Source: Fratercula arctica (taxonomy: Eukaryota > Chordata > Aves > Charadriiformes > Alcidae). From it: a DNA stretch of 64,000 nucleotides. Where the stretch lies: contig CANTUZ010000025.1 in NCBI GenBank assembly GCA_947846985.1, positions 16,304,100 to 16,368,099 of the forward strand. Direction: 5' to 3'. Shown piece after piece: positions 1-64,000 of the stretch. Each line of letters begins with the position of its first letter. Position 1 is the first letter of the stretch. Position numbers and translations under genes: made by a program. Under the pieces are notes generated by a model. It worked only from the letters and a program-made list of their open reading frames with translations. It made no database searches and was not told where the DNA came from.

Positions 1-59
1 AGAGGGAGAAAAACTGGGTTCTCTAGCAGATCTCTAGGATTGCTTTGGAGGCCTTGTAG

Positions 60-578
60 GTGGTTCTGCACAAGCCCAGATCTGCCCAGCAGTCCAAGCT
101 AGGACATACAGTCTGGATGGGTGCACAACCAGGCAAATAAAAAGATGGTTGAATGTCTGGGCTTAGAGGGTCACAGTGAAAGGATCATGCTCTATGTGGA
201 AGCCAGTGATAAATGGAATACTGCAGTGGTCTGTTCTGGGACCTGTCCTGTTTCACTTCTTCAGCAATGACTTGGAGCAACAGACTTTGCAGATGACACC
301 AGATTAGGGGGACCAGTCTGAGCTAAACTGAGATGAGAGGTTCAGGCTGGATATAAGGAAAATTTCTTCCCCACGAAGACAGTCAAGCATTGGAGAAGGC
401 TGCCCAGACAGCCTATCCATCCCAGAGACTACATCATCTCCATTCCTGGAGGTGTACAAGACCCAACTGGATAAAGCCTTGAGCAACCTGGTCCAATCTC
501 ATAGCTGACCCTGCTTTTAGCAGGAGGTTGGACAAGACACCTCCTGAGGTCCTCCCAACCTGAATTATCCTGTGATCC
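60..578 (+). mobile_element. Old CR1 LINE fragment (3' part)
   Basis: Diverged CR1 3' sequence on the plus strand. The stretch from about 325 matches the usual CR1 3' end: a run coding for the 'rLDIRKkFF'-like segment, then the 'pSlEVfK' segment, then the 3' untranslated part ending near 'tgtgatccag' instead of a clean ATTCTATG tail. Upstream (60-320) is a poorer match to the reverse transcriptase part, full of stops. No intact frame remains, so this is an old copy. The left edge is uncertain. Confidence 0.65.
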
Positions 579-580
579 AG

Positions 581-2318
581 ATCAGATGCTGATGCCTCTC
601 CTCTCAGGTAGCCCCCTGGGTCACACAGCCAGCTTCACCACCCTTGCTCAGCCAGGGAACATCTGTCCACTCCAACATCCTGATGCTCCTGGGAATGGCT
701 CTTTCCTACTGAGGAATTCTTCTGTGACAACCAAAATTGGGAAGGAGGCCATAATTACTGTATGCTCCTCTGCTCTGTGTCAAAATTAAATGTCCTCAGA
801 TTAGCCCCTCAATTGCATAGTCCCCTTAAATCTTTAGCAATTCATGTTACCATTCTGCAAAAGCTCAAAGAATTTCTTCTTGCTTCCTTACCCTGTCCAG
901 GACTTCTCTTTTTTTCATTCTTCTCTCAAAGCAAACTCCATGTGAGCAGCCTTTGGTCAATCAACTGCTTCTACGAGGATAAGAAAATAACATTCTTTTA
1001 AAAGCAAAACCAATAGACTTTGACTCCAGTTTAATTTGTGAGAACTTTTATCTGGCACTGAGGTATGTGATTTCATGCTTTTTCTTGGTACAATCCCATG
1101 TAACAAGCGGCTGTATCCCATCCAGGGGTAGATGTGCCTGGTGATAAGAAGACGGAAAATTATGAGACTGCTCCTAAAGCATATGGCCCAGAGCACACTC
1201 TGCACAAGGTAGTGCTAATATTAGGGAGGGGAGTACATTCACCCTAAAAATCCCCAGTATAATGCAAGGCTACATTTACTATGTTCTCTTTGGACCCATT
1301 TGCCTTTTTGCAAACAATTCTCTGCAAAGCCATGGCCAACATTCAGGAACGAGCAATGAAGTGGAGAAGCAGGAGCTTTTTGCACCAGCCAGTGAACCCA
1401 TTGCTAAGCTGCTCTGTGCAGAAGTTGTAGAAATCGCCTCTCACACTGACACTCATCTTCTTGGGGAGCTGGTGGGGAGGACCAAAGATTTTCAGGGCTC
1501 AGAAAAGCATTTAGCAAAGCCACACTGAACCTGTTTGGATGCAGTTGGACTTTGTAACATGGGGAACCCTTCTTCCAAAATTAATTCCTGGCTTTGGATT
1601 TGCCTGATGTAAAGAGTTTCTCTAGTGAAGGGACGGAAAAGGTCCCCAGTCTCCCTGCCCAGGACCAGCAAAAACAGGCAAATTCACAGGCTGTTCCTGG
1701 GAGGTTTCCTCCTGCAGTTCATCTGCCCCATAGAGCATCTCCAGGTGTCCTTCAGTACAAAGTCCCAGGCTCAGTCTTGTACTTCGAGCACTTTTCTGCA
1801 AGGGTGAGAGGGAAATTTAGCAGGGAACATTGTACCAGAAGCCACAGGAATGATCAAGTGAGAGCCAGTGTGATCTGGTAACAGGGAAAACGGGCAACGA
1901 CCCACAGGATTTGTCCTAGCTCCTCCACAACCTGCTAAATTACCTTTGGGACATCGTGCTGGATGACCTCTGCCCTTAGCACCTGCAGCCCCTCGCATGA
2001 CTTGGTGCAGCATGCCCCACTAAGGGCTTTCAGAGAGCCTGCCAGCCCCCACAGTCCACATGACTCCCTGGTGGCCTTGGTGCAGTCCACCTCAGGTGCC
2101 CAAGCTCCCCAAAGGACCATAAAGGCTGGCCCAGACCTGCTCTTGACATTTTCCAAGGGGTGTGGCCAGCTCTTCTGGTGTCTTACACTGACTTCTGGAC
2201 TATTGATCAGGACCTATGCGAGTGGGTTTTGAGGGGTGGCATGGTGCTTTATGGAATCTGTCCTTCCCTAGCTGGACCTTACATTGAGATCCTGAAGACC
2301 TGCTGAAAGGATCATGAC
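581..2318. other. No gene seen
   Basis: I see only short open frames with no recognisable domain, no repeat tail and no LTR ends. It becomes more GC-rich after about 1600. Nothing here can be supported as a feature. Confidence 0.5.
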
Positions 2319-3003
2319 TGTGGTGGGCTGACCCTGGCTGGATGCCAGGTGTCCACCAAAGCCCCTCCTCAGCTGGACAGGGGAGAGAAAAATATAATGA
2401 AAAGCTCGTGGGTCAAGATAAGGACACTCACCAATTACCATCATGAGCAAAACAGACTCAACTTGGGAAAATTAATTTAATTTATTACCAATCAAATCAG
2501 AGTAGGATAATGAGAAATAAAAACTAAATCTTAAAACGCCTCCCCCCACACCCTTCCCTTCTTCCTGAGCTCAACTTCACTCCTGATTTTCTCTACCTCT
2601 TTCCCCCTCCCACAACAGCGCAGGGGGATGGGGAATGGGGGGTGCGGTCAGTTCATCACATGTTGTCTGTGCCGCTCCTTCCTCCTCAGGGGGAGGACTC
2701 CTCACACTGTGATATCCCTCCCATGGGAGACAGTCCTCCACAAACTTCTCCAACGTGAGTCCTTCCCAGGGGCTGCAGTTCTTCACAAACTGCTCCAGCG
2801 TGGGTCCTTTCCATGGGGCGCAGTCCTTCAGGAACAGACTGCTCCAGCGTGGGTCCCCCACGGAGGGGTGGTGGTGTTACAAATCCTGTCAGCAAACCTG
2901 CTCCAGCGTGGGCTCCGCTCTCCATGGGTTCACAGGTCCTGCCAGGAGCCTGCTCCAGCATGGGCTTCCCACAGGGGTCACAGCCTCCTTTGTGGTTAGA
3001 GCC
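2319..3003 (-). mobile_element. LTR-like element fragment with internal degenerate repeat
   Basis: On the minus strand this block ends in a TG...CA-like terminus (plus-strand TGTGGTGGG at 2319), contains an AATAAA-type signal region around 2460-2540, and resembles a common avian LTR with the same pyrimidine/purine-rich middle. From 2740 to 2970 a degenerate unit built around 'ctgctccagcgtgggtcc' recurs about five times at 40-65 bp spacing. It abuts the CR1 reading frame at about 3003, so it probably interrupts or truncates that CR1. I found no target duplication, so this is not an intact solo LTR. The family name is uncertain. Confidence 0.5.
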
Positions 3004-3004
3004 C

Positions 3005-4202
3005 TTGCCGGTGAAGACCAAGGCAAAAAAGTCATTCAGCACCTCAGCCTTCTCCATATCCTGGGTAACCAGGTCTCCTGTTTCCTTCTGGAGAGGGCCC
3101 ACATCTTCCCTAGTCTTCCCTTTATCTCTGACATACTTATAGAAGTTTTTCTTGTTGTCCCTGGCCAGATTTAATTCTGTCTGGGCTTTAGCTTGCCTAA
3201 CCTTATCCCTGGCTGCTTGGACAGTTTCTCTGTATTCCTCCCAGTCTACCTGTCCTTGCTTCCACCCTCTGTAGGCTTCCTTTTTGCTTTTGAGCTTGTC
3301 CAGGAGCTCCTTGTTCATCCATGCAGGCCTCCTGGATTTTTTGCCTGACTACTTCTTTCTTGGGATACACCACTCCTGAGCTTGGAGGAGGTGATCCTTG
3401 AATACTAACCAGCTTCCTTGGGCCCCTCTCCCCTCCAGGGCTTTATTCCATGGTACCCTGGCCAAGCAGGTCCCTCAAGAGGCCAATGTCTGCTCTCCTG
3501 AAGTCCAGGGTAGTGAGCTTGCGGCACACCCTCCTCGCTGCCTGAAGGATCTTGAATTCCACCATTTCATGATCACTGCAGCCAAGGCTACCCTTGAGCT
3601 TGACATTCCCCACTAGCCCCTCCTTGTTGGTAAGGACACAGCATGGCTCCTCTCCTCATTAGCTCCTCTACCATTTGAAGATGAAAGTTGTCATCGACAC
3701 ATTCCAAGAACTTCCTGGATTTCCTGTGCCCTGCTGTGTTGTCCTTCCAACAGATATAGGGGTGGTTCAAGTCCCCCATGAGGACCAGGGTCTGTGAACG
3801 CGATGCTGCTCCAATCTGTCTATAGAGGGCCTCATCCACTCCATCATCCTGGTCAGGTGGCCTGTAGCAGACCCCTACTGTAACATCACCTGCCCCTGCA
3901 TTCCCTTTAATCCTGACCCATAAGCTCTCCATTGGCTCTTCATCCATCCCCAGGTGGAGCACCATGCACTCCAGCTGTTCATTGACATAGAGGGCAATGC
4001 CCCCTCCTCTCCTCCCCTGCCTGTCCTTCCTGAAGAGCTTGTATCCCTCCATTCCAACAGTCCAGTCATAGGAGTTATCCCACCACATCTCAGGGATGCC
4101 AATGAGATCATAGCCTTGGAGGCCTGCACAGGTCTCTAACTCCTCTTGCTTGTTTCTCATGCTGCATGCATTTGCATAGAGGCACTTCAGTTGGGTGCTC
4201 AA
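3005..4202 (-). pseudogene. CR1 ORF2 endonuclease and linker, broken
   Basis: The N-terminal part (4202-3588) is an AP-type endonuclease, which nicks the target DNA for target-primed reverse transcription. Visible motifs are 'LYANACSMRNKQEELE' near the start, 'IPEMWWDNSYDW', the 'RRGGGIALYV' block and 'LVLMGDLNHP' with the catalytic-type D-x-N, then 'CVDDNFHLQMVEE'. The frame breaks between 3588 and 3318 and resumes with the basic linker ('[16 protein letters not shown]', '[10 protein letters not shown]') leading towards '[12 protein letters not shown]'. It is then cut off before the reverse transcriptase palm. Family identity is clear, but the gene cannot work as it stands. Confidence 0.85.
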
Positions 4203-4479
4203 TGCAGCCGACTCACTAGCTGGAGTGGCTGCATTTACTTCATGTGGTCTTCAGGTGGCCTTCCTTTGAGGTGTTTTATCTGTGACTCCCCTTTGGTTCC
4301 TATTGCCTCAGGAGCCCCTGGGTCCTCTCCATAAGACTTCGAGTGTGCTGCAGCGTACCCAGCACATCTCAGAGCAACAGGTTGAGGGCCTTTGCTAGTG
4401 ACCCATCCCTCAGACCTTGGAGTGTCATCCCTTGGCTTGTCACAAGCAAGACTGATAATATCCCCCTCCCCCATCAAGT

Positions 4480-5520
4480 CTAGTTTAAAGCTCGGTCAAT
4501 GAGGCCCGCTAGCTCATGAGCGAACACCCTCTTCCCCCTTGCAGAAAGCTGAACCCCATCTGACACCAGCAAGCCTGGTGCCATGTAGGCCACCCCATTG
4601 TTAAAAAACCAAAAATTGTGGCAGTGACACCAGCCATGGAGCCATGTATTGACAGACTGAGCATGTCTGCTTCTTTCAGAGTCACTGCCTACAACTGGGA
4701 GAAGGGAAGAAAAGATAACCTGCACCCCAGATTCCCTTACTAACCTTCCCAAGGCCCTGAAGTCTCTTTTGATTACCCTTGGGCTACATGTTGCCACCTC
4801 ATCACCACCCACATGGAAGAGCAACAGTGGGTAATATTCCAAAGGTCTTACCAGGCTAGGAAGTTTCCTTGTGATGTCCCTGACCTGGGCCCCAGGGAGG
4901 CAGCATACTTCCCTAAGAAGAGGGTCTGCCCAGCATATTGGTCCCTCCATCCCCCTCAGAAGGGAGTCACCCACAACTCTTCTTCCTTGTGGAGGTGGTC
5001 GTTAAACAGGGGGTAGGCCTTTCCAGTCCTGGCAACTCTTCTGGTGTGGTCGGACCATCTTCCATATCATCCATGGGCTGGCCTACCTCCTTGAGAGACT
5101 TATACCTATTGTAGAGAGGCACCTGGTTAGGGGAGGTGGGGAAGGAGAGGGTCCGTTTGCCACCCCTAGCACAGACTTGCCTCCATTCACAGCTCTCATT
5201 ATGGCCACTGCCTTCAGTCTGGCAGGGAGAGGGTACCAGATCTCCTTCAGCTCAGGGTTTTTTGGTGGCTGTTCTGGTTTCTCTCTCAGGGAGGTCAGAG
5301 CCTGATTCCACCAATCTATTTCTTTCTCACACTCCCTGATGCTCCATAGCCTTTCTACTTCCTCTTTTAACTCTGCCACCAGGCTGAGTAGGTCACCCAC
5401 CTGGTCACACCTCACACAGCTGTCATCCTTTTTACCATCCACTAGCCTTGAGAGGTTAAAGCACCCCCTGCAGCCTGAAACCTGAGTGGCTACATGTTTA
5501 AATGGGAGCTCTGTCTGCAT
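4480..5520 (-). pseudogene. CR1 ORF1 (coiled coil plus SGNH-esterase-like domain), broken
   Basis: The 5' part (5520-5083) has a Cys-containing segment ('CVRCDQVGDLLSLV') followed by a heptad-like stretch ('ELKEEVERLW'). The 3' part (4974-4480) begins 'MGDSLLRGMEG', the Ser block of SGNH hydrolases, and ends in the block normally carrying Asp-x-x-His. CR1 ORF1 proteins bind RNA and carry such an esterase-like domain. Here the two parts are separated by a frameshift between 5083 and 4974. The terminal block reads 'DGVQLSARGK', with Gln where the family has the catalytic His, and the Gly-x-Asn-Asp block reads 'GGDEVA'. It is inactive on both counts. Confidence 0.75.
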
Positions 5521-5530
5521 GGCTACATCT

Positions 5531-8500
5531 GCTCTGGCAAGCTCTGGTAGCAGTCAAAGAATACTTCTTGTATCTTGAAATGGGAAACAAAAGATGGAGA
5601 AATCCTGCACCACCAACTCTATTCAGAAATCTTGTCAAGGGTTGAGACATCAGACTTTGCAGCCAAGTAACTGATAGCAGGGATAAGAATAAGAAACTGT
5701 CAGAAGTGTAGATAGTGCACACATCATCTTGGTATCTAACCCCAGCCAAAGTGATATGGGACAAAACTTGGTCAGAACAGCAAAAATTTTGGGGCTATTA
5801 TCTCCAGTTTACCTTCTCTATTGAGATTTCCCATCCCTGATGAAAACCCTGCAATTTTGATTTTTTAAGAGTATGTCTGGGTATCTGCTCAACTTATGAA
5901 AGCTCCACAGCATCACTGTGTATCCATACAGAGCAAAATTGACTGTCTCATTTTATAGAACATCCTGCTTCTTACACACCTTCTATCACAACATGGCTGC
6001 GAAAGCAGATATTCCCATTACACTCACACCCAGTCTCAACAGCTCAGTGCTTGTCTACACTAGGTCATTCAGTCTGAATTAAATAAGGTATAATGGAAAA
6101 TGGGTTAGTCGAACCACACCAGCAGCTCCTCAGACACCCTTGTCAAAGAGGTCTCTCATCTCTTTCAGTTTGTTCCTTAAAATGTAAATTAAAGGGGTCT
6201 TTCTTCAATTTATCTTAATTCTGAGTATTGAAACAGGGTTCTGATGCAGTTTAATTAATCCCCTTTAAAAGTGAATTTGAGTTAATTCTCCATGGGTTTC
6301 AAAATAGACAAGTGCCTAGACATGACTAAATGGATTAATGATTAGCATGAGATTAAATTCTTTCAAGGTGAGCTACTAAACCCTACCTGAAGATTTCATT
6401 TTCCTTATTTCTGGATGTTGGAGGAAATCCTTTCATTCACGGAACAATTACAGTCTCTCTGTCATGCTCATTACTGTCATGCTCATGGTTTGATCATAAG
6501 CTTGATGATGAAGTTGAAAGGTCACAGCTCTTGGAGTCAAGTGGTAGAATGAGATTCCCACCTGTCCCATAAGTTTACAGCTCTAAGAAACATTGAAAAA
6601 AGCTTTGAAGGGTGATCATAAAAGCAAAACCAAGACCTCAAATGTATTAGTATTTTTTTAAATCACACATTTTTTTCATACTTGTGGTTGGCAATATAAC
6701 ATAGAATAGCATCTGCAAAACACTAAGTACTAGTTGAAAAGACAAAATGCTTAGGAAGGGAGCCATAAAAATGTTCATAGCAAAATTTACCAGCCTTTAA
6801 ATTTAATTAGAAATCCAGAACTAAAACTGTGTTCAATGCAAATTTCACTGTGGTGGGTATAGTAGAGATGAGCCTGAACCAAAAAGTAGCAAAGAAGCAA
6901 GTTCAGATCTCAGACATGTGTCTCAGGCTGGGAGCCTGGAGATTGCTCTGACCTTCACAACTGTGCAACAAGACTGAAAAACCCGTATCTGAGCACCTCT
7001 TAGTTTGGAGAACTCAAAAATCTGTCAGACCTGAAGCTCCTCAGCTGAATAAACCTAACTTGCTTTTGCATGAAGTAGAGCCACCCTATGAGAAAGTCAG
7101 ATGAGATTCATCAGCTTTGGCTGCATCATCTCTCTGCTTTCCAGAAGAATCCGTTAAATAGCAAAAGCTATTCTCTCACCCAAATTCACGATACACCACA
7201 TCCATTAGTCATATTGGTTGACATGGGTCCTTACCATAATATATTGAATCACCTCTAACTTTGATGGGAAAAGCGTTATTTTTTGTATGCCAAATGGAAG
7301 CGAACAGGCATCTGCTCCATTGGAGTCCCAGCTTTGCCTGGTTTTGGTCAGCAAGGGTGGCCAAAGAGCATTTTCAGAACCGAGGGACACTGCAAGCCCA
7401 GGTGTGCCGCCTGCCCACCCCACCCCCACCCCCTTCCCTGCAGGTGCCACCACCAGCTCCAATGAGGATTTCCAGGGCCACTTCAAACTTGAAATTCAGC
7501 ACCACATGCACAGACAAGGCGGACAAGTGAGATTTGGCACGTACCAACAAATCCACACTGACAAACATTTTTGAACCAGTCCTTGCCAACCGAAATCTGT
7601 CTTTTCCTGGCTCTTTCTTTTTCCATCTCTCCAATACCTGCCCACCTCCCAACCCATCAACCAAATCCACAATGCCTTCAGTGACTTTAAGAAGACTCTC
7701 TTTTTTTTTTTTTTTTTTTTTATAATTTATTTCTCCCTCTACCAGATGTCATGGGGGTTTGAATGCCCAGTATCTCTGTTTGGAGAAGTGAGACTCAGCT
7801 GTAGATAAACACTGGGCTCTGGGTCATGTGCAGTCCTGTTGTGCAGCAATTATCTAGTAGAATAGATGGTCTTGTAGCTCTGCAAGACTGTCTACATTTA
7901 TTAAGTGAAATCACTGCCTGTTTTCTGCAGCATTAAAAGTGATCTGGAGTACAATATATTTATTTATCACTACTAAACACACCCTGGACCTTCCTCCAGC
8001 TCCCCCTCTCCTGTTTATTCAAGCAGTCCCCAGGATGGGCTCTCCCTTGTCCACAGAGCAGGGGATCCAAAACTGCTGCCCAAACCTCTGTGGTTGATCT
8101 TCTGGTGGTAGTGGACTTCCACAGCCAAGGACTGGGGGGATGGAGTCACAAGGCAGAAGAGAGATATGAGCTGGCAATAGGGCCACTGGGCAGGCAGGAC
8201 ACATCTACTGAAACTGTCAAGGAGGCAATGGGTATTAGACCCCTGCGATTAAAAGGAGAAGCACAAACGAGGAGGAACCAGTGGAGTGGCTGATGGAGGT
8301 ATCACCACAGCTTTCACAGCTTTTCCTGGGCTAGATATCAGGAGCAAGAGCAGGACTGAGCCCGCAGCAGAAACTGATGCCAGAAAGGACACCCAGCATT
8401 GCACACAGTGGAGGGGATAGAGCAGAGAAGCCCAGGTCCAGACACAGCTCATAAGGCAGTGACTCTCGCTTTGTTACTGCTCCCTGACACCTTCAAGAAC

Positions 8501-9139
8501 CCCAGCAGAGAAACGAGCCCCTGGATTTATCCCCCTTTTCCAATTAGCCTTGTTCCTCCTCCTCTCCCTCCGCCCTGCTGGAATCAATCCTCATCCTGGC
8601 ATTTTAAAGGGCAATGTGCATATTTTATGGCTGTCCCCTATAAAACCATTCTCATGATAACATATCCAGCCCTTTATTAGGGCTGTTTGGCAAGTTTATT
8701 GGACAGACATTTTTCTGTGCTGACAGATGAGGTCCTGCCATCACTTCTGTGAGCAGGCAGGGCCTTCTCCTGTCCCATCCTCCCCTCTCCTGAGCCATCC
8801 AGCCTCGTGGTGTGGGCAGCCCATGGCTATCCACTGTGCACTGTCAGCCCCATCCCTGCATAGCTGAAGTCCTTGGGTGTCCTACATCTCACCTGCAGCC
8901 AGGCAAGGGGCAGCAGCAGGGCCATCCCCTCCCCACCAGAGAACTAGCAGCATTTAATTACCCCCTACTGCAGCCACATCCACCAAAGACCCATTAACTC
9001 TTGTCTCTGTGCACGGGCATTCGGGGAGGGGGGACAGATTTTCACCTCTGTCCCCATCATGGCAGGAATGACTCCGTGTATCTCATTTCTCTACAGCTTG
9101 GCTATGTCTTGGGAAGCTGGAAGGCTTTTAAGCATATTC
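5531..9139. other. No gene seen; contains a T21 tract
   Basis: There are no recognisable coding domains or repeat ends. A T-run of 21 bases lies at 7701-7721. The stretch 8570-8740 has AT-rich blocks between CT-rich sequence and could be regulatory, but I cannot test conservation. Short open frames at 7205-7670 overlap each other on both strands and look like composition effects. Confidence 0.45.
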
Positions 9140-9171
9140 GGGGGGGGGGGTGGGGGTAGGGGTGGGGGTGG
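9140..9171 (+). repeat. G-rich tract with G-quadruplex potential
   Basis: The plus strand reads G11, T, G5, TA, G4, T, G5, T, GG. This is at least four runs of three or more G separated by one or two bases, the pattern that folds into a G-quadruplex in DNA or RNA. There is no gene next to it that would give it a role. Confidence 0.8.
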
Positions 9172-12100
9172 TAATCGCTCTCATCAGATACTAGGAAACC
9201 AACTGACCTTTGCTGTTTTGGGCACTTTGCCCCACTCAACCCCGATCCCAAATCACTGCAAACATGAGACCCTGTTCCTGCAGCGCTCCATGACGAGACG
9301 AAGCAGGCTGAGAAAGAAGTGCTCAGCAGACATTTACATGGTGCAGAGGGGCTCCGCTTTCCAAGAAAGTCACAATCACGCTGCCAAAGTAGATTTGTCT
9401 CAGACCTCAGACACTGGCATCACCAAGGCTGTCTCTGTGCCCAACTCCTCCTCCACCCACCCATAAGGACCCCTATGAAGGCAGAAGGACATGATATAAA
9501 GCCAGATGTGTGTTTTATCATCTTGCATTCACAACCTTCCACGTGTGTAATGGCAAATAGCAGAGCCAGCAGAGGTTTAATGAGGGGTCAAGGATTAACA
9601 ATGGAGACCAAAATTTATCTAAGTGCTTACCTGGCGCCTCCTTGCCAGACTTCAGGGGCACTGGTGGCTGCTGAGGGATCTGCTCCCTGCACACCATTGT
9701 AGCAAAGATGGATGAGGTCCCTGGGAAAAGGCTGCTGCGGGTGCCCGATGTCAGGAAGGGGAGGGTGACCCCGGGCTGGGAAGCATGTCTCTGGCTCAGG
9801 TCTCGCTTTGGCGAGGCAGCGGTTTGGCAGTCAGGTCATGGCAGATGGTCTGTGTCACCTTTCGGGTGTTTCGATTGTGCATTGCACAGTAAAATGGAGG
9901 TGACTATAAGGCTGCACTGTGATTCCCACCCTGAAGGGAGCTTTACACCCAGCTATCTGTTTCACTCACTGATCTTGACCTGTTGTCGCTTGTTTAACTC
10001 TTGACCATGCCACTGGAAGCAGCGATGGGCTCCTTGCACTTGCCAGCCCCCTGCCCGGTGTTGGTTCATATGTCACATTCCCAGACTGTGTTATTCTTAA
10101 GAACTGTAAATCTCTTACTTTTATTCTCCCACTTGATATAGTGAGCTGTGTCATTTTGAAAGGAAATACATAACAGTATATTAAAGAAATCATGGATGTC
10201 CTCATTCATGTTTAAAACAAATTTATTACAATGTAAGAAACCCTGAATAGCATGAATTTATTATAATGATTTAAAGCTCCTGACACTTGAGTTAAAAATG
10301 TCTCTCGATAAATAACTTTCCCTTGAAAACACAGCAAATTAATATAGCTTACCAATTCCAAAGTTATATAAATCCAAGAGGCTGGATAAGATTACTGTTG
10401 CTCAGCCAGAGCCTGATATCACAGCTCAGAAGGATAGAAAAAGTGGTGAAAAAGGGATGGCTTTTTTTTTGGTCACCTTTCTCTCCCTTCCACCACCCTA
10501 GGCTATGTCTGTTCTGTGAAAGTCAGACTAATGTGAAATGGATGAAAGCAGCTGTGGCCTTTGCACACAGGTATCATTAAAACAGAGCGACTACTCCACC
10601 ATCAGACTGAACAAACACTGCTCTGATATTTCCCTGAAGTGCCTCTACACAGCCCTGTTGCATTCAGTAGTGGCGTTTTAATTTGACTGCAAACCCAGGA
10701 ACTGAGTTGTCTCCAGCTTGGATGCCTCCTGGATGCCTCTAACTCTGCTGCGGTCTCTCTAGTCCAGAGCAAACCTGGGGCTCTCTCCTCTGCATCACTG
10801 GGGACTGTGCGAGACAGCTGTGATCTTAGTCAAGGTTTTAAATAACCCTCACCACAAGGCTGCTGTGTAATTATTCAGACAGGCCACCATGCCACCTTCC
10901 CTCTTCTCAGGGGTCTCCAACTCAGAAAAAACAGAATGCAATGGCTGCTCGTGTTTGGTAGGTTATGTGTCAAAATACATATTTAGTGGGTTTGTGTAAA
11001 ACTATAGGGGAACTATCTGCACGAAAAAACTATATGCATGAACACCCACCCACACCCAGGTACAGGGTCCCCACGGGTGAGGCAGCGAGTCAAGCCACAT
11101 CAAGGGGAGAGCCTGCCTGTCTCCTGGGGCTGGATCTCACTATGTAGGGGCAGTAGGAAGGGAAGTGAAATCCCATGTGTGGCTGTAGCCATCGGTGGTA
11201 CTGGCAGGGTTTTGGCTGGCACAGAGCTTGCCCCAAGAGCCATCTGTGGAGCTCAGCAGCTCTCAGGGACAACAGCCTGTGCACATCTGTGCATAGGAGG
11301 AAGCAGCGGTTTTGCACAGCTGGGTGCCACCAGCACCTGCTTGCACAGAAAAAGGCTCACACTTGCTCCCTCTGCATGGACCTTCTCACTTGGAGAGGTG
11401 CTTGCAGGCAGCAAGAAGTACTCAGCATCACCAGCTGAACAACCTGGGAGCCCTTCCCAGTCAGCCCTGCTCTCAGGAAGGTCTTCAATGGGTTTTTATT
11501 TTATGAAGGTCTAATTTTTTCCCTTTACTGTCAGTGTGTCAATTGTTTTCTACAACCTGGCTGATGACTATTTTTTTAAACACAGTACTAGTGACATTCT
11601 GACAGTGTCAATACAGAGTACGCCCACCTGAACTTTTCAACATGGGAAGTTAGGGCTGTTAAGGGTCAGATTGACAGCCTTAGTAAATTCAAGTCCTCTG
11701 TACAGCAGATGACAAGAAGTTATTAGATACAGACAACACTTTCAGGTCATCCAGTCCATCTCTCACCCCACCTTTTAATTGTCTCTCTCACCCAAGCTAT
11801 AAATATCTGACTCTTCTCATCTTGTTTCCTCATTATGTCAATTCTATCAGTCCCTGATCATTTTTATTACTTACTGAAATCCCTCCAATCTGCCAGTAAA
11901 CTCTGTGATAATGAGATCCCTGTGCTGAAGGCATTAGTGCAAATAGAGGGGCACCAGACCCACTGACAAGGAGCTATTTCCTCTGCAATTTGGAGATGTC
12001 ATCACCTCCTCATCTGCAGCTCAAAAGTCTTCTTGTCTGTTTTTGTTGCTATATCATCGCCCTCATGCTTTGTTCACTCTTTCCCTTCTGAGGGTTTCGG

Positions 12101-15100
12101 CTGTCTGGGTCTCCCCCATCCCATCAAGCATGTGTCTTTCAGATTGTTTTCAAGGTGGCTGAGTTCACAGATGCTGCAGCCCCCAGATTCATGCTCCATC
12201 CCAAATTGAATCCTGTAATCTTTTTTTTCTGCTTGGTATTTCTACTTCACATTATTTCTTCCTCCTCAACTCTTCTAAATTTAGCAGTATCCTGGTTTCA
12301 CTCACAGACTTTCTGCTTCCAAGAAATAGAGCAATGAGACCAGGTACCCAGCCCAACACCTCCAAACAAGGCTCCTGAAAGTGTCAAAAGGGAAATACTG
12401 TGCAGATGAGGCCACACTGTCATTGTTCACAGCAACAGCACCTGCTCTAGTGTAAACCCTTCAAGATGCTTGAATGCTGGAGAAAGTTCAAAAATAAGCC
12501 CCCCAAATCATCCAGGGGCTGGAAAACAGACATTAGGACACAGGGTGTAAAGGACCCCATCTCGTCAAAGAGAAGGCTGAACCAGGAGTTTATCACTATG
12601 TGCAGGGGACTCACTTTCTGACAACAGGGGAACTTCGCAATCTTGCTTCCAAAGGTACAACTAAGTACAGCAGCCGGAAATTAAAATTAGACAAACTAAA
12701 CCTCAAAATAGGGCAGTTTTGTACCAGCAAGGATAATTAAACATTGGAAGATTTTGACAAGGTGCTTTTAAAATTTCAATGCAACTTCCTCGCAGTCAAC
12801 TCTAACTTGAGAAAGAACCAGCATTTGTGTCTGTGAATTCATCTTGTCCTTTCCTTCCTTACCAGGTCTAGCAGAGAAGAGGAGTTCCCACATTGTCCTT
12901 AATGCTCACGACACTTGACACTTTGTGTTTGGACAATAGCTTTAATCAAATCCACACTTCAAGGTTTTAAGGTAGTTGTCAGTAAGCAACCAGGAAAGAT
13001 ATTTTTTTCCAATTTTTCACTTTCCTCCTGTCTGCAGGCAGGAGACCAGAAAGAATGAGCTTACACTCTAAGATTGGCTATTGAATGCTATGAGTGAATA
13101 AAGTGGTTTTTCACATACTCAGAATGACTCCTGAATTAAGGAAACTAGGCATTTATGGCTCTCATTGCAGCTCGTGGATTGGTTTGTCTGCTGGGACCCT
13201 CTGGGCTTCTCTAACCTCACATACGTCAGGGCCTCACCTGTCAGTGACATCTGAGTTTCTCCAGTTTAGTTTCCCAATGCCTGAAACCACCCCTTCAAGA
13301 CTCAAAATACATGAAGTCTGAGAGCTTCAGCTTCTGTTAGATGGGAATGACTGGCCAATATGCTTCTGCTCTAACAGCTTACAGTTCAAAGATAAATTGT
13401 TGATGGATATGTCCAGCGCCTTCTGCTGCAGGTGCTGATATGAGTCATACCCCCTCTGAGCAGAACCCAAAGCATGCTGTGGAGGGAGGCAAGGAGCTTC
13501 CCCAGAACTGGGAATCAAATCCAGTTCCCTCATGTTCCCATCCTCTTGCTGCAGTTGGGACACAGTAGCATCCCCTGTGAGCAACTGTGGGAGCCATCAA
13601 GCACCAACACTGACCAGACCAAGTTGCGTTTCTTGATGTTTTTTAGATGACTTCTGCTTCCCAACACCTTCCCCAAGGATCACGGTGAAAGCTCTGCTAC
13701 ATAACCATGCCCAAGATGCTCAAGGTAGCCTGTTCTCTCACAGCTACATGGAGCCACAATACTGTAAATCATGTATTGTCATTATAAGCAGATAAGCCTT
13801 CAAGACATGAAGGGAGCAGCTGTGGATCGGGAGAGGCATTTTCCAGAGGAGAGCCACCCAGTCAGAGCAGACTTCTCTGTTTCTGCCAGTTTAAATCACC
13901 TCATTCAATATTCTGTGTTGTCTTATGTAGTATGTAGTTATGTAAATTTATAAATCATACACTAATTAGCACACAATTTCATAAATTTATAAACAGTGAA
14001 AAAGGTGGTTTCTAACTAACTAGGCTGTGCTCTCTTCCCCTCAGATGGTACAAATTCAAACACTGCCTGGAGGTCATATTTCAGAAAATCTCTGCTGCAA
14101 CTTTTAGAGTTTAACCCTGGGTTTATGTGCGCTTCAAGGGATATCTTTTAGATATCTCAGGCTCAATCTCTCTCAAGCATAGCTAAGCCCTTTCCTCTCT
14201 CTCCTTAACACCAAACCTCCACAGCTCATTAGATCACTGCAAATTTTGTTTTGCTTGTTTCTCCCTTATTCAGATTCTTGCTATATCCAGTCTAACGTTC
14301 TTCTGTCATCTAAGTCCACACCACCCTTCCTTGCTAGCAATTAAATTCAGTCCATGTCTGGGTTATACCTGGGTTCCACCCTATTACCCTCCTTGTGCTC
14401 TGGCCTCCATCTAGCTACTCTGAAGGGAAGCAGCTAAAGTTAGGTCATTCCCTTCTTTCCCTAATTTACCAGGCATCCTTTGGACAGTAGCTCCCTGAAT
14501 GCAGGAACATGCTTTGGAAAAGGAGTGGGGAGTCATAAGCCTCTTCTGGGAACTGGCGCTTGAAGACATTTCTCCCTCCAGGATATGAGCACAAATTTGC
14601 CTTCATCAACTTACTATATTTTCTCAACTCGTCTCTACCTTCTGGCTCAGCTGCACTCAACCTATACCTTCTGTCATCCTTTGGTACAGTTCTCTGCCTT
14701 GCATCCTTGTCCTTTCTTGCCTTTACCTCCATCCTTTCTTCCTTACTCTTTAATTCCACCTTTTTGTCCCAAAGCATGGTGCTAGCTCTCCCCTTCTCTT
14801 CTCTTTTGTATTCTGAGACCTCTCCGCCACTTCATGCTCCAAATGAGGTCTTGGTCCTTCTCACAACAAAACCCATGCCCTGGAGAGGAAGAGAAGGCTT
14901 AAAATGAGTTCCTCGTCTATCTTAGCAAACTGGAGATTCACAATACGTATGACATGATGATGTGGAAAGTGGAACATATTGTCAATGAAAGAATTGACAT
15001 CTGAGCTGGACAAAAAAAAACAGGAGATAAATAAAAAGTCTGGAAGATTAAACGAAACCCCTAGATAATTTATTAGATTAAGACCTCACATACATATATA

Positions 15101-15169
15101 AATATATACTCAAGATGAGATTCAATAATGAGACTGGAGAGGCTAGAAGTGGAAAGGGTGTGATTGCTA
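9172..15169. other. No gene seen
   Basis: Mixed-composition sequence with short open frames on both strands and no domain, LTR ends or CR1 tail that I can recognise. A charged open frame on the minus strand at 14466-14777 (Lys/Arg/Glu-rich, 103 residues) overlaps an equally long plus-strand frame and has no recognisable motif. Confidence 0.45.
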
Positions 15170-15588
15170 CAGGTGCAAGGTGCACAAATGCAATGACAGG
15201 CTGAGAGAGTTGGGGTTGTTCAGCCTAGAGAAGAGAAGGCTCCGGGGAGACCTTACAGTGGCCTTCCAGTACCTAAAGGGGGCCTACAGGAGAGATGAGG
15301 AGGGACTCTTTATCAGGGAGTGTAGCGGTAACGGTTTTAAACTGAAAGAGGGTAGATTTAGATTAGATATTAGGAAGAAATTCTTTACTGTGAGGGTGGT
15401 GAGGCAGTGGAACAGGTTGCCCAGGGAGGTTGTGGATGCCCCATCCCTGGAAGTGTTCAAGGCCAGTCTGGATGGGGCTTTGAGCAGCCTGGTCTAGTGG
15501 GAGGTGTCCCTGCCCAGAGCAGGGGGGTTGGAACAAGATGATCTTTAAGGTCCCTTCCAACCCAAACCATTCTATGATTCTATGACTA
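15170..15588 (+). mobile_element. CR1 LINE 3' fragment
   Basis: Plus-strand CR1 end. The open frame from 15180 to 15497 carries the standard C-terminal ORF2 run ('[17 protein letters not shown]', '[11 protein letters not shown]', '[16 protein letters not shown]', '[16 protein letters not shown]'), followed by the 3' untranslated part and an ATTCTATGATTCTATGA tail at about 15568-15588. The frame is still open across this fragment, so it is a fairly young, strongly 5'-truncated copy. Confidence 0.93.
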
Positions 15589-17781
15589 CACAAACACTTG
15601 GCAAGTGTGTGTGTATGAGCCACTCAGGAAGAACACAAAGTGAAGGCATGGGTGTGAGCCTTAGCAGAAGTCATGTTATTCCACAAATCCTTATGTAAAA
15701 CACAACTCGATGTGTAGCTGAAGCATATTAACTGGGAACACTCTGAACAAACAATCTATGGCTGGACTAACTCCCCAGTGTCAGCTTCCTAATATAGGAG
15801 TTTAAACTTAAAAGGACACTGTCAAGTGATTGCTTTTGCTAATTTAATTTTTGCATTTCCTCTACTGTTTTAGCAGATGGAAAGCAGTCTCCCAGTCACA
15901 GCTACTGTTTTTGTCCTTTCCTATTGAACAGTCACTGATTATTTTTTTCTAAGGCTGTAAATGTTTTAATAACTTCAACTTTGTAGTTCCTCATGGCAAA
16001 ATATCTTTGCTTGCACTGACTGCTAAACACTATTCCTAATGTACTGCTGAATGTACTGATAACTAGAACAAGAGCTAGCATTATAAAAAAATATTTTTCA
16101 CAGGGTCTACCAAATTAATAGCTTTTGTTTCTTTGTCCACATCTCACAGACAGTTAAAACAGGCAGGTCTTCACTCATCAGACATTTCAATCACCTTAAC
16201 TCTACAGTTCCTGGCTTCATAAAGGTATGCCTCCCATGTAGCTCTGACTGATGGACAGCACCTTGAGCGTGGAGCCCACAATCCTGACAATGTCCTTTTA
16301 AAAAGAGCTATTACCAAAGTCAAAAGTCACCATCAGAATTAGAATTGTTAATGAACAAAATGGATCATAAGGAATCCTAAAGTAGTTAAATATTGGCACC
16401 CACAAGAACCAAAGAACAGAATGCTCACGCACAGTGTTCTCGACTGGGTACACAAAGGCACCTTTCAATGTATTTCACATGTATTTTTTGCTGTTTCAAA
16501 AGGTCAGTTAGCACTTATTAGAAAAGGCAATTAAAGTTCCAGTCAACCTGGAAAAGAGAAGAGAAGCAATTGTTTCTTTATAAATGCCAAACCTTAACAA
16601 AAAAAAAAAAACAACAAAACTAATAAACAACAAAACCCAACCCAAAACCCTAAGATCTATGCGATGGTCTTTTCTTCATGGTTCTTCAGTTTTCCTGATG
16701 CTCCTTGTACATTTTTCTCTTCTTTCCCCTCCCTTTCCCTGCCCTCTTAAAGAAACAGAATACTCAGCCAGCAGAATGAGAAAACCTGTTTCCCCACTTG
16801 CTATACTTGGGTCAGGGCACCAAATACATCTTCAGGGCTTTAAGCAGAAACCTGTGCCTTCACAGGCTCAAGGAGTAGAACAAGAGGGACATTCAACAGC
16901 AGATGGACATATTGGAAAGAACTATAATACTTCACTGACAGCAGGACAGACAAAGCAGGGCCTTTCCACAGTAGTCATTTTCTGGTCCTGTAATGCTGCT
17001 TCACTCCTTTAAACTCCTCCAAGCACCTTTTAAAATTCAGCTGGGATGCAAGAGAAGGATATCACCTAATTTGTGATTAAGACTGGGTCTGAATGAAACA
17101 GCTCAGAGTAACCTGAGGTTCATCTCCCCCTTCATTCTTCTTTTGTTTCATTGCTATAAGAGCACGGTGCTGCCGGGGCGTGTGCTAGATATCCTGCACT
17201 GATGCTCTCATCAGAGACGCACCGCGGAGCTCATTGCCCAGTCTTGCTAGCTCCTCACAGAGCACCAAACATTGCACAGGAGCAAGCATGTGGGAGGCAG
17301 GCAGCAGCAATACCCCAAGGAACAGTACAGCAACTCGCTGACATTAAGATAAGCAGGGTTGCCTAAAGAGACTGTCAGAAAAGCTGTACTGGCCCACAAA
17401 GTGGTGTTTGGGAGCAAATGGCCTAGAACTTGCCCATACTGGCTCAATTCTACCTTTCACTGGCTGCAATATTACTGTGCAAAATGAGTATTTTAGCCTC
17501 ATATTTCTAGGAACACATGCCAGTGGCTACCATTACAATAAAATATGAACAGTGCATTGTGGAGAAAATTACCATTAATCCTGTAATCTGCAGTCATTTT
17601 TACCAATTCAGCACATTTCTTTAAATAACCAAGTACATGCAGTAGATGGAAGTGCATTTAAATAAATGGAAATAGATACAGCATGAATAATTAAAGTTGG
17701 CAGGGAAATGCGTGTTGTAAGCTGCTAGAGGAAATAATTACTGATTTGTCTTATTTAAAATGGAGCTTGGATAGTACAAGT
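15589..17781. other. No gene seen
   Basis: AT-rich sequence with an A-rich stretch around 16599-16655. An open frame of 142 codons at 16584-17012 starts in that A-run and has no recognisable domain. Confidence 0.45.
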
Positions 17782-18360
17782 TAGTCCTGGATTGAGGTAA
17801 AACAGAACCAATTTTCTGATTTGTAATTTTACTTTTTAGCTGGGCCTCTTCTAACTGACTAAAGTCTGAAATTAACAGCATATTGTTCAGAAACTGTTCC
17901 CTCTCAGAGTGATAAGACCTGATTATACCAAGGAATGGTATGCACAGAGGCTCTTGCTTATACTTATTGCTACAACAACCAAGGTCAGCTAACTTCGCTA
18001 TTTGCCCCCTTAGAGGGTCAGAAGCGGAGAAGCGTAGAGGGGTCCCACCTGCAGGGAGGAGCAGACGGGACAGGTGACCCAAACCTGACCAACAGGGTAT
18101 TCCAGCCCATCTGCATCACGCTCAGTATAAAAGCTAAGGGATCAAAGGGGCAATGCTGCTCTGGCTCGCTCTCTTTTTCTTCAGTGGCCGACGTCTGAGG
18201 AGGACCCTGTCTGTTCATCTGCCTTTGATCCCGATCTAAGCATTCCTGACTCTAGTTCCGGAATTCAGCTCCTGTCCATCGCTGATTCCAGTCTGGGACT
18301 TTCCCTGTGTCTGCTGGTGATGCGATCATCATCCTACCTCAGAAGCCTCTTGATTTTATA
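17782..18360 (+). mobile_element. ERVL-like LTR, 3' truncated
   Basis: This is the same LTR family as the copies at 19924-20652 and 47237-47964, here in plus orientation. It begins with the diverged LTR start (tagtcctggattgagg), runs through the TATA-like 'ctcagtataaaagct' at about 18120 and the conserved 'ggaccctgtctgttcatctgcc' region. It loses similarity after about 18345-18360, so the U5 end is missing. It is more diverged than the other two copies. Confidence 0.75.
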
Positions 18361-19923
18361 CTTTTCCTTAATGTGTGAACAATGCTGTACTTTTGTATTC
18401 TTGGTCAATTTAGTAATTATTCCACAGCGACCACATTGTTGCACTCCCTTCTTGTTGTTTTCTTCTTTGAAGGTCAGGTTCTCACGGATACGCACATAGT
18501 TTTTGCAACAACAGTACTGAGTTCCTTTTTCTCGGCACGTATACTGGGTTTGGTTCAACTAGTAATTTTCCATCGTGTCTCACTCGGACCATCCTCTATT
18601 ATCCCTTACACAGGCGTGTGCATTTTGTTCTTGTCATAAGATTCTCTGCAGAGGTGTTCTGGGGCAGATATCAGACTCATAGCTTCAACCAGGTCAAGAA
18701 GACAGGCTTCGTACCTACAGAAACACACCAACAAAATGGAGCTCCATTAAGTATCACAGCATCATGCAGGAATTGAAACCAGTCTTCATAATTCATACTA
18801 GTAGTTTGTTGGTTTCCATATGGTCCTTCTCTTGTAAGCAGGAAGAGTTCATCTGTAGTGAGAGGAAACATCTCAAGCTGTTTCTGGCTTTGAGAAAAGC
18901 CTCTGTTTTTCCTTTCAGGGCAGTGGGAACCTAGGAAGACTAAGCAACTAAGTCAGACATCTGGGGTAGGTTCCTTAACTCAGATGGGATGAAAAATTCT
19001 TAAGTACAAATATTCACAACAGTTTATTGATGTGAAAGATTACCAGTGGCCAATATATCTTCTAGAGGCAGACTACCACTTATGCTGTCCAATAGCATCA
19101 TGCAACAGCAGCAAGAGGTAAAAAGACTTCCTTCCCTAAACTATCAATGCCATGCAAAATATCCTTCATTAGCTCCAATGGTGTTATGTCCCAACCATCA
19201 TAAGAAAACTGACCATGACAAGGTAACTTGTACTTATGCCTGAGACACAGAAATACTTCCTCAGCTCAAAGGAGTTAACTGTGGTACTACTGGGTTAATA
19301 CTGATGTTAATGGCAACCCTTGGAGTTACACTATGATTGCTTGGAAAATTCAACTCTCATTTCCTTCAATTTTTATTGTTTCTTCCAATCTGATGGTTGC
19401 CATCATTTCTAATACAGTCCAACTTGACATTACTGCCTCACAGGGCTCTCTCCTCTATTGGACTATCTCTAGATTGTTTTATTTTCCTTCGGATGTACTA
19501 GCTTGCATTTCACCCAATCAGAAACCCATTTTTCAATTTCTTTTTCACATTTTAAGCTTGTCTACATGTCTTTGTATTCTGTCTGTTTAAATCATGCGTA
19601 ATAGCCAAAAATTAATGACTCAAAACAAAAAAATACAGCTTTATTTTTGTTTCAATTGGACTGTGTAAGTGGCTAACCCTATGCAAATGTGATGCTTTAC
19701 ATTTACACTAACCAAGAATTTCGGGAGGACATGGGGGTTTTGGGTAGCCAATCAAGACCATTTTAAAGGGGTCTGTTGTTTGTATTAGCATTCAGAAAGT
19801 ACCCCCTAAAAACTGAGGCTCCTTAAAGATATCTCCAACACAAAATGGAATAAATTGCACTGATAGAAATAGCACATAGCTATATTAGATTTTTCACATA
19901 GAGAAAGTTTTGGACTAGACTCT
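18361..19923. other. No supported gene; Cys-rich minus-strand frame noted
   Basis: The minus strand has a 74-codon frame (18558-18334) rich in Cys and Lys ('YCCCKNYVRI', 'QQCGRCGIITKL') and a second frame at 18871-18677 ('NYEDWFQFLHDAVILNG'), separated by stops. They could be pieces of one decayed coding sequence, but I do not recognise the family and neither begins with a convincing start. The rest is unannotated. Confidence 0.35.
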
Positions 19924-20652
19924 TGTCATGGTTTTGGCCAAATTTACCAATGGCTGGTGACAGATGCTCTCCCCCCACCTCTCACACATGGAGAGGAGGA
20001 GGAGAGAGAAAGAGATTTATGAGTTTAGAAGAAACTAAACTAATGAAAAATTATAAAATAAAATAAAAAGGAAAATAATGAAATAGATACAGTATATACA
20101 AAACCATATAAAGCTCCCAGGATGATGTCACCAGCAGGCACTGGGGAAGTCCCAGACTGGACTCAGCGATGGGTGGGAACTAGGTTCCACAGATGGAGTC
20201 AGGAACACAATGATCGGGATCAAAGGCAGATGAACAGACAGGGTCCTCCTCTGACGTCGGACATTGAAGAAAAGAGACTGACCCTTTGATCCCTCAGCTT
20301 TTATACTGAGCATGGGGCAGATGGGATGGAATACCCCTGTTGGTCAACTCTGGGTCACCTGCCCTGTCCTCTCCTCCCTGCAGGTGGGACCCCTCTACAC
20401 TTTTCCGTTTCTGACCCTCCAATGCGGCAAATAACAAAATTAGCTGACCTTGGTGTTTATAGCAATAAGTATAAGCAAGAGCCTCTCTGCGTACCACTCC
20501 TTGGCACTAACTGTAAACATTGGTCTTATCACTCTGAGAATGAAGCATTTTCTGCACGATATGCTGTTAATTTCAGAGAGTTAGAAGAGGCCTAGCTAAG
20601 ACGTAAAATTACTGAACAGAAAGTTGGTTGTGTTTTACCTCAAACCAGGACA
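19924..20652 (-). repeat. 3' LTR of the ERVL-like provirus (729 bp)
   Basis: It begins TGTC and ends GACA as read on either strand (plus-strand tgtcatggtt at 19924, ccaggaca ending at 20652). Length and sequence match the solo LTR at 47237-47964 (728 bp). A TATA-like 'ttttatactgagc' lies near 20300. A polypurine tract sits directly upstream on the minus strand. Confidence 0.88.
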
Positions 20653-20670
20653 TTCCACCCCTTATTCCAT
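20653..20670 (-). promoter_or_regulatory. Polypurine tract (plus-strand DNA primer site)
   Basis: The minus strand reads ggaataaggggtggaa directly before the TGTC of the 3' LTR, the place where a polypurine tract primes plus-strand DNA synthesis. Confidence 0.65.
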
Positions 20671-21249
20671 ACCATTTGCGTCATGCTCAGATCACTAATA
20701 CTTTTATCTATCAAATCTATACATATATATAGAAAGAAATAAATATATGCAGGTCACTCAGTTATGATTTACCTTTATACACAAAAGTTCACTAAGTCCA
20801 TTTAGTTTACAACTGTAGAATTTCATCTCTCATAGCAGGATTCTCAGAGTAGGAAAGATGAATGAAATTCATTGTGGTTTGTGCCCATGGGTAGCATGCC
20901 CATCTCGAAGAGTTTTGCTGGATGACACTTGATGAAGCTGGTTCAGGTTTCATCAACACTATGTTATCCTGAAAAACACTTGTAGAACACTGTTAGTAGT
21001 AAATAACAATTAACATCATACAGTTCAGAATTAAGTATTCTCACTCAGGGTCAAATTTCCTTGAGGCACACATTGAGCTTCTCCATTCTCCAGCATCACC
21101 CACCAAGTACATCCAGTTCCTTGAGCAAAAACAGTCCCACCAATGGGTTTGCCTTTGCCTGAAGTAGGAGAAACCCAAACAGTTATCCCCAGCATATTCC
21201 TTTCATGCACCACAGGGACCTTATCCCCTTCTACAGTATGTAAAAAGTC

Positions 21250-22150
21250 TGACTGAGCTGGACCAGCTCAACTGATGGAGCCCCTGGTGTTAACTAACCA
21301 GGTGGCTTGTGCTAAATGCTTGTCCCGATTTTTAAAGGTTCCGCCACCCACTGCTTTCAGGATAGTTTTTAATAATCCATTGTATTGCTCAATTTTCCCA
21401 GAAGTTGGTGCATGATAAGGGATGTGATATACCCACTCAATGCCATGTTCTTTTGCCCAAGTACTTGCAAGAATGTTTTTGAAATGGGTCCCATTGTCTG
21501 ACTCAATTCTTTCTGGAGTACCATGTCGCCACAAGACTTGCCTTTCAAGGCCCAGGATGGTATTCCGGGCACTAGCATGGGGTACAGCATAGGTTTCCAA
21601 CCATCCGGTGCTTGCTTCCACCACAGTAAACACATAATGCTTACCCTGGTGGGTTTGAGGGAGTTTGATGTAGTCAATTTGCCAAGCCTCCCCATACTTA
21701 TATTTTAACCATCATCTCCCATACCACAAAGGTTTTAACCTTTTAGCTTGCTTGATTTTGGAACGTTTCACAATCAAGGATAACCTGCGCAATAGTGTCC
21801 ATGGTTAAATCCACCCCTCGGTCATGAGCCCACTTATATGTTCCATCTCTTCCTTGATGACCTGAAGTATCATGGGCCCACCGAGCTACAAAGAGTTCAC
21901 CTTTATGTTCCCAGTTCAAATCTATCTGGAAAATATTAGCAGCCTGATCCACTTGCTGATTGTTTTGTTGTTCCTCAGTGGCTCGACTCATAGGTACGTG
22001 GGCATCTACATGGCGTACCTTTACGACTAGTTTCCCTAGACGATCAGCAATATCTTGCCATAGTTCAGCAGCCCAGATGGGTTTACCTCTGCGCTGCCAG
22101 TTGCTCTGCTTCCACTGCTTTAACCATCCCCACAGAGCATTAGCCACCAT
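21250..22150 (-). pseudogene. ERVL-like integrase (with end of RNase H), broken
   Basis: 22150-21743 carries the end of RNase H ('VRHVDAHVP') and the integrase zinc-binding region ('WAHDTSGHQGRDGTYKW'). The expected Cys-x-x-Cys reads 'CETF', so one zinc ligand is lost; the copy at 63 kb still has 'CETC'. 21633-21268 carries the catalytic core with 'ESDNGTHFKN' (second Asp) and 'PTSGKIEQYNGLLK' (Glu). The core is in a different frame from the zinc-binding part. A short C-terminal piece follows at 21213-21031. Integrase would have inserted the element; this copy cannot. Confidence 0.85.
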
Positions 22151-23454
22151 CCATGAGTCAGTATATAGATAGAGTACTGGCCACTTTTCTCCTTCACAAA
22201 TGTCTAAAGCCAGCTGGATGGCTTTTATCTCTGCAAATTGACTTGATTCACCTTGTCCTTCAGCAGCTTCTGCGACTTCTCATGTAGGACTCCATACAGC
22301 AGCTGTCCATCTTCGATGCTTTCCTACAATATGACAAGATCCATCAGTGAACAGAGCATACTGTTTCTCATTATCTGAGAGTTCATTATATGGTGGGGCC
22401 TCCTCAGCACGTGTTACCACCTCCTCTGGTGGCATTGCGAAGTCTTTGCCTTTGGGCCAGTTTGTGATCACTTCTACGATTCCTGGGCGATTTGGGTTTC
22501 CTATTTGAGCTTACTGTGTGATTAAGGCAACCCACTTACTCCAGGTAGCATCAGTGGCCTGATGAGTAGAAGGAACTTTACCCTTGAACATCCAGCCCAG
22601 CACTGGTGATCAAAGTGCTAAGAGGAGCTGTGCTTCAGTACCAATTACTTCTGAAGCAGCTCTAACTCCTTCAAATGCTGCCAGGATTTCTTTCTCAGTT
22701 GGGGTATAGTTGGCCTCAGATCCTCTGTATCCCCGACTCCAGAATCCCAGGGGTTGACCTCGAGTCTCCCCTGGTGCTTTCTGCCAGAGGCTCCAGGTAG
22801 GGCCATTGTCCCCGGCTGTGGTGTAGAGCACATTTTTAATATCCCATCCTGTCTGGACTGGTCCAAGGGCTACTGCATGCACAATCTCTTGTTTAATTTG
22901 CTCAAAGGCCTGTCGTTGCTCAGGACCCCACATAAAATCATTTTTCTTTCGAGTCACTTCATAGAGAGGTTTCACAATCTGACTATAACCTGGAATATGC
23001 AGTCTCCAGAAACCCACAACACCTAAGAAGGCTTGTGTTTCCTTTTTGTCAGTAGGTGGGGACATATAGCTGTTATTTTGTTAATCACATCCATTGGGAT
23101 CTGGCGACAACCATCTTGCCACTTAATTCCCAAGAACTGGATGTCTCATGCAGGTCCCTTGACCTTGCCTCTTTTTACAGCAAAACCTGCTTTCAGAAGA
23201 ATCTTATCTTCTTACCTTTCTTGAAAACCTGCTGCTGTATTACCCCACACAATGATGTCATCAATGTATTGCAGGTGTTCTGGAGCTCCACCCTTCTCCA
23301 GTGCAGTCTGGATCAGTCCATGGCAAATGGTGGGGCTGTGTTTCCACCCCTGGGGCAGTCGATTCCAGGTGTACTGGATGCCCCTCCAGGTGAAAGCAAA
23401 CTGTGGCCTGCACTCTGCTGCTAAAGGAATAGAGAAAAAGGCATTAGCAATGTC
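22151..23454 (-). pseudogene. ERVL-like reverse transcriptase C-terminal part and RNase H, broken
   Basis: 23065-22610 encodes the thumb/connection region, with 'KETQAFLGVVGFWRLHIPGY' and 'EANYTPTEKEILAAFEGV'. 22471-22280 begins RNase H ('KQYALFTDGSCHIVGKHRRW', with the first catalytic Asp). The frames are separated by stops around 22500-22610 and 22270. The upstream fingers/palm are cut by the CR1 at 23455-24895: 23430-23455 still encodes the start of the palm ('IANAFFSI'). Confidence 0.85.
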
Positions 23455-24895
23455 AATTCATAGAATCACAGAATGTGTTGTGTTGGAAGGGACCTTTAAA
23501 GGTCATCTAGTCCAACCCCCCTGCAGTAAGCAGGGACATCTTTAACTAGATAAGATTGCTCAGAGCCTCATCCAGCCTGGCCTTGAATGTCTCCAGGGAT
23601 GGGGCCTCCACCACCTCTCTGGGCAACTTGTTCCAGTGCCTCACCACCCTCATTGTAAAGAACTTCTTCCTAATGTCTAATCTAAACCTACCCTGCTCTA
23701 GTTTAAAACTATTGCCCCTCATCCTATTGCTACACTCCCTCATAAAGAGTCCTTCCCCATCTCTCCTGTAGGCCCCCTTCAGGTACTGGAAGGCCGCTAT
23801 AAGGTCTCCCCGGAGCCTTCTCTTCTCCAGGCTGAACAACCCCAACTATCTCAGCCTGTCCTCATAGTAGAGGCGCTCCAGCCCTCTGATCATCTTCGTG
23901 GCCCTCCTCTGGACTTGCTCCAACAGGTCCACGTCCTTCTTGTGCTGAGGGTTCCAGAGCTGGACACAGTACTCCAGGTGGGGTCTCACGAGAGCAGAGT
24001 AGAGGGGGAGAATCACCTCTCTGGATCTGCTGGCCACACTTCTTTTGATGCAGCCCAGGATGCGATTGGCCTTCTGGGCTGCCAATGCACATTGTTGGCT
24101 CATGTCCAGCTTTTCATCCACCAGTACCCCCAAGTCCTTTTCCGCAGGGCTGCTCTCTATCACCTCATCCCCCAGCCTGTATTGATAATGAGGATCGTCC
24201 TGACCCAAGTGCAGGACCTTGCACTTGGCCTGGTTGAACTTCATGAGATTGCACGGGCCCACCTCTCTAGCTCGTCCAGGTCCCTCTGGCATGTCGACCG
24301 CACCACTCAGCTTGGTGTCATCTGCAAACTTGCTGAGGGGGCACTTGATCCCACTGTCTATATCATTGATGAAGATATTGAACAGCACCAGTCCCAGTAC
24401 GGATCCCTGAGGGACACCACTTGTCACCCCTCTCCATCTGGACATTGAGCCATTGACCACTACACTCTGGATGCGACCATCCAGCCAGTTCCTTATCCAC
24501 CGAACAGTCCACCCATCAAATCCATATCTCTCCAACTTAGAGAGAAGGATGTTGTGGGGGAATCGTGTCAAAGGTCTTGCAGAAGTCCAGATAGATGATA
24601 TCCATTGCTCTTCCCTTGTCCACTGATGCAGTCACTCCATTGTAGAAAGCCACGAGGTTGGTCAGGCAGGACTTGCCCCTGGTGAAGCCATGCTGGCTGT
24701 CTCAAATCACCTCCCTGTCCTCCATGTGCCTTAGCATAGCTTCTAGGAGGATCTGTTCCATGATCTTCCCAGGCACAGAGGTGAGGCTGACAGGGCAGTA
24801 GTTCCCGGGGTCCTCCTTTCTACCCTTTTTAAAAATGAGTGCAATGTTTCCCTTTTTCCAGTGTAGCATACCATTTGGGTGCCTTGGACTCCAGT
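23455..24895 (-). mobile_element. CR1 LINE nested in the ERVL-like reverse transcriptase
   Basis: Minus-strand CR1 with its ATTCTATG-type 3' tail at about 23455-23475 and a 5' truncation near 24895. Open frame 24571-23846 holds the reverse transcriptase second half ('[10 protein letters not shown]', catalytic 'FADDTKLSG', '[15 protein letters not shown]', '[20 protein letters not shown]'). It is continued after one stop by 23845-23546 ('[18 protein letters not shown]'). It is younger than the provirus it interrupts. On either side the ERVL reading (Trp-Tyr-Ala region to the right, Asp-Ile-Ala-Asn-Ala-Phe region to the left) would be adjacent without it. Confidence 0.93.
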
Positions 24896-25120
24896 TCATA
24901 CTGCAGTTCTAGCATGTTTGGCACAGCAGCACTCAGTGGTGGTGTGACCTCATTCAGGCCACGATAGTCTAGTTAGCCGCCACTCTCCATCAGACTTTCA
25001 CACTGGCCATATAGGGCTGTTAAAGGGCGAGCGAGTTTTGCTGATCACTCCTTGGGTCTCTAGCCAACGAATCACATTCTGGATGGGAATCAGGGAGTCT
25101 CAGTTAGTGTTATACTGTCA
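24896..25120 (-). pseudogene. ERVL-like reverse transcriptase N-terminal part, broken
   Basis: Lies between the protease and the nested CR1. The minus-strand reading gives the conserved fingers region ('YRGLNEVTPPLSAAVP' area) but with in-frame stops. It continues the reverse transcriptase that resumes at 23454 on the far side of the CR1. Confidence 0.6.
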
Positions 25121-25549
25121 TCAGTGCACTGTGGCAGTAGCAATTGGCACCTGCTGTTCTTTAACCTTCAGCAGTCCCACCACAGAAGGGTCATCTGAAA
25201 GGCCAGGTAAGGTAAACAGCTGTGTAATGTCCTCAGTCTCTACAGCTGCTATACCAAAAGCCAACCTATACCCTTTCAGGTCTTTGAAATACCCTCTCTT
25301 GAGGAAGTCTATGCCAAGGATGCACGGAGCATCTGGGCCAGTCACAATGGGGTGCTTCTCCCTTTTATTCCCATTTAGGCTCACTTCGGCCTCTAATACA
25401 GTCAGTTCTTGAGACCCGCCTGTCACACCAGAAACAGTGACAGATTCTGGCCCTTTATGATTCGATGGCAATAGGGTACACTGTGCACCAGTGTCCACCA
25501 GGGCTTTATACTTTTGTGGCTCTAATGTGCCAGGCCATCGAATCCACAC
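25121..25549 (-). pseudogene. ERVL-like retroviral aspartic protease
   Basis: The open frame of 142 codons carries 'ALVDTGAQCTLLP', the retroviral aspartic protease active site (DTGA), the flap-region 'HPIVTGPDAPCILGIDFLKR' and the 'GIDFL' block typical of the second half. The protease would have cut Gag and Pol after assembly. The fold motifs look intact, but it has no start codon of its own and no intact Gag upstream, so it is a remnant. Confidence 0.82.
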
Positions 25550-26949
25550 AGTCCAATAAACTCGGTTATCCCTCTCCTCCTCCTGGCTGGAGGCAGGGCA
25601 ACCCTAATGTTGAGAACAACATCTACAATTAGCAGATGAGCTCCTACACGGACCAGAGAATCGCTTACCCTTGACTGGAGCACCCACCCTCCTGCAGAAA
25701 TTCTTTCTTCCATCTGCTTTACCTTGCAACTCAAGCACTCGTGCCTGTAGGGCCAGGGTAGGTTTCTTATCCCACTTACTGATGTCCTCTCCATAATTGC
25801 AGAGGCAAAGCCACAGGAAATCTCGGAGCAGGTCCTATTTCCCTTGGTGTTGTAGGAGGGCGTTTTTTCTTAATGACTATGACATGGGCATGTTCAGGGG
25901 AAGAGTGGGATTCTTTCCCCTTCTCAGACAGTTTTTCAAGCAGCTCATGAAAAAGTTTATCATTTTTCTTATTTTGCTCGGCTATTGTCTCAGCCATTTT
26001 CTCAGTGTTCTTAGCCATTTTTTCCACAGCTGCTACATGAAGGGGAGGAGAGACTGTCTTCATACTGTAGCACCTTGTTAGTTACCTCATTTACAGTTGG
26101 TATATCAGTATCAGATCCTCCCCAGACCATTGCTGACAAAGTGTGGGAATAATTTGATGGTGCACTCTGCACAAACTTTCTCAACAGAGATCGCTTGCAT
26201 GGCATTTCATCAGGGTCTATAATCCATCTGCCAGTTGCTATAAATCACCTCTCACACAGCCAGTTCCCTCAGGTACTTAATACCTTTTTCCATGCCGGTC
26301 CATTTGCTTGGATGGCATTCAATATCATCCTTAAAGGGATACCTGCCCTTTACAGCTGATAGCAGTCACCTCCAGAGACTGAGGATGTCTGCCTTTCTCC
26401 CAATGGCTTTATCAATCCCTCCATCTTTGGACAGGTTTCCCAACTGCCATCTAAATCTATGGTATCAGCTCCATTGTCCCAGCATCGGAGCAACCAGGAG
26501 ACAAGTTTCTCCCCTTCATGACGACTGAAGTCCTTTCTTATATTTCGCAAATCCTTCATAGAGAAGGATTTAATTATTATCTCTGCATCTGAGTCCTCAT
26601 CCTGTGTTAATGCTGCCTGAGAAGGACCCTCTCCTGGATCTTCAACAGAGGAACCCTCTCCCATGCTGTCTGGCTCTGTCGTCAGAGGCAGGGGAACGAG
26701 CTGACTTTCTTTTATGCTTCCTGGTCACCGGGGCAACTTGTGCTAGTTCTACTGGAGTCTGAGTAGCAGCAGCGCTCGTTGTCGGAGCAACCGGAGCAGT
26801 GACCGCGCTCCTTGTCGGGGCTGGAGCAGCCGGTGCCGCTACGGGCGGGGGAGGGGCTGGCGATACAGGCGTGGTGGGGGGGCAGGCGGCAGAGTAACAT
26901 TGACCGCAGGCTGCTGAGTGACTGCTGCCGGGATGAGCCGGGGAGTGGA
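25550..26949 (-). pseudogene. ERVL-like gag remnant
   Basis: The reading is split over several frames. 26949-26642 is a Pro/Ala-rich stretch ('PAPPPPVAAPAAPAPTRSAV'). 26664-26350 is an acidic then conserved region ('FSMKDLRNIRKDFSRHEGEK', 'WLLRCWDNGADTIDLDG') that looks like a capsid. 26205-26011 and 26063-25776 hold further capsid sequence and a Lys/Glu-rich helix ('NTEKMAETIAEQNKKNDKLF'), and 25794-25522 has a Cys-containing segment where a nucleocapsid would lie. The Met of the open frame starting at 26983 comes from antisense LTR sequence past the junction at 26950 and is not a real start. Confidence 0.7.
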
Positions 26950-27381
26950 TCCCAACAGGGGTATTCCATCCCATCTGCCCCATACTCAGTATGAAAGCTG
27001 AGGGATCAAAGGGTCAATCTCTTTTCTTCAATGGATGACGTCCAAGGAGGACCCTGTCTGTTCATCTGCCTTTTGTCCCGATCCGTGGGTTCCTGACTCC
27101 AGCTCTGGAATCCAGTTCCCACCCATCGGCTGAATCCAGGCTGGGACTTCCCCAGTGCCTGCTGGTGACATCATCCTGGGAGCTTAATAGGGTTTTGTAT
27201 ATACTGTATCTACTGTATCTATTTCATTATTTTCCTTTTTATTTTATTATTAATTTTTTCATTAGTTTAGTTTCTTCTAAATTCATAAATCTCTTTCTCT
27301 CTCCTCCTCCTCTCTGTGTATGAGAGGTTGGGGGGGAGCATCTGTTGCCGGCCATTGGCCAATTTGGCCAAAACCATGACA
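26950..27381 (+). repeat. Partial LTR (downstream part) of the plus-strand ERVL-like fragment
   Basis: It starts within the LTR at 'ccaacaggggtattcc' and ends at the LTR terminus 'ccaaaaccatgaca' (27381). It contains the 'ggaccctgtctgttcatctgcc' region and the CT-rich end found in the LTRs at 19924 and 47237. The U3 part is missing at the head-to-head junction. Confidence 0.85.
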
Positions 27382-27388
27382 GATTTAT

Positions 27389-27406
27389 TGGCGCCCAACA
27401 TGGGGC
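27389..27406 (+). promoter_or_regulatory. Primer binding site, tRNA-Lys type
   Basis: tggcgcccaacatggggc lies 7 bases after the LTR end. It matches the known tRNA-Lys(1,2) primer site at 17 of 18 positions, with A for G once. This marks the start of minus-strand DNA synthesis in the parent element. Confidence 0.82.
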
Positions 27407-27484
27407 AGGAACGGAGCTCTGATTGATAGATTGCCTGAATAGTTTGAATTCCAGCTTGTTCAGGGAGAAGAGACAGCTCACATC

Positions 27485-28165
27485 ATGTCGTTCTTACATG
27501 AAATCTTGTATCGTGTCCTTAGAGAGCTTTGTATTAAGTTAATTGATGCAATGGGGTTTAACTCATCGAATATATTGCATGGTCTATTTATTCTTTGTGT
27601 TTGGATGCGGTGGTCTAAGCGTGCTATGTTGGTGTGGATTTGCCTTCAGATGTATAATATAATTGCTTGGATAATGGTTCTACCTGCATATTTTGGGCAT
27701 CTCATGATGGAGTCTTTTACTAATTACACTTTTGGGATGGATTCTTTTACTAATTACACTCTTGGTCTTACCTGGGCAAAGTTTACTTTGCTCTTTGATG
27801 ATCATGCCAAAGTGACAGTAACAGAATCAGGGGATGAAAAACCTTATGAAAAACCTTCCAGCTGTTTAGAGAGTGAATGTTACTTTCATTCGTACGTGAT
27901 TCTGTTGTCGGTTTTCCTGAATGTGTTGCAGGGGTGGTTTATTGTTAAATATCAGTACAGGAGTGAGTATTATGTGACTTGTGATATTGCTACTCAAACC
28001 CCACGGCCAGAGTTAAAGATAGCAGAAATTCAGACAATCCTGCCGTTAAAAGCCACAGCAAAAACTCAGACAATCCCGCCTCCAAAAGGCACAACAGAAA
28101 TTCAAACAACCTTGCCACTGAAAGCTGCAGTAGGAATTCAGACACACACACACCCCCGCCACTGA
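27485..28165 (+). CDS. Leader ORF of ERVL-like element: putative membrane protein with IQT repeats
   Basis: Starts at ATG 27485, about 80 bases after the primer site, and runs 226 codons. It has hydrophobic segments near residues 30-42 ('ILHGLFILCVWM'), 47-75 ('LVWICLQMYNIIAWIMVL') and 133-155 ('SYVILLSVFLNVLQGWFIV'). Between them, a tandem duplication gives two 'SFTNYT' units with possible N-glycosylation sites. The C-terminal part repeats a short '(I/T)QT..LPxK' unit about four times. The frame is lost in a CA-repeat (about 28138-28152), after which a Thr/Gln then Pro/Ala-rich reading continues in another frame. It is not a recognisable Gag domain. It could be an N-terminal extension of Gag or a separate leader protein. 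Family unknown to me. Confidence 0.55.
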   Translation: MSFLHEILYRVLRELCIKLIDAMGFNSSNILHGLFILCVWMRWSKRAMLVWICLQMYNIIAWIMVLPAYFGHLMMESFTNYTFGMDSFTNYTLGLTWAKFTLLFDDHAKVTVTESGDEKPYEKPSSCLESECYFHSYVILLSVFLNVLQGWFIVKYQYRSEYYVTCDIATQTPRPELKIAEIQTILPLKATAKTQTIPPPKGTTEIQTTLPLKAAVGIQTHTHPRH

Positions 28166-28401
28166 AAGCCACAACACAGACACAAACAACGCCACCGGCC
28201 CCGATAGCAGCCCCAGCAGCATCGGCTGCCCCCCCACAGGCCCCGACATCGGCCAGGCCCACATCGGCTGCCCCCCCACCGGCCCCGGCGAAAGCCACGC
28301 CTCTGCCCGTACCGGCGAAAGGCACGGCTCCGTCCCCGGCCCGGCCCATGCCGGCACCGGTCACTCCGCAGCCTGCGGTCAAAGTCACCCCGCCGCCTGG
28401 G

Positions 28402-28425
28402 CCCCCCCCCCCCCCCCCCCCCCCC
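28402..28425 (+). repeat. C24 homopolymer
   Basis: Run of 24 C in the Pro-rich part of the leader. The homologous place in the minus-strand provirus (about 26874) has only about 7 C, so the run has expanded here, or the assembly is uncertain in this spot. Confidence 0.8.
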
Positions 28426-28453
28426 ACGCCCGCATCGCCAGACCCTCCCCCAT

Positions 28454-31400
28454 AAAGTTCAAAATGATTTACTAATGTTACATGAATTGCCTTTGAATTA
28501 CAGTAAAGTATTGTGCTTAAGTATAAAGCCTAACGCTATTTTGTATTCATAAAACACCACCTGCCTTTACACTTTACAAATGCTAAATACAGCTAAAAAC
28601 ACGTTCAAGGGGTAGAGAACAGACCCATTTTACAGAAAAGGAAACTGAGCTTATTGCTATTATAAAGCAAATATCAAATCCCTATTTGACTGGAACAAAC
28701 AGGGCTAACAAAAGCAGACAAAAAACAGATGCAGATAAGAAACAGCCTCAGATAAGAAACAGCCTCAGAAAGGGGTTGAGCACTGCTGGTTTGCCCCTGG
28801 CCTTTTGCATACCAAGCAGAGCCAGTGCACCAGATCCAGCAACAGCATCTCAAAAAACTTGTGCCCTAAGGCAGGGCTGATAAGAGATTTTTCCTCCTCA
28901 GTTTTTACCCTGGCTTCACCTATGATAGCATCCACCTGGCTATCATTACTGAAATAAGAGTTATTGTTGCTCTCATTCTTCCTTGCTACACAAACAGGCC
29001 ATTTTCACTTACCCAGTAGTCGGATACCAACACCTGCTTTCCTCACCTTTCTGCACTCCTGTCTCAATGCTCCCAGTCATCCTACCTCTTTGCTCCTGGT
29101 AACTCAGCCTTTTCTATTATTTCCTCATCAGACTTTCACTCAGACCCTGCTGCCATGTTACCAACCTGTCAAATACAACTGAAAGGGCTTCTTCACTGTT
29201 TTTTTCTCCGTGTGCTTTTAATAGCTAAAAAAAAACAACAAAAAAAAACCCCAGATTTTTTCTTTTAAGGTATGTCTGCAGGCAGCTGAATTGGCATAAC
29301 TGAGGTTGTAATAATTCTGGAAGGGGGAGAGTGAACAAAGACATGAGTGCTGGGAAGTAAAGAAACCTTTTAAATCAGATCTGCCAGCGAGAGAAGAAAA
29401 ATTTAGAATGACGTTTTAGTATAAAAGAAAGAAATTACACAACTACAGAACTACCATGGAGTTTATCAACCACCTCTGCAATCACACTGTTTTTATTGTC
29501 CTTTTCTCCCCTCCCACACACACGTTTCTGTCTCATCAAGTCTGAAAGCTCTTCAGATCAGAAAATGAACCTCAGTGTATGTACAGCACCCGGGGCCCTG
29601 ATTCTGCTGTGATATTACATAACAACTTTGTACTTCAGAGCATGCTTAGCTTTTATTCCCTTTAAGCACTCTGTCATCACAGCGTATCTTCAGCAAGATC
29701 TTCACCCTTTTCTGCCATACCTCATCCCCCTACTTCTCCTGTCTTAACAGCCTTTCTTCTCAGTTTTTTGCTCTTACAAGTTTGTCCTCAAGCATCTTTC
29801 CCCTCAAAGCAAGCTCTAATTCAATGAATCATCTTTAAAATTTTGCCTTTTTTTTATAATGTACTAAAGCCTCTGACTAAAGGTTGCATATGTAAGTCAC
29901 TGCAATTCTGCACCTCCTCTCTGCCACTCTCAGTGTTGCCCCTTAGTTTTGATTTCTTTTCCATGTTTCATCTCTTCTTCCTAGTTTGCTTTTGGCAAAG
30001 CTGGGACTACCTTACACCCTGTACTTTGTGGGTACTAAACAAGTACAAAACAATTTTAAGGGGCATGGCTTAGGGGGAAAAAAACCTCACCACATACAGC
30101 TTGCAAAGTCCATCACTATTTACATGGATTAGCAATCTATCTTTTTTTCACAAGCTTAGTCCAAATTCCCAGCCTGCCAGATAATAAATCAACTTTTTGC
30201 TTCAATTGTACAGTCACTGGGAGATCTGCATAGTTTTAAGACAAGCACTTCTAACCATTTTATGAATCCAACATTTTTTACCTTGTCATTTAGTTACTGA
30301 ACTGTGAGCTTTCATTGACTTTCTAACTGTTGTGGCAAGAACTGCTATTAGCTGTGCAAGATTTAAAACCTCATTGAGCAGAGGAACAAAATTGGACTGC
30401 AGTTTTTTTAAGTATATATTGGGATGGAATCGTGACCCTGTGGAAGCCAATGGAAGTTCTGCCACTGGTTCACTGGGGCTGGGTTTCTTCCCTGACTGCT
30501 GCCATTTGTTGTGTCGGGGTGAATAAGTATTACAAACTCTCTATTTTACACCCTGGAAATTAGATGCCTCAGTGAATGCTTGGAAATTATTTATTTTACC
30601 TTTTTTTTTTTTCTGTCTTGGTGAAATATTTTACATACAGCCAATTGCTGTATCTAAACATCAACTCTTCCTGTGGATCTGCACAATCCTTCCTTTCCTT
30701 CTTGTCAGCTTGATGTCTTCTGCTGTGGCATGGAGTGTTTAACAGCAAAATCCAGCACTCTAATTCTTCTGTTTCTTAATTATCTCTGCCCTGTCAGCTA
30801 TATCAGTGAAAACAAGTTACCATTAGACAATTCAGATACTAGTAAACACCAAGTTGTAATAATATAGAGTCCTGTATTATTGTCATTATGGAAAAAGCTG
30901 TTTCAGGAAGCTTTAAAAAAATTAAATCCAGCACTTCTAAATGGCCAAAAATCTAAAGATATCTTAATTATTCTTCAATATCTTAATCATTCTGTAGAAT
31001 CATGATCTTTTATAATGGCTATTTTAAATGAAAGGTTTGCTGCTCTGCACAGTTGCCATTTCCTTCTAATTGTGAATTAAAGCATAATTTAGTGTGGATC
31101 TATGCCAGCATGACTAGAAAAATTTACAGACACTAACTCTGGTTGAAATAGGGGGGAAAAAGCAGTTAGATTTCTTTAAGTAATAGAAAATCACTCACGA
31201 AGTTGTACTTTGAAACAAAACACTAGAGCTTTAAGTTGACAAACTGACTTGAATTAAACCACATAAAAAAGTGTTTGCACTGTAAATCTTACAGGGCAAA
31301 AGTGATGGTAGGTTATCATTCTCTTTATTAGCATGCACTTTGGAGAGTTCAGGGCAAGTAAGGATATGCATTCATTCCATTTTATGCCACACTACTGAAA

Positions 31401-32441
31401 ACACATTCTCCGTAAATAATTCATAAATGCATTGTCTGAAATTTCAGATTCCAAAAATACAACATGGTTTTCAACTTTATGGTTGCTTGGTCTTCAAAAC
31501 AGAAATAGACAATTGTATGGATGGACTTAGCAAACCTGATAAGAACCCATCAGTCAGAATTACACTCCAGAGGTAAATGCAAACATCTCCCAGCTCCTGA
31601 TCCCTGTGATGATAGCCCTTGTGCTAGCTCTCCCTTGATAGGGAAGAGGGAGAAAAAGAGAAGGGAAGAAGTAACCAAGTAGTGAGAAGAAAGTGTTCAC
31701 TTTGACTTGACTTTAAAAAGAACATTTATTACGAAAAAAACAATGCCTTGCTGTTCTCTGTTCATGAGCTGGGTGCGTAGCAGGAGAGTTAGGAGAGAAA
31801 AGGATGTTTTACAGGATGCTGTGGTGGGGAGCTAACAGGTTGAAACTGCCTAGAAATCCAGAGGAATTTAAATTTAAGGTATGGTAACAGTCAAAATACA
31901 GAGAATAGACATACTTTGCCTTGCAAAAAGCCCATTTTTCTGGCCAGACTGCAGAACAAACTTGAGCTCTGCTTATTACTCTCAGCTTTTACTTGGTATC
32001 ACTTCGTTAATGCTAATGATATAGTAACTGGCATCATCTTTCATGCCAGCTATGCTAGCATAAGAGAGGTGAATAGGATCTTGCAGTTCATCTGAAGTCT
32101 AATTTCTTTGGGGAGAAGAATAACCACAACACCCACTGAAGAAACTGAAGTATGCTTCATAGGCTAGAGCACTTAAGCTTTATATGCCTTGTGATTCTGT
32201 ATCTTGCTGACATATGTAGTTTATGCTCAGTTGCTTCTTTTTCCTTCATAATGTACTCAGAAGCCTCACATCAGACAGCAACTGCTTTTCAGCCAGATTT
32301 GCATTCACTTACTCTGTTCTACTCGCCTTCCAGTGGCAGGCACACACAATTTTGGGTACCTTATCTAGTGAAACCCTTGGTGCCTAGCCCTGACAGAACA
32401 GCCCATGATATCCCTATTTACCAGCTCTTTATTTGAACTCA
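28454..32441. other. No gene seen; possible ancient SINE trace
   Basis: AT-rich sequence. Around 28530-28660 the phrase 'acccattttacagaaaaggaaactgag' resembles the conserved core of old amniote SINE/LINE families, but too little is left to name it. A-rich and T-rich short runs occur at 29228-29250 and 30601-30611. Short open frames have no domains. Confidence 0.4.
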
Positions 32442-33309
32442 TTCATAGAATCATAGAATCATAGAATGGTTTGGGTTGGAAGGGACCTTAAAGATCATCT
32501 AGTTCCAACCCCCTTGCCATGGGCAGGGACACCTCCCACTAGACCAGGCTGCTCAAAGCCCCATCAAGTCTGGTCTTGAACACTTCCAGGGATGGGGCAT
32601 CCACAACCTCCCTGGGCAACCTGTTCCACTGCCTCACCACCCTCACAGTAAAGAATTTCTTCCTGATATCCAATCTAAATCTCCCCTCTTCCAGTTTGAA
32701 ACCGTTATCCCTCATCCTCTTATTACACTCCCTGATAAAGAGTCCCTCCCCATCCTTCCTGTAGGCCCCCTTTAGGTACTGGAAGGCTGCTATAAGGTCT
32801 CCCTGGAGCCTTCTCATCTCCAGGCTGAACAACCCCAACTCTCTCAGCCTGTCCTCATAGCAGAGGTGCTCCAGCCCTCTGATCATCTTCATGGCCCTCT
32901 GCTGGACCCCCTCCAACAGGTCCATGTCCTTGTTCTGCTGAGGACTCCAGAGCTGGACGCAGTACTCCAGGTGGGGTCTCACGAGAGCGGAGAAGAGGGG
33001 CAGAATCACCTCCCTCGACCTGCTGGCCACGCTTCTTTTGATGCAGCCCAGGATGCGGTTGGCTTTCTGGGCTGCAAGTGCGTATTGCCTGCTCATGTTG
33101 AGCTTCTCGTCCACCAGCACCCCTAAGTCCTCCTCAGGGCTGCTCTCAAGCCATTCTCCACCCAACCTGTATTTGTGCTTGGGATTGCCATGACCCAGGT
33201 GCAGGACCTTGCACTTGGCCTGGTTGAACTTCATGACGTTTGCACAGGCCCACCTCTCAAGCCTGTCCAGGTCCCTCTGGATGGCATCCCTTCCCTCCAG
33301 TGTCACCAC
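32442..33309 (-). mobile_element. CR1 LINE 3' fragment with a long open ORF2 end
   Basis: Minus strand, with a triple 'tcatagaa' tail at 32442-32467. The open frame 33309-32539 (256 codons) covers the second half of ORF2 from the region just after the catalytic block ('[18 protein letters not shown]') through '[20 protein letters not shown]' to the family C-terminus ('[19 protein letters not shown]'). The long open frame suggests a young insertion. The 5' end is truncated at about 33310. Confidence 0.93.
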
Positions 33310-33528
33310 TTCATGTCACTTCCAAAAAGGATTCTCCAAAGCAGTGACAACTTCCATCCTTCCCAGCTTTCCATCACCGCAATTTTTATGAAACACGTTA
33401 CCACATCTCAAGCTCATGTTCCACTGAGGAAGATGCTGTATGTTCACAATCATATATATCCGCTCCCTCTCCCAGAGTGTTTGGTACCTACCCCTTTGAT
33501 TTACAACGCGAGCATTAAAACTGTTAAT

Positions 33529-34645
33529 CATAGAATCATAGAATTGTTAGGGTTGGAAGGGACCTTAAAGATCATGTAGTTCCAACCCCCCTGCCATGGG
33601 CAGGGACACCTCCCACTAGATCAGGTTGCTCAAAGTCTCATCCAGCCTGGCCTTAAAAACTTCCAGGGATGGGGCTTACACCACCTCTCTGGGCAACCTG
33701 TTCCAGTGTCTCACCGCCCTCATGGTGAAGAACTTCTTCCTAACGTCCAGTCTGAATCATCCCATCTCTAGTTTTGATCCATTCCCTCTAGTCCTACCAT
33801 TACCCGACATCCTAAAAAATCCCTCACCAGCTTTCTTGTAGGCCCCCTTAAGATACTGGTAGGCCACTATAAGGTCTCCTCGGAGCCTTCTTTTCTTCAG
33901 ACAGAACAACCCCAACTCTCTCAGCCTGTCCTCATAGGAGAGGTGCTCCAGCCCTCTCATCATCCTCGTGGCCCTTCTCTGGACACGTTCCAGCACGTCC
34001 ATATCTTTCTTGTAGTAGGGGCTCCAGAATTGGATTCAGTACTCCAGGTGGGGTCTCACGAGAGTGGAGTAGAGGGGGAGAATCACCTCCCTTGACCTGC
34101 TGGCCACGCTTCTCCCGCACTCTATGTCACTGTCCATGTCACTGACGATGATGTTAAACAGCAGTGGTCCCAGTACTGATCCTTGAGGGACTCCACTTGT
34201 CACTGGCCTCCACTCAGACATGGACCCATTGACAGCCACTCTTTGGGTGTGGCCATCAAGCCAGTTCTTTATCCACTAAATTGTCAGCCCATCAAAGCCA
34301 TATTTTATCAGCTTGGAGACCAGGATGTCATGCGGGACAGTGTCAAAGGCTTTGCTCAGGTCCAGGTAAATGACGTCAGTTGCTCTCCCCTTGTCTGTTG
34401 ATGCTGTGACCTTCTCATAGAAGGCCACCAGGTTTGTCAGGCACGATTTGCCCTTGGTGAAGCCGTGTTGACTGTACCCAATCACCTCTTCGTTATTCTT
34501 CTGCCTCAGCAGCACCGCCAGGAGGATCTGCTCCATAGTCTTACCAGGCATGGAGGTCAGACTGACTGGCCTATAGTTCCCTGGTTCCTCCTTCTTTCCC
34601 TTTTTGAAAATGGGGATTATGTTTCCCCTTTTCTAGTCAGTGGGG
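33529..34645 (-). mobile_element. Second CR1 LINE fragment, internally deleted
   Basis: Minus strand, with its tail at 33529-33545 ('tcatagaatcatagaat'). It carries ORF2 pieces at 34551-34276 ('[20 protein letters not shown]', '[20 protein letters not shown]') and 34239-34036 ('[20 protein letters not shown]'), then the C-terminal part at 34002-33757 ('[18 protein letters not shown]'). At about 34113 the text jumps from the '[15 protein letters not shown]' region straight to the region just after the '[10 protein letters not shown]' block. About 250 bp that include the catalytic FADD block are therefore deleted. It is of a different CR1 subtype from its neighbour. Confidence 0.9.
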
Positions 34646-34671
34646 ACCTCACCAGACTGCCATGACTTTTG

Positions 34672-34740
34672 GAATAATAATAATAAAGTTAATAATCAAG
34701 GTTAATAATCAATTAATAATCAATTGGTTAATAATCAAGG
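34672..34740. repeat. Tandem 'ttaataatcaa' simple repeat
   Basis: An AT-rich degenerate tandem array next to the 5' end of the CR1 copy, made of units of 'taataatcaa/ggttaataatcaa' repeated about five times. Confidence 0.75.
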
Positions 34741-37616
34741 CACTGACCATGCAGCACATCGTCTAACTCTGCATTTGCCTCCAATCCATAATCAAAATAT
34801 GAATGACAACTTATTTTTAGTTCCACACATTCAGCTACAAGATGTCAGTGCATGCTACTCCAGGCTTATTTTACAGTCCACAGGAAGACAGGTATCACCA
34901 AAAGGTCATTTAGCTGGTCCTAAAATAAGTCATTGACCATAAAGGGAGCTAAGGGTAACTAGTTCAGTTGTCTCAAGATAAGCAAGATGAATTCCACCGT
35001 AACTATACTAGCATCACAGTTAATCATCGTTATTACATGGACCAACCAAGCACGGAGATGCACTGTGCCAGGATCCTGCCCTGAAGAGTTTACAACCTGA
35101 AAAGTGGGGCAGGTGAAGGAAAGAGAAAAAGGGGAATACATTAACATATAAGCAATGTGGTGTAAGTATGACAGAGCCATATTTTGGGAGAATGTCTTCT
35201 TAAACTAAGATGCAATTATTCTGTTTGTATTCCTCCCATCTCCTCTGAAGGAGAAGGAGCAGAGAAGTGACTACAGTTCCAAGAAGAGAACCATGCAGAA
35301 CAGTTCCTTAGAGAACTATGAGGAGAGGAACCAAGATGTCTTAATTTGACAAGCTCTGTAGAAATTGTCATCCCGGTAATCAAGAAAAATGTAAAAGCTA
35401 CAATGAAGAGCATTCAGTGGATGAAGAAAAGACAGTCAAATCAGGTTTTTTGACAAAGGCATAAAGCAAAGCACAGAAGGAACATGAATATTTTTTTCCA
35501 AAAAATATTTTTTCAGAAAAATATTTTGAGACTGTTTTCATTGCTGTGATTACAACTGCAAACAGGAATCACATCCAGTGAACCAACATTCACTTAAGAT
35601 TTAATGTGGTATTTGAGAATCTGCAAAAGTGCAGGGGGCAAAAAATGTAAAAAAAGTAATTAAGATAACAATGAAAATGTTAATAAGAAGCAGACTTGAA
35701 GAGTTGTCAGCTTCACAATATGATTTTTACTCTACTTTCCTTTGCTTATTATTACTTTCGAACTACAATCAAGTTATTGTAATACCACTGAATGATGGAA
35801 ACCTTGCCAACTACTTAAAAATTGACACATTTTCTGTTGCACTGAACATTCCCAGAAGACATTTCCCCTCATTTTAATACAAAATCCTGTCAGATCCACA
35901 GACCTGAAAAAAAAAATGTGCAAAGGATATGTAGCTGTAATAGACCTCCCCCAACTAGTCAACTTTGGAATAAAAGATGATCAAAAAAGAATCAACGATC
36001 CAGTGCTAGATTAATGCAAATATCTACCTGTTTGCAAGTGTACTTTTTGATTAAACTGGCATACATCAAGTACAATTAGAAAGGTTATTTATAACTAAGA
36101 AATAAATAATTCTGCATTTTAATGAGGGTGACAATTACAGCCAACAGATGCTAATTAACATTAACCCTTTTGCACTGCAAGTCAGAATTTCCCAATATGA
36201 TTTTCATCGTCAGCAATGGACACACCAAAACTGTTATCGCAAAGCAGCTATTAGGTTGACTGCTTTGACAAAAATAGGTGTTCCTGTTACACACAGAAAA
36301 GAAAAAGAAGCTGATGACGTGTTAAATTTGATAACCTCAGATGTAAATATAGAATGTCATTTCAAAATTTACTTGATGTCTACAACAGAAAATATAATCA
36401 TGGCTTATCATTTTCATGTCTGAACTCAATTCCAAGTTTCCCAAGAGCCAGGCTTCACAGGTGAAATCTGATTTCAACACAAGCTTGAAAATTCCTATTG
36501 TTAAATTTGGTTTTGATCCCAGTCCTGGGTTTACATATACTTTTCACCCCTGAGATTTCAAAGCTTTTAGTGGTCGCAACCGAACAGCATAGATAAGGAG
36601 TAGTGTTTGCCCGGTCTGTGTCAGTTTCTGAAGTAAAACTCTGGAGCAAGTACTGAAGATAGGAACAATTACTACTGATTGATCTCCTACTGTAGCATAG
36701 CCTTGTTGCAATTTTTTTTCTTACATAGAGTATCAAGAAAATTTTGGTGCTCAAAACCACTGAATTTTAAATCCTAATCTTCCAAAATTGCTCTAATGTA
36801 TTTCTACTCATTGATTAAAATTTTCTCTGTAAAATAAATGCCAAGTCTATAATAACTGTTGACCTAATTAAACACTTCTATTTCTGATAGCCACAATCCT
36901 CTAAAAGAGAGATGATTTAGATTTGCTATGCACGTCTTCCCAAAAAGAGAAGTTATCTCTGTTTTAGCCTCTCAGCCATTGTCTTTTCAGACAGAAGCAC
37001 TAGAAAACTATCTAACAGCCTCTTTTCATACTGGTCTTTAACAGGAAGAAAGACCTGGTCCAAACACCATGAGAGGCACAAGATCATAATGTAGCCAGTA
37101 AATAAAGTCTCTACAAGAGTGCTGAGGTGCTCACCATCTGGGTTAGGCAATTACAATGGGATCAATGTCGAATGAGAAGGCAAAAAAGGAGAATTGTGAG
37201 CACTAAGCAAATAAACCCATAATACACTTCTTACAAAGCACTGTAAAATTCACATTAATTTTGTAAGTATGAGATAGATGGGTTATTTCTACATACAGAG
37301 GTGCCCAACTAAAATCAAGATAAGTGATATTAATGTCTTATGATCAGTATTATTGAACCTCGAAAGCAATAAACTATGAGTCAATAAATATTAAATTTGC
37401 AACATAGTTAACATTCTTCTACTGTCTCTGGCACTTATTACACATTGTAACCACAAGTCTACAATACATTATTCATATTTGGGGTGTCACTGAGTGATGC
37501 ATTGCTGTAAGAGAGGCTGTCCTTTAAATAAATCAACAAATAAAAATGAAAATGCTAACATTTTCAGCCACAACTTTTTCTATCTTGAATGGGGAATGAA
37601 AATTTCACATTATATC
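34741..37616. other. No gene seen
   Basis: AT-rich sequence with short open frames lacking recognisable domains (for example 36148-36423 plus, 36455-36760 minus). No repeat ends recognised. Confidence 0.45.
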
Positions 37617-38137
37617 TGTAAGAAAGGCAGGTATTGTTTTTGCAAAGGAGAAAAGCCATTTCCATCAGAGGTGACATGATAAGGGAATGACTAGACAAAG
37701 AGGCTCCAGCAAAAGCTTGTAGAACATCTCTTATCACACAGACAAAAGGACGAACTGATTCATATCCGATTAGTGACTAGAAGGGTAGTCAAACATTTAA
37801 CCAGGGCTAACAACATTGAGCAATTTTGCCAAAACGGAAAGAAATAAACTAGTCAGATAATCCCTTTAGGTGTAACATAAGGAGAAGTAAACAGAGGCAA
37901 GACATCTGGGAAGGATTTTAGGCACTCCGGACAGACTGTGAACCCTGGAATACCTAACCAATGGGAAACAGGGGAGGGAAAATTCAGCCAGGATTAGGAA
38001 ATAAATAGGTGTGTTTCAAGAAACAAAAGTGTGCCTACTTGCTAGGTCACCCGTTCTTGCAAGAATGTTCAAATAAAATGTGCTTCGTATCGTTCACTGC
38101 CTGAGCCGTTGTTATTGGATAAGGAGCATTTCTCACA
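37617..38137 (+). mobile_element. Solo LTR, class I type (521 bp)
   Basis: It begins TGTAAGA and ends TCTCACA, imperfect inverted termini, and is flanked by a 4 bp duplication 'tatc' (37613-37616 and 38138-38141), which is typical of gammaretrovirus-like elements. An AATAAA poly(A) signal lies at 38072-38077, followed by a GT-rich stretch. No internal retroviral sequence is present, so it is a recombination product of a full provirus. Confidence 0.75.
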
Positions 38138-41100
38138 TATCGACAGCCAGCAGAGAGAACAATTAACAACCTACACTGTGAATAAGAGATTAATTTTCCA
38201 GTGTCTGGTTTTATCACTTCCATATGGAACTATATTGGACTTTTTGTGCTGCTGGCTTTCTCAGGGAGTAGGCAAAACTTGCGTCTCCTACCACGTTCAG
38301 CACCTAACTCATCATCCTACTCCAAACATGCTTTTAACCCCTTTAAATGTTCTTAAGTTAGATCTGGAATGAAAGCTTTCTCGTCCTTGTCCTCCTTTTG
38401 AAACTTGAAGGAGGGGGGGGGAATCTATTTCTTTGAAAGTGCTTGGTTAGACTCTACAGGAGAAGGAGCTTCATAGTATCGTCTTAAGAGCAGAATCATA
38501 TTTAAGCATCCAACATGCACAGATCTGAAAGGCAACTACTGCACAAGTAAGGCAAAAGCTTAAATCTCATCACTGTCGTATTTCCTAACACTCAGCATAA
38601 CAGACCTACTCTAGACTATTCCAGTGTGCATTATTAAGTATACAACTCTGCACATTATATTTTACATTAATTTGCTTAAAAGTCCCTGAATACACATTCA
38701 CCTGAGATGTGCTGGGCAATTGGCTAAATAGTTTTGTTTTTAAAATGTCCCTAAACACGAATTTACACAATACAATCTGTTTATAAAAACTCCAACAGGC
38801 CACTGTAGTCTAACAGATAATAATATAGCTCAAATATAGTATTCATATTGCAGGAACTTCTAAATCACTTATTTTAATGGCTACAGGAAACTTTACTCCA
38901 AGACAATGCATTCAGCTAGCATTAAAGCTCTGATTTTACTGCAACAAGAAAACACAGGCTTAATGCTGAAATCCCAGGCTATCACTCAATCCCTTAATTT
39001 ACCTAACTGTTCTTAAATTCACTTCTTAGATGCCCAAAGTGAAAAATGTTACAGGAGAATTATCTGTTTCCATGGTGAGCAGAACAACCTTTGCCTGTGC
39101 CTTTTTAAGTGCTTCATTATCTGCAGTGTTATAGGACTTACTGTGCCAAACTCAACACTGCAACTGTTTCTGTGGGGGGAGAGCCTGACAATTGCACCAG
39201 GGTTGTAATCAAATTAAATGGTCTCTCACAAGGTACAATTTACAATACTTTTTTTTTAAAAAAAGAATAGCTTAATATTTTGATTTAGAGCAGTTTCATT
39301 TCTGTTTTGCAACAGAACACTTGTTTTGCTGAAATCAGTACCTGATTATACCTAAGGTAAGATCTAGTTTATGTAAAAACTTCTTCATTACTAAATGAAA
39401 GCATACAAATGCCACTACCTCCCCTTTCCAGCTCACAGACAAACACCAGAATCTTTCTTCTAGGCAAACAACAGTTATGGAAAACATGTCCCTGGTCACC
39501 AAAAAGGTAATGTTTAAAATTGTCAGAGGAACTATACTTTAAGGGTAAGGAACAAACTTACTCTTCCAAATTTGCCCAGCCCCAACCTTGCCTGTGATTT
39601 TTTTCTCTGAATACATCGGCTTTGATCTAGATAAATAAGTACATGGAGTAGAAAAGCTTTCCAATCCTGCTGTGAACATAATTTCAAGGAGCTCAGGCAG
39701 GTGTAGACACTTGGCTTAAGAACATTGGATAACCAAACATGCAATGCTTAGCTGTATTAAGAAAAGCAGCGACAGGCATGCATAGAAGCATGATGGGCAA
39801 ACAAATCCACTATTAGCCCAAATCAGGATGCCAGATAAAGAAATGCTATTTTTCTTTCAGAGATATCACTGAAACCACCTTGTGCACATTCATTCTGCAA
39901 GTCTGGTCCTTCTACAGGTCTAGCACTAAGGCTCTCAAACCACACACCTTTACCTCCTAGGGACACATTTCTTGTCCCAGATATCATTCATTCTGAGAGA
40001 GAGAAGAAAGTAGGACTGCAGTGATTCTTCCTCAAACAGGAGGTAGCTGTAATACACTGAAGCCTCCATTTGAGCCCTGTCAAGACAGACTATCAAGCCA
40101 ATGCATCTTCTACGTGCCATGTCTGCTTATCTAGTCAGCCCTCCCCAGAAGCTGCATTAGCACTCTGATGCCTCGCCGCTGGCAAGGGAGCTTCTGTTGC
40201 TTTCCAACACCTTCTCCCTGGCAGACTTTCCACTGCTGCTACTGCCTGGTGCCAGGGTTTGTGCTAGTTAAAGCTGGCACAAACATGAGTTGAACTGAGT
40301 CCTATAAATTTAAAAAGCCAAAAGTAATTAGGTTTACACATACTGCTAAATAAATAAATTTGCTTTTAGGATAGGGCTTTGTGCTGCCAGTTTCAGGCCT
40401 GTGCCAACTGTTGTGGTTAAGCTGTTAACCCCCACAAATCACAAATTATAATGAACATGCTGACAAACCCTAACTTTAGTGTCACAAAAGCAGCAATAAT
40501 TCTCAATATTGATTAATTTAGTTAGTTAAACTCGCAGTCTAAGCTTATAACCATTCAGTGATAAATTGAGACTGACCTGCTGCCCAAGCAGGTTTTTTGA
40601 TGAAGGATAGGATCAGCTTTGGGTCCCCACAGAAATACTTGTCCATTCACCATTTTCAATTAGAGAAGGCCATGAGTAAGGGAAAGCACAACATGGCTGC
40701 TTAACCTGGTCAATTATACTTACAGCACCAACAGAGAGAAAGAAAGAGAGGAAGCGTGGGAGACAGCACCCCAGAAACACAGTTTTTTTCAAAATTTTGC
40801 AACAACTGGTAAAATAAAGGATGACAGCTAATCAGACTCCTTTTACTGATCACTTTATGTGATATGATTTCTAACAGCATATTTCAACAAATATTTTACT
40901 CCCCTCTGTGAAGAATGGACCATCAATCCTCTTGAATAAAATTCCTTTTTCTGAGCAGTTGTTCTATGATGTGAATAATTATATCTACTCCTCAGTGCTT
41001 CAATGGAATCTCAACTTATCACTATTAGACAGTATCAAGCAGTATCTTTACACACTCTTTATCTGATATTACCAGCTTGCAAAGGTAAACCTTGCTTCTA

Positions 41101-41949
41101 AGAGAAATGCTTAGGTAATCTTGTGGTTTCTGCTTGTTTAAACATATAGTTACTTGTGGGAAACAGTCCAATCCATCTCATTTCTTAAATCCTCCTAGAA
41201 TTATCATCCCTTCCTTCAGAAGAAAAAAAAAGTGTTTCCATAGCAAGTAAATACAAATTTGTCAATATTGATAGTGGGTTTTCACCTACTATATATCGCA
41301 AGTTCTCTCAGAAGATAGAAATAAACTGCCAGCTGCTGCCAAGAATACAGGGATGATATCAAGCATACATTTTTCTAGTCCACTGGGCCAAGAGAAGATT
41401 AAATTTGACTCAAGCCCTCTCCTCCAAGAAATATTTAACTCTTGTCATATGTTCTTGTCATCCCGCTGCACAAAGTCATCTAACTAGTGGTGTAAAAAAC
41501 AGTAAATTCATATTTCAATCTGCATCTACTTTGTTGCTTAACTAAAGATTTTATTATGAGAAAATTTGGGATATGATAAAGAAAAGCAAGGACTGTATGC
41601 TGTTTTTCTAGACACTTACTGCTAGAATTGTAATCCTGCCTAAAGAAGGCAAGTTGTTTTTATACTCGTAAGTGTAACAATGATGCTGCTTTCTGTTTCT
41701 TCATTGAAGCAGAAGTTATAATGCTCCTTTTCCAGTGCATTTAGTGCAGATATATAGTATAATCAGGAATTGCTGACTTAATGTGATTTTGTTGCTTGTC
41801 ATTAAACATAAAATAACTCTGGTACAAAATAATTTAAAAGAAATGCCATTTGATAAAGTATGGGGGTGGGGGCGAATACAGGGGGATTAAAAACTTCAAG
41901 TGGATTTAAAACCTAACAGGGGTCAACGTTTGACCATCCTCACTGACAG
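38138..41949. other. No gene seen
   Basis: AT-rich sequence. A G-run at 38411-38418 and various short A/T runs are present. No repeat ends or coding domains recognised. Confidence 0.45.
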
Positions 41950-42830
41950 TGAAAAATGTTTTCTGTATAGCTAATCAGAATTTCCTGAGTTGTAACTTTT
42001 TCCTGTTGTCTCTTGCTCTTTTGCTGATGACTTCCAAGAACAGTCTCATTCCCTCTTCTCTACACCCTCTCCTTAGCTAGCTGAAGAAAGCAGGAAGATC
42101 TGTGCTGAATCATCTCTTCTTAAAGCTGAATGTACCCAGCTTTCTCAGCCTCTCCCAGTAGTTCATATGCTCCAGCCCCTTGACTGTCCTGGTTGCCTCT
42201 GCTAGACTTCCTACAGTTTGCCAATGTTCTTCTTGCACTGTGGAGCCCCAAACTGGACATAGCACTCTACAGACACAGTCTCACCAGAGTTATCAGAGGG
42301 TAAGTGTCACTTCATCAACTTGATGACCACAATTTTGCTATTATGGCCCAGTATGAGGTTTCGTTACTTCATCACACAGGCACACTGCTGACTCATGTTC
42401 AACTTGCTGTTCAGAAGGTCACCCATTTCTTTTCTGGCAAAACTGCTTTCTAGGTCAGCACCCAGTTGGTCCTGTTACGTGAGATAGGTCCAACCCAGTT
42501 GAAGGAACTGGTATTTCCCTTTGTTGAACCTAAACAGGTCTCCGTCAAACCATTTTCCCAGCCTGTTAAGGTTCCTTGAATACTGGGCCCTGCCCTGCAG
42601 CATATTGACTGCTTCCCCAGTTGGTGTTGCCTGTAAACTTGCTGAAGGTGCATCCTGTCCTGCTGTCCAGGTTGTTAATGCTAAGCATTTAACCACTAGC
42701 AACTGGCTGTCAGCTGGACTGATGACAACCCTTTGAGGCTGGTGGTCCAGCCAGTTTTCCACCCATCTTCTACCTTTCACCCACCCATTTGAGAACTGGG
42801 TTTTATAGATAGGATTTAGTTAGACAACTT
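41950..42830 (-). mobile_element. Old, diverged CR1 fragment
   Basis: Minus-strand CR1-type text with heavy divergence. The frame at 42780-42475 keeps 'ENWLDHQPQRVVI' and 'RLGKWFDGDLFRFNKGKYQF', which correspond to the ORF2 regions around the catalytic block and after it. 42130-42200 carries the 'agcctctcccagtagttcatatgctcc' equivalent of the C-terminal region. The tail is eroded. It is much older than the CR1 copies at 32 and 43 kb. Confidence 0.75.
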
Positions 42831-43323
42831 GCATACAGGTAGTCAGGGGTAAGTGGAATAGGCAAATTAGGAGTAATCTGATCTACTACACAAAAGTCTG
42901 TGGGTTTGGGCTTTTTTAATCTAGCCTAATTAGCTCTATCCAATCAACATCACTTAACTAAACAGTAAGTATAGGGAAAACTACAAGTCTCAGCAAAATT
43001 TAAAATCAAATCAGTGTTTAGCTCTTTAAATAATCCTGTCACGCCTAAATATTTCTCAGCTCTGTGAACAGCAACATTATCTACCATCCATGCTGAAACA
43101 TGAAGCAACACAAGGTTGTAATTCCAGTTTCAACCCAAAATTTACAGATGTCCAAGGGATTAAGATTATTTAAAATACTACATTGATTTAAGATGTACAC
43201 AAATATATACAATATAGTAAACCCACATGTTTTAAGGTGTACTCTAGGGAGGCTAACAAAAAAAAGGGTTCTTATCACCCTGCTATAATGCATAGTGCTT
43301 CGGTACCATGCAGTGAAAAAAAA
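42831..43323. other. No gene seen
   Basis: AT-rich sequence between two CR1 fragments. Nothing recognisable. Confidence 0.45.
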
Positions 43324-43828
43324 TCACAGAATCACAGAATGGTTCAGGTTGGAAGGGACCTTAAAGATCATCTAGTTCCAACCCCCCTGCCACCTCCCAC
43401 TAGACCAGGCTGCTCAAAGCCCCATCCAGCCTGGCCTTGAACACTTCCAGGGATGGGGCATCCACAACCTCCCTCGGCAACCTGTTCCACTGCCTCACCA
43501 CCCTCACAGTAAAGAATTTCTCCCTGATATCCAACCTAAATCTGCCCTCTTTCAGTTTGAGGCCGTTACCCTGTGTCCTATCATTACACTCCCTGATAAA
43601 GAGTCCCTCCCCATCTCTCCTGTAGGCCCCCTTTAGGTACTGGAAGGACACTATAAGGTCTCCTCAGAGCCTTCTCTTCTCCAGGCTGAACAACCCCAAC
43701 TCTCTCAGCCTGTCCTCATAGCATAGATGCTCCAGCCCTCTGATCATCTTCATGGCCCTCTGCTGGACCCCCTCCAACAGGTCCATGTCCTTGTTCTGCT
43801 GAGGACTCCAGAGCTGGACGCAATCTCA
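43324..43828 (-). mobile_element. CR1 LINE 3' fragment
   Basis: Minus strand, with its tail at 43324-43341 ('tcacagaatcacagaat'). The open frame at 43651-43400 gives the ORF2 C-terminus ('[16 protein letters not shown]', '[16 protein letters not shown]'). The 5' truncation is at about 43828. It is short of the usual '...cagggacacctcccact' spacing by a small deletion near 43390. Confidence 0.92.
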
Positions 43829-44321
43829 CCTAACAAAGAATTAATTATCAGTGAAAGAACGCTTAGAAATATCATGGGGATATATGTTGATTGTGTGTCC
43901 CTGGTAACTTGATAGTGTGCCAATCCATGATGAGAAGAGTGGATATGCATATAAAGACTGGAAGCCTCTTGCTTAGACTTTTGGCTTTATGATGGAATAC
44001 AAGATATTTAGAAATCATTTCACATGATAGTGGAATGAGGCTGCTGGATTTTAAGAAACTAATACCAAAGTAATAAAACCTGGTAAGCATGGTAGAATAC
44101 ATTCAATTCCTAATACGAGAAAAGGATGGCACACTGTCAACATACTACATTCATAGCAAAGTAGATGTATTTCTCAGAAAAAGAAAATATATGGACTCAG
44201 AAGTGGCCAATACAACCTCAAGGGGACTGTTCAAAGACCCAAGTTTGAAAATATTACCATGGCTAGAAATGGAAAACAAGAAAAGGAACTAAGTAGGAAT
44301 ATACTAAGGCTGTTTGTCTAC
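43829..44321. other. No gene seen
   Basis: AT-rich sequence between a CR1 fragment and a solo LTR. Nothing recognisable. Confidence 0.45.
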
Positions 44322-44663
44322 TGTCGTGGTTTGGCCTCAGATGGCAACAAAGAACCACGTCTCGCTCGCTCAGCACTTCCCGGTACAGGAAGGATCAAAA
44401 AAAAAAAAAAAAGGCAAAACTCTTGGGTTGAGACAAAGGCAGTTTAACAGAACAGCAAAGGGAACAAGAAAACAACAACAATAACACCGACAGAGAAATA
44501 TACAAACGCGATTACGGAACCGCCGCTCCCCGCCGGTCCGGCCCCGAGACCCACCAGCCCGCTCCGAACCCAACTGCTCGCCCCCTCCCTCCTTTTAATC
44601 TCAGGGTGGGCGTGGCTCCCATGGCATGGAATACTTAACCCTGTCCCTGCCGGAACCAGGACA
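44322..44663 (-). mobile_element. Solo LTR of the short ERVL-like family (342 bp)
   Basis: TGTC...GACA ends with a perfect 5 bp duplication 'tctac' (44317-44321 and 44664-44668). It is the same family as 60952-61266 and the LTR stub at 63036, sharing 'tggcaacaaagaaccacgt' near one end and 'cggaaccaggaca' at the other. An A-run of 17 at 44398-44414 lies inside it. Confidence 0.9.
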
Positions 44664-47236
44664 TCTACACAGACATAAAGCAGGGGTAGCAAGAAATCCT
44701 GTATAAGTGCATATATAAACAAAAAAATGTTTAAAAATACATTTTGAAAAAGGCATGCAAGTCGACTGAGGGAAATGAAAAACCAAAGAGCAAGTAGGTC
44801 TATGAATATACAAACAAGATTAAATCAATAATGATACTAAAATGGCCAAACTACTAATAATTTTAAAATATACTATGAGAAAAAAATAAGAAAAGGAATA
44901 TTAGCAAGTAGGAGATAATGAAGACCATGTTGATGTATAATACCTGCCTATATAAAGCTGATGAAAATAAATTATCAGGGGGAAAAAAAGGTACAAATTC
45001 TTTAGCCTGAAGGATATATATTTGAATTTATGAAGTGACTGGTAATTATTTATGAAAAGTCATAGAGAACTGGGGTGATAAAAATGACAGCAAATTAATT
45101 AGATTTGCAGGTGTTAGAAGACAGTATGAGACTGGAGACCTTGCAGTTGATCTAGAGAAGCAAGAAACATGGAAAAAGAAGAGACACATTCACCCTTGAA
45201 AAAAAAAAAGGGTCATATATGGTGTGCTAATCTAAATCCTGACACCAATGGAGAGAACCTGGAGTAGCAAAGAACAGGAAAAAACAAACTAGATGTAAGC
45301 TTGCAAGGCAAGCTACTCCCAAAGCAATTATAGATGTCTTCTAAATGCTAATGTTAAGAATACTATTTTTAGTTTGGTTAACTTGGTTTATGAATGATTT
45401 AAAGTAGATTAAAGACTCATTTGAGAAAATTCAAATAGCTGTATATTTTTGCTTGAGAAACAGACAACTAAAACGTGAAGAAAGTGGGTAAATACAGCAG
45501 ACTACATTTTGAAAGTGTAAACGCTAAGAATGAAGAAATAGAGTTGAGGCTGGTTCAAGCAGTAATGGGATGAAAGTAAGCAAAGGGAAATCTAGGTTGA
45601 TAATCATGAAAGAAATCTTTATGAATTGAATACTACTAATATTCATAATACTTAACATTTATATAGTATTTCACATCTTTAAAGCGCTTCACTAGTATTA
45701 ACTAATTGCTCTATTCGATTGTAGGGAAGAGTCTTCCCTCAAGGGAAGAAGTTCCAGATCCTGAATCCCTAAGAACCTACATTAGAAAACCTACTGAAAA
45801 ACAAGCACTATCTAGAAAAATCAGCCCCTGGAAAAGTACAGATTCTATGAGCTAAAATAATTTTCCTTCTCTGGCTTTTTCTTTTACATATGGAAAGGAA
45901 AGCTATGCATGCTATACAACATCATGCAGATGCTCTGTCCCCCAAAGACATACAAAGGGAAAAATAGCTCCTTCTTTGTTTCAATGCAGAGATACTTCAG
46001 GTAGGGTGTGAAGAGGAAGAAAACAGAAATGTAGAGAAGTGCCCAATATTGCAGAATGCAATGGATAGAATCTAGTTTGGTTTCCCATCCCAAAAGCAAA
46101 ATTTTGCAGGGCAGAAAGGAAGAGAAACACACATTTCTGTACTCCAGTGCTTTTTAACTAGACAAGTTGTTAGATTTTAGTACAAATTGACATAGCTGCT
46201 GGTAACACCAGTAAAAACAATTTATTGCTGAAAAGATCTGAGTTGAGGATTGCTTCATCTGCTTAAAGTTTTGCTGGTAAAACTAAAAAAGTTTGGCTAC
46301 AAGGCACAAACACCTGCTAAAGCACAGGAATAAAAATTAAGGAGCAAACAGAAATAGGACACAAAAAAGCAACAGTGAGAGAATAAAAGCTGATTGCCTA
46401 AGCTGATTCAGTAAGCTTCTACCCTGAAAAGAGAGCAGAAGTGCCCCTTTCACTCCACGAGGTGATGGGACCAGGTTAACAATGCTCTTCTCCCCATTAC
46501 TAAACATCTGCAGGGAAAAAGGAAAAGTGGGTTTATTAGGAAATCACCCTTTCCAAACTCACTGCACTTATAGGAAGTGAGCAGTCCTGTGGGCGGTAAA
46601 GCCTTCCACCATTCCAGCATGAGAATTGTTTCCTGATTAATCATTTTATGTTCTCAAAAAAAAAATATCTAAGAACACAAAGGTAGTTGAACAAGACAAC
46701 ACTAAAATCTGGTACAACTGTCTATGTTGCTGTGGAGGGACACTATCATGAGTTGCACTGTCCCACAGATACACCCACCGTTCCCAGTGGTACAGGGAGA
46801 TTATATAGTGAGCCCAAAGGCCCACATCAGCACTGGCACTCCACTAAGGTGTGCTTGGAGAGAGTCTCCATCCTGAAGAATATACAATTTAAATAGACAA
46901 GACAGATCAAGGCATGAGAAAAACAAACCTCTGTAGCAATAGATTAATATCTGACTGTGAAGAAGTTTTCAGTGGATATGTTTCTGTGTACAGTATCCCG
47001 CACTGCGGTTTTCTGACCAAAAGGACACCTTAAGGTATGTGGCTAAATAACATAATTTCATGCCTCAAAATGTCATCTTCTTGACTTCATTCCCCTTTCC
47101 CACATCACATGGCTTAACTAGAGCTCAGGTAAATGCACTGCAGTAGGGGGTTCACTTCATATTGACACAACAGATACTGAACACTGTCCGAGACAGACCC
47201 CCAGGCTTGCTGGCTCAGCACTCTGACACATTAAGG
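44664..47236. other. No gene seen; possible ancient SINE trace
   Basis: AT-rich sequence. At 45648-45710 the string 'taacatttatatagtatttc' followed by 'aaagcgcttcac' resembles an old amniote interspersed repeat that I cannot name. The rest has no repeat ends or domains. Confidence 0.4.
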
Positions 47237-47964
47237 TGTCGTGGTTTTGGCCAAATCGACCAATGGCCGGCAACAGATGCTCTTCCCCCACCTCTCACAC
47301 ATGGAGAGGAGGAGGAGAGATAAAGAGATTTATGAGTTTAGAAGGAACTAAACTAATGAAAATATTAATAAAAAAATAAAAAGGAAATAACGAAATAGAT
47401 ACAGTATATACAAAACCATATAAAGCTCCCAGGATGACGTCACTGGCAGGCACTGGGGAAGTTCCAGACTGGACTCAGCAACGGGTGGGAACTGGGTTCC
47501 AGAGCTGGAGTCAGGAACACACACATCGGGATCAAAGGCAGATGAACAGACAGGGTCCTCCTCCGGTATCAGCCATTGAAGAAAGAGGGCTGACCCTTTG
47601 ATCCCTCAGCTTTTATACTGAGCATGGGGCAGATGGGATGGAATACCCCTGTTGGTCAACTCTGGGTCACCTGTCCTGTCCGCTCCTCCCTGCAGGTGGG
47701 ACCCCTCTACGCTTTTCCATTTCTGACCCTCCAGTGGGGCAAATAACAAAATTAGCTGACCTTGGTTGTTATAGCAATAAGTATAAGCAAGAGCCTCTCT
47801 GCGTACCATTCCTTGGCACAAACTGTAAACATTGGTCTTATCACTCTGAGAACGAAGCATTTTCTGCATGATATGCTGTTAATTTCAGAGCGTTAGAAGA
47901 GGCCTAGCTAAGAAGTAAAATTACTGAACAGAAAGTTGCTTCTCTTTTGCCTTAAGCCAGGACA
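47237..47964 (-). mobile_element. Solo LTR of the long ERVL-like family (728 bp)
   Basis: TGTC...GACA ends with a 5 bp duplication 'taagg' (47232-47236 and 47965-47969). Same family, length and orientation as the 3' LTR at 19924-20652. The TATA-like 'ttttatactgagc' lies at about 47611. No internal sequence is present. Confidence 0.92.
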
Positions 47965-48266
47965 TAAGGCAAATACCATATTTTTATAAATTTCACCACA
48001 GAAAGCAATGTTAGCATCCCTCATTTTACTTTTGCGAGATGTTACATAATTGCTTCCTAATAAAAAAATAAATTCTGAAGGAGAAATCCCAGGTCAGCAA
48101 CAGATGGGAAGATACAGCAGAAGCAAGGACAGACAGCTAAGTCCCGAGTTAACTAGAATTAAGAAACTTGACATTGTGCCCTTGTGATCCTCAAAGACGG
48201 AAAAAACACTTTACAAGTATGCGTGTATGCTTGTTAAAGGAGTCAAAAAATATAACAGAGGGAAGC

Positions 48267-49086
48267 TGAATGGGAGCACCTGGCTAAACCGGTTTCAGAA
48301 CACAAAAGGTGAGATGCAGGGAGTTGTCATTCGACTCAGCTCCATCTCGACTCGGCAGCCGCTTATTGATTGCTATCTATGCAGAGATAACTTGGGGGGA
48401 GCTGTGGAAATGGCTCAGCCCGGGGTGGTCTCAACACTGCATTACAATAAGAACCGAAATCAGAACTGAAACCCGAATGGTGCCTTTAACAAACAAAATG
48501 CCCCGAGTCCCGACCCACCACTATTCAGTGAGTGTGAGTACCAGACATCACAAAATAAACATTGCTACCTAAGGGGCCATCAAACCACCAGAGATAACCA
48601 TCCCAGATAGTGTAATCCATTCAAGCACAGTCCCGGAAAAAGGATATTTAAGTCCAAAGTTTTGGGGAGAAAAACGGGGAGTCTTCCAAAGATACAGCTA
48701 GCCTGTAGGAGATTCTGCCCCCCTTGTCCAGGACGCTGTGCAAGGTAACTTCCCGGGATTGAGTGGCCTTAACTGAGAGAGAGAGGGTAAGTGATTTAAT
48801 AACATACGTATGATGTCTAGCATGCTCTAAGATCGTGATTTGTGCACTCGTTTAAGGTATTCATATCTAGCGCGCTGATGGTTTGTGTTGTTACTTTTCG
48901 GATCACTTGTTAGGTGGTAATAGTGTATTCTGTGAATTGTTTTGTTCTTTTCCCCTGAAATTGCAATAGTGCGTTCTTCCATTGTATCCATAAGAACTTA
49001 CAATAGTGGCGTATCGGACCTGTGAGTGAAGTCCAAATAAATTGTTAATTTGAACCTCTCAGTGAAGTCTTTTTCTCTCTGTCACA
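48267..49086 (+). mobile_element. Solo LTR of a third family (820 bp)
   Basis: It begins TGAATGGG and ends CTGTCACA, with a 5 bp duplication 'gaagc' (48262-48266 and 49087-49091). A TATA-like 'ggatatttaag' lies at about 48642, and AATAAA at about 49036 is followed by a T/C-rich end. It resembles other avian class I LTRs, but I would not name the family. Confidence 0.75.
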
Positions 49087-49091
49087 GAAGC

Positions 49092-50664
49092 CAATTAAAA
49101 AGGTACTAGATACAGAAGACTTCAACTTCAGTGATTAGTGATAGGTAATTTGCCTTGTGATAAACAAGCCATTCAAATCAGTAATAGACCTGAGGTTATT
49201 CCACAGCTTGAAAGCATTTCTCTGAACTTTATCTGGTATCACAGCAAGTGCCAATGTTTGTAAGTTAAATTTTGCCATGCAGCTCTACATCTTCAAAGCT
49301 AGCAATCCCAGTAAGCGTTTGCAAAAGATACCCACCATCTTCAGGCATCATGCTGACTGCTACAATCACTGTATCAGCATAGGTGCAGCTCAGTTGCTAT
49401 CTGCAATAGCCAGGTGCAGCTTGTAACTTCTCCTAAGTACTACAAAATGAAATGAATGAATGAATGAATGAATGGAGAGGTCAGGTTGGATTTTTTTCCC
49501 CCGAATCTATGGAAAATAAATTACTTTTTGGGGACTATCCCTATCCAAGGAACAAAACCCATCATCCAACTGTGAAAAATCTCAATTTCATCACAACAGT
49601 ATTGAGAAGGAGGGGGGAGAAGGAAGAGGAAAAGAGAAGAAAAAAATAATGATAGCTGAAAAAAAAAATGAAAGAAAACCATCAGTGAAAAATGCCCCTG
49701 ACACTTTGCAGAATTGTAACGGCTTTCTCTTGCTTAAATTGATTGGTGCAGCAATGTTATAAAATGACTATTAGGATTCATTGTGCACAACAGAAAGTGT
49801 AAAATGTCAGGAGACTATACAGCAAAAGTAATGGGTCCTGAACCCCTGTTAGTCAAAAATTATTTTCTTTCAAATTAGAAATTGATTTTTTTGGACACAA
49901 GCCCTTTACAGGCTTCCAACTTTTGTAGCTGTGCCTTGGAAGAGATTAACCTCAGACACTACTTGGGTCCAGGTTGATGATGCCCTTCTCAAAGTTTCTT
50001 CACAGGGACTGCTTTTTAATGTTGGTACAGTCTTAACCAATAACACAAGTTATTTGTTCCTTTGAGAACTGTACCACATTTCTTCCCATTTTGCCATTTT
50101 CTTTATTTTTATACTGACATATATGGCAAACTGGCTGACAAGTTTAAAAAAAAAGCTAGCTCATAATTGAACCAAGGATTATGTTCAAGGCTCAGCAGTG
50201 AAACATCCAAGCTGCTTTTGTTCCCACCCCTTTCTCTTCCTAAAACAGATGGCTTCTCCCCTTAAGTGAAGGTACTAAGCTAAGTGGAGGTACTAAGCGC
50301 AGGATAGATTCTAGCTCTACAGATATCCCTGTGTGGCAAAATATCAACCATTACTTGGGGAGGAAAAGAATGTGAGGAAGATTACATTCCAAGAGCAAGC
50401 CCCACTGCAATTATTCTCTACTTGCTGGGAAAGGAAAAAGAATTGTTGAAGTAGCTTTTTGATAATAAAGGGCTATTTTTTTCCGTTTCATGAGGAACAC
50501 CAACCAAGAAGATCACTTGTTATTTACAGGGCTTTCCACGCTTTTTATTACTTTAAATGTAGCTACCTTCTCTTGGCTTGTTTTAAGCAACTTGCAATCC
50601 TCCCCCTCTACTTCTGCATTTTATTGATATGCTCTTGAACACTTATATACAATTTCTAAATGCC
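49092..50664. other. No gene seen; GAAT microsatellite
   Basis: A (gaat)n tract lies at 49451-49475 and a purine-rich stretch at 49605-49675. No coding domain or repeat ends recognised. Confidence 0.45.
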
Positions 50665-50669
50665 ATCAG

Positions 50670-51207
50670 TGTTATAAATACTCCGAGTCCGTAAGGAGTT
50701 TAATAAATGTTTATTAGATAAGAAAGCAAAAGCAGCGCTGGGCGGCCGGGGAGTCGCAGCTCCACAAAGGCTCGCAAATTCGAATGTCTCAAGCAACTCC
50801 TTTTATCTTCTCGGGGGTGGGTTTCAGCATCCTTAGTCTCCGCCAGGTGCCCCCCTATAGATTGCCGGGTCAGCTAACATATACAAGGATCTGCACCGAG
50901 ACACAAGCTCAACAAACAAATGGGCATGAGAACGGCGTCACGGGCAGCCGCTCAAGGACATCAGTCCTTCATGGCAACATTCCCCAGGTCTCATCCCTTC
51001 ACCCAGATAAGGCAGTCATCCGTAGCAACAGCTGGCAGTATATCATATCATGACATTTACTGCTAGTATAGCAATTAAGTCTTATCGCAAGACAGGATGT
51101 CCTGCTTCACAGAGCAGGACACTTCCATTGCTTGTTTGGTGCAATAATTACCCTCCTTGTTCAGCTCTCCTGGTCATCAGCAAATTACCTGTTAGTCACC
51201 TATTGCA
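50670..51207 (-). repeat. 3' LTR of the class I provirus (538 bp)
   Basis: On the minus strand it runs from TGCAATAGG to ATAACA. It is identical by eye to the 5' LTR at a constant offset of 9199 bases. A TATA-like GATAAAAGG is at 50799-50809, a poly(A) signal AATAAA at 50710-50715 (minus), and a small hairpin-capable 'actccgagtccgtaaggagt' at 50680-50699. Confidence 0.95.
50701..50716. terminator. Two-way poly(A) signal in the LTR
   Basis: TAATAAATGTTTATTA is an inverted repeat: AATAAA is read at 50702-50707 on the plus strand and at 50710-50715 on the minus strand. The minus-strand signal serves the provirus. The plus-strand one could end antisense or host transcripts. The same sequence is at 59900-59915 in the other LTR. 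Confidence 0.7.
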
Positions 51208-51221
51208 ATTCCCCCTTTCTG
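51208..51221 (-). promoter_or_regulatory. Polypurine tract
   Basis: The minus strand reads cagaaagggggaat between the env stop codon (51222-51224) and the start of the 3' LTR. It primes plus-strand DNA synthesis. Env ends directly at it, showing how compact the element is. Confidence 0.88.
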
Positions 51222-53144
51222 TTATTTACCAGTAATTTGCTGATCAAATCTAGATAATACCTCATAGGCTCTATCCAATCTAGAGTTTTCATCCGGTATG
51301 ATGTCCATTTCTAGTTGTGACTGCTTTATTACCATCAACTGTACTTTCTCTAACCTGTTTTTAATAAAGGTTACAAATTTATTAATGACACAGGGTCCAA
51401 AAGTCAGAGCCACTACTAGCATTATGAAGGGCCCTGCCAAGGTAGAAATTAAAGTAGTCAGCCACGGTGATTGGTTAAACCACGATTCATACCATGAGGA
51501 CTGAGCTTCTCGTTCTCGTTTTCGCTTCTCTAATCCTTCTCTTAGTTTGGCTAGCGAATCTCTCACTACCCCTGTATGGTCAGCATAAAAACAACACTCT
51601 TCACCTAAGGCTGCACATAGTCCTCCGTTCTGCAAGAACAGGAGGTCCAATCCTCTTCGATTTTGTAAAACCACTTCAGACAATGAGGTTAGAGATTTTT
51701 CTAAGTAAGAAATAGACTTTTCTATTCGGGTCAGATCCTCGTCCACTGCCGCTCTCAAGGACAATAGACCTCGATGTTGCAGGGCTAGAGAAGCCGCGCC
51801 GGTGGCGGTTCCTGCGATCCCTAAGCCAACTAAAGTAGCTATAGTTATTGCGGATATCGGTTCCCTCTTTTCTATCCTATGTTTGGTACTTCCCCAATGT
51901 AAATACATACTTTCTTCGCTATGAAAAAAGATCTTAGGTACCACAGTAACTTGCACACAAAAGTCTGAGTTATTTTTCAGAACGATCGTGGACAAACACG
52001 GAGTCAGTCCAGTTTTGGAACAAGCCCACCATGCCCCTGGACTAGGCAAGACCCATTTGATCCCGGTAGCAAAACTTTTGGTTTGGTTAGTACATAGACT
52101 TTGTCTCCCTCTTGGTACTGTCCCTACACACGAACCTTTTCCTCGGACTTGTTGCAGGGTGATTCCCGCAGTGCGTGCTTTCCAGTCACAGCCGGGAGGT
52201 ATGGTCCCATTGGTGATATTAAAAGGGGATGACACTGCTATTCCCTCATAGAAAGGTGGTTCTGAGTTGTAGCACAGCCAACAAGAATTAGTAAGATTCG
52301 GGTTGGTCATGTTTAAAGTCTGGTAAGCTGCTTTCATCATAGTCCATAAAGGTACTTGGGGTGGGTCCCATGCCTCATTGGTAGGAGTGGGATATGCTTC
52401 AGTGGGATATGCTTCTGAGGAGTTAACGACCTCAGGCTTCCCCAATTGCCCGTTGAGGAGATCATTGGGCCCTACTACCACGGTCGGGGTTTGTTTAACC
52501 TCGCGTTTCTGAATAAATATTAGCCCTCCCTGGTCTGTCCCCAGTTGCGAGTATCGAAAACCCCAGGTTCGCCCTATGAGCCAGCCGGGATCATCTGGCT
52601 TATGGACTGCTAAATATATACTACCATTGCAGAGAGGTTTCCTATCCGAGGAGGCTCTTGTTCCCCACTGGCCATAATGACGAGTCCCTCCCATTCCTGT
52701 GGGTAGTCGGCACCCTATAGGGACCCATTCGGTGCTTAAAAATTGATCTTTGACAATGGGGATCCAGGCTGAGGCAATTGTTTCACATCCCCAATAAGCA
52801 CAATAATAATGTCCTGGGGAGTTGCAATAGCCTCTTCCTGGGTTGGAGCTGGGGCACATGTAGTAATGGAATCGATCCTCACAACGTCCTTGAACTTGCT
52901 GTGCTGGTACTAATTCACAAGGGGATGTCAGGAACCTTGGGGCCCCCGCTGTGATATTTGTCTTTAAAATAGAATATTCTCTACTTCCAAGTACCCATTC
53001 ATAGGGTTGATGGTATGGGTTTCCCCATGTTGTGGTGGCGAGGATTAAGATTCCCACTTTTGCAGCACTCCTCTGCCTTCCTCGTCTACTCTTTTGCAGA
53101 GAGCAACGGGATTTTAGCTTCTTCTCGGCAGCAGTGAGTGATCT
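51222..53144 (-). CDS. env: Envelope glycoprotein (gamma type), no ATG at its start
   Basis: The frame is open from the TGA at 53145-53147 to the stop at 51222. The best-supported protein begins near 53057, at a GTG rather than ATG, with a basic stretch just upstream and a short hydrophobic run ('GILILATTTW') that could be a signal peptide core. Numbering from 53057: Cys-rich surface domain with 'GHYYCAYWGCETIASAW' (83-99), a CWLC disulfide-exchange motif (259-262), several Asn-x-Ser/Thr sites, an R-x-x-K-R cleavage site (394-398), a hydrophobic fusion-peptide region (401-422), the conserved retroviral transmembrane-subunit segment with CX6CC (481-489), and a membrane anchor (about 534-556). 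CWLC plus CX6CC means the covalently linked gamma type. It has no internal stop. The initiating ATG is probably supplied by splicing. Confidence 0.9.
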   Translation of the reverse strand, partial: RSLTAAEKKLKSRCSLQKSRRGRQRSAAKVGILILATTTWGNPYHQPYEWVLGSREYSILKTNITAGAPRFLTSPCELVPAQQVQGRCEDRFHYYMCPSSNPGRGYCNSPGHYYCAYWGCETIASAWIPIVKDQFLSTEWVPIGCRLPTGMGGTRHYGQWGTRASSDRKPLCNGSIYLAVHKPDDPGWLIGRTWGFRYSQLGTDQGGLIFIQKREVKQTPTVVVGPNDLLNGQLGKPEVVNSSEAYPTEAYPTPTNEAWDPPQVPLWTMMKAAYQTLNMTNPNLTNSCWLCYNSEPPFYEGIAVSSPFNITNGTIPPGCDWKARTAGITLQQVRGKGSCVGTVPRGRQSLCTNQTKSFATGIKWVLPSPGAWWACSKTGLTPCLSTIVLKNNSDFCVQVTVVPKIFFHSEESMYLHWGSTKHRIEKREPISAITIATLVGLGIAGTATGAASLALQHRGLLSLRAAVDEDLTRIEKSISYLEKSLTSLSEVVLQNRRGLDLLFLQNGGLCAALGEECCFYADHTGVVRDSLAKLREGLEKRKREREAQSSWYESWFNQSPWLTTLISTLAGPFIMLVVALTFGPCVINKFVTFIKNRLEKVQLMVIKQSQLEMDIIPDENSRLDRAYEVLSRFDQQITGK

Positions 53145-53301
53145 TCAGGGGAATCTACTGCCTCTCCTTTCGCCGCGCGTTGCTCCCTGCTCTGGCTTGG
53201 GCAGAGGTCTGCTTATTGCTAGTCTTTCTAATGCAGCCCTGACTCCCCTCGTACGGGAAACTTCTCTATTCCACGAATCTTTGTCAAATTCCTTAAGCTT
53301 G

Positions 53302-53868
53302 TCACAGTCTACTAACTTTCCACAAAAATGTTCCTAATATTTTTGTCTGTCTAATCCCTCTTATATGCTTCATTAGCTTATATAGATCCCACCAAATTAG
53401 GCTTAAACCCCAATGTTCATTGTTTTCTATCACAAACCGTATATTCCTGCTAAAGTTATCTGGGTACCCCTCCGTGGTTGTCCAGTTCCGTTCCAACGTA
53501 GGATATAGATGTCGTTCTAGAGTCTCGTACTGATACCGATCCTGGCACGTTGGACACACGCCTCTGTGAAAAAGCACTATACAATTAGTTATATTTGTTC
53601 GTTTACACCTCCCACACTGATAAAACACCCAAAACCCACACATGAGGGTTTTGCACTGGCAAACTCCTCTCAGTCTCTGTTCAGCTTTCCAGCTGCCCCA
53701 ATAAGCTCTGGGATTATTAATTATCCCTTCGGTTATGAACAGTAGCTGGTCACTGTTCCTGGGGAGACCAGACCCCGTGACCTCTTTTTTTTTTTTTTTT
53801 TTTTTTTTTACCAACGGCGATAAAACCCTGTGCCACCGACTCTGCCTTCGTCTAAGGACTTCCGCTGG
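53302..53868 (-). CDS. Accessory ORF B: Cys-rich protein, paralogue of ORF A
   Basis: The frame is open from after TGA 53869-53871 to the stop at 53302, between pol and env. It has no ATG in its first part: the earliest in-frame ATG is at 53643. Translation may therefore depend on splicing to an upstream start. An A25 tract (minus strand) encodes eight Lys. Numbering from the TTG at 53814: Cys at 52, 54, 59, 67, 70, 78, 87 and 90, with 'WVFYQCGRCKRTN' (62-74) and 'CPTCQDRY' (87-94), then a Trp/Tyr-rich end 'HWGLSLIWWDLY' (134-145). The pattern W-x4-C-x2-C-x7-C-x8-C-x2-C closely matches ORF A. A zinc-binding fold is likely but inferred. No known family recognised. ORF A ends 40 bases upstream of the beginning of this open frame. 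Confidence 0.7.
   Translation of the reverse strand, partial: PAEVLRRRQSRWHRVLSPLVKKKKKKKKEVTGSGLPRNSDQLLFITEGIINNPRAYWGSWKAEQRLRGVCQCKTLMCGFWVFYQCGRCKRTNITNCIVLFHRGVCPTCQDRYQYETLERHLYPTLERNWTTTEGYPDNFSRNIRFVIENNEHWGLSLIWWDLYKLMKHIRGIRQTKILGTFLWKVSRL
53785..53809 (-). repeat. A25 homopolymer (T25 on plus) inside accessory ORF B
   Basis: A run of 25 identical bases in the N-terminal part of ORF B encodes poly-Lys. Reverse transcriptase or polymerase slippage here would change the reading frame. It could also be a site of sequencing or assembly length error. Confidence 0.85.
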
Positions 53869-53907
53869 TCAGAGATCCGGCCTTTCCATATATCGGGGAA
53901 TCCGTTA

Positions 53908-54435
53908 CTATGGTTCCCACCCATCGGGGTCTTGGAATTGCCCCTGGGCGACCCTGATTGCACACTGCCTTAGCACCCGGTACCAATCAGACTCATATAC
54001 CTCCCACAATTCGGGCAGTAGTAATTCCCAGCCGCAAAAGAGCTGAACTATTTGGTCCCCATTTGCTCCAAGGTGTCTTCGGCAGCGCATGCAATTAGAC
54101 TGCCTGTTAAAAGCTACACAAGACCAATGATCGCCGCAGTGACAACATTTACACACCACCCAACTTAAATGTCCGTGGAGAGGGTGTTTTAAACAAGGGA
54201 TCGCCCCGACGGTCGAAGTAGGGGTTTCTGGTATCCCAGTTTCTACCTCACAACAAAGTGAGAGTGTCGTGGAGGTCTCTGTGATTCTATATACCCCAGC
54301 CCCACCAGTTTGTGGGGGTAAGCGCTCCCTGGACCAGGGTGCGGAGTATACTTTTCGGAGGGTATGATCCGACTGCACCTGAAACCACCGGTAGAGACTG
54401 CTTCGGACCCCTTCCCCTTCTTCTGAATTAGTCAT
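53908..54435 (-). CDS. Accessory ORF A: Cys/His-rich protein between pol and env
   Basis: 175 codons from ATG 54433-54435. This overlaps the stop of the integrase frame (TGA 54432-54434) by two bases, as expected for a compact viral genome. Cys at 61, 62, 81, 95, 97, 98, 100, 106, 115 and 118, with His at 84, 88, 99 and 103. The core 'SWVVCKCCHCGDHWSC' (91-106) plus 'NCMRCRRH' (114-121) gives W-x4-C-x2-C-x5-C-x8-C-x2-C. The C-terminal 'GWELLLPELWEVYESDWY' (135-152) parallels the Trp-rich end of ORF B. No hydrophobic membrane segment is evident. It is not part of pol or env and I do not recognise the family. A zinc-binding regulatory or accessory protein is my inference from the spacing and position. 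Confidence 0.75.
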   Translation of the reverse strand: MTNSEEGEGVRSSLYRWFQVQSDHTLRKVYSAPWSRERLPPQTGGAGVYRITETSTTLSLCCEVETGIPETPTSTVGAIPCLKHPLHGHLSWVVCKCCHCGDHWSCVAFNRQSNCMRCRRHLGANGDQIVQLFCGWELLLPELWEVYESDWYRVLRQCAIRVAQGQFQDPDGWEP

Positions 54436-57400
54436 TCACTTAGTGGCTGTCGTTGTAGTCTTACATGGAGAGTTCCTGGTTCTGGCACCGCGGTCCACTT
54501 CTCCGGGGGAAGCGGTCCTTTAATACGGCTAGCATGGGTCCATCCCTTTTCCGCTGTCCGGACTGCCGTATCTGTTGTAAGCAAGACAACAAAGGGGCCT
54601 TCCCAACGTGGTGTCAGGGAGGTTTCTTTCCAGGTTTTGATTAGTACTTGGTCCCCAGGTTGAACGCGATGTATAGAAACGTCTAAGGGAGGTCTCTGTA
54701 CTACCAATCCTTTCTTTTGCAACTCTCACCTCCTTCGTGTGAGTTCTAAAATATATTCTGTCAGAAGTTTGTCCTCAACTTTTGGATGCTCTATTAATAA
54801 CCCAAAGTCATAGGGCATCCCATATAACATTTCAAAGGGGGAGATACCAGTATCCGTCCTTGGCTGGGTCCTGATATACAACAGTGCTAATGGTAAGCAC
54901 TTGACCCAATTCATTTTCGTCTCCACCATAAGTTTGGTTAGGTGTTTCTTTATCTCCCCGTTCATTCTCTCTACTCTCCCAGAACTCTGTGGGTGCCAGG
55001 GGGTGTGATATTCCCACTTCGTACCAAGAAGCTCAGTAGTTTCTTTAATAATTTTAGACGTGAAATGTGGGCCTCGGTCCGAATCAATCACCGCAATGGT
55101 CCCATATCTTGGAATGATTTCCTCCAAGAGAATTTTAGTGACTGTTTTTGCGGTAGCTCTTACTACTGGGAAAGCTTCTACAAAGTGGGTGAGGTGGTCA
55201 ATCAAGACTAATAAATACTGATATCTTCCTACCTTTGGCAATTCAGTAAAATCTACTTGTACTTTCTCGAACGGTCGTTTAGCCAATTCACGACCTCCTT
55301 GGACCTTTTCCCTAAGTTGTCGCTTGTTTATTTTATGGCAAGTTAAACAACCCTCTAGAGTCCTCTTTGCTAGGCCATAAATTCTGACGCAGGCATACTT
55401 TGTTTCAAACTGGTCTACTAACGCTTGAACGCCCCAGTGGGTTTTATGGTGTAATTTATTCAGTATTCCCCGTGCTAACCCCTTTGGAAGGATTTCTCTG
55501 CCGTCTGGTAACAGCCATCTATCGCCCTCTCTTTTTGCTCCAATTTGTTTTAGCTTGTCTAATTCTCGGAGGGTAAAGGTTTTTTCTAAGTTCAGTCTTT
55601 CAGGTTCCTCTCTCAAGGCCTGAACCATTAATAATGCCGCTCGTTTTGCTTCTGCATCGGCTATATTGTTTCCTCTTACCGTGGGAGTCAGTCCCCTTTG
55701 GTGTCCCCTTACATGTACTATAGCTATTCTCAGTGGACCCCTTAATGCTTTCAAAACTTCTAAGATTAGTTTCTCGTGGACTAATCCTTTCCCCTGGGTG
55801 TTGATTAGGCCTCTCTCCTCCCAGATTTTTCCAAAAGTATGTACTACCCCAAAGGCATACTTGGAATCAGTATAAATAGTCCCTGCTTTATTTTCTAAGA
55901 GCTTTAATGCTCTTAACATAGCATATAACTCGCATGCTTGTGCGGACCAAGTTTTGTCCAATGGTCCTGATTCCTTTATCTGAAAGGTATGCCCATCTAC
56001 AATAGCATATCCTGATTTTCTTTTTCCTTCCACTACTCGTGAAGAACCGTCTATAAATAATTTCTCCCCTTCCTCTAATTCCTCCTCTTCTAAATCTTCC
56101 CTTATCTTTGTCTGTAAATTTATTAGTTGGAGACAGTCATGTACTAAATCTTCTTTAGGCTCCCCATATAAAAATTGAGCAGGGTTCTGAAGGGAGGTGG
56201 CTTCTATTTCTAATTTGGGGGAGTTAATTAAAATACCTTCATATTTTAGCAATTGACTGTCCGTGAGCCATTTATCAGCTCGTTGTTGCAACACTCCTCG
56301 AATATTATGGGGAGTATATACTTTTAGTTCACCTCCTAAGGTGACTTTTCCAACTTCTTCCACTAATAATGCCGTGGCTACTATAGCTTGTAAGCAGGTG
56401 GGCCATCCACGACTTACAGGGTCCAGAATTTTAGAATAATAGCCCACCGGCTTCCTCTGTCCAGCCCATCCTTCGGTTAAAACCCCATAGGCTGTCCCAT
56501 TATCTACATTGATAAAAAGTTGAAAGGGTTTGCGAATATCGGGTAAACTGAGAACAGGTGCTTCTACCAGATCTCTTTTTATGCTCTCCCATCGGTCCTC
56601 ATCCTCAGGGAACCATTTTACCAACCCATTTTTAGTTAATTTTTCGTACAAGAACTTTACTTTACTGCTGTAGTTTTCTATCCATTGTCGACAATACCCT
56701 AATAGCCCTAATAGTTGTCTTATTTGTCTTTTGTTAGTTGGTGCTGTTAGAGACAAAATGCCTTTTACTCTCTCGGGATCCAGCTTCTTATACCCTTTTA
56801 TGAGCCAATGCCCTAAATATTTCACCTCTTCTTCAGTAAACTGCAATTTGGACTTTGAAACTTTCAACCCTTTAAGACCCAAAAAGTTCAATAATTTGAT
56901 ACTCTCATTTCTGACTTCTTCCTGAGTTTTTCCAGCAATCAATAAATCATCTACATATTGTATTAAGACTAGTCCCTGACTCAGTTCATAAGATTCTAAT
57001 AGCTGTTCCAGGGCTTGTCCAAACAAGTTCGGGGATTCCGTAAATCCTTGGGGCAAAACAGTCCACCGTAATTGTTGTTTCCTATGGGTATTGGGGTTTT
57101 CCCATTCAAAGGCAAAATAGTCTCTACATTTCTCTTCTAAGGGACAGGCCCAGAAAGCATCCTTCAAATCTATAACACTATACCATTTATAATCTGGGCT
57201 TAACTGGTTAAGGATAGTATGGGGGTTAGCCACCACAGGGAACCGGGTAATAGTTCGTTCATTTACCGCCCTTAGATCTTGTACTAAGCGATAAGACCCA
57301 TTCGCCTTTTTTACGGGTAGTATAGGGGTATTGTGGGGAGACATACAGGGCTCCAAGAGTCCTTGTGTTAAAAGTCTCTCAATTACCGGTTGTAATCCTT

Positions 57401-57709
57401 CTCTCCCCTCTCTAGAAATGGGGTATTGTTTTATCTGGATGGGCTGGTCTGGGGTCTTTATGGAAACGGTGATTGGCTTAATGTCTAGTTTTCCCACCGA
57501 CTCTGGGCTAGACCAGGTTTCTGGATTGATCTTGGCTTCATCTTCTGCAGTTAACAAGCATAATCTGGCTATTAATTTTTCTGCTTTTACCTCTAGATTT
57601 ATCCCTAAATCTACCATTAAGTCACGTCCCAAAAGGTTATATTCTGCTTCCGGAACTAATAAAAATGTCCCCACCCCATACTTGTTGGGGGTTTCTATTG
57701 CTACATTCT
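54432..57709 (-). pseudogene. pol: pol: end of protease, reverse transcriptase, RNase H, integrase; one in-frame TGA
   Basis: One long open frame runs from the frameshift in protease (about 57709) to TGA 54726-54728, then the same frame continues to 54432. Numbering from 57674: protease end 'LLGRDLMVDLG' (14-24), reverse transcriptase with 'YSVIDLKDAFW' (first catalytic Asp, 169), 'VLPQGFTESP' and 'YVDDLLIAG' (240-248), RNase H with 'KLFIDGSSRV' and 'IYTDSKYAFG', integrase zinc domain 'LHHKTHWG...CLTC', and core 'IDSDRGPHFTS' plus 'SGRVERMNGE'. The integrase C-terminal domain ('WEGPFVVLLTTDTAVRT', 'WTHASRIKG') lies after the TGA. The frame would be normal for a gammaretrovirus but for that stop and the protease shift, so this copy probably cannot make full enzyme. 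Confidence 0.92.
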
Positions 57710-57922
57710 TTATCGGGGCACCTTAAAGGGTTCCCCCTTTGCACCAATTACTTGAAGTTTCTCTTTTGATTCTACACACCCAGATGGTAGTTTTTGGACT
57801 GTTGATCTTTCAGCACCCGAGTCCACAAGGAACTCGAATACTTCACGCTGAGGACCCAATTTCAGTTTTATCAAGGGCTCGGTGACTTTAAGGGTCCCCA
57901 GCAAATAGAGCCCCTGACCCCC
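57710..57922 (-). pseudogene. pro: pro: retroviral protease N-terminal part, frameshifted
   Basis: In the gag frame directly after the UAG. It carries 'FEFLVDSGAERSTVQ', the aspartic protease active site (Asp-Ser-Gly), and continues to 'QVIGAKGEPFKV' before stopping at 57710. The second half of the protease continues in the pol frame, displaced by one base near a CCCC run at about 57715-57718. Gammaretroviral protease normally has no frameshift inside it, so this is most likely a single-base lesion or a sequencing error. Confidence 0.85.
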
Positions 57923-57925
57923 CTA
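57910..57925 (-). promoter_or_regulatory. UAG readthrough signal between gag and pro
   Basis: The minus strand reads GAT TAG GGG GGT CAG GGG, with pro continuing in the same frame after the TAG (57923-57925). In murine leukaemia virus the gag stop is followed by a similar G-rich context and suppressed a few per cent of the time by a Gln tRNA with help from a downstream pseudoknot. The close match of context suggests the same mechanism. I did not fold the pseudoknot. Confidence 0.8.
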
Positions 57926-59365
57926 ATCTTCCTTAAAAATCTCCTCATCTTGTATTCTCTTTCGGCAGTTCCTCTGTATATGTCCCTTCTTGCGACAATA
58001 AAAACACTCCGCATTTCGTGGACTAAATCCTCTCCTTCTTAATTCTACTGGGTCTTTCCGAGAACTTTCCCCCTTAGCCTGATTCTGTCCTTCCCTTACA
58101 GCTGCCACCAGAATTCTGGCTTGTTTCTTCTGGTTTTCTTCTTCTCTTCTCACATACACCTTCTGAGCCTCTCTCAGTAACTCATCTAACCCTCTTTCCT
58201 GCCAATCTTCTATCTTCTCTAACTTCTTCCTTATGTCAGTCCAAGATTTAGCTACAAATTGAGTTTTCAGTAGGGCTTGACCCACCTGACTATCGGGGTC
58301 TAACCCAGAATACAGTTGTAAACTCTTTCTCAATCTTTCTAACCATTCGGTGGGGGTTTCATCTCTTTTCTGTTGTTCATTAAAAGCCTTATTAATATTT
58401 TTTCCTCTGGGTACAGAATCTCTAATCCCCTGAATTATCATATCTCGGAGATCAACCATATTATTTCTATGTGCTGGGTCTTGGTTGTCCCAATTGGGCC
58501 GCTGTAAGGGCCATTTTACATCCCCGGCAGGACCATGCTGATGTCTTTGATCCCAATGCCTCATACTGGCAGTTCTGATCATTCCTCGTTCTTCGTTCGT
58601 GAATAATATTCTTAAAATGGACTCCATTTCGTCCCAAGTGTAGATATTAGGTCCGAGGAATTGATCCAAATGCTCTGCTACCCCTAATGGGTCCTCTAAC
58701 AGATGTCCCATTTCTTTCTTAAATTCTCTCACATCCCCGGAGCTGAGAGGTACAGACACAAACCCCACTCCAGGCTGTGGTCCCCCCATAGCAGTCTCCC
58801 TTAAGGGGTATAATAAACTTTCCTCTCTCCTTTCCCTAGTTTGACTTCTAGTTATTCTTTGATTAGGAAGAGGGGTCTCCTCCCCAGATTCCGTGGGGAC
58901 TGTTGGAGGGAGATTTGGCTCAGGACCCGGTGGAGGGGGAGCATAGGGTGGGGGAGACGTTGGAGGTTCGCCTACATCCCACTTCCTCCTTTTATCAGCT
59001 TTCTTTTCCTTTAATGAAAACAAGTTCGTAACTTGTGTTATGCCTTGGATCCAAAAAAAGGCGTACTCGCTTTCCTCCTTATTAAATGGTCGTTTGTTGT
59101 TAACATATATGTTTAATTGTTGGCATATCCAATCCTCAGACGACCCATAAATTGGCCAGCGTAGGTCTTTTCTTATCTGTTTTCCTCCCCATATCTCCAT
59201 ACAATAATGGACCATTTTCTCCCTAGGTTTCTCTTTCCGAGAAGGGGAACTATCCCAATATTGGATCATTAAGCCTAACGGGCTACCTGGGGGTATATTA
59301 GGAAGCCTACCCCCACCCCGTTTCTCCTGTATGGAACCAGAAGTTTTACCGTTCTTCTGTCCCAT
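57923..59365 (-). CDS. gag: Gag polyprotein (matrix, capsid, nucleocapsid)
   Basis: 480 codons from ATG 59363-59365 to TAG 57923-57925. I chose this start over the GTG 11 codons upstream because it gives 'MGQ', a myristoylation start as in other gammaretroviral Gags. In order: matrix with a basic stretch; a Pro-rich linker with 'PPPY' (138-141), a late-budding motif; capsid, with 'VPLSSGDVREFKKEM' near its start and the major homology region around 'RDETPTEWLERLRKSL'; a charged segment; and one CCHC zinc knuckle 'CFYCRKKGHIQRNC' (454-467) before a short acidic end. One knuckle and PPPY fit class I. No internal stop or frameshift seen, so Gag could still be made. Confidence 0.95.
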   Translation of the reverse strand: MGQKNGKTSGSIQEKRGGGRLPNIPPGSPLGLMIQYWDSSPSRKEKPREKMVHYCMEIWGGKQIRKDLRWPIYGSSEDWICQQLNIYVNNKRPFNKEESEYAFFWIQGITQVTNLFSLKEKKADKRRKWDVGEPPTSPPPYAPPPPGPEPNLPPTVPTESGEETPLPNQRITRSQTRERREESLLYPLRETAMGGPQPGVGFVSVPLSSGDVREFKKEMGHLLEDPLGVAEHLDQFLGPNIYTWDEMESILRILFTNEERGMIRTASMRHWDQRHQHGPAGDVKWPLQRPNWDNQDPAHRNNMVDLRDMIIQGIRDSVPRGKNINKAFNEQQKRDETPTEWLERLRKSLQLYSGLDPDSQVGQALLKTQFVAKSWTDIRKKLEKIEDWQERGLDELLREAQKVYVRREEENQKKQARILVAAVREGQNQAKGESSRKDPVELRRRGFSPRNAECFYCRKKGHIQRNCRKRIQDEEIFKED

Positions 59366-59846
59366 CTTCCGAAAGTGCCTTCTTTCTTGTCCACTCACTC
59401 ACTTCCCTCCGTTCGTGGCCCACGCCCTCGCGGACTATGGGAACCGCACTACTGGGAGGTCCACACTCACTTCGTCCGGTGGATTACTAAATCCGATGGA
59501 CGTCTCCTTCACTCGCACTTCGGGTATCCAATCCCTGACCGAACGGAACCACAATATACTTACCCCAGAGTCTTCATTCGATACATCGAACGGGAACCAC
59601 AATTCCAGACTCACTCTGGAGTCTTCGTTCGGCTTTTCCGAATGGGATCCGCTACATACTCACTTCCGAGTCTTCGTCCGGGTCTTCGTGCACAAAGATT
59701 ACGGGGAAACAAAACTGCAGTATCTCTTTCTTTTTGCTTTCTCACCTCCGTTTGGAAAATCCAGGTTAGCTAGCCCGGGACTCCCTCCGGGACCATCCGA
59801 AGATGGGGCACCTTCCCAGAGTTGAGTTCCGAAATCAGCTGTCTGG
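59366..59846 (-). promoter_or_regulatory. 5' leader with repeated splice-donor-like motifs
   Basis: Between the primer site and gag. The minus strand has GT(G/A)AG(T/A) motifs at 59740-59745, 59658-59663, 59609-59614, 59558-59563, 59465-59470 and 59397-59402 (with an overlapping one at 59393-59398). Several sit in a degenerate repeat built on 'cgaagactc...gtgagt...gtggttcc'. The motif at 59558 reads GGG|GTAAGTAT, close to consensus. The one nearest gag lies just upstream of its ATG. The packaging signal should also lie here but I cannot place it. Confidence 0.65.
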
Positions 59847-59864
59847 ATCCGAGTAACGGCACCA
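59847..59864 (-). promoter_or_regulatory. Primer binding site, tRNA-His type
   Basis: The minus strand reads TGGTGCCGTTACTCGGAT, 4 bases from the end of the 5' LTR. It matches the complement of the 3' end of tRNA-His at 17 of 18 positions (T for G once). His priming is the hallmark of the ERV-H type of class I elements. Confidence 0.85.
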
Positions 59865-59868
59865 AAAT

Positions 59869-60406
59869 TGTTATAAATACTCCGAGTCCGTAAGGAGTTT
59901 AATAAATGTTTATTAGATAAGAAAGCAAAAGCAGCGCTGGGCGGCCGGGGAGTCGCAGCTCCACAAAGGCTCGCAAATTCGAATGTCTCAAGCAACTCCT
60001 TTTATCTTCTCGGGGGTGGGTTTCAGCATCCTTAGTCTCCGCCAGGTGCCCCCCTATAGATTGCCGGGTCAGCTAACATATACAAGGATCTGCACCGAGA
60101 CACAAGCTCAACAAACAAATGGGCATGAGAACGGCGTCACGGGCAGCCGCTCAAGGACATCAGTCCTTCATGGCAACATTCCCCAGGTCTCATCCCTTCA
60201 CCCAGATAAGGCAGTCATCCGTAGCAACAGCTGGCAGTATATCATATCATGACATTTACTGCTAGTATAGCAATTAAGTCTTATCGCAAGACAGGATGTC
60301 CTGCTTCACAGAGCAGGACACTTCCATTGCTTGTTTGGTGCAATAATTACCCTCCTTGTTCAGCTCTCCTGGTCATCAGCAAATTACCTGTTAGTCACCT
60401 ATTGCA
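59869..60406 (-). repeat. 5' LTR of the class I provirus (538 bp)
   Basis: Identical by eye to the 3' LTR. It drives transcription on the minus strand. The TATA-like GATAAAAGG is at 59998-60008 and the poly(A) signal AATAAA at 59909-59914. The 89-codon open frame seen on the plus strand occurs in both LTRs and has no coding support. Confidence 0.95.
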
Positions 60407-60411
60407 ATCAG

Positions 60412-60951
60412 CACACTCATCGCCCTGCAATACAGTATGCTTCCCCTTACCTTTCCTTGACTTGGTGCCTTCCCTTTTGGTTTGCATCAGAAGGGCTCGC
60501 CCATCTTCCACATTTGCACCAAAACCAACCATTTTTTCCCTGAACTGCTCCCACCACTACTCCCTGGTGTTCTAAAGGTTTTGTTCGCTGGTGGTGTCCT
60601 CAGAAAATAATCTTCATGTTTCAACACCGGTACACTGGGAGGAAAGAAAGGTCACACTATTACATGATGCATTCAGCCCTTTTAACACTGCACACAGCCC
60701 TTTCCCCAACTCACTCTCCAGAAGCATAACCTCATGCTGATGGTTGAGCTCTTGCTGAATCCATTTACAATGTCTGAGAGCAGGATGCCTAAGGATCAAA
60801 GAGTTACCAACCTACTTCAGCAGGAGTCTTTGGTTATCTGCAGCTGGCAGCATTATGACAATTACATTTGGAGTTTTGTGGCATTTTGCACATTCCCTAA
60901 AGCATTAGGTCCTGAATTTCCTGAGTGGTTAGGACAGGACAAGTGGGATGA
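60412..60951. other. No gene seen
   Basis: Host sequence between the provirus and the next solo LTR. No recognised repeat or domain. Confidence 0.45.
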
Positions 60952-61266
60952 TGTCCTGGTTCCGGTGGGGATAGGGTTAATTTTCCGCAGGCTCCAGCAG
61001 GGACACAGGTATTCCATCCCATGTGAGCCATGCCCACTCGGAGTGGGCTGGGGCGTTCCAGGTCCAGTCGGTGAGCGGCGGTTCCGTAATCGTGTTTGTA
61101 TATTCCCCTATCCATGTTGTTGTTGTTGTTGTTTTCTTGTTCCCTCTGCTGTTCTGTTAAACTGCCTTTGTCTCAACCCACGAGTTTTGCCTTTTGCTTC
61201 CGATTCTTCCCCGCCCGAGAGAGCAGCACGTGGTTCTTTGTTGCCGTCTGAGGCCAAACCACAACA
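60952..61266 (+). mobile_element. Solo LTR of the short ERVL-like family (315 bp)
   Basis: It begins TGTCCTGG and ends CCACAACA, with a perfect 5 bp duplication 'gatga' (60947-60951 and 61267-61271). Same family as 44322-44663 in the opposite orientation. A (gtt)n run lies near 61118-61134. Confidence 0.9.
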
Positions 61267-61271
61267 GATGA

Positions 61272-63035
61272 AGATACAGAAAGTACTTTGTCCAGCACAG
61301 TGGAGCAAGGTTGGAAGAAAAAGTAATTAAAAAAAATGCTCACTTTTCTAGGATAAAGGGGAAACAGAGAAGAATATGTGAAGAGAAAACTGGAGTCATG
61401 GTTTGCAAAAGGGAAGCAGACAATACATTGATTCAAGAAGGGATGAGAGGACACAAGACAAAAAGAGGTGAGATGAATGAACAGAGGTACTTGTAAGCAG
61501 GACAGAGAATGTATGAGCAAACTGCTGGGAGAGTATCTATCTGGTGCAGCAAGTGCAGCAGTTTGAGTAGAGTAAGAAAACAGAAAGCTAACCAGAACCA
61601 TTATGGTTCAAGATGAACTTCTGCACATGATCGCAAACATTGCACAGGTAGAGTCAGGAGGCAAATTTGGTGATGTGGAGCAAGCATGACTTCAGTCTCT
61701 GCAGACACAGGCAATCACAAAACATTTTGGGAAGACAGGAGGTTACAGAGATCCATCTTTCTCTCAGTAAAGACAACCTACTGCTCTCTGGGAAACAACT
61801 ACTGCTTTAAATGAGGATTCCCAACATGTATACATCATTAGCCCCATCACTGTTATAAAAAGCAATTAAAAGCATAAAAAAAATTTGGATTATCTACATG
61901 CAGGAATAAAATTCCTCCCAAGATTATATTGCTCTACTTGCAAGTATGGGAGTGACATACAGCTTTCCTAAGTTAACAGAAGACTAAACAAATCTTTTTC
62001 CTGTTTGAGTGCCAATTTTACACAGGCAACCCAAAGACTGCCATTGAGTTTGTATTATTTGGGATACAGGTAATGTGGAGGTTGATTCACAAGAAAAGCC
62101 TTTACCAAAAAGCTTACACTACTGAAGTTACTGTACATCTGAGGAAAAAGCAGGTATCTGATATTCCCATCAGAAAATGATAGTTAAATTAAAAGTTTCA
62201 AATCAATGTGCTCTATAAGCCATTGTTTAATAGGGTCCACTGTGCCTGTTGGACAATTAGTATTACTCCTATATTAGTAATGCAAAACATTATATAATGG
62301 CTTATGACCTGTAATAACTGGCTGAAGTGTTGGATAAAACTTCTCTCAATAACCTCCATTTACTTTAGGGCTTCAAACTGCATGGCCACTAATAATATTG
62401 CAAAGTGTTATTAAAATTTATGGTGGACTAAATTAGTATCTTATTTGAATTATATTAAATTATTAACCTACTAATTCCTGCAACCCAAAGTACAGCAAGA
62501 GGTGGGTTTGGACCCTAATAACTGTTTAAAAAGGCATAAAGGTGTAATACTTGACCAGACTTCTCTGATAATAGAAGACTTGATATTCCATCTGCCTGTA
62601 CTTGAATAATTAACAGCATTTAAAAACATTGAGGTTGTCATTATTTGCATGCTTTCTGAGTTTTTAAAGTACATTTAATTACAACCTAAAGATCTTCTAT
62701 GAAGACAGTGACCTTTGGCTTGTAGATGAGCAGGTGATTATTCGACTGGTTCACTGCAATACCTAATGGCGTGGTTACCTCTAGAATACCGAGTTCTGGT
62801 TTAAATAACGCTATGGCAGAGGCAATTCAAACAGAAACAGGAAGAAGTTACAGAAGCTAATTTACAAGGAAATAACAAAAGCAAATGTATTTACATTTAT
62901 AGGTCACTAAACAATTAGAGCCTGGTTCTTTAGTATTTAAGAAAAGAAAGTTCATGCTAAAGTTTTGCTCAAGGATACGGCGTCCAATCTTAAAATGGCA
63001 AACACTTAATCTGACAGGGGTGCAGACTAAGGAGG
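61272..63035. other. No gene seen
   Basis: AT-rich sequence with short open frames only. No repeat ends recognised. Confidence 0.45.
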
Positions 63036-64000
63036 TGTCGTGGTTGCCTCAGACGGCAACAAAGAACCACCGTCCTCCATACCAAAGAGGCTTCAAACGC
63101 TTGGCTTGCTTGATTGTAGCGCATGTCTCACATTCATGGATGACCTGTGCAATAGTGTCCATGGTCAAGTCCACCCCTCGGTCACGAGCCCATCTATATG
63201 TCGCATCTCTTCCTTGATGGCCTGAGGTCTCATGGGCCCACTGAGATATGAATAGTTCACCCTTATGTTGCCAGTCCAGATCCACCTGAGGCACTTCAAT
63301 CCTAGCAGCCCGATCCACCTGCTGGTTGTTCTGATGTTCCTCCATGGCCCAGTTCCTGGGCACATGGGCATCTACGTGGCGTACTTTCACAACCAGATTC
63401 TCTATCCGGGCAGCAATATCTTGCCACAGTTCAGCAGCCCAGATGGGTTTGCCTCTGTGCTGCCAGTTGCCCTGCTTCCACTGCTGTAATCACCCCCACA
63501 GAGCATTTGCCACCATCCATGAGTCAGTGTAGAGATAAAGGACTGGCCATTTTTCTCGCTCGGCAATGTCCAAAGCCAGCTGAATGGCTTTCACCTCTGC
63601 AAACTGGCTCGATTCACCTTGTCCTTCACTGGCTTCTGCAACTTGTCGTGTAGGACTCCACACAGCAGCCTTCCACTTTCGATGCTTTCCCACAATCCGG
63701 CAGGACCCATCAGTGAACAGGGCATATTTCTTCTCATTTTCTGGCAGTTTATTATATGGTGGGGCCTCTTCCGCACACGTCACCTCCTCCTCTGGTGACA
63801 TTCCAAAATCCTTGCCTTCTGGCCAGTCCATGATCACTTCCAGAATTCCTGGGTGACTGGGGTTTCCCATTCGAGTTCGCTGTGTGATCAGTGCAATCCA
63901 CTTACTCCACGTAGCATCAGTTGCATGATGTGTGGTGGGGACCCTTTCTTTGAACATCCAGCCCAGCACCGGCAGTTGAGTTGCTAAGAGGAGCTGTGCT
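63036..64000 (-). mobile_element. ERVL-like pol fragment with LTR stub, runs off the window
   Basis: On the minus strand, RNase H (63969-63490: 'KKYALFTDGSCRIVGKHRKW', 'LYLYTDSWMVANALWG') is followed by the end of RNase H and the integrase zinc domain (63390 onward: 'VRHVDAHVPRN', 'WAHETSGHQGRDATYRW', 'CETCATIKQAK'). It then joins directly at about 63073 to the final 38 bases of an LTR ending at 63036. The integrase core and the rest of the 3' region are missing. The LTR stub matches the short family at 44322 and 60952. It shares about the same pol as the copy at 21.7-22.5 kb but is less decayed. It continues past 64000. Confidence 0.85.

What the first reader, a model, noticed from the sequence alone, without database searches (positions are those of the whole stretch)
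53302..54435. Two tandem, paralogous Cys-rich ORFs between pol and env of a gamma-like endogenous retrovirus
Simple gammaretroviruses go straight from pol to env. Here about 1.1 kb holds two open frames, each with the same spacing W-x4-C-x2-C-x5/7-C-x8-C-x2-C and a matching Trp-rich tail (W-x-L-x-L-...-W-[ED]-x-Y). ORF A begins with an ATG overlapping the pol stop. They look like a duplicated zinc-binding accessory gene, comparable in layout to the duplicated accessory genes of complex retroviruses. I know of no described family with this motif, but that is not a search result.
Basis: partly seen in the sequence, partly recalled or inferred. Interest (0 to 1): 0.88.

Follow-up and report, generated by a model that had tools for sequence, protein, structure and literature searches.

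The report
Extra zinc-finger gene in bird retroviruses
Several recent virus insertions in one apparent bird genome share a small, conserved, probably zinc-binding gene between pol and env, a place where viruses of this type are thought to carry no gene; some also carry a second, possibly related one, which is broken in the copy examined here.

Summary
ORF A (175 aa) is intact and starts at an ATG overlapping the pol stop. The host genome shows 37 A loci including this one (a lower bound) in three lineages (95-100%, 56-62% and 41-44% identity) plus one decayed locus in an element with class II-type integrase end and gp85-type env; three more relatives (53-57%) are in a protein database. Lineage I against the others: pS 0.76-0.89, pN 0.23-0.40, so A was kept as a protein. 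ORF B is a real gene but interrupted in the 10 lineage-I copies seen; it is open for 242 codons in three lineage-II copies and not detected in lineage III. A and B share a Cys/His pattern (0 of 300,000 shuffles; designed after inspection); duplication is likely, not proven. No Pfam or PDB relative passed threshold, and structure prediction failed. Best reading: an undescribed accessory-gene family encoding a zinc-binding adaptor against a host factor. Function is inferred only; species and expression are unknown.

The parts
59869..60406 (-). 5' LTR (538 bp, TG...CA); 5-bp CTGAT just outside both LTRs
   Evidence: 540/540 identical repeat with 50670-51209; boundaries read
50670..51207 (-). 3' LTR, preceded by a purine tract
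57923..59398 (-). gag ORF (listed from a GTG; ATG read at 59365)
   Evidence: Gag_p30 E 1.9e-27
54726..57674 (-). pol ORF (protease end to integrase core); stops before its C-terminal domain in this copy
   Evidence: RVT_1, RNase_H, rve; best PDB match 5dmq_A, an RT/RNase H p80 chain, E 1.2e-154; 1mml_A, named MMLV reverse transcriptase, E 7.7e-62
54432..54722 (-). rest of pol: integrase C-terminal domain, cut off from pol by an in-frame stop
   Evidence: MLVIN_C E 9.4e-12; pol runs through to the start of A in L018 and L027
53908..54435 (-). ORF A, accessory gene, 175 aa, intact; ATG overlaps pol stop
54082..54195 (-). ORF A Cys/His module (C81, H84, H89, W92, C97, C100, C115, C118)
53962..54042 (-). 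ORF A Trp-rich tail (CGWEL..P.LWE...W)
   Evidence: invariant residues; a low-confidence model (pLDDT 53) shows two helices here
53305..53868 (-). ORF B main part, 188 codons stop to stop, no ATG start
53785..53809 (-). A run (25) inside ORF B; 18-61 long in the other nine lineage-I copies
53545..53661 (-). ORF B Cys module (C-x-C-x4-C-x2-W-x4-C-x2-C-x16-C-x2-C)
53148..53324 (-). ORF B C-terminal part, in a different frame from its body
51222..53057 (-). env ORF; in this copy no ATG in frame at its start, though other copies have one (seen in L018)
   Evidence: TLV_coat E 9e-122

Best explanation
Gene A, between pol and env, is a viral accessory gene family that makes these apparently avian gamma-like retroviruses 'complex'. 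Shown: it is conserved as a protein across lineages with different LTRs, primer-binding sites and env genes, and it lies in the same place. Inferred: it is made from a spliced subgenomic mRNA (or by reinitiation at the ATGA overlap) as a small soluble protein in which seven to eight Cys/His residues bind one or two zinc ions, and a Trp-rich tail contacts a host protein. The likeliest role is a Vif/Vpr-like adaptor that neutralises a host antiviral factor. Gene B is probably its diverged duplicate with a longer C-terminus; it is complete in lineage II, broken in lineage I (this window) and not detected in lineage III, so it is dispensable at least for germ-line amplification.
For: 37 A loci in the host genome: lineage I 10, II 5, III 21, one decayed (lower bounds), with the order pol-A-(B)-env in the loci fetched; three further relatives at 53-57% identity in the protein database. 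A, lineage I against others: pS 0.76-0.89, pN 0.23-0.40; B between lineages: pS 0.81-0.88, pN 0.27-0.36. Changes in A concentrate at third codon positions, and shifted frames are less conserved and hold 5-14 stops. Recently mobile elements: LTR identity 540/540, 500/501 and 536/536. Strict ligand pattern in 7 of 8 A and 4 of 5 B proteins, 0 of 300,000 shuffles. A changes faster than integrase (pN 0.23 against 0.11 for I-II, 0.27 against 0.08 for I-II', 0.39 against 0.26 for I-III), as a host-facing protein may.
Against: No expression, splicing or binding data. Candidate splice acceptors are weak, and the one shared upstream of A by the window, L026 and L029 is missing in L031. Structure prediction failed (pLDDT 35 and 53) and no fold search ran. 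Zinc binding has no direct support: only sub-threshold zinc-ribbon hits (window B to the IS91 transposase domain E 0.0011; L029 B to Fpg and SprT models E 0.35-0.4), and P0003 lacks two of the four ribbon Cys. Hydrophobicity is low (19-residue maximum 0.62-1.62) but lineage-III A at 1.62 is borderline for a membrane segment. Faster change alone does not show conflict with a host. A regulatory role is as compatible with the sequence.
Confidence: 0.45

Rival explanations
1. A (and B) are regulatory proteins of the virus's own RNA: a zinc-ribbon RNA/DNA-binding factor acting in transcription or export of unspliced RNA, like Tat/Rev/Rec in role.
For: CxxC...CxxC ribbon spacing; complete lineage-II B is basic (pI 9.2-9.4) and 7 of 8 A proteins have pI 8.0-9.0; weak hits of B to nucleic-acid zinc ribbons.
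Against: The window's own A is acidic (pI 6.1) and by reading lacks an Arg-rich stretch; B of L029 as it reads has pI 5.8; B is not found in lineage III and is broken in lineage I although both multiplied; A occurs with at least two unrelated LTR types (lineage-I LTR gives no match in L031 or L035), so LTR-specific action is less likely.
Confidence: 0.3
2. A is a virion structural or Env-assembly helper that travels with env as a cassette.
For: In the loci seen A lies directly upstream of env or of B and env; a decayed A relative precedes a gp85-type env in an element with class II-type integrase end, and lineage-III env shares weak similarity with that env.
Against: Lineages I/II (full TLV_coat env) and III (TLV_coat match in the TM part only) both keep A, so A does not follow one env type; pol and A divergences rise together across lineages I-III.
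Confidence: 0.15
3. A and B are remnants without function (decayed env, host insert or chance ORFs).
For: B is interrupted in all 10 lineage-I copies seen; several copies of A are broken too.
Against: Protein-level constraint on both, 29 of 37 A loci without a stop or break, no env match in A or B, no non-viral relative among the host-genome hits.
Confidence: 0.03

Closest known systems
Gammaretroviruses (MLV type) and class I ERVs
   Same: Gag_p30, MLV-type RT and integrase C-terminus, TLV_coat env
   Different: A review lists ALV, MLV and MPMV as simple viruses without accessory proteins (PMC12789967, passages seen); this clade has one or two extra genes between pol and env
Lentiviral vif / vpr-vpx
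   Same: Position between pol and env; small Cys/His proteins; possible tandem duplicates (comparison recalled)
   Different: No Pfam match for any of 8 A proteins at E up to 10 and no viral family for 5 B proteins; different ligand spacing; no sequence relation shown
Zinc ribbons such as the IS91 transposase Zn domain (PF14319)
   Same: CxxC...CxxC spacing; window B hits it at E 0.0011
   Different: Below Pfam's cut-off (19.3 against 26.3 bits) and only one of five B proteins hits
Gene capture in crocodilian ERVs (KIT-ligand, nectin3)
   Same: Extra gene in an ERV, with purifying selection reported (PMC4299795, passages seen)
   Different: Those are recognisable host genes; A and B match no family above threshold and no non-viral locus found
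OVEX1 avian ERV
   Same: Avian ERV with three ORFs
   Different: The paper reports no obvious accessory ORFs (PMC2717909, passages seen)

Membership tests
Gammaretrovirus-like (class I) ERV | MLV-type Gag p30, RT, integrase C-terminal domain and TLV_coat env | tested here: met
   (Gag_p30 1.9e-27, MLVIN_C 9.4e-12, TLV_coat 9e-122)
Gammaretrovirus-like (class I) ERV | Simple genome: nothing between pol and env | tested here: not met
   A lies between pol and env in the window and in fetched loci of lineages I-III. All were found by searching with A, so this is not a rate. One copy of another class I lineage (L058) goes straight from pol to an env-like ORF
Complex retrovirus | Conserved extra gene under protein-level selection | tested here: met
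Complex retrovirus | Spliced mRNAs expressing it | not testable with these tools
   no RNA data; splice-site scan inconclusive
Lentiviral Vif/Vpr | Match to Pfam accessory-protein profiles | tested here: not met
   0 families for 8 of 8 A; 8 weak families, none viral, among 5 B
Lentiviral Vif/Vpr | Vif HCCH zinc spacing (H-x5-C-x17,18-C-x3-5-H, recalled) | tested here: not met
   read from the alignment: H89-x5-C95 is present but the later Cys and His spacing is not
Zinc-ribbon protein | Two CxxC knuckles | tested here: met
   7 of 8 A, 4 of 5 B; P0003 and L018 B fail
Zinc-ribbon protein | Bound zinc / ribbon fold | tested here: inconclusive
   AF2 pLDDT 35 and 53; fold search never ran
A and B as paralogues | Sequence homology beyond a motif | tested here: inconclusive
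   hhalign probability 9.8%, E 0.0033; 28-residue tail block 0 of 500 column shuffles, but 12- and 20-residue blocks 8 and 12 of 500, and the B side rests mainly on one row; BLASTP nothing, E 1.7

The most novel reading that the evidence does not exclude
A previously undescribed zinc-binding accessory-gene family circulates among bird retroviruses across the class I / class II divide, moving by recombination as an [accessory gene + env] block, and has spawned a duplicate; 'simple' avian retroviruses of several kinds are then partly complex, with an antagonist of an unknown bird restriction factor.
Probability: 0.35. Interest if true: 0.9.

Novelty: new variant of a known kind. Interest (0 to 1): 0.77.

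Why it matters
Accessory genes mark where viruses meet host defence, and gamma- and alpharetroviruses are treated as simple (PMC12789967, passages). A gene family kept through deep divergence, in proviruses so recent that LTR pairs are identical or nearly so in the three measured, gives a direct handle on an unknown host factor, and a case in which presence, possible duplication, breakage and absence of an accessory gene can be read in one genome.

Tried and rejected
Rejected: chance ORF (third-position excess, frame controls); decayed env (no env match in A or B); host gene (the loci looked at, the window and 36 others, are proviral). Led nowhere: protein search with ORF B (5 candidates, none scored) and with the B alignment (1878 candidates, none scored); viral-contig scans with A, B, two A alignments, the B alignment and pol and genome contigs with an A alignment, none confirmed; PDB searches with A and B and their alignments gave only hits at E 0.17 or worse; AF2 of A and of its C-terminal part, poor; ten paper searches of an open-access library, in whose listings I recognised no description of this gene. 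That supports 'not found in that library with those words' only. Splice-site scan: no clear conserved acceptor. Within-lineage dN/dS: too few changes (ratios 0.26 to 3.5). Never answered: a search for more relatives of the decayed A of L052, one with complete lineage-II B as query, and the fold search. Not examined: integrase fragments at 57-59% identity with no A hit near them (for example C25:2413277 and C25:22918253), and most copies of the class I lineages with about 50% or 40% integrase identity.

Full report
Setting. The window lies in a 28.4-Mb contig (C25) of a 1.21-Gb genome. CR1-like 3' ends (label recalled) and an ERV-rich contig like the W chromosome of birds (recalled) suggest a bird; the species is not known. 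On the minus strand a provirus runs from 60406 to 50670. Its LTRs are identical over a 540-base repeat, of which 538 bases are TG...CA LTR by reading, with CTGAT on both sides. Gag, pol and env are gamma-like by Pfam. The best PDB match of pol is an RT/RNase H p80 chain (5dmq_A, E 1.2e-154; MLV type, recalled), and a chain named MMLV reverse transcriptase follows at E 7.7e-62. After the 5' LTR comes TGGTGCCGTTACTCGGAT, which resembles a tRNA-His primer site (recalled).

The finding. ORF A (53908-54435) is an intact 175-codon frame whose ATG overlaps the pol stop. ORF B (53302-53814) is open but has no ATG start. BLASTP finds no A-B match (E 1.7), so their likeness rests on motif and profile.

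Other copies. Searching the host genome with A gave 40 rows, and with lineage-III A 38 rows; the tool calls such counts lower bounds. Merged, they make 37 loci: lineage I, 10; lineage II, 5 (one, L029, distinct and called II' here); lineage III, 21; and one decayed locus on C3. Of the 37, 29 show no stop or break in A (8 of 10, 2 of 5, 19 of 21, 0 of 1). In part of lineage III the frame of A runs on to 229-255 codons instead of 187. 24 of the 37 are on C25, which is 2.3% of the genome; some there may be segmental duplicates. I fetched 36 loci besides the window: 9 of lineage I, 5 of II, 21 of III and the decayed one. In the 35 of lineages I-III, A follows a match to the end of pol, and env follows in all but L036 and L047, where no env match was found; many lineage-III copies and L022 have lost much of pol. 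B was found at 15 loci (10 lineage I, 5 lineage II) at E 1.7e-35 or better; the next hits had E 1.3 or worse. B was not detected in lineage III; in the lineage-III copies printed, env follows A directly.

B is a broken gene in this lineage. In L026, L027 and L028, B is open for 242 codons stop to stop and starts with an ATG that leaves 237. L030 and L029 have one stop each. In all 10 lineage-I copies the match to the B body ends at a common point, and where the C-terminal part was detected (7 of 10) it lies in a separate frame; L017 and L025 have further breaks. The stop after an upstream ATG was seen in all 9 copies in which the script located that segment (not located in L017), and an A run of 18-61 bases is present in 10 of 10. 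B was thus probably already interrupted in the source of lineage I.

Selection. Nei-Gojobori counts. A, lineage I against II, II' and III: pS 0.76-0.89, pN 0.23-0.40; II against II': pS 0.71-0.72, pN 0.22-0.23; II and II' against III: pS 0.80-0.85, pN 0.38-0.39. B between lineages: pS 0.81-0.88, pN 0.27-0.36. Integrase: I against II pS 0.86, pN 0.11; I against II' 0.65, 0.08; I against III 0.90, 0.26. Synonymous sites are mostly saturated, so no exact ratio is given. Near-identical copies within a lineage gave ratios of 0.26 to 3.5 on few changes. For A, the true frame keeps 61% (I-II) and 45% (I-III) identity, against 38% and 21-24% in shifted frames that hold 5-14 stops. For the B body the third-position excess is weaker (0.57-0.62 against 0.28-0.40).

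Motif. Invariant in 8 of 8 A proteins aligned: among others C62, C81, H84, H89, W92, C95, C100, W104, C115, C134, W136, W144, W151; C97 and C118 are lost in P0003 only. B: C70, C72, C77, W80, C85, C105, C108 in 5 of 5; C88 lost in L018. The joint pattern is met by 7 of 8 A and 4 of 5 B proteins and by 0 of 300,000 shuffles of one B protein (a looser one by 3 of 300,000). It was designed after seeing the sequences, so the figures are a guide. In six frames of the window it hits only A and B. hhalign of the families aligns A's tail with B's far C-terminus at probability 9.8%, E 0.0033; in my column-shuffle test that 28-residue block beat 500 of 500 shuffles, but 12- and 20-residue blocks were reached by 8 and 12 of 500, and the B side there rests mainly on one row.

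Beyond one virus. LTRs: L029 500/501 identical with a His-like primer site; L035 (lineage III) 536/536 with a Pro-like site (names recalled); L026, L027 and L031 gave no usable LTR pair in the stretches fetched. Other copies were not dated. So A sits in clearly different, recently mobile viruses. The decayed locus L052 carries an A relative (34% over 88 residues, tblastn E 6e-12 with the window's A; 33% over 105, E 6e-15 with lineage III; alignments cross stops), preceded by an integrase end matching PF00552 (E 1.7e-9) and followed by an env matching Avian_gp85 (E 7.8e-15). It is a single, 5'-truncated, broken element, so the cross-class claim rests on one locus. Its env shares weak similarity with lineage-III env (22% over 187 residues, E 8e-9). 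The one copy examined of a neighbouring class I lineage (integrase 53% identical, L058, 601 bases) goes from pol straight to an ORF that starts like a signal peptide by reading, presumably env (no Pfam match), with no A. One search also lists integrase fragments at 57-59% identity with no A hit nearby; these were not examined.

Mechanism. Shown: conservation, position, constraint. Inferred: spliced expression, zinc binding, solubility (hydrophobicity low, borderline in lineage III), adaptor role. I favour a host-factor antagonist because A changes 1.5 to 3 times as fast as integrase at amino-acid-changing sites, is kept with different LTRs and env genes, and has a likely duplicate that comes and goes; a regulatory RNA-binding role is the main rival.

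Literature. One review lists ALV, MLV and MPMV as simple (PMC12789967, passages); another notes that unknown accessory genes are hard to recognise (PMC1224870, passages). OVEX1 (PMC2717909, passages) and crocodilian ERVs (PMC4299795, passages) offer no match in what I saw. I recognised no paper describing this gene in the listings of ten searches of an open-access library (calls in Tried and rejected).

Noticed in passing
window 59398-59745 (- strand): The leader between 5' LTR and gag carries seven GT[AG]AG donor-like sites (two of them four bases apart), of possible use for multiple splicing.
   Followed up: no
L052 (host C3:5945200-5951460): A decayed element combining class II-type integrase end, an A relative and a gp85-type env.
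   Followed up: partly
window 53785-53809 and L017-L025: A run of 18-61 bases inside B in the 10 lineage-I copies, a length-variable tract that changes the frame between copies.
   Followed up: partly
window 51222-53057 and 54722-54726: This copy's env has no in-frame ATG at its start and its pol has an early stop, although its LTRs are identical, so it may have been copied with help from other proviruses.
   Followed up: no
L031-L051: Lineage III has a Pro-like primer site (L035), an env whose TM part alone matches TLV_coat (L035), and a pol about 60% identical to lineage I: probable env exchange.
   Followed up: partly
host contig C25: 24 of 37 A loci lie on a contig that is 2.3% of the genome, like the ERV-rich W of birds (recalled).
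   Followed up: no
L022: Internally deleted copy: LTR, then the last part of pol, A, B, env and the second LTR; the two LTRs match the lineage-I LTR equally (98.7%).
   Followed up: no
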